A DNA stretch of 64,000 nucleotides from positions 1-64,000 of the forward strand of contig DELY01000015.1 in assembly GCA_002354655.1 (NCBI GenBank), read 5' to 3'. Below the pieces are notes generated by a model, which ran no database searches, was not told where the DNA came from, and saw only the letters and a list, made by a program, of their open reading frames with translations. Each line of letters starts with the position of its first letter. Within the stretch, counting starts at the first letter, position 1. The position numbers and the translations under genes were made by a program. Shown one piece after another: positions 1 through 64,000 of this stretch. Source of the stretch: Pseudomonas sp. UBA2684. GTDB lineage: Bacteria > Pseudomonadota > Gammaproteobacteria > Pseudomonadales > Pseudomonadaceae.

Positions 1-1
1 G

Positions 2-298
2 AATGGCGTGGAATCCGCAGTCAGCACGCTTGATTAGTCCTGCGATGTGTTCAACATCACGACTGAGACGATCCAGCTTAGCCACTACTACAGGCAAACC
101 GTGGGAGAAGGCTTTGGAGCCTTCGGGGCGCTCCAGGGGATGCACGGAGCCGCTGACATTAATATCGGTGTACTCAGCAATGATGTTCCAGCCTTGGGCC
201 TTGGCTGTCGTAGTGACGTACTCACGCTGAGCTTCCAGACCTAGGCCAGAATCCCCTTGGGCTGATGTGCTCACTCGGTAATAGGCGACTACGTTCAT
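2..298 (-). CDS. Serine recombinase (resolvase/invertase family), N-terminal part, runs off the left edge
   Basis: The reading frame opens with an ATG at 298 and continues to the window edge for 99 codons without a stop. It reads as a serine recombinase catalytic domain: YYRVSTSAQGDSGLGLEAQR near residues 6-25 holds the nucleophilic serine (YRVST), and KLDRLSRD near residues 71-78 is the conserved arginine motif of the fold. Such enzymes cut and rejoin DNA through a covalent phosphoserine link. The DNA-binding half lies outside the window, so a small resolvase cannot be told from a large integrase. Its place at one end of an AT-rich island whose other end splits an FKBP gene suggests that it moves the island, which is inference. 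Confidence 0.85.
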   Translation of the reverse strand, partial: MNVVAYYRVSTSAQGDSGLGLEAQREYVTTTAKAQGWNIIAEYTDINVSGSVHPLERPEGSKAFSHGLPVVVAKLDRLSRDVEHIAGLIKRADCGFHAI

Positions 299-453
299 TT
301 GCTGCACCTCGTCTTGTATGAGTGCAGTTTATCAGCAGTGTTTCATTTCTACAACGAACGTTTAAGCTATGTTACACGCGCATTGGTGGCTCGATTGAAA
401 CATCGGGAGGCGCAAGCACCTCCCTGCTCTGGAACCTTACGCAAGGTGAAGGC

Positions 454-693
454 TTAAGCGCTTCGCTGCTCCAGCACCTCCATATAGTTGTAGCCCGCTT
501 GCGTGAGAGCCGGTTCAAGTACGCTGAATTCGCTCCCTTCTGAGCCGTCGACGCCAGTTATAAGCCGCTGCTTGTACAGCGACTCAAGCGCTCGGGACTG
601 AATGCCATCTGGGCCGTCTATCTGCCCTGGGCTGTCGCTGGAGACCTTCTTAAGGAAAGCCAGTTGTTCTGCTTGCAATAAATCTAAGGGCAT
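454..693 (-). CDS. Hypothetical protein, 79 aa
   Basis: I do not recognise this gene. The start at 693 is chosen because AAGGAAAT lies a few bases upstream; a longer frame reaches 804 but has no ribosome site there. The product begins MPLDLLQAEQ and is small, acidic and soluble-looking, without membrane segments, ending in a tyrosine-containing tail. It lies between the recombinase and the zinc-ribbon operon, on the same strand as both. The base composition is island-like. It may be a small regulator or accessory factor, but nothing in the sequence shows this. Confidence 0.5.
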   Translation of the reverse strand: MPLDLLQAEQLAFLKKVSSDSPGQIDGPDGIQSRALESLYKQRLITGVDGSEGSEFSVLEPALTQAGYNYMEVLEQRSA

Positions 694-960
694 CAGGGGT
701 ATTTCCTTGCTGGGTGGGGTAAGGGTGTGGTTGCCGTACATGCATATCCTAGCATTTTTGGCAAGCATTATTTTACCACACTTGGAAAACTGACCTTTTG
801 CCATAGCCGACAGCTATCGGGGCGTAATACCTCGTAAGTGAGGTATTGGTGCGGCTGGAATGAAAAAGAGCGCGGGAGAATCTGTTTAGTTTGGCAGACA
901 AGCTGCATCCCCTGCGGAAATGCTGGGCACTGCGACACTGGAGTGTCTTGTAAAACAAGA

Positions 961-1007
961 AAACCCTTGGAGGGCTGGCTATTTTTTAACCAATTCTTCA
1001 AGGGTTT
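961..1007 (-). terminator. Probable terminator of the zinc-ribbon operon
   Basis: A nine-base perfect inverted repeat (AAACCCTTG at 961-969, CAAGGGTTT at 999-1007) lies just past the last stop codon (1017). Read on the minus strand the stem is followed by a T-rich tract. The loop is long (29 bases), so termination strength is uncertain. Confidence 0.5.
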
Positions 1008-1016
1008 CTCTCGGGA

Positions 1017-1244
1017 CTATTGAGGCTTGGCATCCTTACGTGGACGGCCAGGGCCTCTCTTCACTACTGGTGCCCAGATTCCACGGATGTGGGCAGCTCC
1101 AGCAAAGACTTGATCAACGTATGTTGGTTCGCCTTCGTACCCTACGGGGTCAGCCAGCCTGATTGGCGGGTGGGCCGCATAGTGCGCCATTAGCCATGCA
1201 TCGTGTGCTTGAAGCACTTCTTCTATTGTCTGTGTACTGCTCAT
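1017..1244 (-). CDS. Small protein with AT-hook-like basic tail, 75 aa
   Basis: This is the last gene of the island operon. The ATG at 1244 overlaps the stop of the gene before it in an ATGA, and GGAG lies seven bases upstream, so the longer frame to 1325 is not the likely start. The body (MSSTQTIEEVLQAHDAWLMA) is predicted helical. The C-terminus reads KRGPGRPRKDAKPQ, in which GRPRK resembles an AT-hook minor-groove binding motif. No family is recognised. A DNA- or RNA-binding accessory role would fit its neighbours, but that is inference from one short motif. Confidence 0.65.
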   Translation of the reverse strand: MSSTQTIEEVLQAHDAWLMAHYAAHPPIRLADPVGYEGEPTYVDQVFAGAAHIRGIWAPVVKRGPGRPRKDAKPQ

Positions 1245-1564
1245 GCTACAGCTCCGTGGTATTGCTGACTTACGTGCACGATTAGTTTGGAAATCATTGC
1301 ACTGCCAAATTTTGCTTCTCGACACCGCGATGTAACATCAGCAACTAGTTGAGCAAGGGTTTCGTATGTACTGCCATGTGGCAAGGGGAGGCCCTTGGCC
1401 TCTGTAGTGGCCTTGCTCACGCTTGTCTTGTGGGTGGCTTCATTCGATGCTTGGGGCCTGACTGCAAGGGCCTGTAGGGCTGTTGTAGCTGCCTGTTGCA
1501 TGGCGTCAGAGCCGTGGCGTTGCAACAGCAAAAGACGTGTGTAGTCTGCGGTTTGAGTTGTCAT
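1241..1564 (-). CDS. Hypothetical protein, 107 aa
   Basis: I do not recognise this gene. The ATG at 1564 overlaps the stop of the 437-residue protein gene as ATGA, and its own stop overlaps the next ATG in the same way, so it is translationally coupled on both sides. The product is Ala/Thr/Gln-rich in its first half (LLLLQRHGSDAMQQAATTA). Its more structured C-terminal half ends in ISKLIVHVSQQYHGAVA. There are no cysteines in pairs, unlike several neighbours, and no membrane segment or signal peptide. Confidence 0.6.
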   Translation of the reverse strand: MTTQTADYTRLLLLQRHGSDAMQQAATTALQALAVRPQASNEATHKTSVSKATTEAKGLPLPHGSTYETLAQLVADVTSRCREAKFGSAMISKLIVHVSQQYHGAVA

Positions 1565-2874
1565 ATCGTTCTCCGTGAGTATGTTTGATTTTTAGGTTGG
1601 GAAGCCAAGAAGCGTGTTAGTACATTTACAGCCGGTTCAACTTCTGGCTGGGTAGACTTAACAGTGAACAAGATGTGTTCAACATCATCTTCTACATCCT
1701 GTTCAATATCATCTAGCCAATGTGGTATGCGTTCCGCATGGTGGATAACTGGGGACAGTTGCTTTTTCTCGCTCCTGGTGAAATTACACTGAAGAAGCAA
1801 GTTTTCCTCTTCAAGAATCGGGACACTTTCAGGAGCAATAGGCAGCACTAGGCTTTCAGAGGTGGCGGGTGTTGTTGAATACGTATTCAAAACAACTAAG
1901 AAGTCTTCGACACGACCACCATGCAACAAATCAAACTGTGCTTGGCGTAGCGGTGCCAGTGGGGCGAGTGCTTCCCTGTATGCAGATTCAGAACCACCAA
2001 ACTTTGGACGTGACCAATCTAGGGCTAGGATGTCCCCCAAGATTAGCGGCATAACCTCTAACCAAGGTTCGATTATTTGCTGAAGCTCTGGGCGGTGTTG
2101 CGACAGTCGCTTTAGTTCAGATAGAAATACTTCATTTGAATTGATGCCGCTGGATGGCAAGTATCCGCTACTCTTCCCGCTGATTTCAGACTTCAACTTT
2201 GAAAGTGCGGCGGTGGACATATCATCTAGTACGGCTCGTGCTGGCACACGCGCATCACCACACTGCAATAACCAATCGAGAGAGGCTTGACGCTTGGCGG
2301 GTTGCAACTTGAGCTTAACGGCGATTGTTGCTGTAAAGTCTTCCCCAAGGTATTCAATGATCTTGGCAACTACAGAGCTTTTCGAGGCTTCAGCATCTAC
2401 CCACCACTTTGCAGATAAATCTAATCGGCTTATTTTGTGGCCAGCACCCTGTACGAATGAATTGCTATGCTTGGAATTTAAGTCGCGGTAACTCACGCAT
2501 AGATTTTCGGCATACATGGTGCCTACATAGAAAGTATTTTTTGTGGGAAAAATGTGGCATAGATTGAACTGGTCGTATTCGCCATATTCATTACTTGCGA
2601 GTGAGTATTTATAAAGCTTGTGGAGTTTTTCTAGTTCACTGAGAGTCTTTGGCAGCACCTGCACTGTTCCACTTCTGCGGCAGGAGTCAGCAAGATAAAA
2701 GACAAATGCGCTGGTACTAAATCTGTACTTTCGTTGCTTGTCGAGTCTATTGGAGCGAGCACGCTGCCACGCCTTCTTGTGGGCTTCAGAGCAATATTCA
2801 GCTTTCTTGCTTTTATACGCGAACGGGGAAAGGCATTGCTTACACAGTTTGGTTTTCTGGGTTAGGTCTTGCAT
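1561..2874 (-). CDS. 437-aa protein with N-terminal zinc ribbon
   Basis: This is the largest protein of the island operon. Residues about 11-40 form a ribbon: CKQC, a spacer of about a dozen residues, then YCSEAHKKAWQRAR, giving a CxxC...C-x2-H pattern followed by basic residues. The remaining 400 residues match nothing I know; they are mixed helix/strand with an acidic stretch near the C-terminus (DDIEQDVEDDVEH). Translation probably starts at the ATG at 2874, behind AAGGAATGATAT. The first codons overlap the end of the preceding small ribbon gene by 35 bases. The same ribbon pattern recurs in three small neighbours, suggesting a shared nucleic-acid target. Confidence 0.75.
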   Translation of the reverse strand: MQDLTQKTKLCKQCLSPFAYKSKKAEYCSEAHKKAWQRARSNRLDKQRKYRFSTSAFVFYLADSCRRSGTVQVLPKTLSELEKLHKLYKYSLASNEYGEYDQFNLCHIFPTKNTFYVGTMYAENLCVSYRDLNSKHSNSFVQGAGHKISRLDLSAKWWVDAEASKSSVVAKIIEYLGEDFTATIAVKLKLQPAKRQASLDWLLQCGDARVPARAVLDDMSTAALSKLKSEISGKSSGYLPSSGINSNEVFLSELKRLSQHRPELQQIIEPWLEVMPLILGDILALDWSRPKFGGSESAYREALAPLAPLRQAQFDLLHGGRVEDFLVVLNTYSTTPATSESLVLPIAPESVPILEEENLLLQCNFTRSEKKQLSPVIHHAERIPHWLDDIEQDVEDDVEHILFTVKSTQPEVEPAVNVLTRFLASQPKNQTYSRRTI

Positions 2875-3001
2875 ATATCATTCCTTCTGGATCATGAATT
2901 GAGTTGTATTTTCTGCGGCACTGGCCACAGCAGAATGCTTGAGGGCGATGTACAACAATCTGCTTGTGGCATTGGCGGCATGTGCAAATTATGGATTTCA
3001 T
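2840..3001 (-). CDS. Small zinc-ribbon protein, 53 aa
   Basis: Starting at the internal ATG at 3001, the product reads MKSIICTCRQCHKQ, then FCCGQCRRKYNS. The CxxC and CxxC pairs are separated by about a dozen residues and the second is followed by basic residues. A longer frame up to 3073 would overlap the upstream ribbon gene and is less likely. The stop at 2840 lies inside the following gene. It is almost entirely the zinc ribbon, so it is probably a nucleic-acid or protein adaptor. No named family is recognised. Confidence 0.65.
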   Translation of the reverse strand: MKSIICTCRQCHKQIVVHRPQAFCCGQCRRKYNSIHDPEGMIYARPNPENQTV

Positions 3002-3027
3002 TGTTGTGTCCTCTGATAGAGCGGCAG

Positions 3028-3213
3028 TTACGCCGCTTTTTGCTGGTGCTCGACACGGCAAAATAGCGAGCAAAATGGAACTTGTCCTTTCGTCAGCTCG
3101 CCACAGTTTTTACACTCGCTCAAGGTGTCGTCATGCTCTTGGCGGGCATGCCAACTTAGAATTCCTGGGCGAGTGATAAACATGTACTCTTTGTTAGCGT
3201 GCTGCCTGCTCAT
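3028..3213 (-). CDS. Small zinc-ribbon protein, 61 aa
   Basis: The ATG at 3213 overlaps the stop of the 161-residue gene as ATGA. The second half carries CKNCGELTKGQVPFCSLFCR: CxxC, ten residues, CxxxC, then basic residues, the same plan as in the adjacent ribbon genes. The first 30 residues (MSRQHANKEYMFITRPGILS) have no recognisable motif. Its size suggests a one-domain adaptor. The family is not named here. Confidence 0.65.
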   Translation of the reverse strand: MSRQHANKEYMFITRPGILSWHARQEHDDTLSECKNCGELTKGQVPFCSLFCRVEHQQKAA

Positions 3214-3695
3214 ACAAACTCACCAAGTGCTTTTTTGGCTGCAGCAGTAGCAGCTTCTACTAACTTGGTCCGTGCTTCAGCGGCCTTTTTCGCTTCAGCA
3301 CGTTCGGCCATTGCAACCGACTCTTCTACAAGTAGTTGTAAGTGGGTGTCATAACGGGCTTTCAGTTCTGCTTTGTACGCTGCTGTCACTTGTTCGGTGA
3401 TCACAGCAATATCCGCATCTTGGATATGTTGCGGTTTGACAAGGTAACATCTATAGAACTGCGTCCCGTTGCGTTGTAGAAACTCAACAGGCAACTTTCC
3501 GTGGCGTGTATAACCTTCTGCAAGTTTGGCTGTGTAAGCATCTAGGAACTGGCTCGGGTAATCTGCAAATAGGCTTTCTACAGCCCCGACTACATTCCCG
3601 AAAGTGTCCGCGTTCTGGTATCTGTGAACGGCTTGACTAATCAGTAGGTCGAGGTCAGCTTGTACATAGTTGTGCGTTATCTTGTGGGCGCTCAT
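3210..3695 (-). CDS. Hypothetical protein with Ala/Glu/Lys-rich helical tail, 161 aa
   Basis: I do not recognise the family. The ATG at 3695 overlaps the stop of the first ribbon gene as ATGA. The N-terminal 100 residues look globular. The last 50 (MAERAEAKKAAEARTKLVEA...) form a long charged helix that may be a coiled coil, ending LGEFV. There are no cysteine pairs, so this is one of three operon products without the ribbon. It may be a partner or scaffold for the ribbon proteins; that is inferred only from coupling. Confidence 0.65.
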   Translation of the reverse strand: MSAHKITHNYVQADLDLLISQAVHRYQNADTFGNVVGAVESLFADYPSQFLDAYTAKLAEGYTRHGKLPVEFLQRNGTQFYRCYLVKPQHIQDADIAVITEQVTAAYKAELKARYDTHLQLLVEESVAMAERAEAKKAAEARTKLVEAATAAAKKALGEFV

Positions 3696-3919
3696 TTAGT
3701 TTTCTCCTGTGTGTTTGTTGGTGTTTGTTGTAGTTCGGCTCTCAACTTCTTCCTGTAGCGGCAAAGCGTTTGACGACACGAGGCCGAGCATGTGTATTTG
3801 TTGCGGTAGACGAAACTAAATCGAGCGCCGCAAACCGGGCACTCCTTAGCGTGATTAAGCTTCAGTTTGTGCGTGGTGAAATCAAGTAGGTGATCTAGCG
3901 ATGTATCAGGTGTAGGCAT
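3692..3919 (-). CDS. Small zinc-ribbon protein, first gene of the island operon, 75 aa
   Basis: The start at 3919 is set by a strong AAGGAGG eight bases upstream; the frame continues upstream but without a ribosome site. The product has an N-terminal helix (MPTPDTSLDHLLDFTTHKLK), then CPVCGARFSF..YTCSASCRQTLCRYRKKLR: CxxC, a spacer of about 13 residues, CxxxC, and a strongly basic stretch. The mixture of ribbon and arginine-rich helix fits nucleic-acid binding. It lies about 90 bases downstream of the terminator of the structured RNA, on the same strand, so it may be transcribed by read-through from the RNA promoter or by its own promoter. Confidence 0.75.
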   Translation of the reverse strand: MPTPDTSLDHLLDFTTHKLKLNHAKECPVCGARFSFVYRNKYTCSASCRQTLCRYRKKLRAELQQTPTNTQEKTK

Positions 3920-3979
3920 GGCACAGCCTCCTTTAAGTAAGGTGTAATAAGATTTTGGTTTGGTGTTACGTGACTTGGA

Positions 3980-3994
3980 GTGACGGAACGTCAC
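3980..3994. promoter_or_regulatory. Perfect dyad, candidate operator of the zinc-ribbon operon
   Basis: GTGACG and CGTCAC flank a GAA spacer, giving a 15-bp dyad between the RNA terminator and the first ribbon gene. Another GTGAC half-site lies close by (3969-3975). A short GTGT-G-ACAC dyad also sits at 4388-4396, just upstream of the RNA promoter -35 box, so one regulator might see both. No regulator is assigned. Confidence 0.45.
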
Positions 3995-4007
3995 GGAAGA
4001 GCCAGCA

Positions 4008-4349
4008 GGTAAAAGAAAGGCCCGACAGGGCCTTAATAAAGCAGGAAACCACCACAACCCATTCGCCACAAATTTATTGAATGGTGGTTTCCGTACACGG
4101 AGGAATTAGTGATCGTCTTTTGCTGCGGACGATCAAACGCAAAACCACAGTAAGTAGCAATGTCGATAGAAGACCTTACGGAGGTTCAGCCTAGTCGGTG
4201 GTTACCAGCCCACGGCCAAGCTAGCAGGCGTTAAGCGCCGGGGTGCAGGACGCACCTTCTGATTCGGTAGAAACCCATCAGCGGGGTTGAAGCTGCGGCC
4301 CAAGAGAAAAACCGCCCTACCTGACGAGAGAATAAAGTCTTCTCTAGTC
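4008..4349 (-). ncRNA. Candidate large structured RNA, about 340 nt
   Basis: A consensus promoter at 4356-4384 predicts transcription from near 4349 leftwards, and an intrinsic terminator at 4017-4034 closes the unit. No plausible frame fills the space. The RNA is dense with stems: 4327-4332 with 4340-4345; a three-way junction (4266-4270 with 4317-4321, enclosing 4272-4276 with 4284-4288 and 4295-4298 with 4312-4315); 4242-4246 with 4252-4256; 4227-4230 with 4236-4239; 4173-4176 with 4182-4185; 4111-4117 with 4128-4134; and an 11-bp stem 4044-4054 with 4082-4092 that can partly trade with 4059-4064 / 4079-4084. It is not a tRNA, tmRNA, 6S or RNase P RNA by motifs I know. It may be a stand-alone RNA or a long attenuating leader of the operon starting at 3919. 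Confidence 0.65.
4017..4034 (-). terminator. Intrinsic terminator of the structured RNA
   Basis: AAGGCCC and GGGCCTT form a seven-base stem with a four-base loop. On the minus strand it is followed by TTTCTTTT. It lies about 100 bases before the first zinc-ribbon gene, so it either ends the RNA or acts as an attenuator. Confidence 0.75.
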
Positions 4350-4355
4350 TCTACT

Positions 4356-4384
4356 ATTGTAAGAGATGATCTTGATTTTGTCAA
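4356..4384 (-). promoter_or_regulatory. Consensus sigma-70 promoter for the structured RNA
   Basis: On the minus strand TTGACA (4384-4379) and TACAAT (4361-4356) are separated by exactly 17 bp. The -35 is a perfect consensus match and the -10 differs by one base. It is among the best promoter matches visible in the window and points away from the coiled-coil protein gene on the other strand. Confidence 0.8.
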
Positions 4385-4487
4385 GCAGTGTGACACATAA
4401 ATCTATCACTTGAATGAAATAGATTTTGCCTCGCTGATGTGTAAGATGTACGATCATCGCTCAACCAAATCTTACGAGGTGTGCAGC

Positions 4488-4832
4488 ATGGCTAGTCGCG
4501 AATGGTCGTTGGAAGAGATGGAGCATGTGCTAGATCAGTACAAGGTTTATGGCAAAGAGAACATTGCCGGCTTCCTCAATGAGTACAAAAAAGCATGGCC
4601 GGAACTCAAGCAACCAGCACGGGCAACCTTCGTAAGTTGGCTGGGGAAGTCTGGAACCAGCAACGCCCCAGCTGAAAAGCAGCAATCGATTTCACAGGTT
4701 TTGGCAGAGGCCAAGGGCAAGCTGAATGCTCGCAAGGCTCAGTTGGAAAAGGAGGTTGCTGGTCTGCAACAGAAGATCGATGCGGTTAAGGCTGAGATGG
4801 AAAACATCGATCAGGCACTAACCAAACTCTGA
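4488..4832 (+). CDS. Small protein with C-terminal coiled coil, 114 aa
   Basis: The start at 4488 follows GAGGTG; the frame is open upstream to 4410 but without a ribosome site. The N-terminal half (MASREWSLEEMEHVLDQY...) looks like a compact helical domain. From about residue 65, AEAKGKLNARKAQLEKEVAG and the rest to the C-terminus have heptad spacing typical of a coiled coil, so it probably oligomerises. I recognise no family. The leader holds a seven-base inverted repeat (4441-4447 with 4469-4475) directly before the ribosome site, which could modulate translation. It is divergent from the structured RNA and shares its upstream region. Confidence 0.7.
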   Translation: MASREWSLEEMEHVLDQYKVYGKENIAGFLNEYKKAWPELKQPARATFVSWLGKSGTSNAPAEKQQSISQVLAEAKGKLNARKAQLEKEVAGLQQKIDAVKAEMENIDQALTKL

Positions 4833-4853
4833 CCTGTGCGTTGATGACCTAAG

Positions 4854-4876
4854 GCCCGCCAATGAGCGGGCTTTTT
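4854..4876 (+). terminator. Intrinsic terminator of the coiled-coil gene
   Basis: GCCCGC (4854-4859) and GCGGGC (4866-4871) form a stem with a six-base loop followed by five T residues, 20 bases after the stop codon at 4832. It is the last island feature before the FKBP remnant. Confidence 0.8.
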
Positions 4877-4899
4877 CATTGGGGGCCTACATATTGTTG

Positions 4900-4915
4900 T
4901 CACAAACAAAAAAGC
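4900..4915. other. Right boundary of the mobile island (attachment site region)
   Basis: Left of about 4912 the sequence is AT-rich and island-like. From 4913 the frame reads directly into the conserved middle of an FKBP isomerase (SWDQGLMGM...). The crossover therefore lies within or next to this stretch. The exact core cannot be fixed without the left junction, which is outside the window. Confidence 0.55.
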
Positions 4916-5077
4916 TGGGATCAAGGCCTGATGGGCATGAAAGTCGGCGGCAAGCGCAAGCTCTTCGTACCCGCCCACCTCGCCTACGGCGACAGGCAGA
5001 TCGGCGAGCACATCAAAGCAAACTCGAACCTGCTCTTCGAGATCGAGTTGCTCGAAGTGCTGACCCGAGACGACTGA
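4913..5077 (+). pseudogene. FKBP-type prolyl isomerase, 3' half only, split by the island
   Basis: The frame reads SWDQGLMGMKVGGKRKLFV, then the PAHLAYGDRQIG loop and a C-terminus ending LLEVLTRDD. This is the second half of a short cytoplasmic FKBP of about 112 residues, with the WDxG..GM core and the AYG loop of the active site present. The first half, including the early strands and the FDSS motif, is missing. The frame runs upstream into terminator sequence and has no start with a ribosome site. Most likely the island inserted into the gene and the 5' half lies left of the window. Confidence 0.8.
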
Positions 5078-5119
5078 AGCGCCCTCATCGATCCCACGCC
5101 CGGATAGACCGCCAACGCC

Positions 5120-6520
5120 TTACGCCTGCATCGCCCAGCCATGCACATTCATCGCCGCCTGACGCAGGGCTTCGGAACGCGTTGGGTGCGGGTGGCAGAT
5201 CAGCGCGATGTCTTCGGCCGAAGCGCTGAACTCCAGAGCCACGCAGTATTCGCCGATCAGTTCGCCGGCGCTGGGGCCAATGATGTGCACGCCGAGTATC
5301 TGGTCGCTGCGCTCATCGGCCAGCACTTTGACGAAGCCTTCGGCCTCGTGGTTGATCTTCGCCCGGCTGTTGGCAGTGAAGGGAAACTTGCCCACTTTAT
5401 AGGCGCGGCCCTCGGCTTTTAGCTGCTCTTCGGTTTTGCCGACGCTCGCCACTTCCGGCTTGGTGTAGATGACGCTGGGAATCGCCCCGTAGTTGACCTC
5501 GGCGGCATGCCCGGCGATGCGTTCGATGCAGGCGATGGCTTCGTCTTCGGCCTTGTGCGCGAGCATCGGCCCGGAGGTCACGTCACCGATAATCCAGATG
5601 CCCGGTACGCCGCTGCGGTGCTGCTGGTTTTCCAGCATGCCGCGCTGGTCCGCGGTGATGCCGACGGTTTCCAGGCCGAGGCCTGCGGTATAGGCGCGGC
5701 GGCCGATGGCAACCAGCACGTAATCGGCCTGCAATTGCTCGGCCGCGCCGCCGGCGGCGGGCTGCAGGCTAAGCGTAACGCCCTTGGCGTCGGCGCTGGC
5801 CGCAGTGACCTTGGTCGCCAGCTTGAAGCGCATGCCCTGCTTGGCCAGGGTGCGTTGCAGGGTCTTGGCGGTTTCGTCGTCGAGGCCCGGGCAGATGCGA
5901 TCCAGGTACTCCACCACCGTCACTTGGCTGCCGAGGCGGCGCCACACCGAGCCCAACTCCAGACCGATCACTCCGGCGCCGATCACCACCAGATGCTTGG
6001 GCACCTCAGGCAAGGACAGCGCGCCGGTGGAGTCGAGAATGCGCTGGTTGTCGATGCTCACCCCAAGCAGCGGCGTCGGCTCGGAGCCGCTGGCGATGAC
6101 GATGTCCTTGGCCTGCAACTGCGTCTGGCTGCCGTCGGCATGACTCACGCTGACCTTGCCCACGCCATTCAGACGGCCCCAGCCCTTGATCCATTCGACT
6201 TTATTCTTGCGAAACAAAAACTCGATGCCCTTGGTCAGGGCCGTAACGCTCTCATCCTTCTGCTTCATCATCTGCGCCAGGTTGAGCGTCGGCGTGACCT
6301 CGATACCGAGGTTGTTGAGCTCACCGCTGGTCGCCGCCTGATACAGCTCCGAGGCATGCAGCAGCGCCTTCGAAGGCATGCAGCCGACATTCAGGCAGGT
6401 GCCGCCGAGGGTTTCCCGGCCCTCGATGCAGGCCACTTTCAAGCCCAGTTGACCGGCACGGATGGCGGCGTTGTAGCCGCCAGGGCCACCACCGATGATT
6501 ACAACGTCATAGCTGCTCAT
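5120..6520 (-). CDS. lpdA: Dihydrolipoyl dehydrogenase
   Basis: This flavoprotein, E3 of 2-oxoacid dehydrogenase complexes or the glycine cleavage system, reoxidises dihydrolipoamide with NAD. It is full length (466 aa). It has an FAD-binding GGGPGG at residues 10-15, the redox disulfide in CLNVGC (Cys42, Cys47), a second nucleotide fold with VIGAGVIGLELGS near 183, IGDVTSGPMLAHKA for FAD, and the C-terminal catalytic pair His445/Glu450 in HPHPTRSE. No E1 or E2 gene is adjacent, which suits the stand-alone lpd3-type paralogues of Pseudomonas. Its start lies 18 bases past the stop of the MFS gene, so the two are probably co-transcribed. Confidence 0.95.
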   Translation of the reverse strand: MSSYDVVIIGGGPGGYNAAIRAGQLGLKVACIEGRETLGGTCLNVGCMPSKALLHASELYQAATSGELNNLGIEVTPTLNLAQMMKQKDESVTALTKGIEFLFRKNKVEWIKGWGRLNGVGKVSVSHADGSQTQLQAKDIVIASGSEPTPLLGVSIDNQRILDSTGALSLPEVPKHLVVIGAGVIGLELGSVWRRLGSQVTVVEYLDRICPGLDDETAKTLQRTLAKQGMRFKLATKVTAASADAKGVTLSLQPAAGGAAEQLQADYVLVAIGRRAYTAGLGLETVGITADQRGMLENQQHRSGVPGIWIIGDVTSGPMLAHKAEDEAIACIERIAGHAAEVNYGAIPSVIYTKPEVASVGKTEEQLKAEGRAYKVGKFPFTANSRAKINHEAEGFVKVLADERSDQILGVHIIGPSAGELIGEYCVALEFSASAEDIALICHPHPTRSEALRQAAMNVHGWAMQA

Positions 6521-6538
6521 GGCAACGCTCCAGTGCTT

Positions 6539-7759
6539 TCAAGAAGGAAGTTTCTGCGGGGCCAGCGCCGCCAGTACGGGGCGCGGACGCAGCAGGTAGA
6601 AGGCGCTGAACGCGGCAGCGGCGAACAGGCCATGCAGAATGACCATAGGCCACGCCGTGCCATCTTGCAGAAGGCTGAGCAACACACCGCTACAGGTCGC
6701 TCCGGCCATCTGCGCAAAGCCCATAAACCCTGCCGCCAGGCCGGCACGCTGGGCATTGGGCATCACCGCGCCAGCTACGGCGGCCGGCAGCAGCATGCCG
6801 CCGCCCAGGGTCACCAGCACTTGCGGCAGCGACAAGCCGAGCACGGAGAGGCCGAACGCCAAGTAAATCGCCACAGTGGCGAGCGCGCCGGTAAAAACCA
6901 GGGCCACACCGATGCCGACGATCCGCTGCGGTCCCAGGCGCATGATCGTGCGCTGGGTGAACACAGCACCGGCGATCAGCCCGGAAACGATGGCGCCGAA
7001 GGTTATGCCGTACTCGGCGGAACTCAGCTTGAGCAGGCCGATATAGGTGGCCGACGAACCGGCGATCACCGCGAACATCGCGCCATAGGTGCCGGCCAGG
7101 GTCAGGGCGAACATCTTGAATGGCCGTGCGCGCAGCAGATCGGCGTAGTTGCCGACCAGGCTGCGCAGTTTGCCGGCCTGCGGGTCGAGGCTGCGATTGC
7201 TCTCGCGGTACAACGCCAGCACCGCGAGCACGGCAGCGCTGCCAACCAGCAAGGCCAGCAGGATCGGTGCCTGCCAGCCGAAAAAGACAGTCAGCAGGCC
7301 GCCGATCATCGGCGACACGACAATCGCACAGAGCATGCCGATCACCGTCAGGGCCAGGGCCGGTGCCGCCTGGGCCTGCCACACGTCACGCACGATGGCG
7401 CGCGCCAGCACCAGCGCCGCGCAGGCACCGAGGCCCTGCAACACCCGCGCGCCGATGAACTCGCTCATGCTGCTGGCCGTGAGCATCCATAACGTGGCCA
7501 GCAGGTAGACCAGCAGGCCGGCAATCAGCACCGGGCGCCGGCCGATGCGGTCGGACAGCGGCCCGAGCAGCAACTGCCCGCCGCCAAACGCCGCAACGAA
7601 GGCAGACAACGCCAGCACGCTAGTGCCCGACTGCGCGCCCATCACCCGTTCGATGGCGCCCAGGCTGGGGATGATCAACTGGGTCGAGATCTCCCCCAGC
7701 GCCGTGAGGGCGACGAGGATCAGCAGCAGGGCCCGCGAGGGCAATGGATAGCGATGCAT
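6539..7759 (-). CDS. MFS multidrug efflux transporter, Bcr/CflA type
   Basis: The 406-residue product has twelve hydrophobic segments. The motif between segments 2 and 3, GPLSDRIGRRPVL near residues 65-77, is the major-facilitator signature, and ARVLQGLGAC with the following AIVRDVW near residues 107-125 is typical of the Bcr/CflA drug-proton antiporters. Start is at 7759 behind GGAGGAGG. It is divergent from the thioesterase gene at 7891; the 131 bp between them carry a TATATT...AATATA dyad that recurs upstream of the SDR gene, so expression is probably under the TetR regulator encoded at 8509. Substrate is unknown. Confidence 0.9.
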   Translation of the reverse strand: MHRYPLPSRALLLILVALTALGEISTQLIIPSLGAIERVMGAQSGTSVLALSAFVAAFGGGQLLLGPLSDRIGRRPVLIAGLLVYLLATLWMLTASSMSEFIGARVLQGLGACAALVLARAIVRDVWQAQAAPALALTVIGMLCAIVVSPMIGGLLTVFFGWQAPILLALLVGSAAVLAVLALYRESNRSLDPQAGKLRSLVGNYADLLRARPFKMFALTLAGTYGAMFAVIAGSSATYIGLLKLSSAEYGITFGAIVSGLIAGAVFTQRTIMRLGPQRIVGIGVALVFTGALATVAIYLAFGLSVLGLSLPQVLVTLGGGMLLPAAVAGAVMPNAQRAGLAAGFMGFAQMAGATCSGVLLSLLQDGTAWPMVILHGLFAAAAFSAFYLLRPRPVLAALAPQKLPS

Positions 7760-7807
7760 GATGCGCCTCCTCCAGGTTCAGGCCGACGAGGACGTTGTCC
7801 ACGTATT

Positions 7808-7828
7808 TATATTTCAACCATAATATAA
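7808..7828. promoter_or_regulatory. Candidate TetR operator, copy 1
   Basis: This is a 21-bp element with TATATT and AATATA half-sites around TCAACCAT. It lies between the divergent MFS and thioesterase genes and matches 18 of 21 positions with the element at 10087-10107. Confidence 0.5.
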
Positions 7829-7890
7829 GTGATCAAATGATGTCTATAATTCAAATGACTGGTCCATCACTCGCACCCAGGAGGCACCCC

Positions 7891-8430
7891 ATGCACAGCC
7901 CATCACGCGACGAAAAACTGGCCACCTGGCTGGCTGCGGAACAAGCCATGCGCGCCAAGCTGGCCGCCCCCGGCACCATGAGCCTGGCCCAGGTCAGCGA
8001 ACTGCAACCGCAGGCGTTCTTCGACGGCATCGGCAATGGCGAGCTGCCCAGCCCGCCCTTCGGCCATTTGCTCGACTTTATCCCGCTGGAATGGGAAGCC
8101 GGTCGCTTCGTGTTCCAGGGCACCCCCGATGCGCGCCACTACAACCCGCTGGGCAGCATCCATGGCGGCTACGCGGCGACTCTGCTCGACTCGTGCATGG
8201 GCTGCGCCATCCACACCCAACTCCAGCGTGGCCAGGGCTACACCACCACCGACCTGCGCATCAGCTATGTGCGGGCGCTGAGCAGCACGGTCGGGCCGAT
8301 CCGCGCCGAAGGCCGCATCGTGCATGTCGGCCGCAGCACTGCGCTGGCCGAGGGACGCATCTACGACATCGACGACCGCCTGTATGCCGTCGGCTCGACC
8401 ACCTGCCTGATTCTCAGCATGCACGACTGA
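7891..8430 (+). CDS. PaaI-family hotdog thioesterase, 179 aa
   Basis: The start at 7891 has AGGAGG seven bases upstream; an open frame to 7795 has none. The second half reads as a hotdog fold of the PaaI type: the motif YNPLGSIHGGYAATLLDSC near residues 83-101 contains the HGG that positions the acyl thioester and the catalytic acid in the following helix, and YTTTDLRISYVRAL gives the next strand. Such enzymes hydrolyse acyl- or aryl-CoA. An N-terminal extension of about 55 residues precedes the fold. Substrate cannot be told. It is divergent from the efflux gene and followed 78 bases later by a TetR gene. Confidence 0.85.
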   Translation: MHSPSRDEKLATWLAAEQAMRAKLAAPGTMSLAQVSELQPQAFFDGIGNGELPSPPFGHLLDFIPLEWEAGRFVFQGTPDARHYNPLGSIHGGYAATLLDSCMGCAIHTQLQRGQGYTTTDLRISYVRALSSTVGPIRAEGRIVHVGRSTALAEGRIYDIDDRLYAVGSTTCLILSMHD

Positions 8431-8508
8431 ACTCTGCCGCCGCCAGGGATGGTTCCATCCGTGTAAGATGACGAACGGCATCTAAAACCCCACGGGAATT
8501 GAAGCGCC

Positions 8509-9072
8509 ATGCGTTATTCGGAAGACCACAAAGCCCAGACCCACCAGCGCATCATTGAGGAAGCGTCGCGCCTGTTCCGCCGCGACGGGGTGGGTGCCAC
8601 CGGCCTGCAACCCTTGATGAAAACCCTGGGTCTGACCCATGGCGGTTTCTACGCACACTTCAAATCCAAGGGCGAACTGGTGGAAACCGCGCTGCGCCAT
8701 AGCGCCCAGCAACTGGATGCAGCCACCGCCGAGATCGCCGCTGGCGAAGCGCCGTTGGCCGAACTGATCCGCCGCTACCTGTCTTCGGCGCACCGCGCCA
8801 GCCCGGAGGAAGGCTGCCCGTTGCCAACCATCTGCGCCGAACTGGGTCAGCGCGGCGAAGCCAGTCCGATCACCGACGAGGTGATCAATAACCGCCTGGC
8901 CATGCTCGAAGCCGGCCTGCCCGGCCCGGATGCCGCCGAACAGAGCGTGCTGGTGCTCAGCGCCATGGTCGGCGCCCTGCTGCTCTCGCGGAGTGTCAGC
9001 GACCCCGACCTGGCCGACCGCCTGCTGCAAACCACCCGGCGCCTGCTGATCGAGCAAACCAGCGCAGACTGA
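8509..9072 (+). CDS. TetR-family transcriptional regulator
   Basis: The 187-residue product has the classic N-terminal helix-turn-helix: RIIEEASRLFRRDGVGATGL followed by LMKTLGLTHGGFYAHFKSKGEL (residues about 14-57), with the GxFYxHFxSKxxL recognition-helix signature. The C-terminal ligand domain holds Cys107 in EEGCPLPTICAEL, a motif seen in TetR proteins that sense electrophiles or quinones; that functional link is inference. It lies downstream of the thioesterase and convergent with the SDR. The shared dyad at 7808 and 10087 flanks this cluster and is the likely binding site. Confidence 0.92.
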   Translation: MRYSEDHKAQTHQRIIEEASRLFRRDGVGATGLQPLMKTLGLTHGGFYAHFKSKGELVETALRHSAQQLDAATAEIAAGEAPLAELIRRYLSSAHRASPEEGCPLPTICAELGQRGEASPITDEVINNRLAMLEAGLPGPDAAEQSVLVLSAMVGALLLSRSVSDPDLADRLLQTTRRLLIEQTSAD

Positions 9073-9161
9073 TCTGCGTCACACGATCATCGTCCCACCA
9101 GCGCCTTGTGAGAGGGGGCTTTAGCCGCGAGCGTTGTCGCGGCCAAGGTAACCCCACAAAA

Positions 9162-9191
9162 AACGCCCTGGGCGTTTCCGACCAGGGCGTT
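9162..9191 (-). terminator. Terminator of the SDR gene
   Basis: AACGCCCTGG and CCAGGGCGTT form a ten-base perfect stem. The minus strand continues with six T residues, so it serves the SDR gene ending at 9208. It may also slow the convergent TetR transcript. Confidence 0.85.
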
Positions 9192-9207
9192 CTGCCAACA
9201 CATTCGC

Positions 9208-10002
9208 TTATTTGTAACGCGCCGCCGCACGGCTGTGCGACAGGTTCGGCCCGAGCTTGCCGCGAGCGTCGACGAGCGCCTGCCAGTCGGCCGCCTCAGG
9301 CAGCGAGGGGATAGTGACCAGTTCGCCCTGATCGAAACCCGCCAGCGCGGCGTCGACCATTTCGCCGACCTCCATGATCATGCTCGGCGGCAACGCCGAC
9401 TCGTCCATGCCGCTGCGCTCCCAGATCTCGGTGCGGGTGATGCCCGGCAGTACCGCTTGCACCTGCACGCCAAGGGCGCCGACTTCGCCTTGCACGGTCT
9501 GGCTCAGGCTCAGCACATAGGCTTTGCTGGCGCTGTACACGGCGTTGAACATCTCCGGCGCCAGGGCCACCACCGAGGCGATGTTGATGATCGCGCCACG
9601 CCCCGCCGTCGCGAAATTGGCAGCGGCAGCAGCAGACAGGTGGCTCAGCGAAACGATGTTGAGCAGGATCAGGCGATCGACGGTATCCAGATCCGCCTCG
9701 GCCAGCTTGCCGTTCATCGCCATGCCGGCATTGTTGACCAGCAGACTGATCGCCCGGTCGCTGCGCAGGCGCTGTTCGACGGCGTGCAGATCGGCCTTGT
9801 CGGTCAGGTCGGCCTTCAGCGTCTCGACCTTCACTGCATACTCCCGAGTCAGGCGTGCAGCCAGGGCGTCGAGACGGGCCAGATCGCGCGCCACCAGCAG
9901 CAGGTCATAACCGCGACGGGCCAGGCGCTCGGCGTAGGTGGCACCGATGCCGGATGAAGCGCCAGTGATCAGCGCGGTGCCTTTAATGTTTTGCGTGCTC
10001 AT
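9208..10002 (-). CDS. Short-chain dehydrogenase/reductase, 264 aa
   Basis: This is a classical SDR: TGASSGIGATYAERL near residues 14-28 is the NADP/NAD glycine motif, LLVNNAGMA near 87 stabilises the sheet, and the catalytic Ser-Tyr-Lys appears as IINIASVVA and YSASKAYV. The ATG at 10002 is chosen for AGGAGA upstream; the longer frame starts with TTG and lacks a ribosome site. The substrate is not evident; proteins of this type often reduce aldehydes or ketones. The AT-rich promoter region holds the dyad shared with the MFS/thioesterase intergenic space, placing it in the same predicted TetR regulon. Confidence 0.9.
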   Translation of the reverse strand: MSTQNIKGTALITGASSGIGATYAERLARRGYDLLLVARDLARLDALAARLTREYAVKVETLKADLTDKADLHAVEQRLRSDRAISLLVNNAGMAMNGKLAEADLDTVDRLILLNIVSLSHLSAAAAANFATAGRGAIINIASVVALAPEMFNAVYSASKAYVLSLSQTVQGEVGALGVQVQAVLPGITRTEIWERSGMDESALPPSMIMEVGEMVDAALAGFDQGELVTIPSLPEAADWQALVDARGKLGPNLSHSRAAARYK

Positions 10003-10073
10003 GCGGTGTCTCCTGGGATGTACGGTGGGTTGAACGTGTCTGTTGGTATAGTGCGCCAAATCATATTACACAC

Positions 10074-10089
10074 ATAATATAAATATTAT
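10074..10089. promoter_or_regulatory. AT-only palindrome upstream of the SDR gene
   Basis: ATAATAT and ATATTAT are separated by AA: a perfect 16-bp dyad about 75 bp upstream of the SDR start and directly beside the 10087 element. It could be part of the same operator or a -10 region. Confidence 0.35.
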
Positions 10090-10107
10090 ATGTCGACCAT
10101 AATAAAA
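10087..10107. promoter_or_regulatory. Candidate TetR operator, copy 2
   Basis: This 21-bp element matches 18 positions of the one at 7808-7828, in the same orientation, 85-105 bp upstream of the SDR start at 10002. The core TC-ACCATAATA is shared; the outer dyad arm is weaker here than in copy 1. Confidence 0.5.
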
Positions 10108-10160
10108 ATCAGCAACACCTCATAACGAACCACTCGGGCAAAAAACCAGGCAATAAAAAA

Positions 10161-10186
10161 GCGGACAACCCGGGAAGGTTGTCCGC
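10161..10186 (-). terminator. Terminator of ahpF
   Basis: GCGGACAACC and GGTTGTCCGC form a ten-base perfect stem with a six-base loop. The minus strand continues in a run of T residues. It lies 29 bases past the ahpF stop. Confidence 0.9.
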
Positions 10187-10214
10187 TTGGCTCACGCGCA
10201 GAGCGCTTAGTGCA

Positions 10215-11771
10215 TCAGTTGCTGCGGATCAGATGATCGAAGGCGCTCAACGAAGCCTTGGCGCCCTCGCCCACGGCGATGACGATCTGCTTGTAAGGCA
10301 CCGTGGTCACGTCGCCAGCGGCAAAGATGCCGGGGACATTGGTGCCGCCTTTGGCATCGACGATGATTTCGCCACGCGGCGACAGCTCGATGGTGCCTTT
10401 CAGCCAGTCGCTGTTCGGCAGCAAACCGATCTGCACGAAGATGCCTTCCAGCTCAACGGTGTGCAGTTCGTCGCTGTTGCGGTCCTTGTACACCAGGCCA
10501 TTGACCTTCTGCCCATCGCCTTTGACTTCGGTGGTCAGGGCGCTGGTGATCACCTTGACGTTCGCCAGACTGTGCAGCTTTTTCTGCAGCACGGCGTCGG
10601 CACGCAACTGGCTGTCGAACTCGATCAGGGTGACATGGGCGACGATACCAGCCAGGTCGATGGCCGCTTCCACGCCGGAGTTGCCGCCGCCGATCACCGC
10701 CACGCGCTTGCCCTTGAACAGCGGACCGTCGCAGTGCGGGCAGTAGGCCACACCTTTGCCGCGATATTGCTGCTCGCCCGGCACATTCATCTCTCTCCAG
10801 CGGGCGCCGGTGGCAAGAATCAGCGTTTTAGCTTTCAGCGAAGCACCGCTGTCGAATTTGACCTCATGCAGACCGCCCGCTTCCTTGGCCGGAATAATCG
10901 CGCTGGCGCGTTGCAGGTTCATGATGTCGACATCGTATTGCTTAACGTGCTCTTCCAGGGCGCGCGCCAGCTTCGGTCCTTCGGTCTCCTGCACGGAGAT
11001 GAAGTTCTCGATGGCCATGGTGTCGAGCACCTGACCGCCGAAGCGTTCGGCAGCGACACCAGTGCGAATGCCTTTGCGCGCGGCATAGATAGCCGCTGCC
11101 GCGCCGGCTGGGCCACCACCGACCACCAGTACGTCGAACGCTTCTTTGCCATTGAGCTTTTCGGCATCACGGCTGGCGGCGCCGGTGTCGATCTTGGCGA
11201 GGATTTCCTTCACTTCCATACGCCCCGAGGCGAACACTTCACCGTTCAGGTAGATGCTCGGCACGGCCATGATCTGGCGGCGCTCGACTTCTTCCTGGAA
11301 CAGCGCGCCGTCGATCGACACGTTGCGGATATTGGGGTTGAGCACGGCCATCAGGTTCAGCGCCTGGACCACGTCCGGGCAGTTCTGGCAGGACAGCGAG
11401 AAGTACGTCTCGAACTCGAAGGTGCCTTCAATGGCCTTGATCTGCTCGATGGTCTCCACGTCAAGCTTGGACGGGTGGCCACCGACTTGCAGCAGGGCCA
11501 GCACCAGCGAGGTGAACTCATGGCCCATGGGGATGCCGGCGAAGGTCAGGCCGATATCCGCGCCTGGACGAACCAGGGAGAAAGACGGACGGCGGGCGTC
11601 GTTGCCGTCGGTCTTCAGAGTGATCTTGTCGGTCAAGCCGACGATGTCTTGCAGCAGTCCGAGCAGTTCCTTGGATTTTTCGCCGTCATCGAGGGAAGCG
11701 ACGATCTCGAACGGCTGGGTGACCTTCTCGAGGTAAGCCTTCAACTGGGTTTTAAGCGTGGCATCCAACAT
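10215..11771 (-). CDS. ahpF: Alkyl hydroperoxide reductase subunit F
   Basis: This NADH-dependent flavoprotein re-reduces AhpC. It is 518 residues long. The N-terminal tandem thioredoxin-like domain has CQNC (Cys128, Cys131). An FAD-binding [17 protein letters not shown] follows near 216-232, then the thioredoxin-reductase-type CPHC (Cys344, Cys347), the NAD fold [11 protein letters not shown], and the final FAD motif [15 protein letters not shown]. Its ahpC partner lies upstream on the same strand, but a terminator and a repeat of about 200 bp separate them, so ahpF may have its own promoter or rely on read-through. Confidence 0.97.
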
Positions 11772-11804
11772 GACGGGGTTCCTTTAACGAATTTCGGACA
11801 AACA

Positions 11805-11833
11805 AACGCCCGGACGGATCGCGCCCGGGCGTT
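11805..11833 (-). terminator. Stem-loop between ahpC and ahpF
   Basis: AACGCCCGG and CCGGGCGTT form a nine-base stem, followed on the minus strand by TTGTTTG. It could separate ahpC from ahpF transcripts, keeping AhpC more abundant than AhpF. Confidence 0.6.
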
Positions 11834-11873
11834 CGGGCGCGCTTACAAGATCGGGTATGACCTGTCAGCGCGT

Positions 11874-12073
11874 AAAACGGAGCGGGAAACGTAGCGAGCG
11901 TTGCTGAGGCAAGGCGCAACGACCAGCGGGAGTAACAGCCAAAGGCTGGCCCGAAGGGCGAGTGCCAGCGAGTAAATCAGGCGAGGGCGCGGAGTTTACG
12001 AGCTGTAAATGAGCAGCCCGAGCCTGATTTCAACGCCGCATCAGCGACGCGCAGTGGTTTCCAGACCGTTTTT
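11874..12073. repeat. Intergenic palindromic repeat, copy 1
   Basis: It is bounded by AAAACGG (11874) and CCGTTTT (12066). The interior includes AATCAGGCGAG, GCGGAGTTTACGAG and CTGATTTCAACGCCGCAT. The same blocks, in the same order, recur at 63312-63454 inside the tol operon. It carries no plausible gene. Confidence 0.7.
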
Positions 12074-12635
12074 AGATCTTGCCAACCAGGTCCAGCGAAG
12101 GAGCCAGAGTGGCTTCGCCTTCTTTCCACTTGGCCGGGCAAACCTGACCTGGGTTAGCAGCGGTGTACTGAGCCGCTTTCAGCTTGCGCAGAGTCTCGGA
12201 GACGTCGCGAGCGATTTCGTTGGAGTGGATTTCCAGGGTCTTGATCACGCCTTCCGGGTTGATCACGAAGGTGCCACGCAGAGCCAGACCTTCTTCAGCG
12301 ATGTGCACGCCGAAAGCGTTGGTCAGCTGGTGGGTCGGATCACCGATCAGCGGGAACTGAGCCTTGCCAACGGCCGGCGAAGTTTCGTGCCAGACCTTGT
12401 GCGAGAAGTGGGTGTCGGTGGTGACGATGTAGACCTCGGCACCGGCCTTCTGGAACTCGCCGTAGTTGTTGGCGGCGTCTTCGATTTCGGTCGGGCAGTT
12501 GAAGGTGAAGGCAGCCGGCATGAAGATCAGCACCGACCATTTGCCCTTCAGGGACTGCTCGGTAACCTGGATGAACTCGCCGTTGTGGAATGCATTGGCG
12601 GTGAACGGTTGAACGTGAGTGTTGATGAGGGACAT
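12072..12635 (-). CDS. ahpC: Alkyl hydroperoxide reductase subunit C (typical 2-Cys peroxiredoxin)
   Basis: This 187-residue peroxiredoxin reduces H2O2 and organic peroxides using AhpF. The peroxidatic cysteine is Cys47 in FTFNCPTE, and the resolving cysteine is Cys166 in GQVCPAKW near the C-terminus. Thr and Arg of the active site are in place. Length is the family norm. The stop overlaps the end of the intergenic repeat by two bases. The upstream region holds four spaced tetranucleotides resembling an OxyR site, consistent with peroxide induction. Confidence 0.98.
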   Translation of the reverse strand: MSLINTHVQPFTANAFHNGEFIQVTEQSLKGKWSVLIFMPAAFTFNCPTEIEDAANNYGEFQKAGAEVYIVTTDTHFSHKVWHETSPAVGKAQFPLIGDPTHQLTNAFGVHIAEEGLALRGTFVINPEGVIKTLEIHSNEIARDVSETLRKLKAAQYTAANPGQVCPAKWKEGEATLAPSLDLVGKI

Positions 12636-12713
12636 CTCTGATTCCTTTGAGGGTTAACTGAGGGTTAGGAAATTTACAGGACGCATCTTAGACCGAGACG
12701 ATCTAAAGTCCTT

Positions 12714-12750
12714 ATTGATTGAAACCATGGGTTTGATATGCAGACTCAAT
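12714..12750 (-). promoter_or_regulatory. OxyR-like site upstream of ahpC
   Basis: On the minus strand ATTG, ATAT, ATGG and CAAT are each separated by seven bases. This matches the ATAG-N7-CTAT-N7-ATAG-N7-CTAT spacing of OxyR sites with one mismatch per block. A -10-like TAAGAT follows at about 12690, so the site would touch the -35 region as for an activator. Confidence 0.5.
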
Positions 12751-12927
12751 CGAGCCCGACGAAAAGCTTTATAAAACAAACAGCTAGATGATAGAAAAAA
12801 TATTCTCCATGCCCGCATATTCCAGCGTAAAAGCGGGCCATACCCGCGATACTCTGCGTTGAAAATATCGCGGGCACGGGCTAGGCGCCCCGCCGCTCCT
12901 ATGAATAGTGCATAACGCGTCTACCGA

Positions 12928-13890
12928 TCAGCTCAAGCTCTCGTCGATCACCAGCACCAGCTTGCCATTGACCTGATTGCTCGCCAGTGCGGCGAAGGCC
13001 GCTTGCGCATCCTTGATCGGGAAGCTGCGCTCCAGCTGCGGCTTGAGACGGCCCTCGGCAAACAGCGGCCAGACCTGTTGCTGCATGTCGCGCAGCAGAT
13101 CGGCCTTGAACTGCTCATCGCGGCTACGCAGGGTCGAGCCGATCAGTTGAATGCGCTTGCCCAACAGCAGCGCCAGATCCAACTCGGCTTTGCGCCCGCC
13201 CATCAGACCGATATTCACCCAGCGGCCATCGCGCGCCAAAAGCTCGAGATTGAGCGCGGCATAATTGCCACCAACCGGGTCGAGAATCACATCGAAGGGT
13301 GCAAAATCGCGCAGGGCTTGCAGATCATCATCGCGCAGCACGCCGCCCTGAGCACCCAAGGCCTCACAATAGGCCAGGCGCTCGGCCGAACCGACACTGA
13401 CCCAGCAGGGATTGCCAAAAGCCTTGCACAACTGAATTGCCGCCGAGCCTACACCGCTGGCGCCGGCATGCAGCAGCACCTTCTCCCCCGGTTTCAACCC
13501 AGCCAACTGGAACAGGTTGAGCCATGCCGTGGCATACACCTCCGGCAGCGCAGCCGCCTCGTGCAACGACACGCCGTCCGGCACCGGCAAGGCATGCCGG
13601 GCATCGATCACCACCTCTTCGGCCATCCCGCCGCCGGCCAGCAAGGCGCAGACCCGGTCACCGACTTTCCAGTCGCAACCCGCGCCGACCTCACTGACCA
13701 CCCCGGCGCATTCCAGGCCAAGAATCTCGCTAACGCCAGGCGGTGGCGGGTAGAGACCGGCACACTGCAACAGGTCGGCGCGATTCAGTCCTGCGGCCGC
13801 TACACGGATGCGAATTTCCCCTACATCACAGGCCGGGATGGGCTGCTCTGCCCATTCCACGCGCCCTTCAACGCCTTGCAATGCCTTCAC
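12928..13890 (-). CDS. NAD(P)H quinone oxidoreductase, zinc-free MDR type
   Basis: The frame opens with an ATG at 13908, but the better start is the GTG at 13890, four bases after GGAGG, giving MKALQGVEGRVEWAEQP as in close family members. It is about 320 residues long. It has the N-terminal GroES-like domain (LNRADLLQCAGLYPPPPG) and the Rossmann domain with LLHAGASGVGSAAIQL. It lacks the zinc ligands of alcohol dehydrogenases, as expected for the QOR/PIG3-like branch that reduces quinones with NADPH. It is divergent from prc. Confidence 0.9.
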   Translation of the reverse strand: MKALQGVEGRVEWAEQPIPACDVGEIRIRVAAAGLNRADLLQCAGLYPPPPGVSEILGLECAGVVSEVGAGCDWKVGDRVCALLAGGGMAEEVVIDARHALPVPDGVSLHEAAALPEVYATAWLNLFQLAGLKPGEKVLLHAGASGVGSAAIQLCKAFGNPCWVSVGSAERLAYCEALGAQGGVLRDDDLQALRDFAPFDVILDPVGGNYAALNLELLARDGRWVNIGLMGGRKAELDLALLLGKRIQLIGSTLRSRDEQFKADLLRDMQQQVWPLFAEGRLKPQLERSFPIKDAQAAFAALASNQVNGKLVLVIDESLS

Positions 13891-14017
13891 GCTGCCTCCA
13901 TAGTGCATTTGAACCGAGCCCGGCGCTAACCGCCGGGCTTTGCATTGCGCCGATGGAACCTGGCGCCCTTAAAGACGGCCTAATATGCGTTATCAACTGC
14001 CCCTACGTCGAATCAGC

Positions 14018-16099
14018 ATGAAGCGTTCACTGCTTAGCGCCACCCTCGCCTTTGCCCTCGGTTTAAGTGCGCTGCCACTGGCCGCGAAGACCACCAACGC
14101 CGATCCCTGGGAATACTTGCAGCCGGATCGCGAGCAGGTGATCGCCAGCCTCAACGTCGTGGAATTGCTGAAACGCCACCACTACAACAAGCCGCCGCTC
14201 AACGATGAGCGCTCGGTAAAGATTTACCAGGGCTACCTGAAACTGCTCGACCCGGCGCGCAGCTACTTCACCGCCGGTGATATCGCGGAATTCGACCAAT
14301 GGCGCACCCGGTTCGACGACCTGTTGAAGAACGGCGATCTGGAGCCGGGCTTTGCCATCTATAAACGTCACCTGGAACGCCTGCAAGGCCGCTTGCAGTT
14401 CGCCCTGAACATGCTCGACAACGGCGTCGGCAACATCGATTTCAGCGTCGACGAAAGCCTGTTGATCGACCGTGAAAATGCACCGTGGGCCAAAGATCTC
14501 GGCGAACTCGACGAACTCTGGCGCAAGCGGGTGAAAGACGAAGTGCTGCGCCTGAAAATCGCCGGCAAAGAGCCAAAGGCGATTGAGGAACTGCTGACCA
14601 AGCGCTACAAGAGCCAACTGGCACGTCTGCAGCAAACCCGCGGCGAGGACATCTTCCAGGCCTACATCAACGCCTTTGCCATGTCCTATGACCCGCACAC
14701 CACCTACCTCTCGCCGGATAACGCGGAGAACTTCGACATCAATATGAGCCTGTCGCTGGAAGGTATCGGCGCGGTGCTGCAAAGCGACAACGAACACGTC
14801 AAGGTGGTGCGCCTGGTGCCGGCCGGCCCAGCCGAGAAGAGCAAGCAAATCGCCCCGGCGGACAAGATCGTCGGCGTCGCCCAAGGCGACGGCGAGATGG
14901 TCGACGTGATCGGCTGGCGCCTGGACGAAGTGGTCAAGCTGATCCGCGGCCCGAAAGGCTCGTTGGTGCGCCTGGAAGTGATTCCGGCAAACAATGCGCC
15001 GAACGATCAAACCAGCAAGGTCGTCAGCATCATCCGCGAAGCGGTGAAGCTGGAAGAGCAGGCCGCGAAGAAATCGGTACTGAAACTCAACCACGAAGGC
15101 CGCGACTATAAACTCGGCGTTATTGAAATCCCGGCCTTCTACCTGGATTTCAAAGCCTTCCGTGCCGGCGATCCGGACTACAAGAGCACTACCCGCGACG
15201 TCAAACGCCTGCTCACCGAACTGGAGCAGGAAAAAGTCGACGGCGTGGTCATCGACCTGCGCAACAACGGTGGCGGCTCGTTGCAGGAAGCCACCGAGCT
15301 GACCGGTCTGTTCATCGACCAGGGCCCGACCGTGCTGGTGCGTAACAGCGATGGCCGGGTCGATGTACTGGCGGACGAAAATACCGGCATCTACTACAAA
15401 GGCCCGATGGCCGTGCTGGTCAACCGTCTATCCGCCTCGGCTTCGGAGATTTTCGCCGGCGCCATGCAGGACTACCACCGCGCACTGATCCTCGGCGGCC
15501 AGACCTTCGGCAAAGGCACCGTGCAGACCATTCAACCGCTCAACCACGGTGAATTGAAGCTGACCCTGGCCAAGTTCTACCGGGTTTCCGGGCAAAGCAC
15601 CCAGCACCAAGGGGTGATTCCGGACATCCAGTACCCCGACGTGATGGACACCAAGGAAATCGGCGAAAGCGCCCTGCCCGAGGCCCTGCCATGGGACAGT
15701 ATCCGTCCGGCGATCACACCTGAGCTGGACCCGATCAAGCCGTTCCTGAGCGAGCTGCAAAACCGCTACGACAGCCGTACGGCGAAAAACCCGGACTTCA
15801 CCTTCGCCCGTGAACGCCTGGCCTTGGCGCAAAAGCTGATGGACGAGACCACCGTCAGCCTCAATGAAGCCAAACGCCGCGCGCAACATGCCGACATCGA
15901 TGCCCAACAATTGGCCATCGAGAACAGCCGGCGCAAGGCCAAGGGTGAAGCGCTGCTGAGCGAGCTGAAAAAGGAAGATGAAGACGCGCTGCCGGTTGAG
16001 GACGAAAAAACCAAACCCGAAGACGATGCCTTCCTCTCGGAGACCGGGCACATCCTGCTCGACTTCCTCGGCCTGAACGCAACGCTGGCGAAACAGTAA
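14018..16099 (+). CDS. prc: Carboxy-terminal processing protease (tail-specific protease Prc)
   Basis: This is a periplasmic serine-lysine protease of the S41 family, about 693 residues long. MKRSLLSATLAFALGLSALP is a signal peptide, so the ATG at 14018 is preferred to the in-frame ATG at 13985. A DUF3340-type N-terminal region is followed by a PDZ domain near 240-330 (SLEGIGAVLQ...LIRGPKGSLVRLEV), then the catalytic SASASE at about 472-477 and the lysine of FGKGTVQ near 499. A Lys/Glu-rich C-terminal region ends in a short hydrophobic tail. In Pseudomonas the orthologue degrades periplasmic regulators and tagged proteins. A terminator follows at once. Confidence 0.95.
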   Translation: MKRSLLSATLAFALGLSALPLAAKTTNADPWEYLQPDREQVIASLNVVELLKRHHYNKPPLNDERSVKIYQGYLKLLDPARSYFTAGDIAEFDQWRTRFDDLLKNGDLEPGFAIYKRHLERLQGRLQFALNMLDNGVGNIDFSVDESLLIDRENAPWAKDLGELDELWRKRVKDEVLRLKIAGKEPKAIEELLTKRYKSQLARLQQTRGEDIFQAYINAFAMSYDPHTTYLSPDNAENFDINMSLSLEGIGAVLQSDNEHVKVVRLVPAGPAEKSKQIAPADKIVGVAQGDGEMVDVIGWRLDEVVKLIRGPKGSLVRLEVIPANNAPNDQTSKVVSIIREAVKLEEQAAKKSVLKLNHEGRDYKLGVIEIPAFYLDFKAFRAGDPDYKSTTRDVKRLLTELEQEKVDGVVIDLRNNGGGSLQEATELTGLFIDQGPTVLVRNSDGRVDVLADENTGIYYKGPMAVLVNRLSASASEIFAGAMQDYHRALILGGQTFGKGTVQTIQPLNHGELKLTLAKFYRVSGQSTQHQGVIPDIQYPDVMDTKEIGESALPEALPWDSIRPAITPELDPIKPFLSELQNRYDSRTAKNPDFTFARERLALAQKLMDETTVSLNEAKRRAQHADIDAQQLAIENSRRKAKGEALLSELKKEDEDALPVEDEKTKPEDDAFLSETGHILLDFLGLNATLAKQ

Positions 16100-16145
16100 T
16101 CGCGCAGCTGTCATCAAAGGGTCACTAATCTGTCGTGAAATGCAG

Positions 16146-16179
16146 GGGGCTGATAGCACTATCAGCCCCTTCGCTTTTT
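16146..16179 (+). terminator. Terminator of prc
   Basis: GGGGCTGATA and TATCAGCCCC form a ten-base perfect stem with a GCAC loop, followed by TTCGCTTTTT. It lies between prc and the EAL-GGDEF gene, so the latter probably has its own promoter. Confidence 0.85.
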
Positions 16180-16197
16180 CTGGATATCGAGACCCTC

Positions 16198-17973
16198 ATG
16201 ACCGTCACCGAGCAGTTGAGCGCCCTGGACAACATCCTCGCTCACGGCGACTTACATAGCCTGTTTCAGCCCATCGTCTCTCTTTCCGAACGGCGCATTC
16301 TCGGCTACGAAGCCCTGACCCGCGGCCCGTCCAACAGCCCGCTGCACTCGCCCATCAACCTATTCGCGGTGGCCCGTCATGCCGGTCGGCTGAGCGAACT
16401 GGAGCTGGCCTGTCGGAAAAGCGCATGCAAGCGCTTCAGCGAGCTGAAACTCAGCGGCAAGCTGTTTCTCAACGTCTCCCCGGACTCGCTGCTGGAGGCC
16501 AATCACCAGCCAGGCCGCACCCTGCAATTGCTCCAGGCCTTTGGCATTCCGCCGAGCCATGTGGTGATCGAGCTGACCGAGCAATCGCCCACCGACGATT
16601 TCGCCCTGCTCGACACCGCCCTGCACCATTACCGCGCCATGGGTTTCTCGATTGCCCTGGACGACCTCGGTGCCGGTTATTCAAGCCTGCGCCTGTGGTC
16701 GGAACTGCGCCCGGACTACGTGAAGATCGACCGTCATTTCATCGACGGCATCCATCAGGATGCGGTCAAACGTGAGTTCGTCGGCTCGATTCTGCAAATG
16801 GCCAAAGCCTCGCGTGCACAAGTGATTGCCGAAGGCATCGAGCTGGCAGAAGAGCTGGCTGTACTCTCGGAGATGGGCGTCGATCTGCTGCAAGGCTATT
16901 TGCTCTGTCGCCCGCAGGAACAACCGCCGCGCGATGCACGCAACCTGCTGCCGAAACTCGACACCACGCCCACCGCCCTGACGGAGGAAGGCCGCGACCT
17001 CTCCGCCTTGCTCAACGAGCAGCCGGCCGTGGCGATGAACACCGCCACCGCTGACGTGCTGGAAGCTTTCCGCGCGCAGGCCAATCTCAACTCGCTGGCC
17101 GTGCTCAACGAGCAACAGCAGCCGGTCGGCATCGTTCATCGCCACTCGCTGTCGGAAGCGCTTCTGAAGCCCTTCGCCACCGAGCTGTTCGCGCGCAAAC
17201 CGATCAGCCGGCTGATGAGCGATGACTTCCTCTGCGTCGAACTGGGCCAATCGCTGCAGAAAGTCAGCCGCCTGCTTACCAGCCGCGCTCGACAGCGCAT
17301 CGAAGAGGATTTCATCATCACCCTCGACGGCCGCTACCAGGGATTGGGTCGAGTGATCGACGTGCTCAAGCTGATTACCGAGCTGAAGATCCAGCAAGCC
17401 CGCTACGCCAACCCACTAACCTTGCTGCCGGGCAACGTGCCGATTCAGCAATGCCTCACGCGCCTACTGCAGCAAGCGCGTGAGGCGGTGATTTGTTATG
17501 TGGATATCGACAGCTTCAAGCCGTTCAACGACCTCTACGGCTACGCCAAGGGCGATGAAGTGCTGCTGTGCCTGGCGCAATGCCTCAACGAGCGGGTCGA
17601 CCCGGCGCGCGATTTCGTCGGCCATATCGGCGGCGATGACTTTTTGCTGGTGCTGGGCTCAGAAGACTGGCGCGCGCGTCTCAACCGACTACTGGAAGAC
17701 TTTCAAAGCCAGTGCCGCCGCTTCTACCGCGACGAGCACCTGCACGCTGGCTGCTTCGTCGCGCACAACCGCCAGGGTCAACGCGAGGAATTTCCACTGC
17801 TGTCGCTGTCACTCGGGGTCGTACATTTGCACTCGGAGCAGTGCGGGCAATTAGATGCCGGCCAACTGGCGGGCCTGGCCTCGGAAGCCAAACGCCACGC
17901 CAAAGCGGTGCCGGGTTACAGCCTGCACATCATCGATACACGGCAGCTGCACAGCACCCGCGAAACTGCCTGA
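16198..17973 (+). CDS. EAL-CBS-GGDEF signalling protein (probable c-di-GMP phosphodiesterase)
   Basis: The start at 16198 gives 591 residues; an upstream open frame covers the prc terminator and is unlikely. The EAL domain (about 10-255) has every active-site block: EALTRG, NVSPDSL, IELTEQ, LDDLGAGYSSL, KIDRHFI, AEGIE. It should hydrolyse c-di-GMP. A CBS-like pair follows (about 275-395), then a GGDEF domain whose signature is GGDDF near 478, with DIDSFKPFNDLYG intact. The unusual order, EAL first and GGDEF last, matches the gene next to prc in P. aeruginosa (PA3258), from memory. No transmembrane segment is seen. Confidence 0.92.
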   Translation: MTVTEQLSALDNILAHGDLHSLFQPIVSLSERRILGYEALTRGPSNSPLHSPINLFAVARHAGRLSELELACRKSACKRFSELKLSGKLFLNVSPDSLLEANHQPGRTLQLLQAFGIPPSHVVIELTEQSPTDDFALLDTALHHYRAMGFSIALDDLGAGYSSLRLWSELRPDYVKIDRHFIDGIHQDAVKREFVGSILQMAKASRAQVIAEGIELAEELAVLSEMGVDLLQGYLLCRPQEQPPRDARNLLPKLDTTPTALTEEGRDLSALLNEQPAVAMNTATADVLEAFRAQANLNSLAVLNEQQQPVGIVHRHSLSEALLKPFATELFARKPISRLMSDDFLCVELGQSLQKVSRLLTSRARQRIEEDFIITLDGRYQGLGRVIDVLKLITELKIQQARYANPLTLLPGNVPIQQCLTRLLQQAREAVICYVDIDSFKPFNDLYGYAKGDEVLLCLAQCLNERVDPARDFVGHIGGDDFLLVLGSEDWRARLNRLLEDFQSQCRRFYRDEHLHAGCFVAHNRQGQREEFPLLSLSLGVVHLHSEQCGQLDAGQLAGLASEAKRHAKAVPGYSLHIIDTRQLHSTRETA

Positions 17974-18052
17974 CGTAGCTAATGGCCAGGGCGGCCGTCA
18001 GCATATTGGGCAATGGCTGCACCTTGGCAGCAATTGTGCCGGTATCGCGGCA

Positions 18053-18520
18053 CTAGAGCCCGTGTTGACGGGCCTGCGCAGCAAAGTACGCGGCCCGCTC
18101 GGCGTCGACCTCAAGGCCTTCGGCGCCATCACGGTACAGGTCGGCCAAACGGCGACTGGCCAGCGGATGACCCGCAGCCGCCGCCAGCGACCACCAGCGC
18201 GCAGCCTCTTGGCCATCCGGTGCTTGCCGGGTGTCGCCCGCCAGGCTCAATCGCCCTAATTGATAAGCCGCCTTGCCATCACCGCCCTGGGCGGCCAGGC
18301 GCAACAGGCGAATCCCCTCCTCGCGCGCGCCAAAGCCCTGGCCGCGAAACAGCAGGATATGCCCGTAGAAGCTTTGGGCGCAGACATCGCCCAGGTTGGC
18401 CATGCGCGCGAACTGTCCTTCGAGCCACTGCCATCCGCGCGGCTGCTTGACCAACCAGGCCCAGTGAAACAATCGCCGGGCCAGCACATAACTCAAACGT
18501 GCGCGCAGATGCCACAGCAC
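18053..18520 (-). CDS. Sel1-like repeat protein, 155 aa
   Basis: The start is GTG at 18520 with AGGAGG six bases upstream, inside the stop of the preceding gene. Residues about 55-150 hold Sel1/TPR-like helical pairs (REEGIRLLRLAAQGGDGKAA, YQLGRLSLAG, EAARWWSLAAAAGHPLASRR, LADLYRDG), with the small-residue spacing of Sel1 repeats. The N-terminus is Arg/Trp-rich (LFHWAWLVKQPRGW). These repeats mediate protein contacts; the partner is unknown. It is the last of three tightly packed small genes. Confidence 0.8.
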   Translation of the reverse strand: MLWHLRARLSYVLARRLFHWAWLVKQPRGWQWLEGQFARMANLGDVCAQSFYGHILLFRGQGFGAREEGIRLLRLAAQGGDGKAAYQLGRLSLAGDTRQAPDGQEAARWWSLAAAAGHPLASRRLADLYRDGAEGLEVDAERAAYFAAQARQHGL

Positions 18521-18886
18521 CTAGACCTCCTCGGGATAACTGAACTCGAATACCCGCACCACCTCGGCGGCATGCCAGGAGGCGGCCGCCACGCCATCGG
18601 AGGCACCGTTGAAGCGCCCCAGACGGATCACGCAATCGAAGAAGCCGGTACGCGGCAAACGGCTGGCGCCCTGGCTGATCACCAAAGCGCTGCGCAGCGG
18701 CCGCTCGGCTCGCGCATCCAACGCCGCCAGGTGCTCCAGTGCCGCCGTCAGGGTTTGCATCGCCGGGCTCGGCAAAGCCAGGCGCTCAATCAGCGCGCGA
18801 TAGGTCAGCAGGTGGCGCTGACGGCGTGCGTCTTCCAGTTCGGTGAGCAACGCTTGCCAATGCTGACGGCTGATACGCACGCTCAA
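18521..18886 (-). CDS. Conserved small protein of unknown function, 121 aa
   Basis: I do not recognise a named family. The likely start is a TTG at 18886 whose TTGA overlaps the stop of the HTH gene; a GTG six bases further on is the alternative. The N-terminal half is helical (HWQALLTELEDARRQRHLLT). The C-terminal half looks like a beta domain (FDCVIRLGRFNG...VVRVFEFSYPEEV). Tight overlap with both neighbours indicates one operon and a linked function. A gene in the same place exists in P. aeruginosa, from memory. Confidence 0.65.
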   Translation of the reverse strand: MSVRISRQHWQALLTELEDARRQRHLLTYRALIERLALPSPAMQTLTAALEHLAALDARAERPLRSALVISQGASRLPRTGFFDCVIRLGRFNGASDGVAAASWHAAEVVRVFEFSYPEEV

Positions 18887-19197
18887 GACGCCGACTCCCA
18901 GCCGGCCACATCGAGATGCCAGGCCAGGGCGCGTCGGATGGCATCATCCGGCTGGCGTTCGCCGCTTTCGATCATGCCGAGATAATGCGGGCTGATGCCC
19001 ACGGTACGTGCCAACGCGTCCAGCGACAGTCCCTTGGCTTCACGCAGACGCGTCAGTTGGCTCAGCGCCGGCATCGCGGTGGTCGGCTCAGCGGTCGGTG
19101 CAGCCTGGCCTGCAGCCAACAACAACGCCTGGTAATCCGCCCAGGGCAACACCGCATACTCGGCGTCGCCATCACGCTTGATCACTTGCACATTCAT
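18883..19197 (-). CDS. XRE-family HTH protein, 104 aa
   Basis: The ATG at 19197 follows GGAGAG. Residues 1-25 (MNVQVIKRDGDAEYAVLPWA) resemble the N-terminal strand region of antitoxin or regulator proteins. Residues about 50-100 are a Cro/CI-type helix-turn-helix: LTRLREAKGLSLDALARTVG, then SPHYLGMIESGERQPDDAIR. No toxin is recognisable next to it, although the adjacent 121-residue protein cannot be excluded as a partner. It is the first gene of the three-gene operon. Confidence 0.85.
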   Translation of the reverse strand: MNVQVIKRDGDAEYAVLPWADYQALLLAAGQAAPTAEPTTAMPALSQLTRLREAKGLSLDALARTVGISPHYLGMIESGERQPDDAIRRALAWHLDVAGWESAS

Positions 19198-19693
19198 TAT
19201 TCGACTCTCCGTGGGAAGCAGTACCGACAGCCTCAGCACCTTCCTTGAGCGGCTATCTTAACAGCCCGGTATCGCAAAGGGCGTGATCTATGCTGCCCTG
19301 GCGTCAATCGCCTGATGTTCAGGCGAGCGCATTGCTGGGTGGCTAAAAGATCGCAGGCGGCGCCACGGAATCGATGGCATACACGATGTCGATGCTCACG
19401 CACAACCGCTAGCTGCATGGCAGCTCGGCACTCCGGTCGGTTGGCACCCGAGAATGGCTTTGCGGTTCGTCAAAACGCCGAACCCCGCATCCAGGCGCGG
19501 GGTATCCACTTGGCCCGCGGCTGCAACGGCGCGTTGATCAATCAAGAAGAGCGCGACAGCAAGTCCCAATCACCTTCTGGCAGAGGGCAGGCAGCCACAA
19601 CCTGGACCGGTCGTAGAGTGCCTCGCGGTGACTGATGAGAACCTTTGCGACCGATAAGGGCGCGCTGACCTAGAACGGCCCCAAGCAACGGCT
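19198..19693. other. Gene-free stretch of about 500 bp
   Basis: No frame here has both a ribosome site and a plausible protein; the longest (19315-19635, plus strand) has a scrambled, Arg-rich product. Nothing strongly repeated is seen. It may be a decayed gene or a deletion scar between the HTH operon and the YkvA gene. Confidence 0.4.
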
Positions 19694-20143
19694 TCAGGGA
19701 GCAGGTTTGTCCAACGCCAAGGATTGCGGGTCCGGCAAGCGCTCGATGATCTGCAGAACCTCCGGCGCCTGCGCCTCGCGCCAGGCGCGAAACGCCGTCA
19801 ACTCATCGTTCCAGGTGCGCAGCACCCAAGCCAGCACAGCCAGGTCATCGATCAGGCCGACCCCAAGCAGCCAATCCGGCAGCGCATCGAGCGGCGTTAC
19901 GAAATACAGTAACGCTGCTACCACGGCCAGTAACGCTTGCGAACTGATCCCGCGGTACTCACCACGCAACCAGGCCAGACACAGGCCTTGCAATAACCGC
20001 AGATCGTCCTTCAAACCCGCAAAACGCAGGCCCTGTCTGCTGCTCTTGCGGGCCACCGCCAACAGCAGTGCAGGTAACCGCCCTCGTCGCAGAAAACGCT
20101 GCGCCAAAGGCAGGTAACGCACAAAATTCCACGGCGCTTTCAT
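19694..20143 (-). CDS. YkvA-family (DUF1232) membrane protein
   Basis: The 149-residue product carries the DUF1232 signature YFVTPLDALPDWLLGVGLIDDLAVLAWVL near residues 81-109, in which the Pro-Leu-Asp...Pro-Asp and Gly...Asp-Asp residues are conserved, with one or two membrane-embedded helices. The N-terminal half is basic. The start at 20143 has GAGGAG. Function is unknown for the family; it is found in many bacteria. It stands alone between the gene-free stretch and the fklB terminator region. Confidence 0.85.
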   Translation of the reverse strand: MKAPWNFVRYLPLAQRFLRRGRLPALLLAVARKSSRQGLRFAGLKDDLRLLQGLCLAWLRGEYRGISSQALLAVVAALLYFVTPLDALPDWLLGVGLIDDLAVLAWVLRTWNDELTAFRAWREAQAPEVLQIIERLPDPQSLALDKPAP

Positions 20144-20188
20144 GGTCGCTCCTCGTCAGCCCGCATGCTTGCTGGGCCGGCCTGGGTT

Positions 20189-20209
20189 ATCCACTAAAGC
20201 TGTGGATAA
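20189..20209. promoter_or_regulatory. DnaA-box dyad, copy 1
   Basis: It contains a perfect TTATCCACA box on the minus strand (20209-20201) facing a second box with one mismatch. A near-identical 21-bp dyad is at 43153-43173 (19 of 21 positions the same). Confidence 0.45.
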
Positions 20210-20466
20210 CCTTGTGAACAGATTCTGGATGAGCGTGCCAAACGCCCGGCCCATGCGGCCTTGCTACAGATCGGGCGTTTTTTACTCAGCCAATAAAAGC
20301 TAGTTAAATCAATCACTTAAAAATAGCAAAGGGTTTCTGGCCGGTCGCCGTCAGACGCTAATGCGAAAGACTGCAGAAATGTGCATAACCGTAACACCTG
20401 CTTTGCACACCACCCTCTTTCAGACTCGCGAGTCAGCGACTGGTTCGTTTTGTGACCGACAGAAAC

Positions 20467-20496
20467 GACAACGCCCCGTCGAAACGGGGCGTTGTC
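20467..20496 (-). terminator. Terminator of fklB
   Basis: GACAACGCCCCGT and ACGGGGCGTTGTC form a 13-base perfect stem with a four-base loop, 14 bases past the fklB stop. The T tract on the minus strand is short and broken. Confidence 0.8.
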
Positions 20497-20510
20497 AGGA
20501 CCGGCGACGA

Positions 20511-21236
20511 TTACTGCTGTTCGGCAGCCGCTTCGGGGTCTTGGGCGGCGTCTTTGATGCTCAACAGTTCCAGCTCGAAGACCAACACCGAGTTGGCCGG
20601 AATGGCCGGGCTCGGGCTCTGCTCGCCATAAGCCAACTCGCTTGGGATGAAGAGCTTGTACTTCTCGCCAACGTGCATCAATTGCAGGCCTTCGACCCAA
20701 CCCGGGATCACCCCGTTAACCGGCAGGTCGATCGGGCTGCCGCGTTCGACCGAACTATCGAACACGCTGCCATCGGTCAGCTTGCCTTCATAGTGCACGG
20801 TCACCACATCGGTGGCCTTCGGCTGCGCGCCTTCGGCTTTCTTCAGCACTTCGTATTGCAGACCCGAAGCGGTGGTGGTCACGCCTTCGCGCTTGGCGTT
20901 TTCTTCGAGGAAGGTCTTGCCGGCTTTGGCCGACTCTTCATTCATCGCCACCATGCGCTCTTCGGCACGCTTTTGCAGGAAGGCGAATGCTTCGATCAGC
21001 TCTTCGTCTTTCAGGCGCTGTTCCTTTTTCCCAATGGCGTCTTCGATGCCCTGGGCAACGGCGTCCGAGTCCAGATCATCCATACCTTCCTGAGCCAGGC
21101 TCTTGCCCATGTTCAGGCCGATGCCGTAGGAGGCTTTTTGCGCCGGGGTTTCCAGCTTGACGCTGGTTTGCGAATCACAACCCGCGAGAACCAAGCCAAC
21201 CAGGGCGACCGCCGCCGCTAAACGATGCTGTTTCAT
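20511..21236 (-). CDS. fklB: FKBP-type peptidyl-prolyl isomerase, lipoprotein
   Basis: The start at 21236 gives 241 residues with a lipoprotein signal (MKQHRLAAAVALVGLVLAGC, lipid on Cys20). The Mip/FkpA-type dimerising helices follow (about 30-120, rich in Lys/Glu/Ala). The C-terminal FKBP domain begins at GLQYEVLKKAEG and has VHYEGKLTDGSVFDSSVERG, VIPGWVEGLQLM and FIPSELAYGEQ, all drug-pocket positions conserved. It should fold proline-containing envelope proteins. The open frame upstream runs through the 264-bp palindromic element and is not coding. An orthologue lies beside rdgC in P. aeruginosa, as here. Confidence 0.93.
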   Translation of the reverse strand: MKQHRLAAAVALVGLVLAGCDSQTSVKLETPAQKASYGIGLNMGKSLAQEGMDDLDSDAVAQGIEDAIGKKEQRLKDEELIEAFAFLQKRAEERMVAMNEESAKAGKTFLEENAKREGVTTTASGLQYEVLKKAEGAQPKATDVVTVHYEGKLTDGSVFDSSVERGSPIDLPVNGVIPGWVEGLQLMHVGEKYKLFIPSELAYGEQSPSPAIPANSVLVFELELLSIKDAAQDPEAAAEQQ

Positions 21237-21258
21237 GCTTATTCCTTGTTCGGTAAGC

Positions 21259-21522
21259 GGGTCTGTTCCCGTTTCATTCGCGAGCCACGTTGCAGCGCAA
21301 AATCTCGCCAGGTTAGGCGTGGGACGCCGGGAATGGTATTCCCTTGCCAAGTCCCACAACGACGCATGGCGAGATTTTTCGCGCAACCCGGAGGGCCGGG
21401 CTTGTTTTAGCGCGATGCTGCGTTCCTCGACACTCATTTGGAACACCAAACTTCGTGTCTCATGCCTTGCCTCGCGCTAAAACAAGTTCCGGCGCGGCCG
21501 TGAATGAAACGGGAACAGACCC
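21259..21522. repeat. 264-bp double-hairpin element with 21-bp terminal inverted repeats
   Basis: The ends at 21259-21279 and 21502-21522 are perfect inverted repeats (GGGTCTGTTCCC... and ...GGGAACAGACCC). Hairpin A spans 21299-21378 with a 12-bp outer stem and inner GTGGGAC/GTCCCAC and GGGAAT/ATTCCC stems. Hairpin B spans 21401-21486 with a 15-bp outer stem and inner GACAC/GTGTC and TTTGG/CCAAA stems. There is no coding capacity. It resembles a MITE or a REP-like bipartite element. Confidence 0.85.
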
Positions 21523-21686
21523 TGGGGCAATCGAGTGAAGGCGCGAGCTTAGCAGGCCGCCACGATCACTGGCTACCAGGATACGAACCAAGAAATGCGT
21601 ATAAGTTCAGGTGTTTAGCAGGATTTTCGAAGGAGTACAGCGAAACTGACAGGCGATGTAGCGGAGATGTGAAGCGAGGAGAAAAA

Positions 21687-21763
21687 TGGCGCAGCGGACG
21701 GGACTCGAACCCGCGACCCCCGGCGTGACAGGCCGGTATTCTAACCGACTGAACTACCGCTGC
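21687..21763 (-). tRNA. tRNA-Asp (anticodon GTC)
   Basis: The cloverleaf reads GCAGCGG for the acceptor, a D-arm AGTCGGTTAGAAT, anticodon stem CGGCC/CCGGG-type with loop TGTCACG giving GTC, TTCGAGT in the T-loop, and an encoded CCA end (21687-21689). It is the upstream neighbour of rdgC, with tRNA-Val 23 bases away on the same strand. Confidence 0.95.
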
Positions 21764-21785
21764 GCGTAACTTCTAAAAGCGAGTT

Positions 21786-21861
21786 TGGTGGGTGATGACG
21801 GGATCGAACCGCCGACCCTCTGCTTGTAAGGCAGATGCTCTCCCAGCTGAGCTAATCACCC
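21786..21861 (-). tRNA. tRNA-Val (anticodon TAC)
   Basis: GGGTGAT acceptor, TAGCTCAGCTGGGAGAGC D-arm, anticodon loop CTTACAA giving TAC, TTCGATC T-loop and encoded CCA. It precedes tRNA-Asp in transcription order, so both probably come from one precursor. Confidence 0.95.
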
Positions 21862-22179
21862 TTCACTCTCGAAGTGGGGCGCATTCTAGAGAGCCATTCC
21901 GACCTTGGCAAGTCCTGATTTGAAAATTTTTTATCGGCGTGCCAAAGGCTTAGCGCAGGCTCAGCTCGGGCTCAGCTCGGGCTTGGCCTGAAGCGCCAAG
22001 GGGAGAATAATGCGCGCTTTGCGTTAATCGGTGTGCCGCGAGCAGGGTAACGAACCCTAAAAGCCTCTCACGGTCTACCCGCTTCCCTATCCGTCGCTGC
22101 GCGCCACCGCCTCTTCCAAGAGTCGGCCATAAGGATGGCATCGCTTCGCGACTTTCACGTTAATGGAGAGTCACCCCTC
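21862..22179. other. Promoter region between tRNA-Val and rdgC, no gene
   Basis: No supported frame. It contains a short tandem CTCAGCTCGGG twice (21959-21980) and otherwise nothing notable. It must hold the divergent promoters of the tRNA pair and of rdgC, which I cannot place with certainty. Confidence 0.4.
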
Positions 22180-23100
22180 ATGTGGTTTCGTAACCTGCTG
22201 GTCTACCGCCTTACCCAAGACGTTCCGTTTGCTGCCGAGGCACTCGAAGCCGCACTGGCCGCCAAGCCTGCCCGCCCGTGCGCCAGCCAGGAACTCGCCA
22301 CCTATGGCTTTATCGCCCCCTTCGGCAAAGGCGCCGATGCGCCGCTGGTGCACAACAGCCAAGGTTTCCTGCTGGTTGCCGCACGCAAGGAAGAACGCAT
22401 CCTGCCGGGCAGCGTGGTGCGCGATGCGCTGAAGGACAAGGTCGACGAGATCGAGGCCGAGCAGATGCGTAAGGTCTACAAGAAAGAGCGCGACCAGCTG
22501 AAAGACGAGATCGTGCAGACCTTCCTGCCGCGTGCCTTTATCCGCAAGTCGGCGACCTTCGCCGCCATTGCCCCAGCTCAGGGCCTGATCCTGGTCGATG
22601 CGTCCAGCCCGAAACGTGCCGAAGACCTGCTGTCGACCCTGCGCGAAACCATCGGCTCGCTGCCGGTACGTCCGTTGACGGTGAAGATCGCCCCGAGCGC
22701 AACCATGACCGATTGGGTCAAGACCCAGAAAGCCGCGGCCGACTTCCACGTACTCGACGAATGCGAATTGCGTGATACCCACGAAGACGGCGGCGTGGTG
22801 CGCTGCAAACGCCAGGACCTAACCGGCGATGAAATCCAGCTGCACATGACCTCGGGTAAACAGGTCACGCAACTGTCGCTGGCCTGGCAGGACAAGCTGT
22901 CCTTCGTGCTCGACGACAAACTGGTGATCAAACGCCTGCGCTTCGAAGACCTGCTGCAAGATCAGGCCGAGCAGGACGGCGGCGACGATGCCCTCGGCCA
23001 GCAGGATGCCAGCTTCACCCTGATGATGATGACCTTCGTCGAGTTTCTCCCGGCGCTGTTCGAAGCCCTCGGCGGCGAAGACACTCCGCAAGGTCTCTAA
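22180..23100 (+). CDS. rdgC: Recombination-associated protein RdgC
   Basis: The 306-residue product is full length for RdgC, a ring-shaped dimer that binds duplex DNA and restrains RecA. It opens [17 protein letters not shown], typical of the family, and contains the conserved [41 protein letters not shown] and [14 protein letters not shown]-type blocks. The start at 22180 follows GGAGAG; an upstream open frame to 22135 is not supported. The gene is flanked by the tRNA pair and a BASS transporter gene. Confidence 0.95.
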
Positions 23101-23178
23101 CCCGAAGCCACGCGGCGCGCGAACCCCAATAGCGCACGCCGCGTGGTAGCAGCCCACTTCCCGTTCAGGAATGCCGCC

Positions 23179-24126
23179 ATGCGCGCCCTTATCGCCCTCA
23201 GCCGCTTCGTCGGCAACACCTTTGCCCTGTGGGTACTGTTATTCGCCGTGCTGGCGTTTTTCCTACCCAGTGGCTTCCTGCCGCTGACCGCCTGGATCGT
23301 GCCACTACTCGGGCTGATCATGTTCGGCATGGGCCTGACGCTCAAGGGCGAGGATTTCCGCGAGGTCGCCCGGCGCCCGCTGCGCGTGGCAATCGGCGTA
23401 TTGGCGCAGTTCATCATCATGCCGGCCCTGGCCTGGCTGCTGTGCAAGCTGCTCAGCCTGCCGGCAGAAATCGCGGTTGGAGTGATTCTGGTCGGCTGCT
23501 GCCCAGGTGGCACCGCGTCCAATGTAATGACCTGGTTCGCCCGCGGCGATGTCGCGCTGTCGGTGTCGATCACCGCAGTGACCACCCTGCTCGCGCCCGT
23601 GGTCACCCCGGCGCTGATCTGGTTGCTGGCCTCGGAATGGCTGCCGGTATCGTTCTCGGCGATGTTCCTGTCGATCCTCAAGATGGTGCTGCTGCCGATC
23701 ATCCTCGGCCTGGTGGTGCAGCGCCTGCTCGGTGAGCGGGTGAAACTGGCGGTGGAGGTGCTGCCGCTGATTTCGGTGGTGAGCATCGTCGCTATCGTGG
23801 CCGCCGTGGTGGCGGCCAGCCAGGCGAAGATCGCCGAATCCGGCCTGCTGATCATGGCCGTGGTGATCCTGCACAACGGTATCGGCCTAGGTCTGGGCTA
23901 CTTGGCCGGACACCTGTTCGGCATGCCGCTGGCGCAGCGCAAGACCCTGTCCATCGAGGTCGGCATGCAGAACTCCGGGCTGGGTGCCGCCCTGGCCAGC
24001 GCCCACTTCTCGCCCTTGGCGGCGGTGCCCAGCGCGCTGTTCAGCGTCTGGCACAACCTGTCCGGCCCGCTGCTGGCCACGGTTTATCGTCGAATGGGTC
24101 AGGATCCCGCTGAAACTTCCAAATAA
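23179..24126 (+). CDS. BASS-family (bile acid:sodium symporter-like) transporter
   Basis: The 315-residue product has about ten membrane segments. Conserved blocks include the crossover motifs [20 protein letters not shown] (about 110-130) and [17 protein letters not shown] (about 260-276), where the two broken helices bind sodium and substrate. The start at 23179 follows AGGAATG-type sequence. Bacterial members carry organic acids, pantoate or similar; the substrate here is not known. It is probably co-oriented with but independent of rdgC. Confidence 0.92.
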
Positions 24127-24194
24127 ACCAACCACTTCCGCTGATCCGTTGCGGCTTGCCCAAGCCGCCGAAGCGTGCAGAATAGTGCACGAAA

Positions 24195-24244
24195 CGAGGA
24201 CGACCTCGACACTCATCGAGTGACCCATCAGGGGGACGGCCCCC
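24195..24244 (+). ncRNA. Guanidine-II riboswitch (mini-ykkC)
   Basis: Two hairpins with ACGR loops: CGAGG-ACGA-CCTCG (24195-24208) and GGGGG-ACGG-CCCCC (24231-24244), 22 bases apart, the defining pair of the class. The second ends 28 bases before the gdx start, close enough to control ribosome access. Guanidinium binding to both loops turns on the exporter. Confidence 0.9.
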
Positions 24245-24272
24245 ACAATTGCCGTCCCTGCTGGAGGTCCGC

Positions 24273-24587
24273 ATGTCCTGGATCATTCTGTTTTTCGCCG
24301 GTCTGTTCGAAGTCGGCTGGGCCGTCGGCCTGAAATACACCGACGGCTTCACCCGGCCAATCCCCACCCTGCTCACCGTCGCGGCAATGATCGTCAGTCT
24401 GGGCCTGCTCGGCCTGGCGATGAAGGAATTGCCGCTGGGCACCGCCTATGCCATCTGGACTGGCGTCGGTGCGGTCGGCACGGTGATCGCTGGGATCATT
24501 CTGTTCGGCGAATCCATGGCGCTGATGCGCCTGGTCAGCGTGGCGCTGATCGTCTGCGGCTTGCTCGGCCTCAAACTCAGCCACTGA
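24273..24587 (+). CDS. gdx: Guanidinium exporter Gdx (SugE), SMR family
   Basis: The 104-residue protein with four membrane helices begins [20 protein letters not shown], with the essential Glu13 in AGLFEVGWA and the Gdx-subtype pattern ([25 protein letters not shown]). It swaps guanidinium for protons as an antiparallel dimer. GGAGG precedes the start. The guanidine-II riboswitch immediately upstream makes this assignment firm and separates it from broad-specificity Qac/EmrE transporters. Confidence 0.95.
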
Positions 24588-24639
24588 AAGCCCCCGCCAG
24601 CGCGGCATGGGCGGCCGAGCCCATGCCACGCCTGACGGC

Positions 24640-26514
24640 TTAGCGCATATCGCCGCGCAACGCCGCCACCTGCGTCTGCAACAGTTGGCGATCGACCGCC
24701 TCCGGGTTCAGCGGCGTACCAGCCACCAGCTTGATCCGCGACCACAGGCGCTTGAACACGCCCTTGTGTGGATCACGGCTGAAGAAGCTGCCCCACAGCC
24801 CCTGCAAAGCCATGGGAATCACCGGCACCGGGTTTTCCTGAAGGATGCGCTCGATGCCATTCTTGAACTCATTGATCTCACCATCGCTGGTCAATTTGCC
24901 TTCCGGGAAGATGCACACCAGTTCGCCGTTACGCAGGTACTCGGCGATTTTCTTGAACGCCGCGTCGTAGATCAGCAGGTCTTCGTTGCGCCCCGCAATC
25001 GGCACGGTGCCGGCGGTGCGGAAGATGAAATTGAGCACCGGCAGGTTGTAGATTTTGTAGTACATGACAAAACGCACCGGCCGCCGTACCGCGCCGCCGA
25101 TCAGCAGCGCATCGACGAACGACACGTGGTTACACACCAGCACCGCCGGGCCTTCATCGGGAATGGCGTCCAGGCCTTTATGCTCGACCCGGTACATGGA
25201 GTGGCCGAGCAGCCAGATCAGGAAGCGCATGCTGAATTCGGGGACGATCTTGAAGATGTAGCTGTTAACCGCGATGTTCATCAGCGAGATGACCAAAAAC
25301 AGCTGTGGGATCGACAGCTCGGCGACGCTGAGAAACAGGATCGAGACAATCGCCGACACCACCATGAACAGCGCATTGAGGATGTTGTTGGCGGCAATCA
25401 CCCGCGCCCGCTCATGCTCCGCGGTGCGCGACTGAATCAAGGCGTACAGCGGCACGATATAAAAGCCGCCGAACAGGCCGATACCGAGGATCGAACCGAG
25501 AATCCACCAGGCCTGAGCATGACCGAGCACCGCCAGCCAGTCGTGTGCCTGCGCGGCCTGCGGGAAACCACCGGAATGCCACCAGAGCAATACGCCGAAC
25601 AGGGTCAGGCCAATCGAGCCGAACGGCACCAGACCGATCTCCACCTTGTGCCCGCTCATGCGCTCGCAGAGCATCGAGCCCAGGGCGATGCCCACCGAGA
25701 ATACGGTGAGGATCAGCGTCACCACGCTCTCGTCGCCATACAGCCATTCCTTGGCGTAGGCCGGGATCTGCGTCAGGTACACCGCGCCGAGAAACCAGAA
25801 CCAGGAGTTGCCGACCAGCGAGCGCGACACCGACGGGCGCTGGCCCAGGCCGAGTTTCATGATCTGCCAGGACTGGCGAAAGATATTCCAGTCCAGGTGC
25901 AGCGCCGGCAAGGCCGCCGCCGCACTGGGGATCTTGCAGCTGGCCAGGTAGCCGAGCACGGCGACCACGACCACCGAACTGGCGACGATACTGGCGTACT
26001 CGCTGCTGGCCATCATGATTCCGGCGCCGATGGTGCCGGCCAGGATCGCCAGAAACGTGCCCATCTCGACCAAGGCGTTGCCACCGACCAGCTCCTCTTC
26101 CTGCAGGTGCTGCGGCAGGATCGAGTACTTCACCGGGCCGAATAGCGCCGACTGGGTGCCCATGCTGAACAGCACCGCCAGCATCAAGGGCAGGTTATCC
26201 AACAACACCCCGGCGGCGCCGACGAGCATGATCAGGATCTCGGCGAACTTGATCTTGCGGATCAACCAATCCTTGGCGAACTTCTCGCCAAACTGCCCGC
26301 CAAGCGCGGAGAACAGAAAGAACGGCAGGATGAATAACAGCGCGCAGAGGTTGACCAACAGATCGCGGTCGGCGCTGACGGTCAATTTGAACAGGATGGC
26401 GAGGATCAGCGACTGCTTGAAGATGTTGTCGTTGAACGCCCCGAGCAGCTGAGTGATGAAAAACGGCAGGAAACGCTGTTTACCGAGCAAGGCGAATTGC
26501 GAGTGTTGGGTCAT
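24640..26514 (-). CDS. MFS transporter-acyltransferase fusion (LplT-PlsC type lysophospholipid recycling)
   Basis: A 624-residue protein from the ATG at 26514. Residues about 1-400 form a major-facilitator domain (FLPFFITQLLGAFNDNIFKQ opens it, as in LplT lysophospholipid flippases). Residues about 425-600 form a 1-acylglycerol-phosphate acyltransferase domain with NHVSFVD (HX4D), FPEGKLT and the VPVIPMALQG block. The pair suggests inward flipping and reacylation of lysophospholipid at the inner membrane. The third (acyl-ACP synthetase) module of some homologues is absent. It is convergent with gdx. Confidence 0.92.
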   Translation of the reverse strand: MTQHSQFALLGKQRFLPFFITQLLGAFNDNIFKQSLILAILFKLTVSADRDLLVNLCALLFILPFFLFSALGGQFGEKFAKDWLIRKIKFAEILIMLVGAAGVLLDNLPLMLAVLFSMGTQSALFGPVKYSILPQHLQEEELVGGNALVEMGTFLAILAGTIGAGIMMASSEYASIVASSVVVVAVLGYLASCKIPSAAAALPALHLDWNIFRQSWQIMKLGLGQRPSVSRSLVGNSWFWFLGAVYLTQIPAYAKEWLYGDESVVTLILTVFSVGIALGSMLCERMSGHKVEIGLVPFGSIGLTLFGVLLWWHSGGFPQAAQAHDWLAVLGHAQAWWILGSILGIGLFGGFYIVPLYALIQSRTAEHERARVIAANNILNALFMVVSAIVSILFLSVAELSIPQLFLVISLMNIAVNSYIFKIVPEFSMRFLIWLLGHSMYRVEHKGLDAIPDEGPAVLVCNHVSFVDALLIGGAVRRPVRFVMYYKIYNLPVLNFIFRTAGTVPIAGRNEDLLIYDAAFKKIAEYLRNGELVCIFPEGKLTSDGEINEFKNGIERILQENPVPVIPMALQGLWGSFFSRDPHKGVFKRLWSRIKLVAGTPLNPEAVDRQLLQTQVAALRGDMR

Positions 26515-26703
26515 CGTCCGTGTTCCTGGCATAGAGGCCATGTAGGCCGGGAAAGCCGCGGCCACCATCGACAGAGCAGGCGAATGGCAGCCGTTGAGCA
26601 TTGGACTGCAAGACCGCCCCGCAAAGCCACAGGTGTCGATGACGCTTGCTGCAATTCAGCGAAAAAAACCTCACACCCCGCGCTGCCAGACTCCTCACAG
26701 CGG

Positions 26704-27033
26704 CTAGACGGGCAACTGCCCCAGCGCCCAGCGCAGCAGGAAAAACACCAGCAAACCACCGCCAATGGTCGCCAACAGATGGCGGGTCAGCGCGGCGATG
26801 GCAATCGCCGCCAGGCCCGCCAGCAGGTAAGCGTTATCCAGGCTGAGCTGCCAGTGCTGCCCATCCGGCAACAGCATGCCCGGCACCACGATGGCAGAGA
26901 GCACCGCCGTCGGCACGTAATGCAGGCCCTGGCGGATCAGCGGCGGAAAACGCAGGGCGGGGAAGGCGAACAGGCTGTAGCGGATGGCGAAGGTGATCAG
27001 CGCCATGCCGAGAATCAGCATCCAGGTCTGCAT
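26704..27033 (-). CDS. azlD: AzlD family branched-chain amino acid exporter subunit
   Basis: The 109-residue membrane protein starts at the ATG at 27033 (MQTWMLILGMALITFAIRYS), sharing a base with the azlC stop. It has about four hydrophobic segments, with ALRFPPLIRQGLHYVPTAVL, a family motif. It acts with AzlC to export branched-chain or related amino acids. The longer open frame upstream is azlC in another frame and is not its N-terminus. Confidence 0.9.
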   Translation of the reverse strand: MQTWMLILGMALITFAIRYSLFAFPALRFPPLIRQGLHYVPTAVLSAIVVPGMLLPDGQHWQLSLDNAYLLAGLAAIAIAALTRHLLATIGGGLLVFFLLRWALGQLPV

Positions 27034-27746
27034 CACACGGCCTCCTCGTTCGGTGCAAGCGCCTGGCGGCGCTCCAGTGCGATGCCCACGACAATCCCGC
27101 TCAAGGCCGCCGCCATCAACCCGAGTTTGTACGGCCAGGCATGGCAGAGCAGCGCCACCGCTGCGGCCACCACCGCCGCGGCGATCTGCGGCTGGCTGCG
27201 CAGCGCCGGCACGACAATGCCGATAAAGGTCGCCAGCATGGCGAAATCCAGCCCCCAACCAGCCAGGTTAGGCACGCTCTGGCCGAAGACCACGCCAACC
27301 AGCGAACTGCCAACCCAGGACAGGTACAGCGCCAGCGCCACGCCGGCGTGATACCACTGGCCATGCCCGTCCATGCCGCGCGCCAGATAGCGGCGCTGCA
27401 CCACGGCGAAGGTTTCGTCGGTCAGGCCAAAGGCCAGCGGCAGCCGCCAGCGTTGCGCCAACGGCCCGACATAAGGCTGCAACGCCGCGCTGTAGAGCAC
27501 ATGGCGCAGGTTGACGATAAAGGTGGTCAAGAGGATGACTGCCGCGCCGCTGCCGACGGTCAGCAAGCTGATGGCAATAAATTGCGCCGAACCGGCGTAC
27601 ACCAGCAGAGACATGCCCAGCGCCTGCCACAGGCTGAGCCCGGCAAGGCTGGCCAAGGCGCCGTAGATCAGGCCGAACGGCAATATGCCGACAATCATCG
27701 GGATGCTGTCGCGAATACCCTGTAAAAAAACCTGCAAACGAGTCAT
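27033..27746 (-). CDS. azlC: AzlC family branched-chain amino acid exporter
   Basis: The 237-residue protein starts behind GGAGCG at 27746. It has the AzlC pattern: DSIPMIVGILPFGLIYGALA near the N-terminus, VYAGSAQFIAISLL, NLRHVLYSAAL, and multiple membrane helices. It is the main channel subunit of the AzlCD exporter. The next gene upstream on the same strand, an AraC regulator, is broken, so normal regulation of this pair is probably altered. Confidence 0.92.
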   Translation of the reverse strand: MTRLQVFLQGIRDSIPMIVGILPFGLIYGALASLAGLSLWQALGMSLLVYAGSAQFIAISLLTVGSGAAVILLTTFIVNLRHVLYSAALQPYVGPLAQRWRLPLAFGLTDETFAVVQRRYLARGMDGHGQWYHAGVALALYLSWVGSSLVGVVFGQSVPNLAGWGLDFAMLATFIGIVVPALRSQPQIAAAVVAAAVALLCHAWPYKLGLMAAALSGIVVGIALERRQALAPNEEAV

Positions 27747-27830
27747 GGTCGCTCCTCCAGCCCGTCAGCCTAGTGCCCGCTTGCTCGATAGTCTTGAACT
27801 ATCTTGCGCAGGCCAGGGGCCGGCCATTCC

Positions 27831-27994
27831 GTAGGCTGGGTTAGACGCGTGCGCGGTGATCCGCTCAAGCAGCCGGATCTGGTGCGGCGTAACCCAGCAT
27901 TGGTGGCGCGAGTGCCGCCGCCGTGCTGGGTTACGCGGCGTTCGGCAAGTGTGTCGCCTGAACCTCGCTGGCTTGCGCCGCTAACCCAGCCTAC
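27831..27994. repeat. 164-bp palindromic element between azlC and the AraC remnant
   Basis: The ends are a 14-bp perfect inverted repeat (GTAGGCTGGGTTAG at 27831, CTAACCCAGCCTAC at 27981). A second 13-bp inverted repeat lies within (27887-27899 with 27924-27936), carrying the same AACCCAGC core. No gene is carried. It sits where the 3' part of the AraC gene should be. Confidence 0.8.
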
Positions 27995-28072
27995 GAGATT
28001 GCTGCGTTTGCCTGCCAAACACGGCCTTGTTTCGCGCTAATCCGTAAAAAACCTTTATGTAGAGACAGCACA

Positions 28073-28306
28073 CTAGCCGGTGTGCAGCTCGTCGGGGTTG
28101 ATCAGCACCATGCTGCCAAGCGACGCCAGGTGGTCGCTGCCACGGTGGCGAAAGCGTTGCGCGCCCTGCTGGATCACGGTGAACACATAGCCCTCATGCA
28201 CATGCGGGGCGAAACGCTGCTCGATGTAGTGCGCATGCAGCAGCTCAACCCCGCCAAGCTCGCGGGACTGCCAGAAATGTGTCTGTTCTCTGCTGGCCTG
28301 CGCCAT
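28073..28306 (-). pseudogene. AraC-family regulator, N-terminal sensor domain only
   Basis: The frame encodes 77 residues: MAQASREQTHFWQSRELGGV, then HYIEQRFAPHVHEGYVFTVI, which is the cupin-type arabinose-binding-like fold (FAPHxHEGY metal/ligand motif). It ends in a stop right after DELHTG, where intact regulators continue for about 200 residues including two helix-turn-helix motifs. None of those are found before the palindromic repeat and azlC. The start lies three bases past the GNAT stop, so it was once in that operon. It cannot bind DNA as it stands. Confidence 0.75.
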
Positions 28307-28309
28307 GTT

Positions 28310-28879
28310 TCAAGCGCCGAAGCGCGCCTCCAATCGCTGCTTGAGCGCCGGCCATTGCTGATCGGTGATGCTGTACAGCACGCTGTCGTCCAGGCGGCCA
28401 TCGGCCAGCCGGCGGTGGTTGCGCAGCACGCCCTCGCGTTGCGCACCGAGCTTTTCGATGGCGCGTTGCGAACGCAGGTTGCTTGCCGCGGTTTTCAGTT
28501 GCACGCGCACCATGCGCCAGTTCTCGAAGGCATGGCGCAGCATCAGGTACTTCACCATGTTATTCAGGCCGGTGCCGTGCTGGCTGCGGTCGAGCCAGGT
28601 CCAGCCAATCTCGGCCGCCGGCAAGGTCGGCAGAAAATCGCCGAAGCGCGTGGTGCCGACCAGCTGTTCGCCAAGGCGGATGGTGAACGGCAGCGCCTTG
28701 CCCTCGCGCTGGTCGATCAGGCCCTGGCGATACCAGTCGAGGCGCTGCGTGCCGCTCATGTAGACCAGCTCCTGACGGTTGGCCTCGGCCAAGGTCACCA
28801 GGGCCGGAATATCCGCGTCGACCATCGGTTCGATGCGCAGCGCACCGCGCTGCAGGGTAATCAATTGCGGCTTGAACAC
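28310..28879 (-). CDS. GNAT family N-acetyltransferase (RimJ/RimL-like)
   Basis: The start is the GTG at 28879 with AGGAGG six bases upstream; the longer frame begins with another GTG lacking a site. The 189-residue product has the GNAT acyl-CoA fold with IGWTWLDRSQHGTGLNNMVKYLML (pyrophosphate loop region) and the long-helix block VRVQLKTAASNLRSQRAIEKLG followed by EGVLRNHRRLADG, typical of enzymes acetylating protein N-termini or small amines. The target is unknown. Confidence 0.88.
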   Translation of the reverse strand: MFKPQLITLQRGALRIEPMVDADIPALVTLAEANRQELVYMSGTQRLDWYRQGLIDQREGKALPFTIRLGEQLVGTTRFGDFLPTLPAAEIGWTWLDRSQHGTGLNNMVKYLMLRHAFENWRMVRVQLKTAASNLRSQRAIEKLGAQREGVLRNHRRLADGRLDDSVLYSITDQQWPALKQRLEARFGA

Positions 28880-29129
28880 AGGCTCCCTCCTCGGACATAG
28901 ACGCAAGCGCGCCACGCTAACAGGGCACGAGCCCCTTCACAATTCCTGGCATGCTGCACCAACCTACCTAGTTCAGGCATTTGCGACCTTGGTCGCGCCT
29001 GACGGCACGGGACTTTACTGCGACACTGTCGGGGTTCATTTGCGTATTGTCTCGTCATGGGGCTGGGCCTTGATCGACCCATCCTGCTCAGACAGAAGAA
29101 GCACCACATAGTTTGCTGCCGGAGTGTGC

Positions 29130-32100
29130 ATGTCCTTGTCCAGCGGGCTGATCGCCGCGGTCGCCTTGATCTACATGGCCATCCTGTTCGCCATCGCGTT
29201 TTATGGCGACCGCCGCCGCGCGCCCCTGTCGCCGCGCGTGCGCGCCTGGGTCTACAGCCTGTCGCTGGCCGTCTACTGCACCAGCTGGACCTTCTTCGGC
29301 GCGGTCGGCCAGGCCGCCGAACAACTCTGGTCGTTCCTGCCGATCTACCTCGGACCGATCATCATTCTGGTCTTCGCGCCCTGGGTGCTGCAGAAGATGG
29401 TGATGATCAGCAAGCAGGAGAACATCACCTCAATCGCCGACTTTATCGCCGCCCGCTACGGCAAATCGCAATCGCTGGCGGTGGTGGTGGCGCTGATCTG
29501 CCTGGTGGGCGTGCTGCCCTATATCGCCCTGCAACTGAAAGGCATTGTCCTCGGCGTCAACCTGCTCACCGGCGCGGGTGCCGAATCCGCCGGCATCCGC
29601 GCCCAGGACACCGCGCTGATCGTGTCGCTGGTACTGGCGCTGTTCACCATCTTGTTCGGCACCCGTAACCTCGACGTCACCGAGCACCACCGCGGCATGG
29701 TGCTGGCCATTGCCTTCGAATCGCTGGTCAAGCTGCTGGCTTTCCTCGCCGTCGGCGCCTTCGTCACCTACGGGCTGTACAACGGTTTCGGCGACCTGCT
29801 GGGCCAGGCCAAGGTCAACCCCGAACTCAATGCCTTCTGGGCCGAAGCCGTGAACTGGCCGGCGATGCTGGTGCAGACTGGTCTGGCGATGATTGCCATT
29901 GTCTGCCTGCCGCGGCAGTTTCACGTCACCGTGGTGGAAAATATCGAACCGAAAGACCTGCGCCTGGCACGCTGGGTATTTCCAATCTATCTGGTGCTGG
30001 CCGCGCTGTTCGTCGTGCCGATTGCCCTTGCCGGGCAGATGTTGCTGCCTGCGGGCGTGACCCCGGACTCCTTCGTCATCAGCCTGCCGCTCGCCGAGGC
30101 CCATCCGGCACTGGCCATGCTGGCCTTTATCGGCGGCGCCTCGGCGGCCACCGGCATGGTCATCGTCGCCTCGGTGGCGCTGTCGACCATGATCTCCAAC
30201 GACATGCTGCTGCCCTGGCTGCTGCGCCGCCAGAACACCGAGCGCCCCTTCGAAGCCTTCCGCCACTGGATGCTCACGGCGCGCCGGGTGAGCATCGTGC
30301 TGATCCTGCTGCTGGCCTACGTGTGCTACCGCCTGCTCGGCTCCAACGCCAGCCTGGCGACCATCGGCCAAGTCTCGTTCGCCGCCATCGGCCAATTGGC
30401 TCCGGCGATGTTCGGCGCCCTGGTGTGGAAGCAGGCCAACCGCCGCGGGGTATTTGCCGGGCTGATCTTTGGCGCGTTGATCTGGTTCTACACCCTGGTG
30501 TTGCCGCTGGTGGCGCGCAGCCTGAGTTGGTCGCTGGACGGCTTTCCCGGCCTGCATGGCCTGCTGTATGCGCCAATCGGCTTCGAGGTCGATGCGCTGA
30601 CCCGCGGCGTGGTGCTGTCGCTGGCCGGTAACTTCCTGCTGTTCGCCTGGGTGTCGTACTTCTCGCGCACCCGGGTCTCGGAACACTGGCAGGCTGGGCG
30701 GTTTATCAGCGACGATTTTGGCGCCAAACCGAGCAGCCGCAGCATGCTGTCGGTACAGGTCGACGACCTGCTGCTGCTCGCCAGCCGCTTCGTCGGCGAG
30801 GAGCGCGCACGGCAGAGCTTTATCCGCTTCGCCTACCGCCAGGGCAAAGGCTTCAACCCGACCCAGCAGGCCAACAGCGAGTGGATCGCCCACACCGAAC
30901 GCCTGCTCGCCGGCGTGCTCGGCGCCTCGTCGACCCGCGCGGTAGTCAAGGCCGCCATCGAAGGTCGCGAGATGCAGGTCGAGGATGTGGTGCGCATCGT
31001 CGATGAAGCCAGCGAGGTGCTGCAATTCAACCGCGCCCTGCTGCAAGGGGCGATCGAGAACATCACCCAAGGCATCAGCGTGGTCGATCAGTCGCTGCGA
31101 CTGGTGGCCTGGAATCACCGCTACCTTGAGCTGTTCGACTACCCGGACGGGCTGATCTATGTCGGCCGGCCGATTGCCGAGATCATCCGCTACAACGCCG
31201 AACGCGGCATGCTCGGCGACACCGATGTCGAGGAAAGCGTGAACAAGCGCCTGTTCTGGATGCGCCAGGGCACCGCGCACACCTACGAGCGCACCTTCCC
31301 CAACGGCCGGGTGATCGAGCTGATCGGCAACCCGATGCCAGGCGGCGGCTTCGTCATGAGCTTCACCGACATCACCGAGTTCCGCGAAGCCGAGCGCGCG
31401 CTCAAAGAAGCCAACGAGGGCCTGGAACAACGGGTTGCCGAACGCACCTTTGAGTTGTCGCAACTGAACCAGGCGCTGATCGAAGCCAAGGGCGTGGCGG
31501 AATCCGCCAACCAATCGAAAACCCGCTTTCTCGCTGCGGTCAGCCACGACCTGATGCAACCGCTGAATGCCGCGCGGCTGTTCTCCGCCGCCCTCTCCCA
31601 CCAGGACGACGCCTTGCCGCGCGAGGCCCGCGAACTGGTGCGCCACCTCGACAGTTCGCTGCGCTCGGCGGAAGACCTGATCAGCGACCTGCTGGATATC
31701 TCGCGCCTGGAAAACGGCCGGATCACCCCGGACCGCAACGCCTTCCCCCTCAGCGCGCTGTTCGACACCCTGGGGGCCGAATTCAAGGTGCTGGCCGCCG
31801 AACAGGGCATCGACTTCCGCCTGCGCGGCAGCCGCCTGCGCGTGGACAGCGACATCAAACTGCTGCGCCGGGTGCTGCAAAACTTCCTGACCAACGCCTT
31901 CCGCTACGCCAAGGGCCGCGTGCTGCTCGGCGTACGCCATGAAGCCGAGCAACTGCGCCTGGAAGTCTGGGATCGCGGCCCAGGCATCCCGCACGACAAG
32001 CTCAAGGTGATCTTCGAAGAGTTCAAACGCCTGGACAGCCACCAGACCCGCGCCGAGAAAGGTCTCGGCCTCGGCTTGGCGATTGCCGACGGCCTCTGCC

Positions 32101-32606
32101 GGGTGCTCAATCACAAACTGGAAGTGCGCTCCTGGCCCGGCAAGGGCAGCGTGTTCAGCGTCTGCGTGCCGCTGGTGCGCACCCCTGTGCCGCTGCCACA
32201 GCGCACCAGCAGCGAACTCAACGGCCAGTTACTGACCGGCTCGCGAGTGATCTGCATCGACAACGAAGACAGCATCCTCACCGGCATGCACAGCCTGCTG
32301 TCGCGCTGGGGCTGCCAGGTGTGGACCGCGCGCAACCGCCTGGAATGCGAACACCTGCTCAGCGAAGACGTGCGCCCGCACCTGGCGCTGGTCGACTACC
32401 ACCTCGACGAAGGCGAAACCGGCACCGAACTGATGGCCTGGCTGCGCACCCGCTTGGGCGAACCGGTGCCGGGCGTGGTGATCAGTGCCGACGGCCGCCC
32501 CGAACTGATCGCCGCAGTGCACGCCGCCGGCCTCGACTACCTGGCCAAGCCGGTCAAACCGGCAGCCTTGCGGGCGTTGCTCAGCCGGCACCTGACCTTG
32601 CGCTGA
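29130..32606 (+). CDS. Hybrid sensor histidine kinase with sodium:solute symporter domain
   Basis: The 1158-residue protein starts at 29130 behind GGAG. Residues about 5-500 are an SSS-family transporter domain with 12-13 membrane segments (AVYCTSWTFFGAVGQAAEQL near the start). Then come a PAS domain (about 640-760, LLQGAIENITQGISVVDQSL), HisKA with the phospho-acceptor His in FLAAVSHDLMQPLNAARL, an HATPase with N, G1 and G2 boxes (NFLTNAFRYAKG, WDRGPGIP, GLGLGLAI), and a C-terminal receiver domain (LALVDYHLDEGE, phospho-Asp). It is close in architecture to CbrA-type sensors but with a fused receiver. No response regulator gene is adjacent; a MerR gene follows convergently. Confidence 0.92.
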   Translation: MSLSSGLIAAVALIYMAILFAIAFYGDRRRAPLSPRVRAWVYSLSLAVYCTSWTFFGAVGQAAEQLWSFLPIYLGPIIILVFAPWVLQKMVMISKQENITSIADFIAARYGKSQSLAVVVALICLVGVLPYIALQLKGIVLGVNLLTGAGAESAGIRAQDTALIVSLVLALFTILFGTRNLDVTEHHRGMVLAIAFESLVKLLAFLAVGAFVTYGLYNGFGDLLGQAKVNPELNAFWAEAVNWPAMLVQTGLAMIAIVCLPRQFHVTVVENIEPKDLRLARWVFPIYLVLAALFVVPIALAGQMLLPAGVTPDSFVISLPLAEAHPALAMLAFIGGASAATGMVIVASVALSTMISNDMLLPWLLRRQNTERPFEAFRHWMLTARRVSIVLILLLAYVCYRLLGSNASLATIGQVSFAAIGQLAPAMFGALVWKQANRRGVFAGLIFGALIWFYTLVLPLVARSLSWSLDGFPGLHGLLYAPIGFEVDALTRGVVLSLAGNFLLFAWVSYFSRTRVSEHWQAGRFISDDFGAKPSSRSMLSVQVDDLLLLASRFVGEERARQSFIRFAYRQGKGFNPTQQANSEWIAHTERLLAGVLGASSTRAVVKAAIEGREMQVEDVVRIVDEASEVLQFNRALLQGAIENITQGISVVDQSLRLVAWNHRYLELFDYPDGLIYVGRPIAEIIRYNAERGMLGDTDVEESVNKRLFWMRQGTAHTYERTFPNGRVIELIGNPMPGGGFVMSFTDITEFREAERALKEANEGLEQRVAERTFELSQLNQALIEAKGVAESANQSKTRFLAAVSHDLMQPLNAARLFSAALSHQDDALPREARELVRHLDSSLRSAEDLISDLLDISRLENGRITPDRNAFPLSALFDTLGAEFKVLAAEQGIDFRLRGSRLRVDSDIKLLRRVLQNFLTNAFRYAKGRVLLGVRHEAEQLRLEVWDRGPGIPHDKLKVIFEEFKRLDSHQTRAEKGLGLGLAIADGLCRVLNHKLEVRSWPGKGSVFSVCVPLVRTPVPLPQRTSSELNGQLLTGSRVICIDNEDSILTGMHSLLSRWGCQVWTARNRLECEHLLSEDVRPHLALVDYHLDEGETGTELMAWLRTRLGEPVPGVVISADGRPELIAAVHAAGLDYLAKPVKPAALRALLSRHLTLR

Positions 32607-32626
32607 ACCCGTCCGATTGCCACGGG

Positions 32627-32657
32627 GCTTGGCGCAGACCAGGTGCTTGCGCCAAGC
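32627..32657. terminator. Stem-loop between the convergent sensor kinase and MerR genes
   Basis: GCTTGGCGCA and TGCGCCAAGC form a ten-base perfect stem with an 11-base loop. It lacks a clear T tract on either strand, so it may stop transcripts weakly or protect the 3' ends. Confidence 0.45.
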
Positions 32658-32691
32658 CGATGGCGTGCACAAGACCAGGCGCCACCGGGTA

Positions 32692-33507
32692 TCAGTCGGC
32701 ACCTTTCAGAAAACCTTCCAGCAGCCTGTGCACCCGCTCGCTCAGTTCGCGGTTGGCCGCTTCCGGCAGGCCGCGGGCCAACTCGGCCACCACCACCTGC
32801 TCAACCAGGGGCCGCAGTTGCAGCAACTGGGCGCTGAGGCGCTCGAGGTCCTCGGCGTGCGGCAGCTCGCTTTGCAGCAACGGATTGACCAGTTGCTTGG
32901 CAATCATCTGCACGATGCCGGCCGAGACCTGCTGCACATGGCCGCGGATCGCCGCCAGCTCATCCAGCAGCGCCGACAGGGGAATGCCGGCGCGGTACAA
33001 CTCAACGCCGGCGGCAAACAGCGTGGGGCTGGGGACGCGCAGGTGGTCGCCGGCAAATTCCAGCAAGCCCAAAGCCTGAGCGCGCTCGATCACCGGGTCA
33101 TCGAGCGTGTCGCCAAACAGCCCCTGCAACTCGCTGAACGGCAACGTCGCCGCCTGCTCCGGCTGCCCTGGCCCCTGAATCGCCTGCTCCAGGCCCAGCA
33201 CATGGGCCAGATCGCGGCCCTGCGCCCAGGCCTCGAACAGCTCACGAATGCTGGCGATGCTGTAGCCGCGCTCCAGCAACTGGCCAATCAGCTTTAACCG
33301 CGCCAAGTGCTCGCCACTGTAGATGCCCAGCCGCCCACGTCGCTCGGGCGGCGGCAACAGGCCCTGGTCCTGATAGGCGCGCACATTGCGCACGCTGGTC
33401 TGCGCCGCCTGAGCCAGTTCGGCGACCCGGTATTCGGCGGCCACGGCATTCACCACCGGGGCAGCGGCATCCAGCAAACGCCGAAGAAAAGCAGAGGCTG
33501 TATTCAT
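32692..33507 (-). CDS. MerR-family transcriptional regulator
   Basis: The ATG at 33507 gives 271 residues; the frame could begin at a TTG two codons earlier. The winged helix near residues 23-95 reads YRVAELAQAAQTSVRNVRAY, QDQGLLPPPERRGRLGIYSG and LARLKLIGQLLERGYSIASI, the MerR DNA-binding signature. The C-terminal 170 residues are a helical effector domain of no recognisable type, without metal-binding cysteines. Its target may be the sensor gene or itself; the sequence does not say. Confidence 0.88.
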   Translation of the reverse strand: MNTASAFLRRLLDAAAPVVNAVAAEYRVAELAQAAQTSVRNVRAYQDQGLLPPPERRGRLGIYSGEHLARLKLIGQLLERGYSIASIRELFEAWAQGRDLAHVLGLEQAIQGPGQPEQAATLPFSELQGLFGDTLDDPVIERAQALGLLEFAGDHLRVPSPTLFAAGVELYRAGIPLSALLDELAAIRGHVQQVSAGIVQMIAKQLVNPLLQSELPHAEDLERLSAQLLQLRPLVEQVVVAELARGLPEAANRELSERVHRLLEGFLKGAD

Positions 33508-33513
33508 GTTCAA

Positions 33514-33967
33514 CCAACATCAATATGTTGCTGAGGGATGTCTTTTAGAATCGGCACACTACCACCAAGGGCGCCAAGGAGCGCGGGAGGATGGCGCCGT
33601 ATGAGCTGGTTGGCCACTTGTGCGGGAGCGCCCGAGACTAGCCAGGATGTACGCCAAGCGCCATAGCAAGGAGACGACCGAACTACTGACCCGAGGGCGA
33701 TGAATGATCGACCGATGGCTTGGATGTGAGCGTTCAGCGAACATCGGCCAAGCCTGGAGTGAAATGCACACCTCAGCGCCTGCGGCATACCTTCGGGACC
33801 TACGCATTTCTGCGCATGTCAGAGAGGAAGGCGACGGATAGTGCGTTGCCTTGGCTACAAGATCGTCCAGGCCAGCCGCTACAGTGCGGCGAAGGCATTG
33901 TGGGCCTGAAAGCGACGGCGGTTAGCTGCCCCCAGGAGCGGCGTTAGCTTCCAGGTACGCAAGCCAT
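33514..33967. other. Degraded region with integrase remnant
   Basis: About 450 bp without an intact gene. Only a scrap of a tyrosine recombinase is recognisable (see 33750-33830). It marks the left edge of an accessory patch that extends to about 39150. Confidence 0.5.
33750..33830 (+). pseudogene. Tyrosine integrase remnant (catalytic box II only)
   Basis: The plus-strand frame reads GVKCTPQRLRHTFGTYAFLR, matching the conserved TPHxLRHTFAT box of tyrosine recombinases that holds two catalytic residues. The flanking frame is short, has no start with a ribosome site, and lacks the rest of the catalytic domain. It is probably left from a phage or island that has since been lost. Confidence 0.55.
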
Positions 33968-34720
33968 TCAGAACGAGTGGCCGAGCAGCAATCCACCGCC
34001 AGCGTCGGGGCTGGCATCGGAAAACCCTTTGAGGGCATACAGCTGAACCTTCCAGGATGGGCTGAGCCTTTGTGTCAGGAACAGGGTGAATTCCTGGACC
34101 TCATCGCCATCGGAGGTCACTTTCTGCCGCCAGTCATAGACCGCGCCCACAGAGGTCGCTGGCGCTAGCCTGGTAACAAAGCCGAGCGCCGCAAAAATCG
34201 GATCGTGAAGGTTAGTTTCCGAGGGGTCACCGAACTTCTTCCAGCCCAACGTAGCAAAACCGCTGGTAGCGCCGAATGCCTGCGTAAAGTCGAACTGAGC
34301 GGAGGCGTCGGTCTTGCCGGTACCGAGGCAGCTTTCTTCATCGGCTGTCGGCAGCTTTACCTTGCCGATCAATTCCACGATCAGGCCATCACCTCGACTG
34401 CCGTCCAACAGCGCGAAATTCGCACTCGCCACCGTGTCCCCCAGGCCTTGTTCAACGCTGCCGCAGTCCCCTGCCAATGGTTCGCCATCCGGTCCCACCG
34501 CGGGATTGGTGATGCGCAGGTACGGGATGGTCAACTGGTAGACCATGGGACCGGTTTCATATTTGGCGACCACCGGGACATACCAGGTTTCGCTGGTTGT
34601 CGGGGTCCCGTATTTACCCCGCGAGTAATCGAGCCCTGTCGAAACGGTGAAATCCTCGGCCAAGGCTGAGAGGGCCAGGGACACCAAAAGGCCCGGCACG
34701 ATTAGGCGAGCAGCGCTCAT
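33968..34720 (-). CDS. Outer-membrane beta-barrel-like protein, 250 aa
   Basis: A signal peptide (MSAARLIVPGLLVSLALSAL, cleavage near AEDF) is followed by alternating hydrophobic/polar strands ending in GLLLGHSF, an aromatic C-terminus typical of outer-membrane barrels. The start at 34720 follows GAGGT. Some segments (TIPYLRITNP, GLGDTVASANFALL) recall the phenol-pathway MetA-like outer-membrane family, but I am not certain. It lies downstream of the DUF5666 and DUF6502 genes on the same strand and probably belongs to the same function. Confidence 0.7.
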   Translation of the reverse strand: MSAARLIVPGLLVSLALSALAEDFTVSTGLDYSRGKYGTPTTSETWYVPVVAKYETGPMVYQLTIPYLRITNPAVGPDGEPLAGDCGSVEQGLGDTVASANFALLDGSRGDGLIVELIGKVKLPTADEESCLGTGKTDASAQFDFTQAFGATSGFATLGWKKFGDPSETNLHDPIFAALGFVTRLAPATSVGAVYDWRQKVTSDGDEVQEFTLFLTQRLSPSWKVQLYALKGFSDASPDAGGGLLLGHSF

Positions 34721-34889
34721 GCTTACCTCGTTGCGATCCAGACATTGAAGTTCACACTACGATCAGCGCCTTGTCTGGGTGGACGCTTCATGGAACCCGG
34801 TTACCTCTGTTCCCCAAGGACGCTAGCCCTGATTAGCTTAGCCGGCTATCTGCTACCCGCCTGCCTCCAGCGAAGCTCGATTGGGCCTG

Positions 34890-36320
34890 CTAGTGGGGCC
34901 CGGACCGGTCCACCCTCTCGACCCGCTCCACCTGTTCAACATGCTCAGGTCGCTCGACGCGCTCTACGCGCTCAACCCGTTCCGGTTTATCAACGCTATC
35001 CGGCCGTTCGATTCTCTCAACCCGCTCGATCCGCTCGATGCGCACACCGTTCTCGAAAACCTCGATCCGCTCCCGGGTTTCCACGCGGTCGGCGGATTCA
35101 CGTATCTCCACTCGTTCGCGACGCTCCAGGTCGCCGGAAGCGGACGTCTCTCTCCGCTCGACTCTCTCCCGCGTCTCGCCGTCGTCGCTCCGTTCGATTC
35201 TTTCGCGCGTCTCGCCATCGCTGCTGCGCTCGCGTGACTCAAGGCCGTCCCGAGCGGAATCGCCATTCCCGTGTTGCTCGGTTTCTTGCGCAGATGAGCC
35301 CTGCTGGCCGGAACCCTCCCGGATGGGGGTTGCGGGCTGCTCCCGAGAGAATTCGATGCGCTCGGCCCGGATATCGCGGCCCTGGCCGAACACGCCGGTC
35401 ACCCGGATGCGCTGGTCGATCGCAAGATCGCTGGCCTGCCCACCGGCATAGGCCGTACCGCGATCCACATAGGCAGTGAATCCACCGAACTCAATGCGGT
35501 CTCCCTGCTGCCCTCGCACCAAGCCTTCCACCAACGCGTTACGCACCCGCCCAGCAAAGGGAATGCCTGGATCGCTACGCGTCTGGATAACATTCAGTTG
35601 CCTGCCATTCCAGGTCCCGCGCACCAGGACCTCGCTCTGGGGTGCCAGCGGCTTGCTGAGGGCCAAACCTTGCAGGTCACCAGCTCGCTCGATCGCACCG
35701 ATGGCGCTGACCTGCGCCAGCTTCGGCGCACGTTCGATGCGGCTGGCGACAACAGTGCCCTGGGCATTACGTAATCCACTCACCCGTACCGGCTCGCCGA
35801 TGCGCAGGCCTTCTGCCACACGGGCCCCAGCGGCAACGCGAACGGGCTGCCCCATCACCCGCATTGGCGCGGCGCCCGTTGCCACATCGGTGATCGGACC
35901 TTCAAAGGCATGAAGAATTTCGATGCTCAGCGCCTCAAGCCCTCGTGGTGATGTGCGGGCCTCCACCGCCACGACTTGGCCAATGGCCAGCTGGTTGCTG
36001 CTGCCAGGCATGCCGTTCTCACTGAGCGAAGCCGTGCTATCGAAGTGCACTTCCACGCCGTTGACGCAGATGGAACCAAAGCCGGTGATGGTTCCCACAA
36101 TCCCCGTACCCCCAATTCCACCTTCATCGGCAGGTGCGCCGGTGCCACCTATTCCACCGGGAGCGCCAGTACCGCCGATACCGCCAGTCGCCACGGCGCC
36201 CGTTCCGCCCATGCCTCCGGGCTCAAGGCAAGCCGGTGCGGCATTCAGCGAGGGCGAAGCCAGCAGCAATGGGCCGCACATGAAAGCGAAGGCGCACAAC
36301 AAGCGCGTGGCAGTGTTCAT
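34890..36320 (-). CDS. DUF5666 domain exported protein with GGTG and Arg-Glu repeats
   Basis: A 476-residue protein. After a signal peptide (MNTATRLLCAFAFMCGPLLL) comes a Gly-rich stretch with the unit GGIGGTGAP repeated (about 35-72). Then there are OB-like DUF5666 repeats (GPITDVATG.., VRVSGLRNAQGTVVAS, FAGRVRNALVEGLVRG). The C-terminal 140 residues are a highly charged repeat of Arg-Glu-Arg-Val-Glu-Arg type. The stop of the DUF6502 gene overlaps its ATG. Function is unknown; export and repeat ends suggest a surface or matrix role. Confidence 0.8.
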   Translation of the reverse strand: MNTATRLLCAFAFMCGPLLLASPSLNAAPACLEPGGMGGTGAVATGGIGGTGAPGGIGGTGAPADEGGIGGTGIVGTITGFGSICVNGVEVHFDSTASLSENGMPGSSNQLAIGQVVAVEARTSPRGLEALSIEILHAFEGPITDVATGAAPMRVMGQPVRVAAGARVAEGLRIGEPVRVSGLRNAQGTVVASRIERAPKLAQVSAIGAIERAGDLQGLALSKPLAPQSEVLVRGTWNGRQLNVIQTRSDPGIPFAGRVRNALVEGLVRGQQGDRIEFGGFTAYVDRGTAYAGGQASDLAIDQRIRVTGVFGQGRDIRAERIEFSREQPATPIREGSGQQGSSAQETEQHGNGDSARDGLESRERSSDGETRERIERSDDGETRERVERRETSASGDLERRERVEIRESADRVETRERIEVFENGVRIERIERVERIERPDSVDKPERVERVERVERPEHVEQVERVERVDRSGPH

Positions 36321-37171
36321 GACGAACTGACCGTTGTCGGGTTGGGTACTGCTGGCGGATTAGGTTCAGTGTAGAAGTAAAGGCCGATGGTGATGCGCTG
36401 CCTGGCGTCCGGGGCTGGAGCGTCCCGCGCCTCCAGTTCGGCGGCCAGTTGGTTGAAACCGATCAGCACCTGCATACCTTCCACACTGACGGCATTGCGC
36501 AGTTGCTCGACACTGGTTGACGACAAGCTGTCGTAGTGGACACTGCGCTCGAAGAAAGGCGCTCCGTCTTCGGTCAGGTTGTGCACGGCGGTACAGGCGT
36601 GGTCGTGGAGGTTGTGCCGGAAATAGGCGGCCTTCTCGTCAAAGCCTTTTTGCGGAATGAACGCCATCGTCTCCAGGTGGACGCGGTCCTGGTCGTCGAT
36701 GCGCACAATGCCCAGACGAAGCCACTCGTCCAGCACAACGCGGGCACGAATATCCTTGCTGACCTGAGCCACCAGCCCATCGAACGAAGAGTCGCCACCA
36801 ATGCTGGCTAGACGGTCCAGCGGCCGCGGCCGGCCGGGCTCCTCGCAGAACGGCGAACTGTTCAGCCAGACGCTGACCAGATGAGCCCCAAACGAAATAT
36901 TCTCGGGCAGGATCGCCGCCCGTCCGGCAGCCTTGGCCCGCAAACGCCTGACATCCTTGCGGTGCACCCCCGTCAGCAGGCTTATCCTGCTGTCGGTCGG
37001 CGGCTTGTCATCGAGGCGAAATTCGCGCTCGGCTACATCGACGAATACCTCCTTGAGCAGATCGGTAAAGCTTGCATAGGTGCCCCCCTTTTTGAGTATC
37101 AGCCTCACCAATGGGCGCATGACATGCTTCAGCGCCGGCAGCAGAGAGGGAGGCAAACTGGGCAAGTGCAT
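36317..37171 (-). CDS. DUF6502 family protein
   Basis: The start is the ATG at 37171 behind AAGGAAT (a TTG lies one codon earlier). The 284-residue product has an N-terminal helical region (VMRPLVRLILKKGGTYASFT) and a helix-turn-helix-like segment DSRISLLTGVHRKDVRRLRA near 62-81, suggesting DNA binding. It resembles the DUF6502 family as I recall it, whose genes commonly sit before DUF5666 genes, as here. It may regulate the pair or be required for its output. Confidence 0.75.
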   Translation of the reverse strand: MHLPSLPPSLLPALKHVMRPLVRLILKKGGTYASFTDLLKEVFVDVAEREFRLDDKPPTDSRISLLTGVHRKDVRRLRAKAAGRAAILPENISFGAHLVSVWLNSSPFCEEPGRPRPLDRLASIGGDSSFDGLVAQVSKDIRARVVLDEWLRLGIVRIDDQDRVHLETMAFIPQKGFDEKAAYFRHNLHDHACTAVHNLTEDGAPFFERSVHYDSLSSTSVEQLRNAVSVEGMQVLIGFNQLAAELEARDAPAPDARQRITIGLYFYTEPNPPAVPNPTTVSSS

Positions 37172-37652
37172 CAAGCTATTCCTTCAAGAACCGTTGCTAG
37201 ATTAAAACGCCCCTGAGGGCTTTTCGCCCGAGTCTTTCGGCAAGCCCGCGCAGCAGTACATCCATCCCACTCCTCGCGCCCGCGCCACACAATCTGGAGA
37301 AGCGCCGGGTTTTATGCACAACTGGGATTGCTTGCTCAGCCCCCGGAGCGGCCGTCGCCCGGTTCACCGCCTTGAACTTAAACGCACCAGGTCGTTCTTT
37401 CCCGGTTACCGGGAACTCCGCGAAGAACCTGACTTCGCGTTTCCTGACCAGGTGTTGGTCGCAAGAATCTGGGCGATGTGCTGTGGCGCCCGACACAGCG
37501 TTTCGGCTCCTCGAACCGAGTGGCACGATATGAAAAATAGGCGCCGCAAACCCCGCGACTCTTCAGGGTTTGCGACTCCCAACTGATTCGTCCCCGAAGC
37601 TGCCGGGACGTCTCTACTGGTGTACCTGCGTGTTCATGCCGAACTCGCGGGC
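37172..37652. other. Gene-free stretch of about 480 bp
   Basis: Two opposed open frames (37197-37526 minus and 37314-37586 plus) lack ribosome sites and recognisable motifs. The stretch separates the DUF6502 operon from the repeat-protein gene and likely includes the promoter of the former. Confidence 0.35.
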
Positions 37653-38465
37653 CTAGTGCTGTACCTCAACCACGTCGATATCTGGTGCGTCAGGCGCGTC
37701 GGGCGCGTCTACGTCTACGGCATCAGGTGCATCGGGCGCATCGGGCGCATCGGGCGCATCATCGCCCATTTTGGCAGTGTCTCTGGCTGCATCTGCAGCA
37801 TCTTTGGCAGCGTCTCTATCTGCATCTGCAGCGTCTCTGGCAGCGTCTCTGGCCGCATCTGCAGCATCACGGGCAGCATCCCTGGCTGCATCTGCGCCCT
37901 CTAAGCCAGCCGCCCTGGCAGCGTCTCTATCTGCATCTGCAGCGTCTCTGGCAGCGTCTCTGGCTGCATCTGCCGCATCACGGGCAGCGTCCCTGGCTGC
38001 ATCTGCCGCATCACGGGCAGCGTCTCTGTCTGCATCTGCAGCGTCTCCGCCAACACCCGCATCATTGTCGTGATCGTTGCCTCGACCACTGTTTCCGGCA
38101 AGACCGCCATGATCTCCGTCATGATCGCCTCCGCGCCCGTCACCACCATGGCCCTCGCCATCACCTCCGCGACCATGACCGCCGCCATCACCTCCGTGAC
38201 CGCCGCCAGCATGACCACCGCCTCCGCCGTCACCGCCGTGACCGCCGCCTCCGGAGCCGCCACTGCCACCGTGGCCGCCTCCGCCACCACCACCGTGACC
38301 ACCGCCTCCAGAGCCGCCGCTGCCACCGTGGCCGCCTCCGCCATCACCACCACCATCTTTGGCATACACACTGGAGAAACTACTGATGTAATCGGGCAGC
38401 AGCACCGTCGATGCCGACAGAACTCCGCCAATTGCCATAGCTAACAAACATTTCTTGAGCAGCAT
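37653..38465 (-). CDS. Exported low-complexity protein: Gly/His-rich half plus Ala-Asp-Arg repeats
   Basis: A 270-residue protein from the ATG at 38465 behind GGAGGTGG. A signal-like hydrophobic N-terminus (MLLKKCLLAMAIGGVLSAST) is followed by about 85 residues of GGGGHGG-type repeats with some 15 histidines. Then come about 100 residues built from Asp-Ala-Ala-Arg/Asp-Ala-Asp-Arg units that should form a long charged helix. Finally there is an Asp-Ala-Pro repeat and a non-repeated end IDVVEVQH. It is probably secreted or surface bound and able to bind metal. No family is recognised. Confidence 0.7.
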   Translation of the reverse strand: MLLKKCLLAMAIGGVLSASTVLLPDYISSFSSVYAKDGGGDGGGGHGGSGGSGGGGHGGGGGGGHGGSGGSGGGGHGGDGGGGGHAGGGHGGDGGGHGRGGDGEGHGGDGRGGDHDGDHGGLAGNSGRGNDHDNDAGVGGDAADADRDAARDAADAARDAARDAADAARDAARDAADADRDAARAAGLEGADAARDAARDAADAARDAARDAADADRDAAKDAADAARDTAKMGDDAPDAPDAPDAPDAVDVDAPDAPDAPDIDVVEVQH

Positions 38466-39152
38466 GATCCACCTCCGCTTGGAGTTGCGTAGTCATGTCC
38501 CTATCGGGCGCAATAACCAGTGAATTTCCAGCCGCCCATTGGGGCAGCCAGCCAACCGGCGCGGCCATTTATCTGCAGCATGAACAGGCAACTGCGGTTT
38601 CCGCACGATCCTTCTGAGCCAGTTAGTACGTTGCGCGGGAAATTTTCCCACATGCTGAGAGTAGCGCTGCCAGCCCGAGTGTCAACGACCGAATATCAGG
38701 ACTCACGGCAGATGTGAGCCATTTGAAACACGGGCTGCACCTGCATCGCCTTGTCTATGGCACATGCCCTCCACCAAGGCGGCTAACAGCTTCGGGCCGA
38801 GGCACCGCTGAACATTCCACAGATGCAAGCAGGTAGCCGCCCCGGCAACACGGCAACAACCGCCCCAACCAAGGGCTGGACTTGCCTTGCCAAGCTTATC
38901 GATCGCCCGCGCAAAACCCGCGCAAAGCCCCATTCAAGAGGGCTTCAAGCCGCCTCAGTAACACCGTAACAGGGCCTGCATTGAGGCCCCTCAATGACTA
39001 GGCAGAAGCGGCCTGAGCGTCCAACAATAACCGTGACATCAAATGATGTAACAGTCAGCCATGACCTGGAGACGCTGCATGCCTATCTGCCTCGCCTTAT
39101 CCACCCAGCGCCCTCGTCCCTCGCGGCCACTCGACCTGCGCCAGGTGTACGC
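38466..39152. other. Gene-free stretch of about 690 bp
   Basis: No frame has a ribosome site with a believable protein; the minus frame at 38703-38933 and the 5' extension of the hydrolase gene are not supported. A small ACATC-AAAT-GATGT dyad lies near 39035, about 110 bp before the hydrolase gene, and may be an operator. Confidence 0.35.
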
Positions 39153-40097
39153 ATGAACGTGCCAGTAGTGCTCCGGCAGGCCGAGCCGCTGCGGGTGCAG
39201 GGCGATGGCGTAGAGCTGGCGGTGTACCGCTGGGGTAACCCAAGCGGGCCGATCCTGCTGCTGGTGCACGGCTACCCCGACAACCATGAAATCTGGCTGC
39301 CGCTGGTGCGCGAACTGGCCGCCGATTACCAGATCATCGCCTACGACGTGCGCGGTTTTGGCGCATCGGATATTCCGCGCAAGCGCCTGGATTACCACCT
39401 GGAAAAGCTGGCGAATGACCTGGAAGCGGTGATCAGGGCTCTCAGCCCCGAGCAGCCGGTGCATCTGCTGGCCCATGACTGGGGCTCGATTCAGGCCTGG
39501 GAAGCGGTGACCGAGCCACGCATCCAACCGCTGCTGGCCTCCTACACCAGCATCTCCGGCCCGTGCCTGGACCATGTCGGCCACTGGATGCGCGACAAGC
39601 TCAAGCAAAAACGCCCACGGGCCTTGCTGCAAGTGCTCGGGCAACTGCTCAGCTCCTGGTATATCGGCCTGTTTCATACCCCGCTGCTGCCGGAGCTGAC
39701 CTGGCGCCTGGGCCTGGACCGCGCCTGGCCGCAGCTGCTGCGCCAGATCGAAGGGCTGCGCAATGTGCCCATCAGCAGCAGCCAGCGCTCCGACGGCGTG
39801 CACGGGGTCAAGCTGTACCGCGCCAACTTTATCCGCAGCCTGTTCACGCCGCGCCAACGCCACACTCAGGTGCCGGTGCAGTTGATCGTGCCAACCCGTG
39901 ACCGCTTCGTGCGCCCGCAACTGTTCGAGCAACTGGCGCAGTGGGCCCCCAAGCTGTGGCGCCGCGAGGTGAATGCCGGGCATTGGCAACTGCTGGCCGA
40001 ACCGCAGCAACTGGCCACCTGGCTGCGTGAATTCACCGCGCATGTGCAGGGTGGCGCAAGCGGCAACGCGCTGGCGCGCCTGAGCCTGGCGGGCTGA
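39153..40097 (+). CDS. Alpha/beta hydrolase, epoxide hydrolase/dehalogenase-like
   Basis: The start at 39153 follows AGGTG; the frame is open upstream to 38994 but that part is not hydrolase-like. The 314-residue product has the oxyanion motif VHGYPDN near 42-48 and the nucleophile elbow LAHDWGSIQAW near 110, with Asp rather than Ser as nucleophile, as in epoxide hydrolases and haloalkane dehalogenases. The acid (PTRDRFVRP) and the histidine (NAGHWQLL) complete the triad. The stop is 14 bases before the next gene, so both form one operon. Confidence 0.88.
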   Translation: MNVPVVLRQAEPLRVQGDGVELAVYRWGNPSGPILLLVHGYPDNHEIWLPLVRELAADYQIIAYDVRGFGASDIPRKRLDYHLEKLANDLEAVIRALSPEQPVHLLAHDWGSIQAWEAVTEPRIQPLLASYTSISGPCLDHVGHWMRDKLKQKRPRALLQVLGQLLSSWYIGLFHTPLLPELTWRLGLDRAWPQLLRQIEGLRNVPISSSQRSDGVHGVKLYRANFIRSLFTPRQRHTQVPVQLIVPTRDRFVRPQLFEQLAQWAPKLWRREVNAGHWQLLAEPQQLATWLREFTAHVQGGASGNALARLSLAG

Positions 40098-40111
40098 TAA
40101 GGAGAATCGAG

Positions 40112-41002
40112 ATGACCGCAGAGCACCGCCTGGAACAACGCAAAGTCCGCTTCGACTTCGCCGATACCCCGCTGCACTGGGTGCCGAACGAGCCGGAAGC
40201 CTCGCATATCATGAACAGCCTGCACCTGATCCTGCCGGCCGGCGAGTTCTGGTTCTGCCGGGTCTACAACAAGGCCCTGCCGCTGGTCAGCGACCCGCAG
40301 CTGCGCGACGACGTGCAGGGTTTCGTCAAGCAGGAAGCGCAACACGCCCGCGCCCACGACAGCGCGCTGACGCCCTACCTGCTGCGCCACGGTATCGACC
40401 CGACACCGTTTACCGGGCCGATCCACTGGCTGTTCGAGCGCGTGCTGTGCGACTACCCGCTGGGTGACAACGCCATCAGCCGCGCCCTGCAACCCTGGTG
40501 GCTGCGTCAACGGGTCGGGCTGATCGCCGCGGTGGAACACTTCACCTGCGTACTGGGCGACTGGATCATCACCACCCGCAGCCTCGACCATGCCGACCCG
40601 GTGATGCTCGACCTGCTGCGCTGGCACGGCGCCGAAGAAGTCGAACACCGCAGCGTGGCCCACGACCTGCACGTGCATATCGGCGGCAGCCTGTTGATGC
40701 GCTGGGTCTATATGTTGATTGCCACCCCGGCGCTGATCTTGCTGTTCAGCGCCGGGATGAAAACCATGATGCGCCAGGACCCGGTCACCCGTTACCGTCC
40801 GGGCTTTCTGCGCCTGTGGTATCACCTGGGCCAACGCGGGCTGTTACCACGCATGGGCAGCATTGGCCGCTCGGTGCTGCGTTACTTCAACCCCAGCTAT
40901 CACCCGCGCACCGAAGGCGATATCCGCGTGGCGCTGGATTACCTGGCCAACTCACCGGCAGCGCAGCGGGCGGCCGCCGAGAAGGGAGCAGTCAGCGCCT
41001 AA
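40112..41002 (+). CDS. Metal-dependent hydrolase (PF10118 type), 296 aa
   Basis: Behind GGAGAA at 40112 the product opens RKVRFDFADTPLHWVPNEPE, then has conserved acid/His clusters: LPAGEFWFCRVYN, FVKQEAQHARAHD, AAVEHFTC and WHGAEEVEHRSVAHDLH, the di-metal ligands of a ferritin-like helical bundle annotated as predicted metal-dependent hydrolases. Co-transcribed with the alpha/beta hydrolase, suggesting a shared lipid or xenobiotic substrate. The true reaction is unknown. A REP palindrome follows. Confidence 0.85.
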   Translation: MTAEHRLEQRKVRFDFADTPLHWVPNEPEASHIMNSLHLILPAGEFWFCRVYNKALPLVSDPQLRDDVQGFVKQEAQHARAHDSALTPYLLRHGIDPTPFTGPIHWLFERVLCDYPLGDNAISRALQPWWLRQRVGLIAAVEHFTCVLGDWIITTRSLDHADPVMLDLLRWHGAEEVEHRSVAHDLHVHIGGSLLMRWVYMLIATPALILLFSAGMKTMMRQDPVTRYRPGFLRLWYHLGQRGLLPRMGSIGRSVLRYFNPSYHPRTEGDIRVALDYLANSPAAQRAAAEKGAVSA

Positions 41003-41007
41003 CCCGC

Positions 41008-41069
41008 AGGAGCGGCCCGTGGCCGCGAAATGGCCCATCGACGCGGGTTCGCGGGCATGGCCCGCTCCT
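41008..41069. repeat. REP palindrome (Pseudomonas type)
   Basis: AGGAGCGG... and ...CCGCTCCT with internal GGCCGCGAA / TTCGCGGGC blocks form the long hairpin typical of Pseudomonas REP sequences. It lies between convergent genes and may terminate or stabilise transcripts. Confidence 0.8.
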
Positions 41070-41094
41070 ACGCCTTCCTGACACGCTGCACGCC

Positions 41095-42573
41095 CTACTC
41101 GGCCGTCTCATCATCCAGCACCATCACCCCGGCGGCCCGCTCGAGCAACTCGGCGGGCAGGCTCTTGCTGGCACGGGCACCGAGCAGTTTGAGGTTTTCC
41201 ACCCGGCTGATGATATTGCCGCGGCCGTCGCAGAGTTTGTTGCGCGCCCCGGCATAGGCCTTGTCCAGCTGTTGCAGGCGCGCGCCGACTTCATCCAGGT
41301 CCTGGATAAAGGCGACGAACTTGTCGTACAGCGCCCCGGCGCGTTCGGCGATTTCACGGGCGTTCTGGCTCTGCCGCTCCTGTCGCCACAAGCTGTCGAT
41401 CACCCGCAAGGTGGCGAGCAAGGTAGTCGGGCTGACGATGACAATATGTTGATCAAAGGCCTCCTGAAACAACCCCGGATCGGCCTGCAACGCCGCCGCG
41501 AACGCCGCCTCGATTGGCACGAAGAGCAAGACGAAGTCCAGGCTGTGCAGGCCCTCCAGACGCTGATAATCCTTCAGCGACAGGCCCTTCAAATGGCTGC
41601 GCAGCGACAGCACATGCTGCTTCAGCGCCAGTTGCCGGCTCGGCTCGTCTTCGGCGGCAATAAACTGCTGGTAAGCGGTGAGGCTGACCTTGGCGTCCAC
41701 CACCACCTGCTTGTCGCCCGGCAGCTGGATCAGCACATCCGGCTGGAAGCGCTCGCCGTCGGCGCTCTTCAGGCTGACCTGGGTCTGGTACTCGCGGCCC
41801 TTCTCCAGACCGGCGTGTTCCAGTACCCGCTCCAGTACCAACTCGCCCCAGTTGCCCTGGGTTTTCTGGCCCTTGAGGGCGCGCGTCAGGTTGGTCGCTT
41901 CATCACCCAGGCGCTGATTGAGCTGTTGCAGGCGCTCCAGCTCCTTGCCCAGGGAAAAGCGCTCGCGGGCTTCCTGCTGGTAGCTTTCTTCCACGCGTTT
42001 TTCGAAGGACTGGATGCGTTCCTTGAGCGGGTCGAGCAACTGGCCGAGCTGCTGCTGGCTGGTCTCGGCAAAGCGCTGCTCACGCTCATCGAAGATCTTG
42101 CCGGCCAGCTCGGCGAATTGCGCGCGCAGTTCATCGCGCGCGCCTTGCAGGTCATTCAGGCGTTGTTGGTGGTTGTCCTGCTGTTCTTTCAATTCGGCGC
42201 TCAGACCGGCGCGCTGGGCATCCAGACGACGGATTTCGCCTTCCTGCTGCTCACGCTGGGCATGCCAGGCCAGGGCCGCGTCGCGGGCGATCTGGCGCTC
42301 CTGTTGCAGCAAGTCGCTTTCGCGGCGCAGTGCCGCCAGCTCGGCCTGCTGATCGGCCTTGATCTCGATAATCTCGGCGATTTCCTGGCGGCTGGCATCG
42401 AGCTGTGCGCTCAGCCCCGCCTGGGCCAATTGCGCGCTGCCCAGGCGCTCCTGCAACAGGCTGCACTCGAACTGCGCACTGGCCGCCCGCCGTTGCAGCG
42501 ACCACGCCAGCAGCAGCAAGGGCACGGCACCGCTCGCAAGGCCGATCAGCAGACTGGGTAGATCAATTGGCAT
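41095..42573 (-). CDS. rmuC: DNA recombination protein RmuC
   Basis: The 492-residue protein begins with a membrane anchor (LLIGLASGAVPLLLLAWSL), continues as a long coiled coil (about 30-210), and ends in the RmuC nuclease-like domain with GNWGELVLERVLEHAGLEKG, DVLIQLPGDKQVVVDAKVSL and LDFVLLFVPIEAAFA. The conserved Asp-Lys (VDAKVS) is the restriction-endonuclease-fold core. RmuC limits inversion between short inverted repeats. It is convergent with the hydrolase pair. Confidence 0.95.
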   Translation of the reverse strand: MPIDLPSLLIGLASGAVPLLLLAWSLQRRAASAQFECSLLQERLGSAQLAQAGLSAQLDASRQEIAEIIEIKADQQAELAALRRESDLLQQERQIARDAALAWHAQREQQEGEIRRLDAQRAGLSAELKEQQDNHQQRLNDLQGARDELRAQFAELAGKIFDEREQRFAETSQQQLGQLLDPLKERIQSFEKRVEESYQQEARERFSLGKELERLQQLNQRLGDEATNLTRALKGQKTQGNWGELVLERVLEHAGLEKGREYQTQVSLKSADGERFQPDVLIQLPGDKQVVVDAKVSLTAYQQFIAAEDEPSRQLALKQHVLSLRSHLKGLSLKDYQRLEGLHSLDFVLLFVPIEAAFAAALQADPGLFQEAFDQHIVIVSPTTLLATLRVIDSLWRQERQSQNAREIAERAGALYDKFVAFIQDLDEVGARLQQLDKAYAGARNKLCDGRGNIISRVENLKLLGARASKSLPAELLERAAGVMVLDDETAE

Positions 42574-42637
42574 AAGCAGCTCCGCGCAAGACTGCCGGGC
42601 AGTATACCCAGGCCCGTGCAGAGCGGTCAGGCGTGGA

Positions 42638-43045
42638 TCAGAGGTGCGTCAGCAGGCGTGTGGCTTCTTGCGAGCCTTGCGCAGCGGCCAACTCCAGCCA
42701 ATGACGGGCTTGCTGAGGTTCGTGGTTACGCGGCTGGCTACAGAACCGGCCCAACTCCAGCTGCGCGCGACGATCGCCGGCACGCGCCGCTTGGCGCAGC
42801 AGTTCGAAACCGATACGCCGATCACGGGTGTTCCCGCAATCACGGCAGAGCAATTGGCCCAGGCGACTTTGCGCCACAACCACGCCCTGACGTGCGGGTT
42901 GCTTGAGCAGGCGTCCGGCAAACCGCTTCACGCTCGGCGCATGGCCGAAACGCGGGCTATCCAACAGCCAGAGTGCAACGCGCAAAGGCAGGCGCGAACG
43001 GGAAGACACTGCATGAGCAGGTAAAGCGGGGAGTGCGCGGGGCAT
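42638..43045 (-). CDS. Sel1-like repeat protein, 135 aa
   Basis: The ATG at 43045 opens a product with a basic N-terminus. Two to three Sel1-like units follow: GVVVAQSRLGQLLCRDCGNT, IGFELLRQAARAGDRRAQLE, LGRFC..., ARHWLELAAAQGSQEATRLL. It is a likely scaffold or regulator; the partner is not evident. It is upstream of rmuC on the same strand but 64 bases away. Confidence 0.8.
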   Translation of the reverse strand: MPRALPALPAHAVSSRSRLPLRVALWLLDSPRFGHAPSVKRFAGRLLKQPARQGVVVAQSRLGQLLCRDCGNTRDRRIGFELLRQAARAGDRRAQLELGRFCSQPRNHEPQQARHWLELAAAQGSQEATRLLTHL

Positions 43046-43667
43046 AAAGAAACAGCGGTAGCCGGAAAGGCGCGCAACTCTACACCTTTTTTCGCCGAGG
43101 TAAAGCCCGGTAAATCGCCCTTAACCGCGGCCTAGAGCAAGCGCTTGGGACAATCCACAGAAGCTGTGGATAAGTCAGTGGACAACATGGGAGCAAGCGC
43201 CCTGATCACTGATGGTATGGGGCCTGCGGTCAAACTGACGATTTTTTCACCAGCGAAAAAAATTCATATTTTTCATTGACTTAAAAAATCCTTATGCAGA
43301 ATCAAGGATTTACGCCTATCACAAACTCATCCTTGACAAGGCGCTTCGCAATTGTGCACAAGTTTATTCGCCGGCCCTCTGGCATGCCCTTTTTCAGGGC
43401 ATTTGCCGGGCCTGACAGGGCCGTTGCCCGGCCCTGCGCACAGGCCGCTCAATGCACCTCGCCAGCCTGGCGCTTGCCAGCGAGAGCGGCGCAACGGCTT
43501 GTGCAGACAAACACCCACTCGACAGACACCGCCCAAGTTCAAGCGACGGCGGCCTAGCGTGGAATGGCCAGGGACACATTCGCTGCGACTGCGCCAAGCC
43601 GGTGCGCGCGCCGTCATCGATTCACCTATAGGGCAACCATCGCTGCGAATGCCCGACGTACGGTCCA
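43046..43667. other. Gene-free stretch of about 620 bp
   Basis: Contains a DnaA-box dyad (43153-43173), an AT-rich tract near 43240-43300 that could be a promoter region, and otherwise GC-rich sequence with only unsupported frames. The toxin gene ends at its right edge. Confidence 0.4.
43153..43173. promoter_or_regulatory. DnaA-box dyad, copy 2
   Basis: ATCCACAG and CTGTGGAT form an eight-base dyad with an AAG spacer; the right arm extends to a nine-base TGTGGATAA, the complement of a perfect DnaA box. It is nearly identical to the dyad at 20189-20209. Confidence 0.45.
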
Positions 43668-44420
43668 TCACGCCGGCAGCGGCAAACTCCCCGCCACCAG
43701 GAAATCATCCCAGCGGAACACCCGCGGCGTGTCCGGCGCCTGGGCATTCTTGAAAGCCACGTAACTGGCCGTGGTTTCGCACAACCAGGCCATCACGTTG
43801 CGCGGCCGCTTTTCCGCCAGCGCTTGCGGGATATACAGGGCAGCGTTGAGCCCGCCCAACGGGCAACGCGCCGAACGATACTCGAAGGCTTCGACCCCAG
43901 CGGCGCGCATCGCCGCGCCCAGCGCCTGGGTCGGCCGATAATCGCTCGGGTGGCTAAGCTGCGCCTGGAAGTCGCTGAACGGCGCCTGCTGCAATTGAAT
44001 ACCGCGCGCGACCTGGTAGCGCGCTTCAAACGAAGAGTGCTCGGAAAGAATGCGGCCGCTGGGTGGCACGCTGGTCATGCCATCCCACAGCACGAAACGG
44101 TAATAGGCCGCCTCAGCCATTGCCGTATCCAGACGCAGAGCGGCATAGAACAGACTGGGCTCGTGCACCGTGCCGAAACGCGAGCCCCAGCGCAGCGGCG
44201 GATAGCGGAAGGGGGTTTTCAATAAGTAATGCAATGGCTCGGCACTGCGCGGCAACGGCGGCTTGCTGGTTTCCAGCAACTCTTCCAGCAGTGCCTGCTC
44301 GGCCAGGTTACCCACCAATTGCAGGGTGGCGACCTGCTCCTGACTCTCGACCAGCCGCACCAGACGCCCCCGCAGCGGTTTGAGTTGCTCGCTACCGCGG
44401 CACTCCTGCCAAATGTCCAT
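43668..44420 (-). CDS. RES-family toxin (NAD-degrading), 250 aa
   Basis: The product carries the RES domain: GRLVRLVESQEQVATLQLVG near the N-terminus, RFGTVHEPSLFYAALRLDTA with the conserved Arg and Glu (FYAA...AEAAYYR), and a late Ser-containing block (VEAFEYRSARCPLGGLN). RES toxins such as MbcT consume NAD+. It lies 102 bases downstream of an Xre/MbcA-type antitoxin gene on the same strand, the standard order of this toxin-antitoxin type. It starts at 44420 behind GGAAT. Confidence 0.88.
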   Translation of the reverse strand: MDIWQECRGSEQLKPLRGRLVRLVESQEQVATLQLVGNLAEQALLEELLETSKPPLPRSAEPLHYLLKTPFRYPPLRWGSRFGTVHEPSLFYAALRLDTAMAEAAYYRFVLWDGMTSVPPSGRILSEHSSFEARYQVARGIQLQQAPFSDFQAQLSHPSDYRPTQALGAAMRAAGVEAFEYRSARCPLGGLNAALYIPQALAEKRPRNVMAWLCETTASYVAFKNAQAPDTPRVFRWDDFLVAGSLPLPA

Positions 44421-44522
44421 GGCGGTTATTCCTTATCCGAGTGATCGCCAGAATCGTCGGCCGGGTGAAATCCGCGCGTATCAGAAGGCGTCCTCGCGCC
44501 ATCCACCCGACAGGCTGTGTGC

Positions 44523-44891
44523 CTAAACCTTCCCGCGGATCGCGTCGAGGTACTCCACCACGTGCACCAACCCCTGCACTTGCACCATCAACGCCAGGGG
44601 AACGCCCGCCAGGTGACGATTCTCAGTGCGCAAGAAATGCCGCATGTCCTGCAAGTTGCCACCAAACAAAGCAAACAGCGCGCGGTAGGCACGAATCAAC
44701 AACAGCGCCAGCTCACCGGTTTTGCTCTGCGGCCGCAGGCCACTGTCGGCCCAGCGCGTGATCGCCGTGCGGTGCACGCCAACGATGTTGGCCAGCTCCT
44801 GTTGCGTCAGTCCAAGCTGCTCGCGGGTATTGAGCAAGGCTTTAGCCAATACCGCATCGGCATCGGCAACCGGTCGAACAAGTGCGCTCAT
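44523..44891 (-). CDS. Xre/MbcA/ParS-type antitoxin
   Basis: From the ATG at 44891 (a TTG-initiated longer frame lacks a site) the 122-residue product has an N-terminal helix-turn-helix (LLNTREQLGLTQQELANIVG, VHRTAITRWADSG). The C-terminal toxin-binding domain reads LIRAYRALFALFGGNLQDMR, HFLRTENRHLAGVPLALM, LVHVVEYLDAIRGKV; the closing pattern is the DUF2384 signature. It neutralises the RES toxin and represses the operon. Position and order match known RES-Xre pairs. Confidence 0.88.
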   Translation of the reverse strand: MSALVRPVADADAVLAKALLNTREQLGLTQQELANIVGVHRTAITRWADSGLRPQSKTGELALLLIRAYRALFALFGGNLQDMRHFLRTENRHLAGVPLALMVQVQGLVHVVEYLDAIRGKV

Positions 44892-45034
44892 AGCGCTCGC
44901 CCTCAGTGATTCATCTGCAACAAGTCTAATACTCAATGACGTAAATACACAAATCGCGCACAGCGATGATTGGCAGCCCGAGACGCATGGGTTAACGTCC
45001 TGACTCCCAACCGCCCGACGATGGATGCGTGCCC

Positions 45035-47647
45035 ATGATCAGCCGGCGCAACTGGCTGCGAATCACCAGCGTGCTCACCCTGCTGATGCTGCTCGGTGGC
45101 GCCAGCTACTTCAGCTGGACGCGCTTGCTGGAGCGCCAACACATCCGTGATTTTGCCTGGCAGGGCTTGAGCCTATCGCGGGACGGCATTCACCTGGCAC
45201 ACCTCGCGCTGCTGCAGCACACCGCAGCAGGCCAGATGCGCATACAGGCCGAGCACCTGCACCTGAGCTGGCGGCAATTCAGCGCATCGCTGCCGTTGTG
45301 GCAGCACATTCGGCTCGGCCGGCTCACGGTCGCCTGGCACCCCGCGGCCGACTCGCCAGCGGCGGCGCCAAGCAGCACGCCAGTGGATCTCGAGCAACTC
45401 GGCAGTTGGCTGACACAAGTACCGCGCAGCCTGGGTATCGATGACTTTTCTGCCGAACTGCCCTGCGCCAGCGGCCGCTGCACGCTGCAGGGCGACCTGC
45501 AACTGCTCAAGCAAGCGCAGACGCCATTGGACATACAGCTTCAGCTCACGCTGCGGCACGACGACGCACGCCTGGCCTGGAGCGCACGCCTGCAAGGCGA
45601 GGCCGAGGCGCTGGAGTTACAACTGGCGCTGGCCATCAACGATCAAGCACAACTCGGTTTGCACAGCAGCGTACATAACAGCCCTACCGGGCCACTGTGG
45701 CGCGGCAACCTGTCCGCCCCCAACCTCAGCCAGACCGCCGTGCTGCAAGACTGGTTAAGCGAGTGGGCGCTGCCCCTTGAGTACCCCGCACCAAACGCAC
45801 CGAACGCCAGCCACCTGGCAGCGAACTGGCACCTGCAATTAACCCCCGGCGCCCTCGACCTGGAACGGCTGCGCACCGCCACCGGCCAACTCGATGCCAG
45901 CCTCACCCTGCCTGAACCGTGGACCCTGCCGGGCCTTGGCCGGCTACAGGGCAATTTCACCCTCGCCGCGCGCGCACTGAATGGACAATGGTTCGCCGAG
46001 CAACTGAGCGCCGACCTGCAACTCGACGAACTCACCGCCGCGCAACTGCGCGAGTTACCCGAGGCGCTGCGCCCGACCTCACTGCACCTGAACATCCAGC
46101 CGACCGCCCAGTTCAGCGAGCTGCCAAGCAATCTGGCCGAGCGCGCCCTGCCACTGGCAATCCAGCTGAGCAGCAGTGGTCCGAGCAGCGTCGAACTGCA
46201 CGCCAAACTGGCCCTGGCCAATGCACCGCCCTGGGCCCTGCAAGTGGTCGATGCACAACTTGCCGCCAACAGCACCAACCTTGCATTCGATAGTTGGACA
46301 CTGAGCAACCTGCAAGCCCGACTCGAGCTCAATGGTTACCTGGATGGCGAACACCTGAATCTGCACCTGAAACAAGGCTCGCAACTCAGCCTGGGCCAGT
46401 TGAGCAGCGCCGAACTGCACCTACAGCAGCTGCTCGCCAACACAACCGGCCTGCAGCTGCGGGCCCAACTCCAGGCCGGCCGCTGGCGCACCTGGCAGTT
46501 GGACGGCCCCACCAGGGTGACGGCGCAACGTATCGAACATGCCAGCCTCACCCCACAAGGCTGGCGCTGGCACGGGCAGTTGACTGCGAGCGAAGAACGC
46601 ATCGCGCTAAACGGCCAGTTGGCCACGGATGGCGACCTGCAGCTAAACCTGCAACTGCAACAAAACCCAGGCGACGGCCTGCTGCTGTCCGCCCAGTTGC
46701 CGGAAGTATTTCTCCGGGCGGGCAATCCGCTGGCCAAGACCCTGGCCGCCTGGCCGGCGTTGCTCGACCTGAACAACGGCCGCCTGAGCGCTAACGCCAC
46801 ACTGCGCCTGGCCGCCAACCGCACCTCACCGGAGATACAACTTGAGCTCAGCAGCACAGGCCTTGCCGGCATCTATGACCGCACCGCACTGAGCGGCCTG
46901 GACGGCCACCTGCAACTCAGCCTGGAGCAACAACGGCTGCACCTGGTGGTTGACTCGCTACGCCTGGAACAGGCCGACCCCGGCATCCCCATTGGCCCAC
47001 TGCAACTGCGCGGCCGTTACGACGCCGTGCTGGCCCAACTGGATAAAGGCCGACTCCAGCTGCACCAGGCCCAGAGCGCAGTGATGGGCGGCACGCTCCA
47101 GCTCAATCCCGGCGAGTGGAATCTGGCGCAAGACAGCCTGCTCTTTCCGTTGCAACTGCAAGGTCTGGAACTCGAGCGCTTTTTCACCCTCTACCCAGCG
47201 GAGGGCTTGGCAGGTAACGGCCTAATCGACGGGCACCTGCCACTGCGCATCGGCGCCAACAGCATCGTGATCGAACAGGGGCAATTGACCGCGCGCCAGC
47301 CGGGTGGGCGTTTGCAGTTCCATTCCGAACGCATCCGCGCACTGGGCCGCAGCAACCCGGCCATGCAATTGGTCACGCAATCGCTGGAAGACTTCCGCTT
47401 CACGACCCTGAGCAGCCAGGTCAACTATGATCAGCAGGGCAAATTAAGCCTGGGCATGCGTCTGGAAGGGCAAAATCCAGCCATCGAACAGGGCCGACCG
47501 ATCCACTTCAACATCAACCTGGAGGAAGACATCCCCACCTTGTTGGCAAGCCTGCAACTGACCGATAAGGTCAACGAGATCATCAAGCGGCGGGTGCAGC
47601 AACGCATGCTGGAACGCAATGCGGCAACCGCCCCGAAGGAGCCCTAG
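45035..47647 (+). CDS. ydbH: YdbH family AsmA-like envelope protein
   Basis: An 870-residue protein, anchored by an N-terminal helix (ITSVLTLLMLLGGASYFSW), then almost wholly periplasmic and rich in beta-strand repeats of Leu/Gln type, ending in the conserved region GRLQFHSERIRALGRSNPAM to IPTLLASLQLTDKVNEIIKR. It belongs to the AsmA-like bridge proteins thought to ferry phospholipid between membranes with YnbE. The ATG at 45035 is preferred to a GTG two codons earlier. ynbE and ydbL follow at once. Confidence 0.9.
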   Translation: MISRRNWLRITSVLTLLMLLGGASYFSWTRLLERQHIRDFAWQGLSLSRDGIHLAHLALLQHTAAGQMRIQAEHLHLSWRQFSASLPLWQHIRLGRLTVAWHPAADSPAAAPSSTPVDLEQLGSWLTQVPRSLGIDDFSAELPCASGRCTLQGDLQLLKQAQTPLDIQLQLTLRHDDARLAWSARLQGEAEALELQLALAINDQAQLGLHSSVHNSPTGPLWRGNLSAPNLSQTAVLQDWLSEWALPLEYPAPNAPNASHLAANWHLQLTPGALDLERLRTATGQLDASLTLPEPWTLPGLGRLQGNFTLAARALNGQWFAEQLSADLQLDELTAAQLRELPEALRPTSLHLNIQPTAQFSELPSNLAERALPLAIQLSSSGPSSVELHAKLALANAPPWALQVVDAQLAANSTNLAFDSWTLSNLQARLELNGYLDGEHLNLHLKQGSQLSLGQLSSAELHLQQLLANTTGLQLRAQLQAGRWRTWQLDGPTRVTAQRIEHASLTPQGWRWHGQLTASEERIALNGQLATDGDLQLNLQLQQNPGDGLLLSAQLPEVFLRAGNPLAKTLAAWPALLDLNNGRLSANATLRLAANRTSPEIQLELSSTGLAGIYDRTALSGLDGHLQLSLEQQRLHLVVDSLRLEQADPGIPIGPLQLRGRYDAVLAQLDKGRLQLHQAQSAVMGGTLQLNPGEWNLAQDSLLFPLQLQGLELERFFTLYPAEGLAGNGLIDGHLPLRIGANSIVIEQGQLTARQPGGRLQFHSERIRALGRSNPAMQLVTQSLEDFRFTTLSSQVNYDQQGKLSLGMRLEGQNPAIEQGRPIHFNINLEEDIPTLLASLQLTDKVNEIIKRRVQQRMLERNAATAPKEP

Positions 47648-47675
47648 TGGCCTGTACGCAACCAAGGAGAGCGCC

Positions 47676-47867
47676 ATGCGCTTGCATCGCTGTTTCACCG
47701 CCCTACTGCTGGGCCTGCTGAGCACGGCCTGTACCCCCACGGTACAGCTGGCGATGCCCAATGAGCCGATCAATATCAACCTCAACGTGAAGATCGAGCA
47801 CGAAATCTACATCAAGGTGGATAAAGCCCTGGACAGCATGTTCAGCGAATCCAGCGGCCTGTTTTGA
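47676..47867 (+). CDS. ynbE: YnbE family lipoprotein
   Basis: A 63-residue protein behind AAGGAGAG at 47676. The signal ends in a lipobox (LLSTACTP, Cys19). The mature part PNEPININLNVKIEHEIYIKVD is the conserved YnbE core, which in E. coli forms an outer-membrane stack with YdbH. It ends FSESSGLF. Its neighbours confirm the assignment. Confidence 0.93.
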   Translation: MRLHRCFTALLLGLLSTACTPTVQLAMPNEPININLNVKIEHEIYIKVDKALDSMFSESSGLF

Positions 47868-47878
47868 GGAGCACGACC

Positions 47879-48226
47879 ATGAGCCTGACTAAATCCATCG
47901 CCAGCCTGCTACTGCTGCTCAGCCTGAGCCTGCCGGCCTTCGCCCTGAACCTCAACGAAGCCATGTCCGCCCTCGGCGACGCCAAAGCCAGCGGCCAACT
48001 CGGCGAAATGCCCAACGGCTACCTCGGCGTAGTCAGTGCAAGCGGCAGCCAGGCCGACGAGATTGCCCGCCTGATCAACCAGGCCCGCCGCACCGAATAC
48101 CAGAAGCTAGCGACCCAGAACGGCATCCAACTCAGCGACGTAGAAGCCATCGCCGGGCAAAAAGCCATCGACAAGACCCCGCCCGGGCAGTACATCCAAC
48201 TGCAAGGGCAGTGGCGGCGAAAGTAA
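47879..48226 (+). CDS. ydbL: YdbL family (DUF1318) periplasmic protein
   Basis: The 115-residue product starts at 47879 behind GAGGAG, 11 bases after ynbE. A signal peptide (MSLTKSIASLLLLLSLSLPA, then FALNLNEAM) precedes the DUF1318 domain: LGEMPNGYLGVV, EIARLINQARRTEYQKLA, AIAGQKAIDKTPPGQYIQLQ. In E. coli it acts as a chaperone for the YdbH-YnbE complex. A strong terminator follows. Confidence 0.93.
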   Translation: MSLTKSIASLLLLLSLSLPAFALNLNEAMSALGDAKASGQLGEMPNGYLGVVSASGSQADEIARLINQARRTEYQKLATQNGIQLSDVEAIAGQKAIDKTPPGQYIQLQGQWRRK

Positions 48227-48255
48227 ACCGGCAACCGTTAGCCACACAGAAAAAC

Positions 48256-48289
48256 AAAAACCCCTGAAGCGCAAACTTCAGGGGTTTTT
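48256..48289 (+). terminator. Terminator of ydbH-ynbE-ydbL
   Basis: AAAAACCCCTGAAG and CTTCAGGGGTTTTT form a 14-base perfect stem ending in T residues, 30 bases past the ydbL stop. Confidence 0.92.
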
Positions 48290-48427
48290 CTACCAACCAA
48301 CACGAAGAGCATGGTCGGTATCGTGTCTGAAATGATGAGGTTTACTGAGAACTCAGGCGGTCAATGACGGACTGCAAACAGGTGATTTGGCCCGAATTTA
48401 GTCCTAAGCTTTCCGCCAAAAAAGAAA

Positions 48428-48461
48428 AAGCCCCTGAAGTATTTAATAACTTCAAGGGCTT
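48428..48461 (-). terminator. Terminator of tRNA-Ser
   Basis: AAGCCCCTGAAGT and ACTTCAAGGGCTT pair with one mismatch around an eight-base loop. The minus strand ends in TTTTTCTTT. Its loop-side sequence is close to that of the ydbL terminator. Confidence 0.85.
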
Positions 48462-48476
48462 AGACGTATTGCTATA

Positions 48477-48566
48477 TGGCGGGAAGATAGGGATTTGAAC
48501 CCTAGGTGCTATCGCTAACACAACGGATTTCGAATCCGTCCCGTTCGGCCACTCCGGCATCTTCCC
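48477..48566 (-). tRNA. tRNA-Ser (anticodon CGA)
   Basis: A 90-base class II tRNA with GGGAAGAT acceptor, anticodon stem ACGGA/TCCGT with loop TTCGAAA giving CGA, a long variable arm, GTTCAAATC T-loop and an encoded CCA. Confidence 0.95.
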
Positions 48567-48820
48567 GTGGCGGCGCGCATGATAGCAGCAGAAGCGCGTT
48601 TGGCGAAGCCCGATTAGTAATTTTTTCGCATGCTTTCAGGTGCTTGCGATAACCAGGCGGATAGAACGTGCCCGACAGGCGCGCCTGGGGCGGTTTAGCA
48701 CTGGCCAACAGGCGACTCAAACATGGGCACGCGCGCGGCCAGGGCTCCTTCTACAACAGCGCGCCTCTCCAGAGGCAACCACTCCGAGAACGCCACCGTT
48801 TTTCAGCGTACGACAGCCAA
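48567..48820. other. Intergenic region between tRNA-Ser and purC
   Basis: About 250 bp with no supported frame. It should include the promoter of the tRNA. No repeat was noticed in it. Confidence 0.4.
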
Positions 48821-49690
48821 TCAGGCAGTCAGCTTGATCAACGCTTCGCGGTATTTATCGGCGGTTTTCTGTGCGACGTCGGCGGGTACTGCCGGGGCTG
48901 GCGGCTCTTTGTTCCAGCCGGTGGACTCCAGCCAGTCACGGACGAATTGTTTGTCAAAGCTCGGTGGATTCTTCCCTTCGACGTAGCTTTCCGCCGGCCA
49001 GAAACGGCTGGAGTCGGGCGTCAGCACTTCATCCATCAGGGTTAGGGTGCCGTCTTCATCCAGGCCGAACTCGAATTTGGTGTCGGCGATGATGATGCCG
49101 CGGGTGGCAGCGTATTCGACGGCGGCGCTGTACAGGGCGATGGAGGTGTCGCGCACCTTGGCTGCCAGTTCGGCACCGATGATCGCCTCACAGCGCTCGA
49201 AGGAGATGTTTTCGTCGTGGTCGCCAACGGCGGCCTTGGTCGACGGAGTGAAGATCGGCTGCGCCAGCTTGGAGGCTTCCTGCAGGCCTGCTGGCAGTTG
49301 AATGCCGCAGACGGTGCCGCTCTTCTGGTACTCCTTCCAGCCGGAACCAACGATATAACCACGCACGATGGCTTCCACCGCGACCGGCTTGAGGCGTTTG
49401 GCGACCACGGCACGGCCCTCGACCAGCGGCAACTCGGCAGCCGGCACCACGTCTTCGACCTTGTCGCCGGTGAAGTGGTTAGGCACCAGGCCAGCCAGCT
49501 TGGCGAACCAGAAGTTGGAAATCGCGGTGAGGATCTTGCCCTTGTCCGGGATCGGCTCGGCGAGGATCACGTCGAAGGCCGAGAGCCGATCGGTGGCGAC
49601 CATCAACATGCGCTTGGCGTCGATTTCGTAAAGGTCGCGGACTTTGCCCGAGTAGATTTTCTTCAGGCTCAGGGTCGAGGGTGTGGTCAT
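48821..49690 (-). CDS. purC: SAICAR synthetase, long (yeast-like) form
   Basis: It catalyses step 8 of purine synthesis, joining aspartate to CAIR. The ATG at 49690 gives 289 residues. The motifs [17 protein letters not shown] (ATP site), [66 protein letters not shown] and [12 protein letters not shown] belong to the long form found in yeast and many beta-proteobacteria. The usual Pseudomonas purC at this spot, next to bamC, is the 236-residue form opening MEKRxELYRGKAKS, from memory. This looks like replacement in place. Confidence 0.93.
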
Positions 49691-49847
49691 ATCGGGATTT
49701 CCGCCTTTAGCGTGAAAGTCGCGCAGCGAGGCCTTCCTGGTCCCCTTCTCCCCCAGGAAGAAGGTGGCGCGTAGCGCCGGATGAGGGCAACGGGCATACG
49801 ACGACGGCGTGGGCATCATTCGTGGCATGCCCGTTAACAAACAAAAC

Positions 49848-49872
49848 AGGCGAAACCCACCGGGTTTCGCCT
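49848..49872 (-). terminator. Terminator of bamC
   Basis: AGGCGAAACCC and GGGTTTCGCCT form an 11-base perfect stem with a three-base loop, then TGTTTTGTTTG on the minus strand. It ends the dapA-bamC unit, so purC is transcribed separately. Confidence 0.85.
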
Positions 49873-49902
49873 ATTGGTATTACACCTGGACGTACAGCCT
49901 GG

Positions 49903-51021
49903 TTAGCCCAGGTTTTCCTGGATCAGGCCCAACACGCGACGCGCGACATCCGCCGGCGCAATGGTGTTGAGGTCTTTTTCCACAGTGACCTGCACGCTGT
50001 CGCCGACCGGCGTCAGACGCACCTGGTAGCGCTCGGCACGCGCGTCGATTTCTTCCTTGGTCGGTTCGCTGCCCCACAGACGACTGAAGAAACCGGGCTC
50101 TTCGTCCTTCGTCTGCGCGCCTTCGGCCAAGTTGATGTAATAGACGCCCAAGGTGCGGTTGAGGTCGTCGATGCGCACATCGGCCATTTCCAGCGAGCGG
50201 CCGATACCGGACCAGGCGCGGTCGAAATCGGCGCCGAGGTTCAGCACCGGGTTGCCGTTGCCGTCTTCCGACAGGCTGACGCGGTTAGGCGCATCGAAGT
50301 CGCGGGCCGCCAGCAAGGAAACGGAACCACCCTGCTCAGCGCTACGCGCCATGCTTACCAACATTTCGTCGAGCAACGCAGCGTCCAGGCTTGGGTTACC
50401 GCTACGGCTGGTAAATGCCACGTCGGCGCTGCTACCGGCCGGGCGCTCGGCGCTGACCACGAAGATTTCGCTGGTGTTGCGTTGCACACCCGGCTCGATG
50501 CGCACCCGCACGCGGGTTTCGGCATCCGGGGCGACGCCGGATACACGGCTGCTCAAACGGCGCGCCATAGAGGCGGACAATTCATCGAAACGCTGCCATG
50601 CGGTGTTGAATTCACCAGTCTGCGGACGCTCGTCGGCAATCCGAAAGCCATTGTCCTCAAAGAACTGACGCGCCACCGGCCAGACTTCGGCCGGTACGCG
50701 CTGAGCAACCACCCAACGCGACTCACCGCTTTTCTGCAGGCTGAACTCACTGGCATCGGCACGCACGGCCAACGGCTGTGGACGCGGTACTTCGTACTCG
50801 CCCTCGGCTGTGCTCGTAGCCACTTGCTGCGGCACGGGCAGCAACGGATCGAGACGCTTGGACTCGACATTGGCCGGCAATTGCATTGGCGCGGTCTGCC
50901 GGGCGGTGAGGTAGTCGCTACCACGATCGCGGAAATAGCCGTCTTCACCATAGATCCAGCCGCAGCCGCTGGTGTGGGTGATGATCAGAGCAAGTGCGGA
51001 GAGTCCGGCCAGTCGCTTCAT
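49903..51021 (-). CDS. bamC: Outer membrane assembly lipoprotein BamC
   Basis: A 372-residue lipoprotein ([20 protein letters not shown], lipid on Cys20) of the BAM complex that inserts beta-barrels. The unstructured N-terminal lasso ([18 protein letters not shown]) that binds BamD is followed by two helix-grip domains. It starts 17 bases after the dapA stop, the order long known as dapA-nlpB (dapX). The length is within the Pseudomonas range. Confidence 0.95.
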
Positions 51022-51038
51022 GCGTAGTATTTCCTCAA

Positions 51039-51917
51039 TTAAACCAATACGCCGGACTGGCGCAGGGCCTGACGCAGCGGTTCATGACAACGCGGGCTGA
51101 GCCAGGTCAGCGGCAAGCGGATACCGTCGGGCATCATGCCCATTTCATGCAGCGCCCACTTCACCGGAATCGGGTTGGACTCGATAAACAGCGCCTTGTG
51201 CAACGGCATCAAGCGGTCGTTGATCGCGCGGGCGATGGCGGCCTCGCCACGCATGGCGGCGGCACACAGATCGCTCATGGCGCGTGGCGCGACGTTGGCG
51301 GTCACCGAGATATTGCCCTTGCCGCCCATCAACATCAGCTCGACGGCGGTAGCATCGTCGCCGGAATACACGAGGAAGTCCTTGCTCACCCGGTCCAGCA
51401 CATCCTGACCACGCTGCAGGTCGCCAGTGGCTTCCTTGATACCGATGATGTTGTCGATTTTCGCCAGACGCTCGACGGTCTCCGGGAGCATGTCGCAAAC
51501 GGTGCGCCCAGGTACGTTGTAAAGAATCTGCGGAATCGCCACGGCTTCGGCAATGTGGCGGAAGTGCTGGTACAAGCCTTCCTGGGTCGGCTTGTTGTAG
51601 TACGGCGTCACCAACAGGCAGGCGTTGGCGCCGACGTCCTTGGCCGCGCGGGTCAGCTCGACCGACTCACGGGTGGAGTTGCCACCGGTGCCAGCGATCA
51701 CCGGAATGCGCCCGGCCACTTGGTCGACCACACGACGGATCACTTCGATGTGTTCGGACACTTCCAGCGTTGCGGACTCACCCGTGGTGCCGACCGCGAC
51801 GATGGCGTTGGTGCCCTCTTGCAGGTGGAAATCCACCAGTTTGCTCAGGCTGTCCCAATCAAGACCACCTTGCGCATCCATGGGCGTGACCAGTGCCACC
51901 ATACTGCCCGCAATCAT
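51039..51917 (-). CDS. dapA: 4-hydroxy-tetrahydrodipicolinate synthase
   Basis: The 292-residue aldolase-class enzyme joins pyruvate and aspartate semialdehyde, the first committed step to lysine and diaminopimelate. The Schiff-base lysine is Lys161 (GIKEATGD), with Tyr133 (ILYNVPGRT) and Thr44/Thr45 (VGTTGESAT) completing the site. The ATG at 51917 follows AGGAGCGG; upstream open frame is not coding. It is divergent from gcvR and co-transcribed with bamC. Confidence 0.97.
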
Positions 51918-52143
51918 GCAACCGCTCCTGCCGGAAAAAGAGAGCGGTAATGGTACTGGCGCCACCAGCCTTGCACAAGCGAAGTGCAAGGCCAGACAAC
52001 AACCGGTTTTTCTCTGCAAACACCTGCACATTGCAGATGTTGGCCACTGGCGAGCATTCCCCTGAGCAGCAGTTTTCGCTACCCTTGCGGCTTTGCTCGG
52101 CACTGTTTCTACGGGCCAACCGTTCATCGTTTAGGAAGGCTGC

Positions 52144-52704
52144 ATGTCCACCCCCCAAGTTCGCGAACAATTCCTGGTTATCAGTGCGCTCGGCCCCAAC
52201 GCCATGGAGCTGACCAACGTACTGTGCCGTGCCAGTCATGAGAACCGTTGCGCCGTAGTCAACACCCGCCTGAGCCGCCATGGCGAGTTCAGCGCGCTGG
52301 TCCTGCAGATTTCCGGCAGCTGGGATGCCCTGGCCCGCCTTGAGTCGAGCCTGCCATCGCTGGCCAAGAAACATACCTTCTCGGTCAATGTGATTCGCAG
52401 CGGCGCCGCAGAAAATCGTCCACAAGCGCTGCCCTATGTGGCTTACGTCAGTTCGGTCTACCGCCCGGACATCCTTAACGAGCTGTGTCAGTTCTTCATC
52501 GATCACCATGTCGAACTGGAAAGCCTCACTTGCGACACCTACCAGGCACCGCAGACCGGTGGCACCATGCTCAACGCCACCCTCACCGTAACCCTGCCGG
52601 CCGGCACGCAAATCAGCTGGCTGCGCGACCAGTTCCTCGACTTCGCCGATGCGCTGAACCTGGACGCCCTGATCGAACCCTGGCGCCCACAAACCCCCGC
52701 CTAA
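52144..52704 (+). CDS. gcvR: Glycine cleavage system transcriptional repressor-like ACT protein
   Basis: A 186-residue protein with two ACT domains: FLVISALGPNAMELTNVLCR (about 10-29) and AYVSSVYRPDILNELCQFFI (about 100-119), each the ligand-binding pattern of GcvR-type regulators. It has no DNA-binding motif, so it should act by binding a partner such as GcvA. The start at 52144 follows AGGAAGG. The bcp gene begins ten bases after its stop. Confidence 0.92.
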   Translation: MSTPQVREQFLVISALGPNAMELTNVLCRASHENRCAVVNTRLSRHGEFSALVLQISGSWDALARLESSLPSLAKKHTFSVNVIRSGAAENRPQALPYVAYVSSVYRPDILNELCQFFIDHHVELESLTCDTYQAPQTGGTMLNATLTVTLPAGTQISWLRDQFLDFADALNLDALIEPWRPQTPA

Positions 52705-52714
52705 GGAGCGTTTT

Positions 52715-53188
52715 ATGGCCGTAGCACTCGACACCCCGGTTGCAGATTTCCAGGCCCAGGCGACCAGCGGCCAGCAGGTTCAGCTGTCCGCACTGCAAGG
52801 CCAGCAGGTGGTCGTCTACTTCTACCCGAAGGACAGCACCCCGGGCTGCACCACCGAGGGCCAGGGTTTTCGCGATCACTACCCGGCATTCCAGGCGGCC
52901 AATACCTTGGTGTTCGGCGTATCCCGCGATGGCCTGAAGTCGCACGAGAACTTCAAGTGCAAGCAAGCGTTTCCCTTCGAACTGATCTCCGACAAGGACG
53001 AGGCGCTCTGCCAACTGTTCGATGTGATCAAACTGAAGAAACTCTACGGCAAGGAATACCTGGGCGTAGACCGCAGCACCTTCCTCATCGACAAAAACGG
53101 CGTACTGCGCCAGGAATGGCGCGGCGTGAAAGTTCCAGGCCATGTCGAGGCGGTACTGGCGGCAGCACAGGCGCTGCACAACGCCTAA
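52715..53188 (+). CDS. bcp: Thioredoxin-dependent peroxiredoxin Bcp (PrxQ)
   Basis: A 157-residue peroxiredoxin with peroxidatic Cys45 in FYPKDSTPGCTTEG. Position 50, which holds the resolving cysteine in the E. coli type, is Gln; Cys82 in NFKCKQAF is an alternative partner. The TxxC pocket and Arg are intact. It reduces hydroperoxides with thioredoxin. It lies in one unit with gcvR. Confidence 0.95.
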   Translation: MAVALDTPVADFQAQATSGQQVQLSALQGQQVVVYFYPKDSTPGCTTEGQGFRDHYPAFQAANTLVFGVSRDGLKSHENFKCKQAFPFELISDKDEALCQLFDVIKLKKLYGKEYLGVDRSTFLIDKNGVLRQEWRGVKVPGHVEAVLAAAQALHNA

Positions 53189-53245
53189 AACTGCCTGAGC
53201 TACGCACCCACACGTAACGCCAGCTCATCGCCACCTTGTTAGTGC

Positions 53246-54313
53246 TTAAACGCTTGGCGGCAGCGGCTCGGTGCGCGGCCAGGCAACCAGCAACGCCTTG
53301 AACAAGGTGGCCAGCGGAATGGCGAAAACCCCCCCCCAAAAGCCCCACAGCCCGCCGAACAGCAAGACCGCGCAGATGATCGCCACCGGATGCAAGTTCA
53401 CCGCCTCGGAGAACAGCAGCGGCACCAGCACGTTACCGTCCAATGCCTGGATCACCCCATACACCACCATCAGATAGAGAAACTGGTCGCTGAAGCCCCA
53501 CTGGAACAGGCCAATCAACGCCACTGGCACGGTCACCACCACCGCGCCGATATAAGGCACTACCACGGACAAGCCCACCAACAAGGCCAGCAGCGCCGCA
53601 TAATTGAGGCCCAGCGCAGCGAAGGCGATATAGGTAATCACCCCGCAGATAATGATCTCGATCACCTTGCCGCGAATGTAGTTGGCGATCTGCAGGTTCA
53701 TTTCCTCGGCAACCTGGCTGATCAGGGCCCGCTCACGCGGTAGATAACTGCGAAACCACTGGCTGATCAGTTCGCGATCCTTGAGGAAAAAGAACACCAA
53801 AATCGGCACCAGCACCAGATAGATCATGATGCCGACCAGCACCGGCAAGCTGGACAGCGAGAAGGACAGTGCCCACTGGCCGAACTTGCCGGCCTCACCG
53901 CGAGCCGATTCGATAGCCTGCAACACCTGTTGATCGGTGATCAGGTTCGGATAGCGCTCCGGCAGCAATAGAAATACCGATTGCCATTCGCCCAGCATGC
54001 GCGGCAACTCGTTGAACAAGTTACTCAGTTGCTGCCAGAGCAAGGGCATCAACACCAGCAGGCACAGCGCCAGCGCCCCGACGAACAGGGCAAATACCAA
54101 CCACACCGCAGCGATCTGCGGTAACCGCAAGCGCTCCAGCGCATTCACCAGGCCTTGCATCAGAAACGCCAGCACCAGCCCCGTTAGCACCGGCGCCAGC
54201 ATACCGCCGAGCGTAAGAACCGCCGCGAAACCGACAATTAGCAGCACCGCCAATACCACGGCCTGCTCATCCGAAAAATAACGGTGCAGCCACTCGCGTA
54301 GCACCTTAAGCAT
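53246..54313 (-). CDS. AI-2E family transporter / PerM permease
   Basis: The second of two closely placed ATGs (54313) has AAGGA at the right distance; the first (54319) would overlap it. The 355-residue product has about eight membrane segments with the family blocks VLAFLMQGLVNALERLRLPQ, ILVFFFLKDRELI, LVGLSVVVPYIGAVV and DGNVLVPLLFSEAVNLHPVA. Substrate is unclear in most members. A run of eight C at 53331-53338 in the coding sequence could be a slippage site. Confidence 0.9.
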   Translation of the reverse strand: MLKVLREWLHRYFSDEQAVVLAVLLIVGFAAVLTLGGMLAPVLTGLVLAFLMQGLVNALERLRLPQIAAVWLVFALFVGALALCLLVLMPLLWQQLSNLFNELPRMLGEWQSVFLLLPERYPNLITDQQVLQAIESARGEAGKFGQWALSFSLSSLPVLVGIMIYLVLVPILVFFFLKDRELISQWFRSYLPRERALISQVAEEMNLQIANYIRGKVIEIIICGVITYIAFAALGLNYAALLALLVGLSVVVPYIGAVVVTVPVALIGLFQWGFSDQFLYLMVVYGVIQALDGNVLVPLLFSEAVNLHPVAIICAVLLFGGLWGFWGGVFAIPLATLFKALLVAWPRTEPLPPSV

Positions 54314-54361
54314 CGACATTCCTTAATTCAGGACCACAGCAAAATCCCACCCGAGACCACC

Positions 54362-54613
54362 TCAGGCTTTGCGCAACCAATAACGGTAGACACCCGCGTC
54401 CACCTCTTCACGCAGCAAACTATGCCCGGCCAACGTCGCGAACGCGCGAAAATCACGCTGCGAGCCCGCATCTGTCGCCGTAACCTTCAGCACCGCGCCG
54501 CTGGCCAGACGGTTCAACTCCAGCTTGGCCTTGAGCAACGGCAGCGGACAATTCAACCCACAGGCATCCACCTCGGCATCACAGGCCCCACTCCACTCGT
54601 GCGTATCGCTCAT
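54362..54613 (-). CDS. TusA-like sulfurtransferase
   Basis: An 83-residue protein with the SirA/TusA fold: VDACGLNCPLPLLKAKLELN carries the CPxP motif whose cysteine (Cys22) takes up persulfide sulfur. The equivalent gene here in P. aeruginosa (PA1006), from memory, affects molybdenum cofactor maturation and nitrate respiration. The start follows AGGAGAG. It precedes the PerM gene on the same strand with a 48-bp gap. Confidence 0.9.
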   Translation of the reverse strand: MSDTHEWSGACDAEVDACGLNCPLPLLKAKLELNRLASGAVLKVTATDAGSQRDFRAFATLAGHSLLREEVDAGVYRYWLRKA

Positions 54614-54640
54614 TCAATCTCTCCTGAATCTGCCCCTAGT

Positions 54641-54794
54641 GGCCTGTACGCTTAGTTGGTTAACTCAAGTTCGGATGGCCGAGGTTCTGAGACAAGGCGG
54701 CGCGACGAGTCATAGCGGGCTATGGCGAGGAGCGCCAACGCCGTATCAGGGCCGCGGGCGCCGAAATTGACTAATTGAACTAACCACACAGGCC
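54641..54794. repeat. 154-bp imperfect palindromic repeat
   Basis: GGCCTGT and ACAGGCC bound an imperfect long inverted repeat (GGTTAACTCAA with TTGAACTAACC next in). The middle holds CAAGGCGGCG and CCAACGCCG, a layout like the repeats at 11874 and 63312. An 18-base match to its left end lies at the ydbH stop codon (47642). Confidence 0.65.
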
Positions 54795-54880
54795 CTTAGG
54801 ATACCCAAGGCGCCACAACCCTGGCCAGGCAAGCGCTTGCCCGGCTACAGTAACGGCTTCGTACACCAAGAGCCCTGTGC

Positions 54881-56314
54881 ATGAATGTTCTGCGCCCTAC
54901 CCTGTTGACGCTCGCCTGCCTGCTCGCCCAGCCCAGCATAGCGAGCGACCTGCCGTCACTCGGCGACGCCAGCTCGGCGATCGTTTCGCCACAGCAAGAG
55001 CACCAACTCGGTCGCGCCTGGCTCAGCCTGGTACGCGGCCAGGTCGATCAGCTGTCCGATCCACAGCTCAAGGACTTTGTCGAAACCAGCGTGTATCGAC
55101 TTGGCGAAACCAGCCAAGTACAAGACCGGCGCCTGGAGTTCGTGCTGCTCAACAGCCCGCAAATCAACGCCTTTGCCGCACCCGGCGGGATCATCGGGGT
55201 CAACGGCGGCCTATTCCTCTACGCGCAGACCGAGGCCGAATACGCCTCGGTAATGGCCCACGAACTCGCGCATTTGTCACAACGCCACTTCGCCCGCGGC
55301 CTGGAAGCCCAACAGCGCATGCAATTGCCCATGATGGCCGCCATGCTCGCCGGGATCATTGCCGCGGCAGCCGGCGCCGGCGATGCAGGGATCGCCGCGA
55401 TTGCCACAACCCAAGCCGCCGCGATTCAAGAACAGCGGCGCTTCTCCCGGCAAAACGAACAGGAAGCCGACCGCATTGGCTTGGTCAACCTGGAAAAAGC
55501 CGGCTACGACCCGCGCGCCATGCCGAGCATGTTCGAGCGTTTGATGCGCCAATACCGCTATGACCGCATGCCACCGGAGTTCCTGCTGACGCACCCGGTG
55601 TCCGAGTCGCGGATCGCCGATACGCGCAACCGCGCCGAGCAATACAGCGCGGGGGGGATTACCGACAGCGTACGCTACCAATTGATGCGCGCACGCGTGC
55701 AGTTGCTCTACGAAGACACGCCAGGCTTGGCCGCCAAACGCTTCCGCTCAATGCTCGATGAAAACCCCAAGCTTGAGGCTGCACGCTATGGCCTGGCATT
55801 GGCGCAGATCAAAAGCGGTCAACTCAAACAAGCCCGCGAGAGCCTGCAACCCTTGCTGGAAAAAGCGCCCGACGATGTCGTCTACAACCTGGCGCAGGTC
55901 GAACTGGACATGGCCTCAAGCCGCCTGCCGGATGCCCAGAGCCGCCTCACCCGACTGCTTGGCCTGTACCCGGACAACTACCCACTGAAACAGGCGCGCA
56001 TCGACCTGCTGATGAAACAAGGGCGCATCCAGGATGCCGAACGCGCCCTCGATGAGCTGCTGAAGAACCGCCCGAAAGACCCGGACATTTGGTACCTGGT
56101 CGCCGAGGTGCGCGGCCTCAGCGGCAACACCATCGGCCTGCATCAGGCACGTGCGGAGTTCTTTGCCCTGGTCGGCGACTACCGCCAGGCGATCGAGCAA
56201 CTCGACTTTGCCAAACGTCGCGCCACCAACAATTTCCAACTGGCATCACGCATCGACGCCCGGCAGCGCGAACTGATCGACGATCAACGTATGGTCGAGC
56301 AGATGCTGCGTTAA
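54881..56314 (+). CDS. bepA: BepA-like M48 metalloprotease with TPR domain
   Basis: A 477-residue periplasmic protease. A signal peptide (MNVLRPTLLTLACLLAQPSI) precedes the M48 domain with zinc motif HELAH (His127, Glu128, His131) and the downstream Glu in NEQEADRIGL. The C-terminal half is TPR (MLDENPKLEAARYGLALAQI, QARESLQPLLEKAPDDV and more). In E. coli BepA trims misfolded LptD and the BAM complex. The gene is flanked by bidirectional terminator and repeat. Confidence 0.92.
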   Translation: MNVLRPTLLTLACLLAQPSIASDLPSLGDASSAIVSPQQEHQLGRAWLSLVRGQVDQLSDPQLKDFVETSVYRLGETSQVQDRRLEFVLLNSPQINAFAAPGGIIGVNGGLFLYAQTEAEYASVMAHELAHLSQRHFARGLEAQQRMQLPMMAAMLAGIIAAAAGAGDAGIAAIATTQAAAIQEQRRFSRQNEQEADRIGLVNLEKAGYDPRAMPSMFERLMRQYRYDRMPPEFLLTHPVSESRIADTRNRAEQYSAGGITDSVRYQLMRARVQLLYEDTPGLAAKRFRSMLDENPKLEAARYGLALAQIKSGQLKQARESLQPLLEKAPDDVVYNLAQVELDMASSRLPDAQSRLTRLLGLYPDNYPLKQARIDLLMKQGRIQDAERALDELLKNRPKDPDIWYLVAEVRGLSGNTIGLHQARAEFFALVGDYRQAIEQLDFAKRRATNNFQLASRIDARQRELIDDQRMVEQMLR

Positions 56315-56330
56315 GCACATCGCCGATATA

Positions 56331-56359
56331 AAAAAGCCCGGACTCTTCCGGGCTTTTTT
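56331..56359. terminator. Bidirectional terminator between bepA and nadA
   Basis: AAAAAGCCCGGA and TCCGGGCTTTTTT form a 12-base stem with T tracts on both strands, between convergent genes. Confidence 0.93.
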
Positions 56360-56371
56360 ATATCGGCCGCC

Positions 56372-57430
56372 TTAGGCGTTACCGGACAACTTCAACCGCG
56401 CCGCCTGGGTGAAGTCGAGCATACGCTGGAGCGGCTTGATCGCCCTTGGAATCAACGCTGGGTCGACGAAGACCTCGTTGCTGCCTTCACGCAAGCAGTT
56501 GAGCGTACGTTCCAGGGTATTCATCGCCATCCACGGACAATGCGCACAGCTGCGACACGCCGCACCGTTGCCGGCGGTTGGCGCCGCGATAAATTCCTTA
56601 TCCGGGCACAGCTGCTGCATCTTGTAGAAGATGCCGCGATCGGTGGCGACGATAAACAGCTTGTTCGGCAGGGTCTGCGCCGCCTTGATCAGTTGGCTGG
56701 TAGAGCCCACCGCATCGGCCAACTCGATTACTGCGGTCGGCGACTCCGGGTGCACCAGCACGGCGGCGTCCGGATACAGCACCTTCATGTCTTCCAGCTG
56801 CTTGGCCTTGAACTCTTCGTGAACGATGCAAGCGCCATCCCACAGCAGCATGTCGGCACCGGTCTTGTTCTGGATGTAACGCCCCAAATGCTGATCCGGC
56901 GCCCAGATGATGCGCTCACCGTTGTCCATCAGGTGCTCGACAATCTCCACCGCACAGCTGGAGGTCACCACCCAATCGGCGCGCGCCTTCACCGCCGCCG
57001 AGGTATTGGCATACACCACCACGGTGCGCTGCGGGTGCTGGTCGCAGAACGCCGAGAACTCCTCCACCGGGCAGCCCAGATCCAGCGAGCAGGTCGCTTC
57101 CAGCGTGGGCATCAGCACGCGCTTTTCCGGGTTGAGGATCTTCGCCGTTTCGCCCATGAACTTGACGCCGGCGACCAGCACGGTTTGCGCTGCATGCTGG
57201 TTGCCGAAACGCGCCATCTCCAGCGAGTCGGAGACGCAACCGCCGGTTTCCTCGGCCAACGCCTGCAACACCGGGTCACAGTAATAGTGAGCAACCAGTA
57301 CGGCGTTCTGCTTTTTCAGTTCGGCGGCAATTTCAGCGCGAAAAAAAGCTTCTTGTTCGGCCGTCAGCGGCTTGGGCTGCTTGGCGTCGAGATGAGCTTG
57401 AACCAGCAGGCGTTCGGAAATCTGCGTCAT
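56372..57430 (-). CDS. nadA: Quinolinate synthase A
   Basis: The 352-residue iron-sulfur enzyme condenses iminoaspartate with dihydroxyacetone phosphate in NAD synthesis. The three cluster cysteines are in [20 protein letters not shown] and [13 protein letters not shown] blocks; the NSDSLE-like [10 protein letters not shown] and [10 protein letters not shown] motifs are present. Start at 57430. It is separated from tRNA-Lys by about 195 bp that is otherwise empty. Confidence 0.96.
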
Positions 57431-57569
57431 GTCATCAAGCCCCGTGAAGGTCTATCAGCGTGAGATTCGAGTATACCCGCCAGAGGGGCGTGAACGCAGA
57501 CAAGGCGGGAGTGGTGAAAACGCGAAAAAACATGGAGCCAGCGCAAAAGCACCAGACACAAAAAAACCC

Positions 57570-57602
57570 GAAAGCCCTTTCAATCAGAGCTTTCAGGCTT
57601 TC
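57570..57602 (-). terminator. Terminator of tRNA-Lys
   Basis: GAAAGCC (57570) and GGCTTTC (57596) form the outer stem around a further partly paired loop. The minus strand then runs into GGGTTTTTTT. Confidence 0.8.
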
Positions 57603-57625
57603 AGTACCTTCCGTAGAAGGAAATA

Positions 57626-57701
57626 TGGTGGGTCGTGTGGGATTCGAACCTACGACCAATTGGTTAAAAGCCAACTGCTCTACCAACTGAGCTAACGACC
57701 C
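57626..57701 (-). tRNA. tRNA-Lys (anticodon TTT)
   Basis: GGGTCGTTAGCTCAGTTGG 5' end, anticodon loop CTTTTAA giving TTT, GGTTCGAATCC T-arm and encoded CCA. In P. aeruginosa the tRNA-Lys in this place, between queC and nadA, is an integration site for PAPI/PAGI-type islands; here it is empty. Confidence 0.97.
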
Positions 57702-57758
57702 GACGCGAGGCGCATGATACTGATTTAATTCAGAAATTCAACACCTCGCGAAAACTTT

Positions 57759-58433
57759 TTAGAAATAACGAGTCGGGTCGACCAAGCCTGCCGCAGCAAA
57801 CCCGGCCGCACGCAGGCGGCAACTGTCACATTTACCGCAGGCACGTCCTTGCTCATCGGCCTGGTAGCAGGACACGGTCAGCGCGTAATCGACGCCGTGG
57901 CGCATGCCCGTCTGGACGATCTCGGCCTTGCTCATGGCCTGCAACGGCGCCTGAATGCGAAAACCCTGGCCCTCGACACCAGCCTTGGTCGCCAGATTGG
58001 CCATGCGCTCGAACGCCTCGACGAATTCCGGACGGCAGTCCGGGTAGCCGGAATAATCCACCGCATTCACGCCAATGAAAATATCCCGCGCACCCAGCAC
58101 TTCAGCCCAGCCCAGAGCCAAGGACAGAAACACGCTGTTGCGCGCGGGCACATAAGTCAGCGGAATGCCTTCGGTTGGGCTTTCCGGCACCGCAATGCTG
58201 CTGTCGGTCAAGGCCGAGCCACCAATACCGTTGAGGCTCAGCCCAATCACCTTGTGTTCGACCACGCCCAACTGCCGGGCAACCTGTTCGGCAGCATGCA
58301 ACTCGGCGCGGTGGCGCTGGCCATAGTCGAAGCTCATGCTGTAGCAGGCATAGCCTTCAGCCCTGGCCAGTGCAACGACGGTGGCGGAATCGAGACCGCC
58401 GGACAGCAGGATTACCGCTTTTTTATCGTTCAT
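57759..58433 (-). CDS. queC: 7-cyano-7-deazaguanine synthase
   Basis: The 224-residue ATP-dependent enzyme makes preQ0, precursor of queuosine. PP-loop SGGLDSATV near residues 11-19, and the C-terminal zinc site with four cysteines in [18 protein letters not shown]. The ATG at 58433 is one base past the queE stop. It is paired with queE in one unit. Confidence 0.97.
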
Positions 58434-58434
58434 A

Positions 58435-59082
58435 TCAATGTCCCGGCTGGTCATTCCAGAGAATCTTGTGCAGCTGCATCTGCAGGCGCACCGGCAGGTT
58501 ATCGGCAACGATCCAGTCGGCCAGCGCACGCGCACTCAATTCATGATGGCTCGGCGAGAACAACACCTCGCCAGCGCGCTCGCTCAGGCGATACTGGATC
58601 AACTTGCTCACCGCCCAGTCGTAGTCCTCACGCGAGCAGATAACAAACTTGACCTGATCATTGGCTGTCAGCAACTCGATATTTTCATAACGATTGCGGC
58701 CAACCTCGGCCGAGCCCGGCGTCTTCAGGTCGAGCACCTTGCTCACCCGCGGATCGACCGCGGACACGTCGAGCGCACCGCTGGTTTCCAGCGACACCTC
58801 ATAGCCGGCATCGCACAGCCGCTGAAGCAAAGCAATGCAGTTGGGTTGCGCCAGCGGCTCGCCACCGGTCACACAGATATAACGCGGCTTATACGCGGCG
58901 ACCTGCTCGACGATGGCATCCAGCGACATGAGCTCGCCGCCACTGAAGGCATAGGCGGTGTCGCAGTACTGGCAACGCAGCGGGCAGCCGGTCAGGCGAA
59001 CGAATACCGTCGGCAAGCCGGCGGTGCGCGTCTCGCCCTGCAGCGAGTAGAAAATCTCGGTAATGCGCAGGGTTTCTTGCAT
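58435..59082 (-). CDS. queE: 7-carboxy-7-deazaguanine synthase (radical SAM)
   Basis: It converts CPH4 to CDG, the step before QueC. From the ATG at 59082 ([17 protein letters not shown], the usual family opening) it has 215 residues. The radical-SAM cysteines are in [11 protein letters not shown], with the short bacterial CxxxCxxC spacing, and SAM-binding [11 protein letters not shown]. An ATG at 59115 has GGAGG just three bases upstream and is an alternative start. Confidence 0.95.
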
Positions 59083-59156
59083 ATCGGCCACGGGCGTGAC
59101 GGCTAAACAGGCCATCCGCCTCCGTTGCGGGAAAAGGGGCGCAGATTCTAACGAAA

Positions 59157-59179
59157 AAACCCGCGCCAGGCGCGGGTTT
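59157..59179 (-). terminator. Terminator of the tol-pal-cpoB operon
   Basis: AAACCCGCGC and GCGCGGGTTT form a ten-base perfect stem with a CAG loop, then TTT on the minus strand, 22 bases past cpoB. Confidence 0.9.
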
Positions 59180-59200
59180 CGTTAACAGCCAACTCAGTGG

Positions 59201-60022
59201 CTAGGGCAATCGTTGCAAATCGCGTTGCGCCAATTGGGCCGCCGATGTGCCGGGGTACTGTGCGACCACCTGCTGAAGGATGCCCTTGGCCTTGTCGGTA
59301 TTGCCCAGACGCATCTCGACGTCCGCCAGCTTGAACAACGAGTCAGGCACCTTGGCATGCTGCGGATATGCCTGGCTGACCTTGGCAAAAGCCTGGCCGG
59401 CACCTTGCAGATCGCCTTTCGCCAGATTCACCTCGCCCAACCAGTACTGAGCGTTGCCGGCGTACTGACTGTTTGGATACTTACGCAGGAACGCGGCGAA
59501 GGCCTGACTGGCCTTGTCGAAGTCTTTGACTTTGATCAGATCGAAGGCTGCTTCATAAAACAGCTTTTCCTTCGCCGGATCGGCCGGCTCACTGCTGGCC
59601 GGCGCTTGCGCCTGACCGGTGGCGGGTGCAGGCGTACCGTTGGCATTGATCGCGCCATCGGCCGGAGAATTTTGCGTGGCCGCAGCACCTGCCGCTCCAC
59701 TGCTCAAACGTCGATCAAGATCCTGGTAACGCTCCAGGCCTTCTTGCTTCAGACGTTGGATTTCATTCTGCTGCTCTTCAAGCATACCGCGCAGTTGCGC
59801 AATTTCTTGCTGCATTTGCTGCAATTGATTGAACAGCATGCCCTGCGCCGAGGTCGGGGCCTCAGCCCCTCCCCCGGCGTAGGCGCCGGACGTGCCATAA
59901 CCAGCAGGCGGATAACTACTGCTGCCGTATTCGGCATTGCTATCCACCACAGGAACCTCAGCCCATGCCGCAAGCGACAGGCTGAGAGCCAAAACGGTTA
60001 GAGCACGGCGGCACATACGCAT
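59201..60022 (-). CDS. cpoB: Cell division coordinator CpoB (YbgF)
   Basis: A 273-residue periplasmic protein: signal peptide (MRMCRRALTVLALSLSLAAW), an N-terminal coiled coil that trimerises (FNQLQQMQQEIAQLRGMLEE), a flexible Ala/Pro linker, and a TPR domain (DFDKASQAFAAFLRKYPNSQ and further). It links Tol function to PBP1B and outer-membrane constriction. It is the last gene of the operon, seven bases after pal. Confidence 0.95.
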   Translation of the reverse strand: MRMCRRALTVLALSLSLAAWAEVPVVDSNAEYGSSSYPPAGYGTSGAYAGGGAEAPTSAQGMLFNQLQQMQQEIAQLRGMLEEQQNEIQRLKQEGLERYQDLDRRLSSGAAGAAATQNSPADGAINANGTPAPATGQAQAPASSEPADPAKEKLFYEAAFDLIKVKDFDKASQAFAAFLRKYPNSQYAGNAQYWLGEVNLAKGDLQGAGQAFAKVSQAYPQHAKVPDSLFKLADVEMRLGNTDKAKGILQQVVAQYPGTSAAQLAQRDLQRLP

Positions 60023-60028
60023 GGCGAA

Positions 60029-60526
60029 TTACTTACGCAGTTCGACGCGACGGTTCTGAGCCCAGGACTGCTCGTCGTTACCGGTAGCAATCGCACGCTC
60101 TTCGCCGTAGGAAACCAGTTCCAGCTGAGCCGGGGAAACACCCTGCAGCACCAGGTAGCGCTGAACGGCTTTCGCACGACGCTCACCCAGAGCCATGTTG
60201 TATTCACGGGTACCGCGCTCGTCAGCGTGGCCTTCCAGAACGACGCGAGCGCCGTTGCCTTTCAGGTCTTTCGCGTGAACGTCGAGGGCACGCATGGCTT
60301 CCGGCTTCAGATCGGAGCTGTCGTATTCGAAGTAGAAAGTGGTGATAGCGCGCAGAGCAGCTTCTTCGCTCAGGCTGCCATCGACAGCGCCAGTGTTGGC
60401 ACCGTAACCAGCGTTCGGGTCAACAGCGCCTTCGCCAGCGGTGTCACCGCCTTTCGAAGAACAACCAACAGCTACGGCCAGAGCCAGGCTCAGTGCAGCA
60501 AACTTGCCAAATTTCAGCATTTCCAT
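60029..60526 (-). CDS. pal: Peptidoglycan-associated lipoprotein Pal (OprL)
   Basis: 165 residues starting at the second of two adjacent ATGs (60526), placed seven bases after GGAG. The lipoprotein signal is [20 protein letters not shown] with Cys22 next to SSKGGD. The OmpA-like domain holds the peptidoglycan-binding motifs [13 protein letters not shown] and [12 protein letters not shown]. It is nearly the same as P. aeruginosa OprL as I recall it. Confidence 0.97.
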
Positions 60527-60579
60527 CATGTAACTCCTAATGAACCCCAGTGTGTTAAGCAAAAAGGTGTAGCACCGCA

Positions 60580-61878
60580 TCAGTTCAGGAAGGGGGACCA
60601 GGAAGGCTCTCGAACTTCGCCTTGAGCGGTAGGAAGAGGGAGCCTTACGCGACCATTGGTGGACGCTAACATCAAGACTCCCCGCCCCTGCTGGCGGGTC
60701 GCGTAGATTAGCATGGTGCCGTTGGGTGCGACAGTGGGCGACTCATCCAAACTGGTGTCGGACAAAATGCGCAAATTGCCGCGTTGCAGATCCTGCGCCG
60801 CTACCTTGAACACGGTGTAACCGTCCTGACGATGGATCATCACCAGGGTTTTCTCATCCGCAGACAGTTTCGGGTTGGCGTTGTAGTTACCGACAAAGGT
60901 CACGCGCTCAACCGCACCGCTGTTGATGTTGGTTTTATAGATTTGTGGCTTGCCGGAACGGTCCGAGGTGAAATAGATGGTTTGGCCATCCTTGCCCCAG
61001 AATGGCTCGGTATCGATAGAGCCCTGATTGGTCACCCGGCGCAGCTGTCGCGAGCCCATGTCCATCACATAGATTTCCGGGTTGCCGTCACGCGACAAGA
61101 CGAACGCCAGGCGGTTGCCATCCGGCGACCAGGCCGGCGCACCGTTCAGGCCTTCGAAATTGGTGATCTGCTCACGGCGACCGGTATCGATATGCTGCAC
61201 GAAGATACGCGGACGCTTCTGCTCGAACGATACGTAGGCGATCCGACGACCGTCCGGTGCGAACGACGGCGACAGAATCGGCTCGCGCGATTGCAGCAAG
61301 GTCACCGCACGGGCGCCGTCATAGTCGGAGCGCTGCAAGGTGTAACGCGTATTGTTGACCGAGAAGCGCTCGGCGGTGACGTAGAGCATGCGCGTCGAGA
61401 AGGCGCCCTTGATCCCGGTCAGTTTCTCGAACGACTGGTCCGCGATATGGTGTGCCATGTCACGCAGCTGATCGGTACCGCCGCCAACGCTGCCCGTCAT
61501 CACTTGCTGCTCGGTGGCCACGTTGAACAAGGCGAATTGCACCTGCAGACGACCACCAGCCGGCACCAGATTACCGACCAGCACATACTGCGCACCCAAG
61601 GCTTTCCAGTCACGGTAGATGACCTCACTGGCCTGAGTCGGCAAGCTGATCATGTTCTGCCGGGGAATCGGCTCGAACACCCCGGAATTGCGCAGGTCAT
61701 TGCCGATGATCTCGGCCATGTCCTCGGGCAGCACATTGCCACCTTGCCAGCCGAACGGCACGACGGCGATTGGTGTCGCACGGTCGGTACCACTGCTGAT
61801 CACCAAGGGATCAGCCGCCTGTACGGTGCCGACCAGCATGGTCAGGCCCAACAGGGCGATACGCATCAGGGTATTCAC
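60580..61878 (-). CDS. tolB: Tol-Pal system beta-propeller protein TolB
   Basis: The start is a GTG at 61878 whose GTGA overlaps the tolA stop, with GGAGG ten bases upstream. The product has 432 residues: a signal peptide ([17 protein letters not shown]), an N-terminal domain that meets TolA, and a six-bladed propeller with repeated SPDG-type motifs ([33 protein letters not shown]). It delivers the force of TolQRA to Pal. Confidence 0.97.
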
Positions 61879-62825
61879 AGACCTAAATCCTCCGGTTTAA
61901 AGACGGCACGACGCTGCCGGTAAAGCTGATCGAATGTGGCACGATCCAACTGTTGCATTTCTGCGATACGCCCTACGTTGCGCACCGCCTGTACCGCTGA
62001 GCTGTCGAATGGCGCATCGCCACTGGAACGGGTCACGCTGGCATTAATAATGGTGCCATCGGGCAACATCTCGATCAGCACTTCTACACTCATGCCGTTA
62101 CGCGCAGATGGCGGACGCCGCCACTGCTCGCTCACCAGCTTGACGATCAAATCATCCAAATTGCCTGCCACCTGATCACCCACGGTGTCGGCAAGCGCCT
62201 GTTGCCGCCCCACATCCTCGGAGAGCAACTCGGCCAGGGCCGCCGCTTTCTTGTCCTCTACGGCCTTACGCTGCGCGGCTTCGGCAGCCTTTTTCTTGGC
62301 ATCGTCTGCGGTTTTTTTCTTCGCGGCCTCGGCGGCGGCTTTCTTCTTGGCCTCTTCCGCGGCCTTTTTCTTGGCGTCTTCGGCGGCTTTTTTCTTCGCG
62401 GCTTCGTCTGCTGCTTTCTTCTTGGCTACATCCGCCAGTTTTTTCTGCTCAGCAGCCTTTTTCTCGGCATCGGCTTTCTTCGCGGCTTCCGCTTTCTGAG
62501 CCTCTTGGGCTTTCTTTTGTTCCGCAGCCTTGGCCGCTACCTTTTCCTGATCGGCCTTTTTCTGCTCAAGCTGCTCGGTTTCATAGATCGGCGCCGTGGT
62601 TTTCTTGGTCTCTCCGGCGATTTTCTGGTTGGTCTGGGTGGTTGCCTGGCTCTGCGACTTCAATTGATACAAGGTCGCCTGCACGATCGGCCTGGCTGGC
62701 GGCAAATCCGGAGCAAAGGCGAAACTGACGAACAGCATGGCGAACATCAGGGTGTGCAGCGCCACGGCCCATACCACAGGCCAGAACAGGTTTTCCGAAG
62801 GTGAACGCTCGCGCTGGTATTGCAT
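61875..62825 (-). CDS. tolA: Tol-Pal system protein TolA
   Basis: 316 residues: a single N-terminal membrane helix ([20 protein letters not shown]), a long Lys/Ala/Glu-rich helix (about 80-195) made of [10 protein letters not shown]-type units that spans the periplasm, and a C-terminal domain with [20 protein letters not shown] that contacts Pal and TolB. It overlaps tolR by one base and tolB by four. Confidence 0.96.
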
Positions 62826-63277
62826 CAGGGGGCCTCGGTGATCAGCCCGACGTTACCCACGTCGGCCTGCTGCAGGCCACCCATGGCCGCCATTACCGTC
62901 CCGTAATCGACGCTTTTGTCGCCGCGCACGAATACCTGCACCTGCTTGCCCGTGCTGCGGCTCTGATTGATGATCGCGGTTACCGCACGGGTCATCTCTT
63001 CTAGAGTCATCGCCTGGTCCTGCACGGTGTCGGTATCGACTTCCGTGCCCATGTTCCAGTAGTAGGACTTGTCGGCCTTGATCGAGATGGTCAGGACCTG
63101 GGCGTTATTGTCCTGCGGCAAGGCTTCACTGCTGACTTGCGGCAGATCGACCTTGACCCCTTGATTGAGCATGGGGGCGGTCACCATAAAGATCACCAGC
63201 AGCACCAACATCACATCGATGTAAGGCACCACGTTCATCTCGGCGACGGGCTTGCGTCTGTTGCGAATTCTGGCCAT
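62825..63277 (-). CDS. tolR: Tol-Pal system protein TolR
   Basis: 150 residues with one membrane helix (VVPYIDVMLVLLVIFMVTAP) containing the proton-binding aspartate (YIDVML), as in ExbD/TolR. The periplasmic part carries TISIKADKSYYWNMG and VQVFVRGDKSVDYGTVMAAM. It works with TolQ to energise TolA. Unlike the rest of the operon, 189 bp with a repeat separate it from tolQ. Confidence 0.96.
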   Translation of the reverse strand: MARIRNRRKPVAEMNVVPYIDVMLVLLVIFMVTAPMLNQGVKVDLPQVSSEALPQDNNAQVLTISIKADKSYYWNMGTEVDTDTVQDQAMTLEEMTRAVTAIINQSRSTGKQVQVFVRGDKSVDYGTVMAAMGGLQQADVGNVGLITEAP

Positions 63278-63311
63278 GGCTTAAAACCTATCGTAAAGAG
63301 TGCCACCAGGC

Positions 63312-63454
63312 CGTTTAAAAGCGTTGCGAGCGATGACTAGGCAAGGCGGAATCAGGCGAGAAAGCGGAGTGTACGAGTTGTACCTGAGCATTTTGACGCC
63401 CGCATTCGAGTCTGATTTCAACGCCGCATAGGCGAGCGCAGTAGCTTTTAAACG
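63312..63454. repeat. Intergenic palindromic repeat, copy 2, between tolQ and tolR
   Basis: Bounded by an 11-bp perfect inverted repeat (CGTTTAAAAGC, GCTTTTAAACG). The interior shares AATCAGGCGAG, GCGGAGTGTACGAG and CTGATTTCAACGCCGCAT with the element at 11874-12073. Confidence 0.75.
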
Positions 63455-63466
63455 ACCGGCTAAGGC

Positions 63467-64000
63467 TTAGTCGTCGCTGGTGTGCACCTTGCGGTGCAGG
63501 ATCGCCTGGAACTCGTCGGCAAAGGTGTAGTAACGACCGATCAGCATTTCACCGCGAGCGGCAAAACGGTTGTAGGCGATTACCGCAGGAATCGCGGCGA
63601 ACAGACCAATCGCGGTAGCAATCAGCGCTTCGGCAATGCCCGGCGCAACAGTCGCCAGGGTCGCTTGCTGTACCTGGGCCAGACCGCGGAAGGAGTTCAT
63701 GATCCCCCACACGGTACCAAATAGGCCGATATACGGGCTGGTTGAGCCGACGGTAGCGAGGAATGGCAGACTCTGTTCGAGTTTTTCTTCTTCACGCGAA
63801 ATAGCCACGCGCATGGCGCGCGCCACACCGTCCATCACTGCATCCGGGTCGACGCCTTGCTGCTGACGCAACCGCGAGAATTCCTTGAAGCCGGCACGGA
63901 AGATCTGCTCCAGGCCCGAATCCGGGTCCGGGTTGCTGCCCGCCTGGCGGTACAGCTTGGACAGGTCGATGCCCGACCAGAAGCGCTCCTCGAAGCCATC
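63467..64000 (-). CDS. tolQ: Tol-Pal system protein TolQ, 5' end outside the window
   Basis: The frame is open to the right edge. The visible 177 residues start DGFEERFWSGIDLSKLYRQA and include SLPFLATVGSTSPYIGLFGT and EALIATAIGLFAAIPAVIAY, the two membrane helices of the TolQ/ExbB pore, whose Thr residues face TolR Asp. The N-terminal helix is beyond the window. Confidence 0.96.
   Translation of the reverse strand, partial: DGFEERFWSGIDLSKLYRQAGSNPDPDSGLEQIFRAGFKEFSRLRQQQGVDPDAVMDGVARAMRVAISREEEKLEQSLPFLATVGSTSPYIGLFGTVWGIMNSFRGLAQVQQATLATVAPGIAEALIATAIGLFAAIPAVIAYNRFAARGEMLIGRYYTFADEFQAILHRKVHTSDD

Follow-up and report, generated by a model that had tools for sequence, protein, structure and literature searches.

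A terminated, structured leader RNA as a candidate gate for the first operon of a family of Pseudomonas integrative islands

In P4-type satellites, which are mobile elements, the early operon is restrained by termination in the leader/CI RNA. The IsrK RNA of prophage Gifsy-1 (RF01394) has its own promoter and terminator, and some of its transcripts read through into mRNA, according to PMC4825925. Type III toxin-antitoxin loci are organized with a single promoter, the ToxI RNA, a Rho-independent terminator, and a gene (PMC5086642), and ToxI is a pseudoknot (PMC5772629). The alpha-r14, NfeR1, and cuckoo RNAs, as presented in PMC10746234, are trans-acting alphaproteobacterial RNAs with an identical ninefold word and with hairpins of variable stem that expose anti-Shine-Dalgarno words; in NfeR1, which folds into three hairpins, the stems vary and CCUCCUCCC is left unpaired.

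Here we describe a candidate leader RNA in the window, i.e. the whole 64,000-nucleotide stretch of Pseudomonas sp. UBA2684 DNA that was analyzed (contig DELY01000015.1); its features are listed in Table 1. Its likeness to the P4-type leader/CI RNA would be one of arrangement only, with an early operon restrained by leader termination. As with IsrK, it is an RNA of a horizontally acquired island with a promoter, a terminator, and, as proposed here, partial read-through, but it has no Rfam match, and a counterpart of the trans-activation step of IsrK would be hypothetical here. The promoter–RNA–terminator–gene order is that of the type III toxin-antitoxin loci, and a pseudoknot, which ToxI is, is possible in the island leaders; however, no tandem or direct repeats were found in 4000–4400 at the settings used, so that none precede the window's terminator, and the gene downstream codes for a zinc ribbon with no match to a toxin family (a ToxN/CptN/TenpN-type gene was sought after the terminator). 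Taken as a set, the island leaders resemble the alpha-r14, NfeR1, and cuckoo RNAs in having variable-stem hairpins that expose anti-Shine-Dalgarno-like words, but they are operon leaders, their words are looser, and a hairpin-AAUU[CU] module is present in addition.

Table 1. Features of the candidate leader and the operon that follows it (positions in the window).
Feature	Coordinates	Strand	Basis or remarks
Sigma-70-type promoter, TTGACA-17-TACAAT	4356..4384	-	11/12 consensus matches
Predicted transcription start	~4349	-	Inferred from promoter spacing
Candidate structured leader RNA, ~340 nt	4008..4349	-	Fold z -4.33; Rfam negative; no Shine-Dalgarno-led ORF start
5' hairpin GAC-AGAGAA...UUCUCU-GUC	4323..4349	-	Minimum free energy (MFE) helices
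8-bp hairpin UGAUCGUC[CGCAGCAAAA]GACGAUCA, recurrent module preceding AAUU[CU]	4110..4135	-	MFE and recurrence
Motif CUAAUUCCUCC, directly 3' of the 8-bp hairpin	4099..4109	-	CTAATTC and YCCTYC enrichment among leaders
11-bp hairpin GGAAACCACCA...UGGUGGUUUCC, 5' of the terminator	4044..4092	-	MFE
Intrinsic terminator AAGGCCC-UGUC-GGGCCUU, 7-bp stem, then UCUUUU tail	4017..4034	-	
First operon gene, 75-aa zinc-ribbon protein, Shine-Dalgarno AAAGGAGG	3692..3919	-	
Rest of operon	1017..3695	-	161-aa protein, 61-aa and ~53-aa ribbons, 437-aa, 107-aa, and 75-aa proteins

An initial annotation had described a sigma-70 promoter with exact 17-bp spacing and an intrinsic terminator enclosing a structured non-coding RNA. 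Both ends were borne out, as was the observation as a whole, and its interpretation is supported in part; the strand, missing from that annotation, is the minus strand. The terminator lies 97 nt from the 75-aa zinc-ribbon gene. The promoter is the single promoter-like site in 3000–6000, where 50 shuffles have a mean of 1.5, and the site by itself is not significant; its weight therefore comes solely from comparison with related islands. The description as non-coding holds in that there are no Shine-Dalgarno-led ORF starts within the leader by our start rule (ATG with at least 4/6, or another start with at least 5/6, AGGAGG matches, and at least eight codons), but two open frames run across it. 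One is a 64-aa GTG ORF (4396–4202) that starts before the promoter; the other is the reading frame of the 75-aa ribbon gene, which is open upstream to a GTG at 4069 within the leader (125 aa). ATG 3919 is taken as the start of the 75-aa gene because of the 6/6 Shine-Dalgarno match there, and a start of the longer protein may be used instead.

The predicted fold of 4349–4008 is -121.9 kcal/mol, compared with -102.6 (sd 4.45) in 100 dinucleotide shuffles, and with the terminator removed the z value is -3.21 (60 shuffles) or -3.94 (40 shuffles). The MFE fold contains one 11-bp, two 8-bp, two 7-bp, and two 6-bp helices; the initial claim of at least seven perfect stems is generous, as one 8-bp and one 7-bp helix each hold several G-U pairs. 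The 11-bp stem noted at the outset is present; a three-way junction was not identified in the MFE fold, the one fold examined. Judged by eye, 5' hairpins like that of the window are found in several other leaders.

The leader matches no known class in the Rfam check that the initial annotation had proposed, with no match at the gathering threshold among 4227 families, and none on the minus strand of 3600–5000 at E ≤ 10. Three other leaders (L056, L035, and L089) gave sub-threshold matches only, the lowest E being 0.053 for RF02278, a toxic small RNA (20.6 bits vs 50). By blastn the window's leader has no DNA homologue in plasmid, phage, and E. coli collections; in its own genome it matches nothing besides itself, a draw of 249 genomes from the genus gave no DNA homologue in the other 248, and it does not align with any of 22 other stretches (best match 15 nt, E 0.63). 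Matches to the 437-aa protein of the operon were found in 31 genomes (its own included) out of 398 from the genus, in one of 89 genera (343 genomes), and also in two Pseudomonas plasmids and in P. sagittaria (L056), these genome draws overlapping heavily and not being independent. No member of its family was found in phages with a single query (from L035) or confirmed in viral contigs by four pattern-seeded, non-exhaustive scans, and the 161-aa protein has no homologue in plasmids or viral contigs. Among the matches listed in the open-licence literature, there is no description of such an RNA or island.

We compared 35 stretches, comprising about 20 kb around each of 31 other loci matched by the 437-aa protein, the Pseudomonas relatives L003, L004, and L056, and the first 9000 bases of the window. 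Inspection by eye first showed, in ten of these, an operon preceded by a strong promoter, non-coding sequence, and a terminator. A scan written after those ten leaders were viewed called for a promoter of at least 10/12, a terminator 80–430 nt downstream, and a Shine-Dalgarno-led ORF with a ribbon motif (C-x2-C...C-x2-4-C) within 170 nt. The unit of promoter, 150–440 nt leader, terminator, and zinc-ribbon gene is present in 18 of the 35 stretches, window included: it recurs before the zinc-ribbon operons of related islands. Per promoter match, the scan succeeds at 21/53 on the sense strand, at 0/13 on the antisense strand, and at 0/1 on both strands of 9001–64000 of the window. The 17 stretches in which it fails are L003, L004, L043, L045, L046, L051, L053, L054, L086–L088, L090, and L092–L096; two of them, L046 (promoter 9/12) and L053 (11/12, but lacking an ORF that fits the ribbon rule), were included manually to form a set of 20 leaders. 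The gap from terminator to start codon is 48–113 nt, and 17 of the 18 loci have no promoter of at least 9/12 there, the sole exception being L049 (9/12). With no second promoter detected, the operon is, as far as can be read from the DNA, transcribed through the terminator. One genome (G256) holds both L044 and L046, with leaders 92% identical, and like leaders can thus coexist. We also note an 11/12 promoter and leader before a ribbon gene, with no terminator detected, in P. aeruginosa plasmid pHPA0698-2 (L003:9587–9965), and, in L056 (4228–5075), another promoter-like site (12/12) that precedes the leader promoter by about 850 nt.

Without their terminators, all 20 leader bodies have z below 0 and 15 have z below -2 (mean -2.75, range -0.24 to -5.56), with the exceptions being L036, L037, L038, L041, and L091. 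In 15 of 20 leaders the transcribed strand folds more stably than the opposite one (mean z -2.79 vs -1.36 over the set, Wilcoxon p 8e-4), which favors RNA over DNA structure, as expected with G-U pairs. Most of the 20 leaders cannot be aligned with the window's leader, and no common fold was obtained by MAFFT for it and the four nearest by protein (ten pairs, nine broken in at least one leader, one compensatory). Five pairs of leaders within the set are related, and compensatory pairs are seen in four of them (L048/L049, 5/26; L042/L047, 11/57; L038/L052, 11/45; L035/L037, 6/38), with none broken, which means little as pairs were folded on the alignments and then counted, favoring unbroken pairs; L044/L046 have 0/48 and are too alike to judge. 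The covariation looked for is thus present in four of the five alignable pairs, but in relatives and not in the window's own stems, which fall outside a stem-by-stem comparison because no homologue aligns with the window's leader along its length.

Two features recur among the leaders. The first is a hairpin of at least 6 bp, with free stem sequence, located 0–3 nt before AAUU[CU]. It is found at 9 of 29 sites, which are spread over 8 of the 20 leaders, the window's among them (4135–4099, the 8-bp hairpin joined to CUAAUUCCUCC); the corresponding frequencies are 6.3% over all leader positions (P 5e-5) and 1.6% at shuffled-leader sites; with loops of up to 17 nt allowed, the counts are 10/30 AAUU[CU] sites in leaders and 68/1919 outside. 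The stems are selected for pairing, such that the informative part is the variety of pairs and not their completeness. CTAATTC is present in 6 of 20 leaders, where 0.4 occurrences are expected. The 4135–4110 hairpin of the window may be assigned to the module only by analogy with the other leaders. In several leaders the loop can pair with sequence upstream, across a small hairpin: UCGACAG/CUGUCGA in L035 and L037, AUCAGC/GCUGAU in L036, GACCG/CGGUC in L038, CAUCA/UGAUG in L047, GUAGC/GCUAC in L089, and, by eye, GUGGAA/UUCCAC in L056, often leaving an A-rich linker (e.g. GAA) 5' of the stem. The window's counterpart, UUGCU (4160–4156) with AGCAA, has p 0.29 and is not significant alone. An unconstrained test for such pairing was weak (Fisher P 0.014, 12 sites); a second test gave a combined P of 3e-4 (12 sites in 11 leaders, four sites with p > 0.3), with a geometry fixed after the leaders were viewed and with L035 and L037 related. 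It is possible to likely that the module is part of a pseudoknot. The second feature is YCCUYC, an anti-Shine-Dalgarno-like word that occurs 28 times in the 20 leaders where 10.3 (sd 2.9) are expected, its reverse complement occurring three times where 3.0 are expected; the motif words were picked and counted in one and the same set of 20, which includes the five related pairs. Its unpaired probability is 0.74, above the values for other pyrimidine hexamers (0.59, p 0.007) and for its occurrences in shuffled leaders (0.56, p 3e-4).

We consider it somewhat more probable than an even chance that the terminated leader RNA acts as a gate ahead of the first operon in a family of Pseudomonas integrative islands. 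RNA polymerase would start at the near-consensus promoter and make a folded RNA of 150–440 nt (340 nt here), transcription would mostly stop at the intrinsic terminator, and the operon would be expressed by read-through. The short RNA would then be abundant and the long mRNA rarer, in the manner of IsrK and of type III toxin-antitoxin loci. The order of promoter, RNA, terminator, and gene, with no second promoter, is what would make the RNA a gate. We infer that the transcripts exist in those proportions and that read-through is regulated, with some signal lifting termination; the exposed words would pair with Shine-Dalgarno regions or bind a protein. Upstream complementarity to the terminator arm equals that of shuffles (20 leaders, Fisher P 0.49; window p 0.81), and a competing antiterminator helix was rejected as a candidate for this reason. 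As no helix was found to compete with the terminator, any regulation of read-through would more likely involve a factor that acts on RNA polymerase or on the RNA than a simple refolding switch. The idea of a long attenuator, raised initially, keeps the terminator between the only detected promoter and the operon but loses its antiterminator helix. A classical riboswitch or attenuator with a terminator/antiterminator switch would also have a long 5' leader and a terminator ahead of its operon, but the shuffle-level complementarity, the failure of the window's leader to align with any of the 22 stretches, unlike ligand aptamers, and the lack of an Rfam match at threshold make it very unlikely.

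The leaders could alternatively be trans-acting sRNAs in which exposed YCCUYC loops block the Shine-Dalgarno sequences of host or island mRNAs and read-through is incidental, which we regard as unlikely in spite of several features in its favor. These are the enrichment, strand bias, and accessibility of YCCUYC given above; in addition, 11 of the 28 cores are in MFE hairpin loops, which hold 15% of leader bases, and the likeness to NfeR1, with CCUCCUCCC unpaired and stems that vary (PMC10746234), points the same way. However, the lack of another operon promoter in 17 of 18 loci makes the RNA an operon leader as well, the window's leader has a single YCCUYC site (UCCUCC) with an unpaired probability of 0.47, and leader duplexes show but a slight preference for first-gene start regions over coding windows (-20.4 vs -19.3 kcal/mol). 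Antisense pairing of each leader with its own gene was rejected, with no sign of specificity (own mean -20.0 vs -20.4 kcal/mol, mean rank 10 of 18); this speaks against an antisense RNA devoted to the first gene, and not against general Shine-Dalgarno pairing. Binding of the hairpin-AAUU[CU] module or the pyrimidine loops by the zinc ribbons or the nuclease, for autoregulation (antitermination) or as a ribonucleoprotein, is quite unlikely in our estimation: the RNA adjoins a ribbon gene in 18 loci, though the scan demanded a ribbon ORF, and a conserved single-stranded word beside a variable stem resembles a protein site, but none of the three small ribbons reaches a Pfam cut-off, and the 75- and 61-aa ribbons have weak PHROG matches only, most of unknown function. 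A mobile island with a resolvase might also harbor a DNA-level element (an origin, recombination, or packaging site) with inverted repeats mimicking RNA stems; the fixed strand of promoter and terminator, the strand bias of the words, and the fold bias towards the transcribed strand leave this extremely improbable.

That the arrangement recurs in related islands while the sequences are mostly unrelated suggests a control RNA of an undescribed kind. We put forward tentatively, as a broader reading that is itself rather doubtful, that these are a new class of island regulatory RNA, fast-evolving pseudoknotted multi-hairpin leaders that work with their own zinc-ribbon proteins, the class being defined by architecture and the hairpin-AAUU[CU] module and not by sequence, and forming an antitermination or ribonucleoprotein system that would control undescribed satellite-like elements of Pseudomonas. 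Classes with such fast sequence turnover escape sequence-based RNA discovery, and conserved gene order exposes a candidate. If the leader does gate the operon, it offers an entry point to the switch-on of a little-known island family, and a test case for RNA control via exposed anti-Shine-Dalgarno words or small zinc-ribbon proteins.

The operon is followed by a serine resolvase gene on the same strand, which is cut by the contig end; the window begins at the first base of its contig, and the left end of the island lies outside. It is a loose statement that four of seven operon genes code for one small zinc ribbon: related CxxC...CxxxC/H motifs are found in the 75-, 61-, and ~53-aa ORFs and at the N-terminus of the 437-aa protein, but these proteins differ from one another. 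Six proteins gave no match with PADLOC, and a PDB profile search gave none. Residues H107, N124, N133, and H136 are among those kept in 13 aligned relatives of the 437-aa protein, and the L042 relative has matches to profiles of HNH endonuclease (E 1e-4) and of endonuclease VII (E 0.002); the window's own protein has a weak HNH match (E 0.0072) covering the ribbon only. We therefore describe it as a ribbon protein of an HNH/endonuclease VII-like family, with the nuclease reading made by family.

Some related islands may be phage satellites. Tape-measure-like genes coding for 733–761 aa are present in L035, L036, L038, and L042, the last three by the look of the translation and the first (L035:6217–8496, minus strand) with matches to PF20155, TIGR02675, and PHROG tail families; no other tail genes were noticed among the ORFs looked at in those islands, and no tape-measure-like gene was seen in L047, L048, L056, or the visible part of the window's island. 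Divergent from the leader promoter, on the other strand, is a gene for a 114-aa coiled-coil-like protein (4488–4832), with no counterpart in the 22 stretches compared. At the right edge of the island, 4862–5077 codes for part of an FKBP domain, its C-terminal half (positions 46–94 of the 94 in PF00254), and the island seems to have inserted into an FKBP gene or replaced its 5' part. Elsewhere in the window, a Guanidine-II riboswitch (24192–24244) and Bcj11 (RF02835, a Burkholderia RNA; 25741–25859) are both above their gathering scores.
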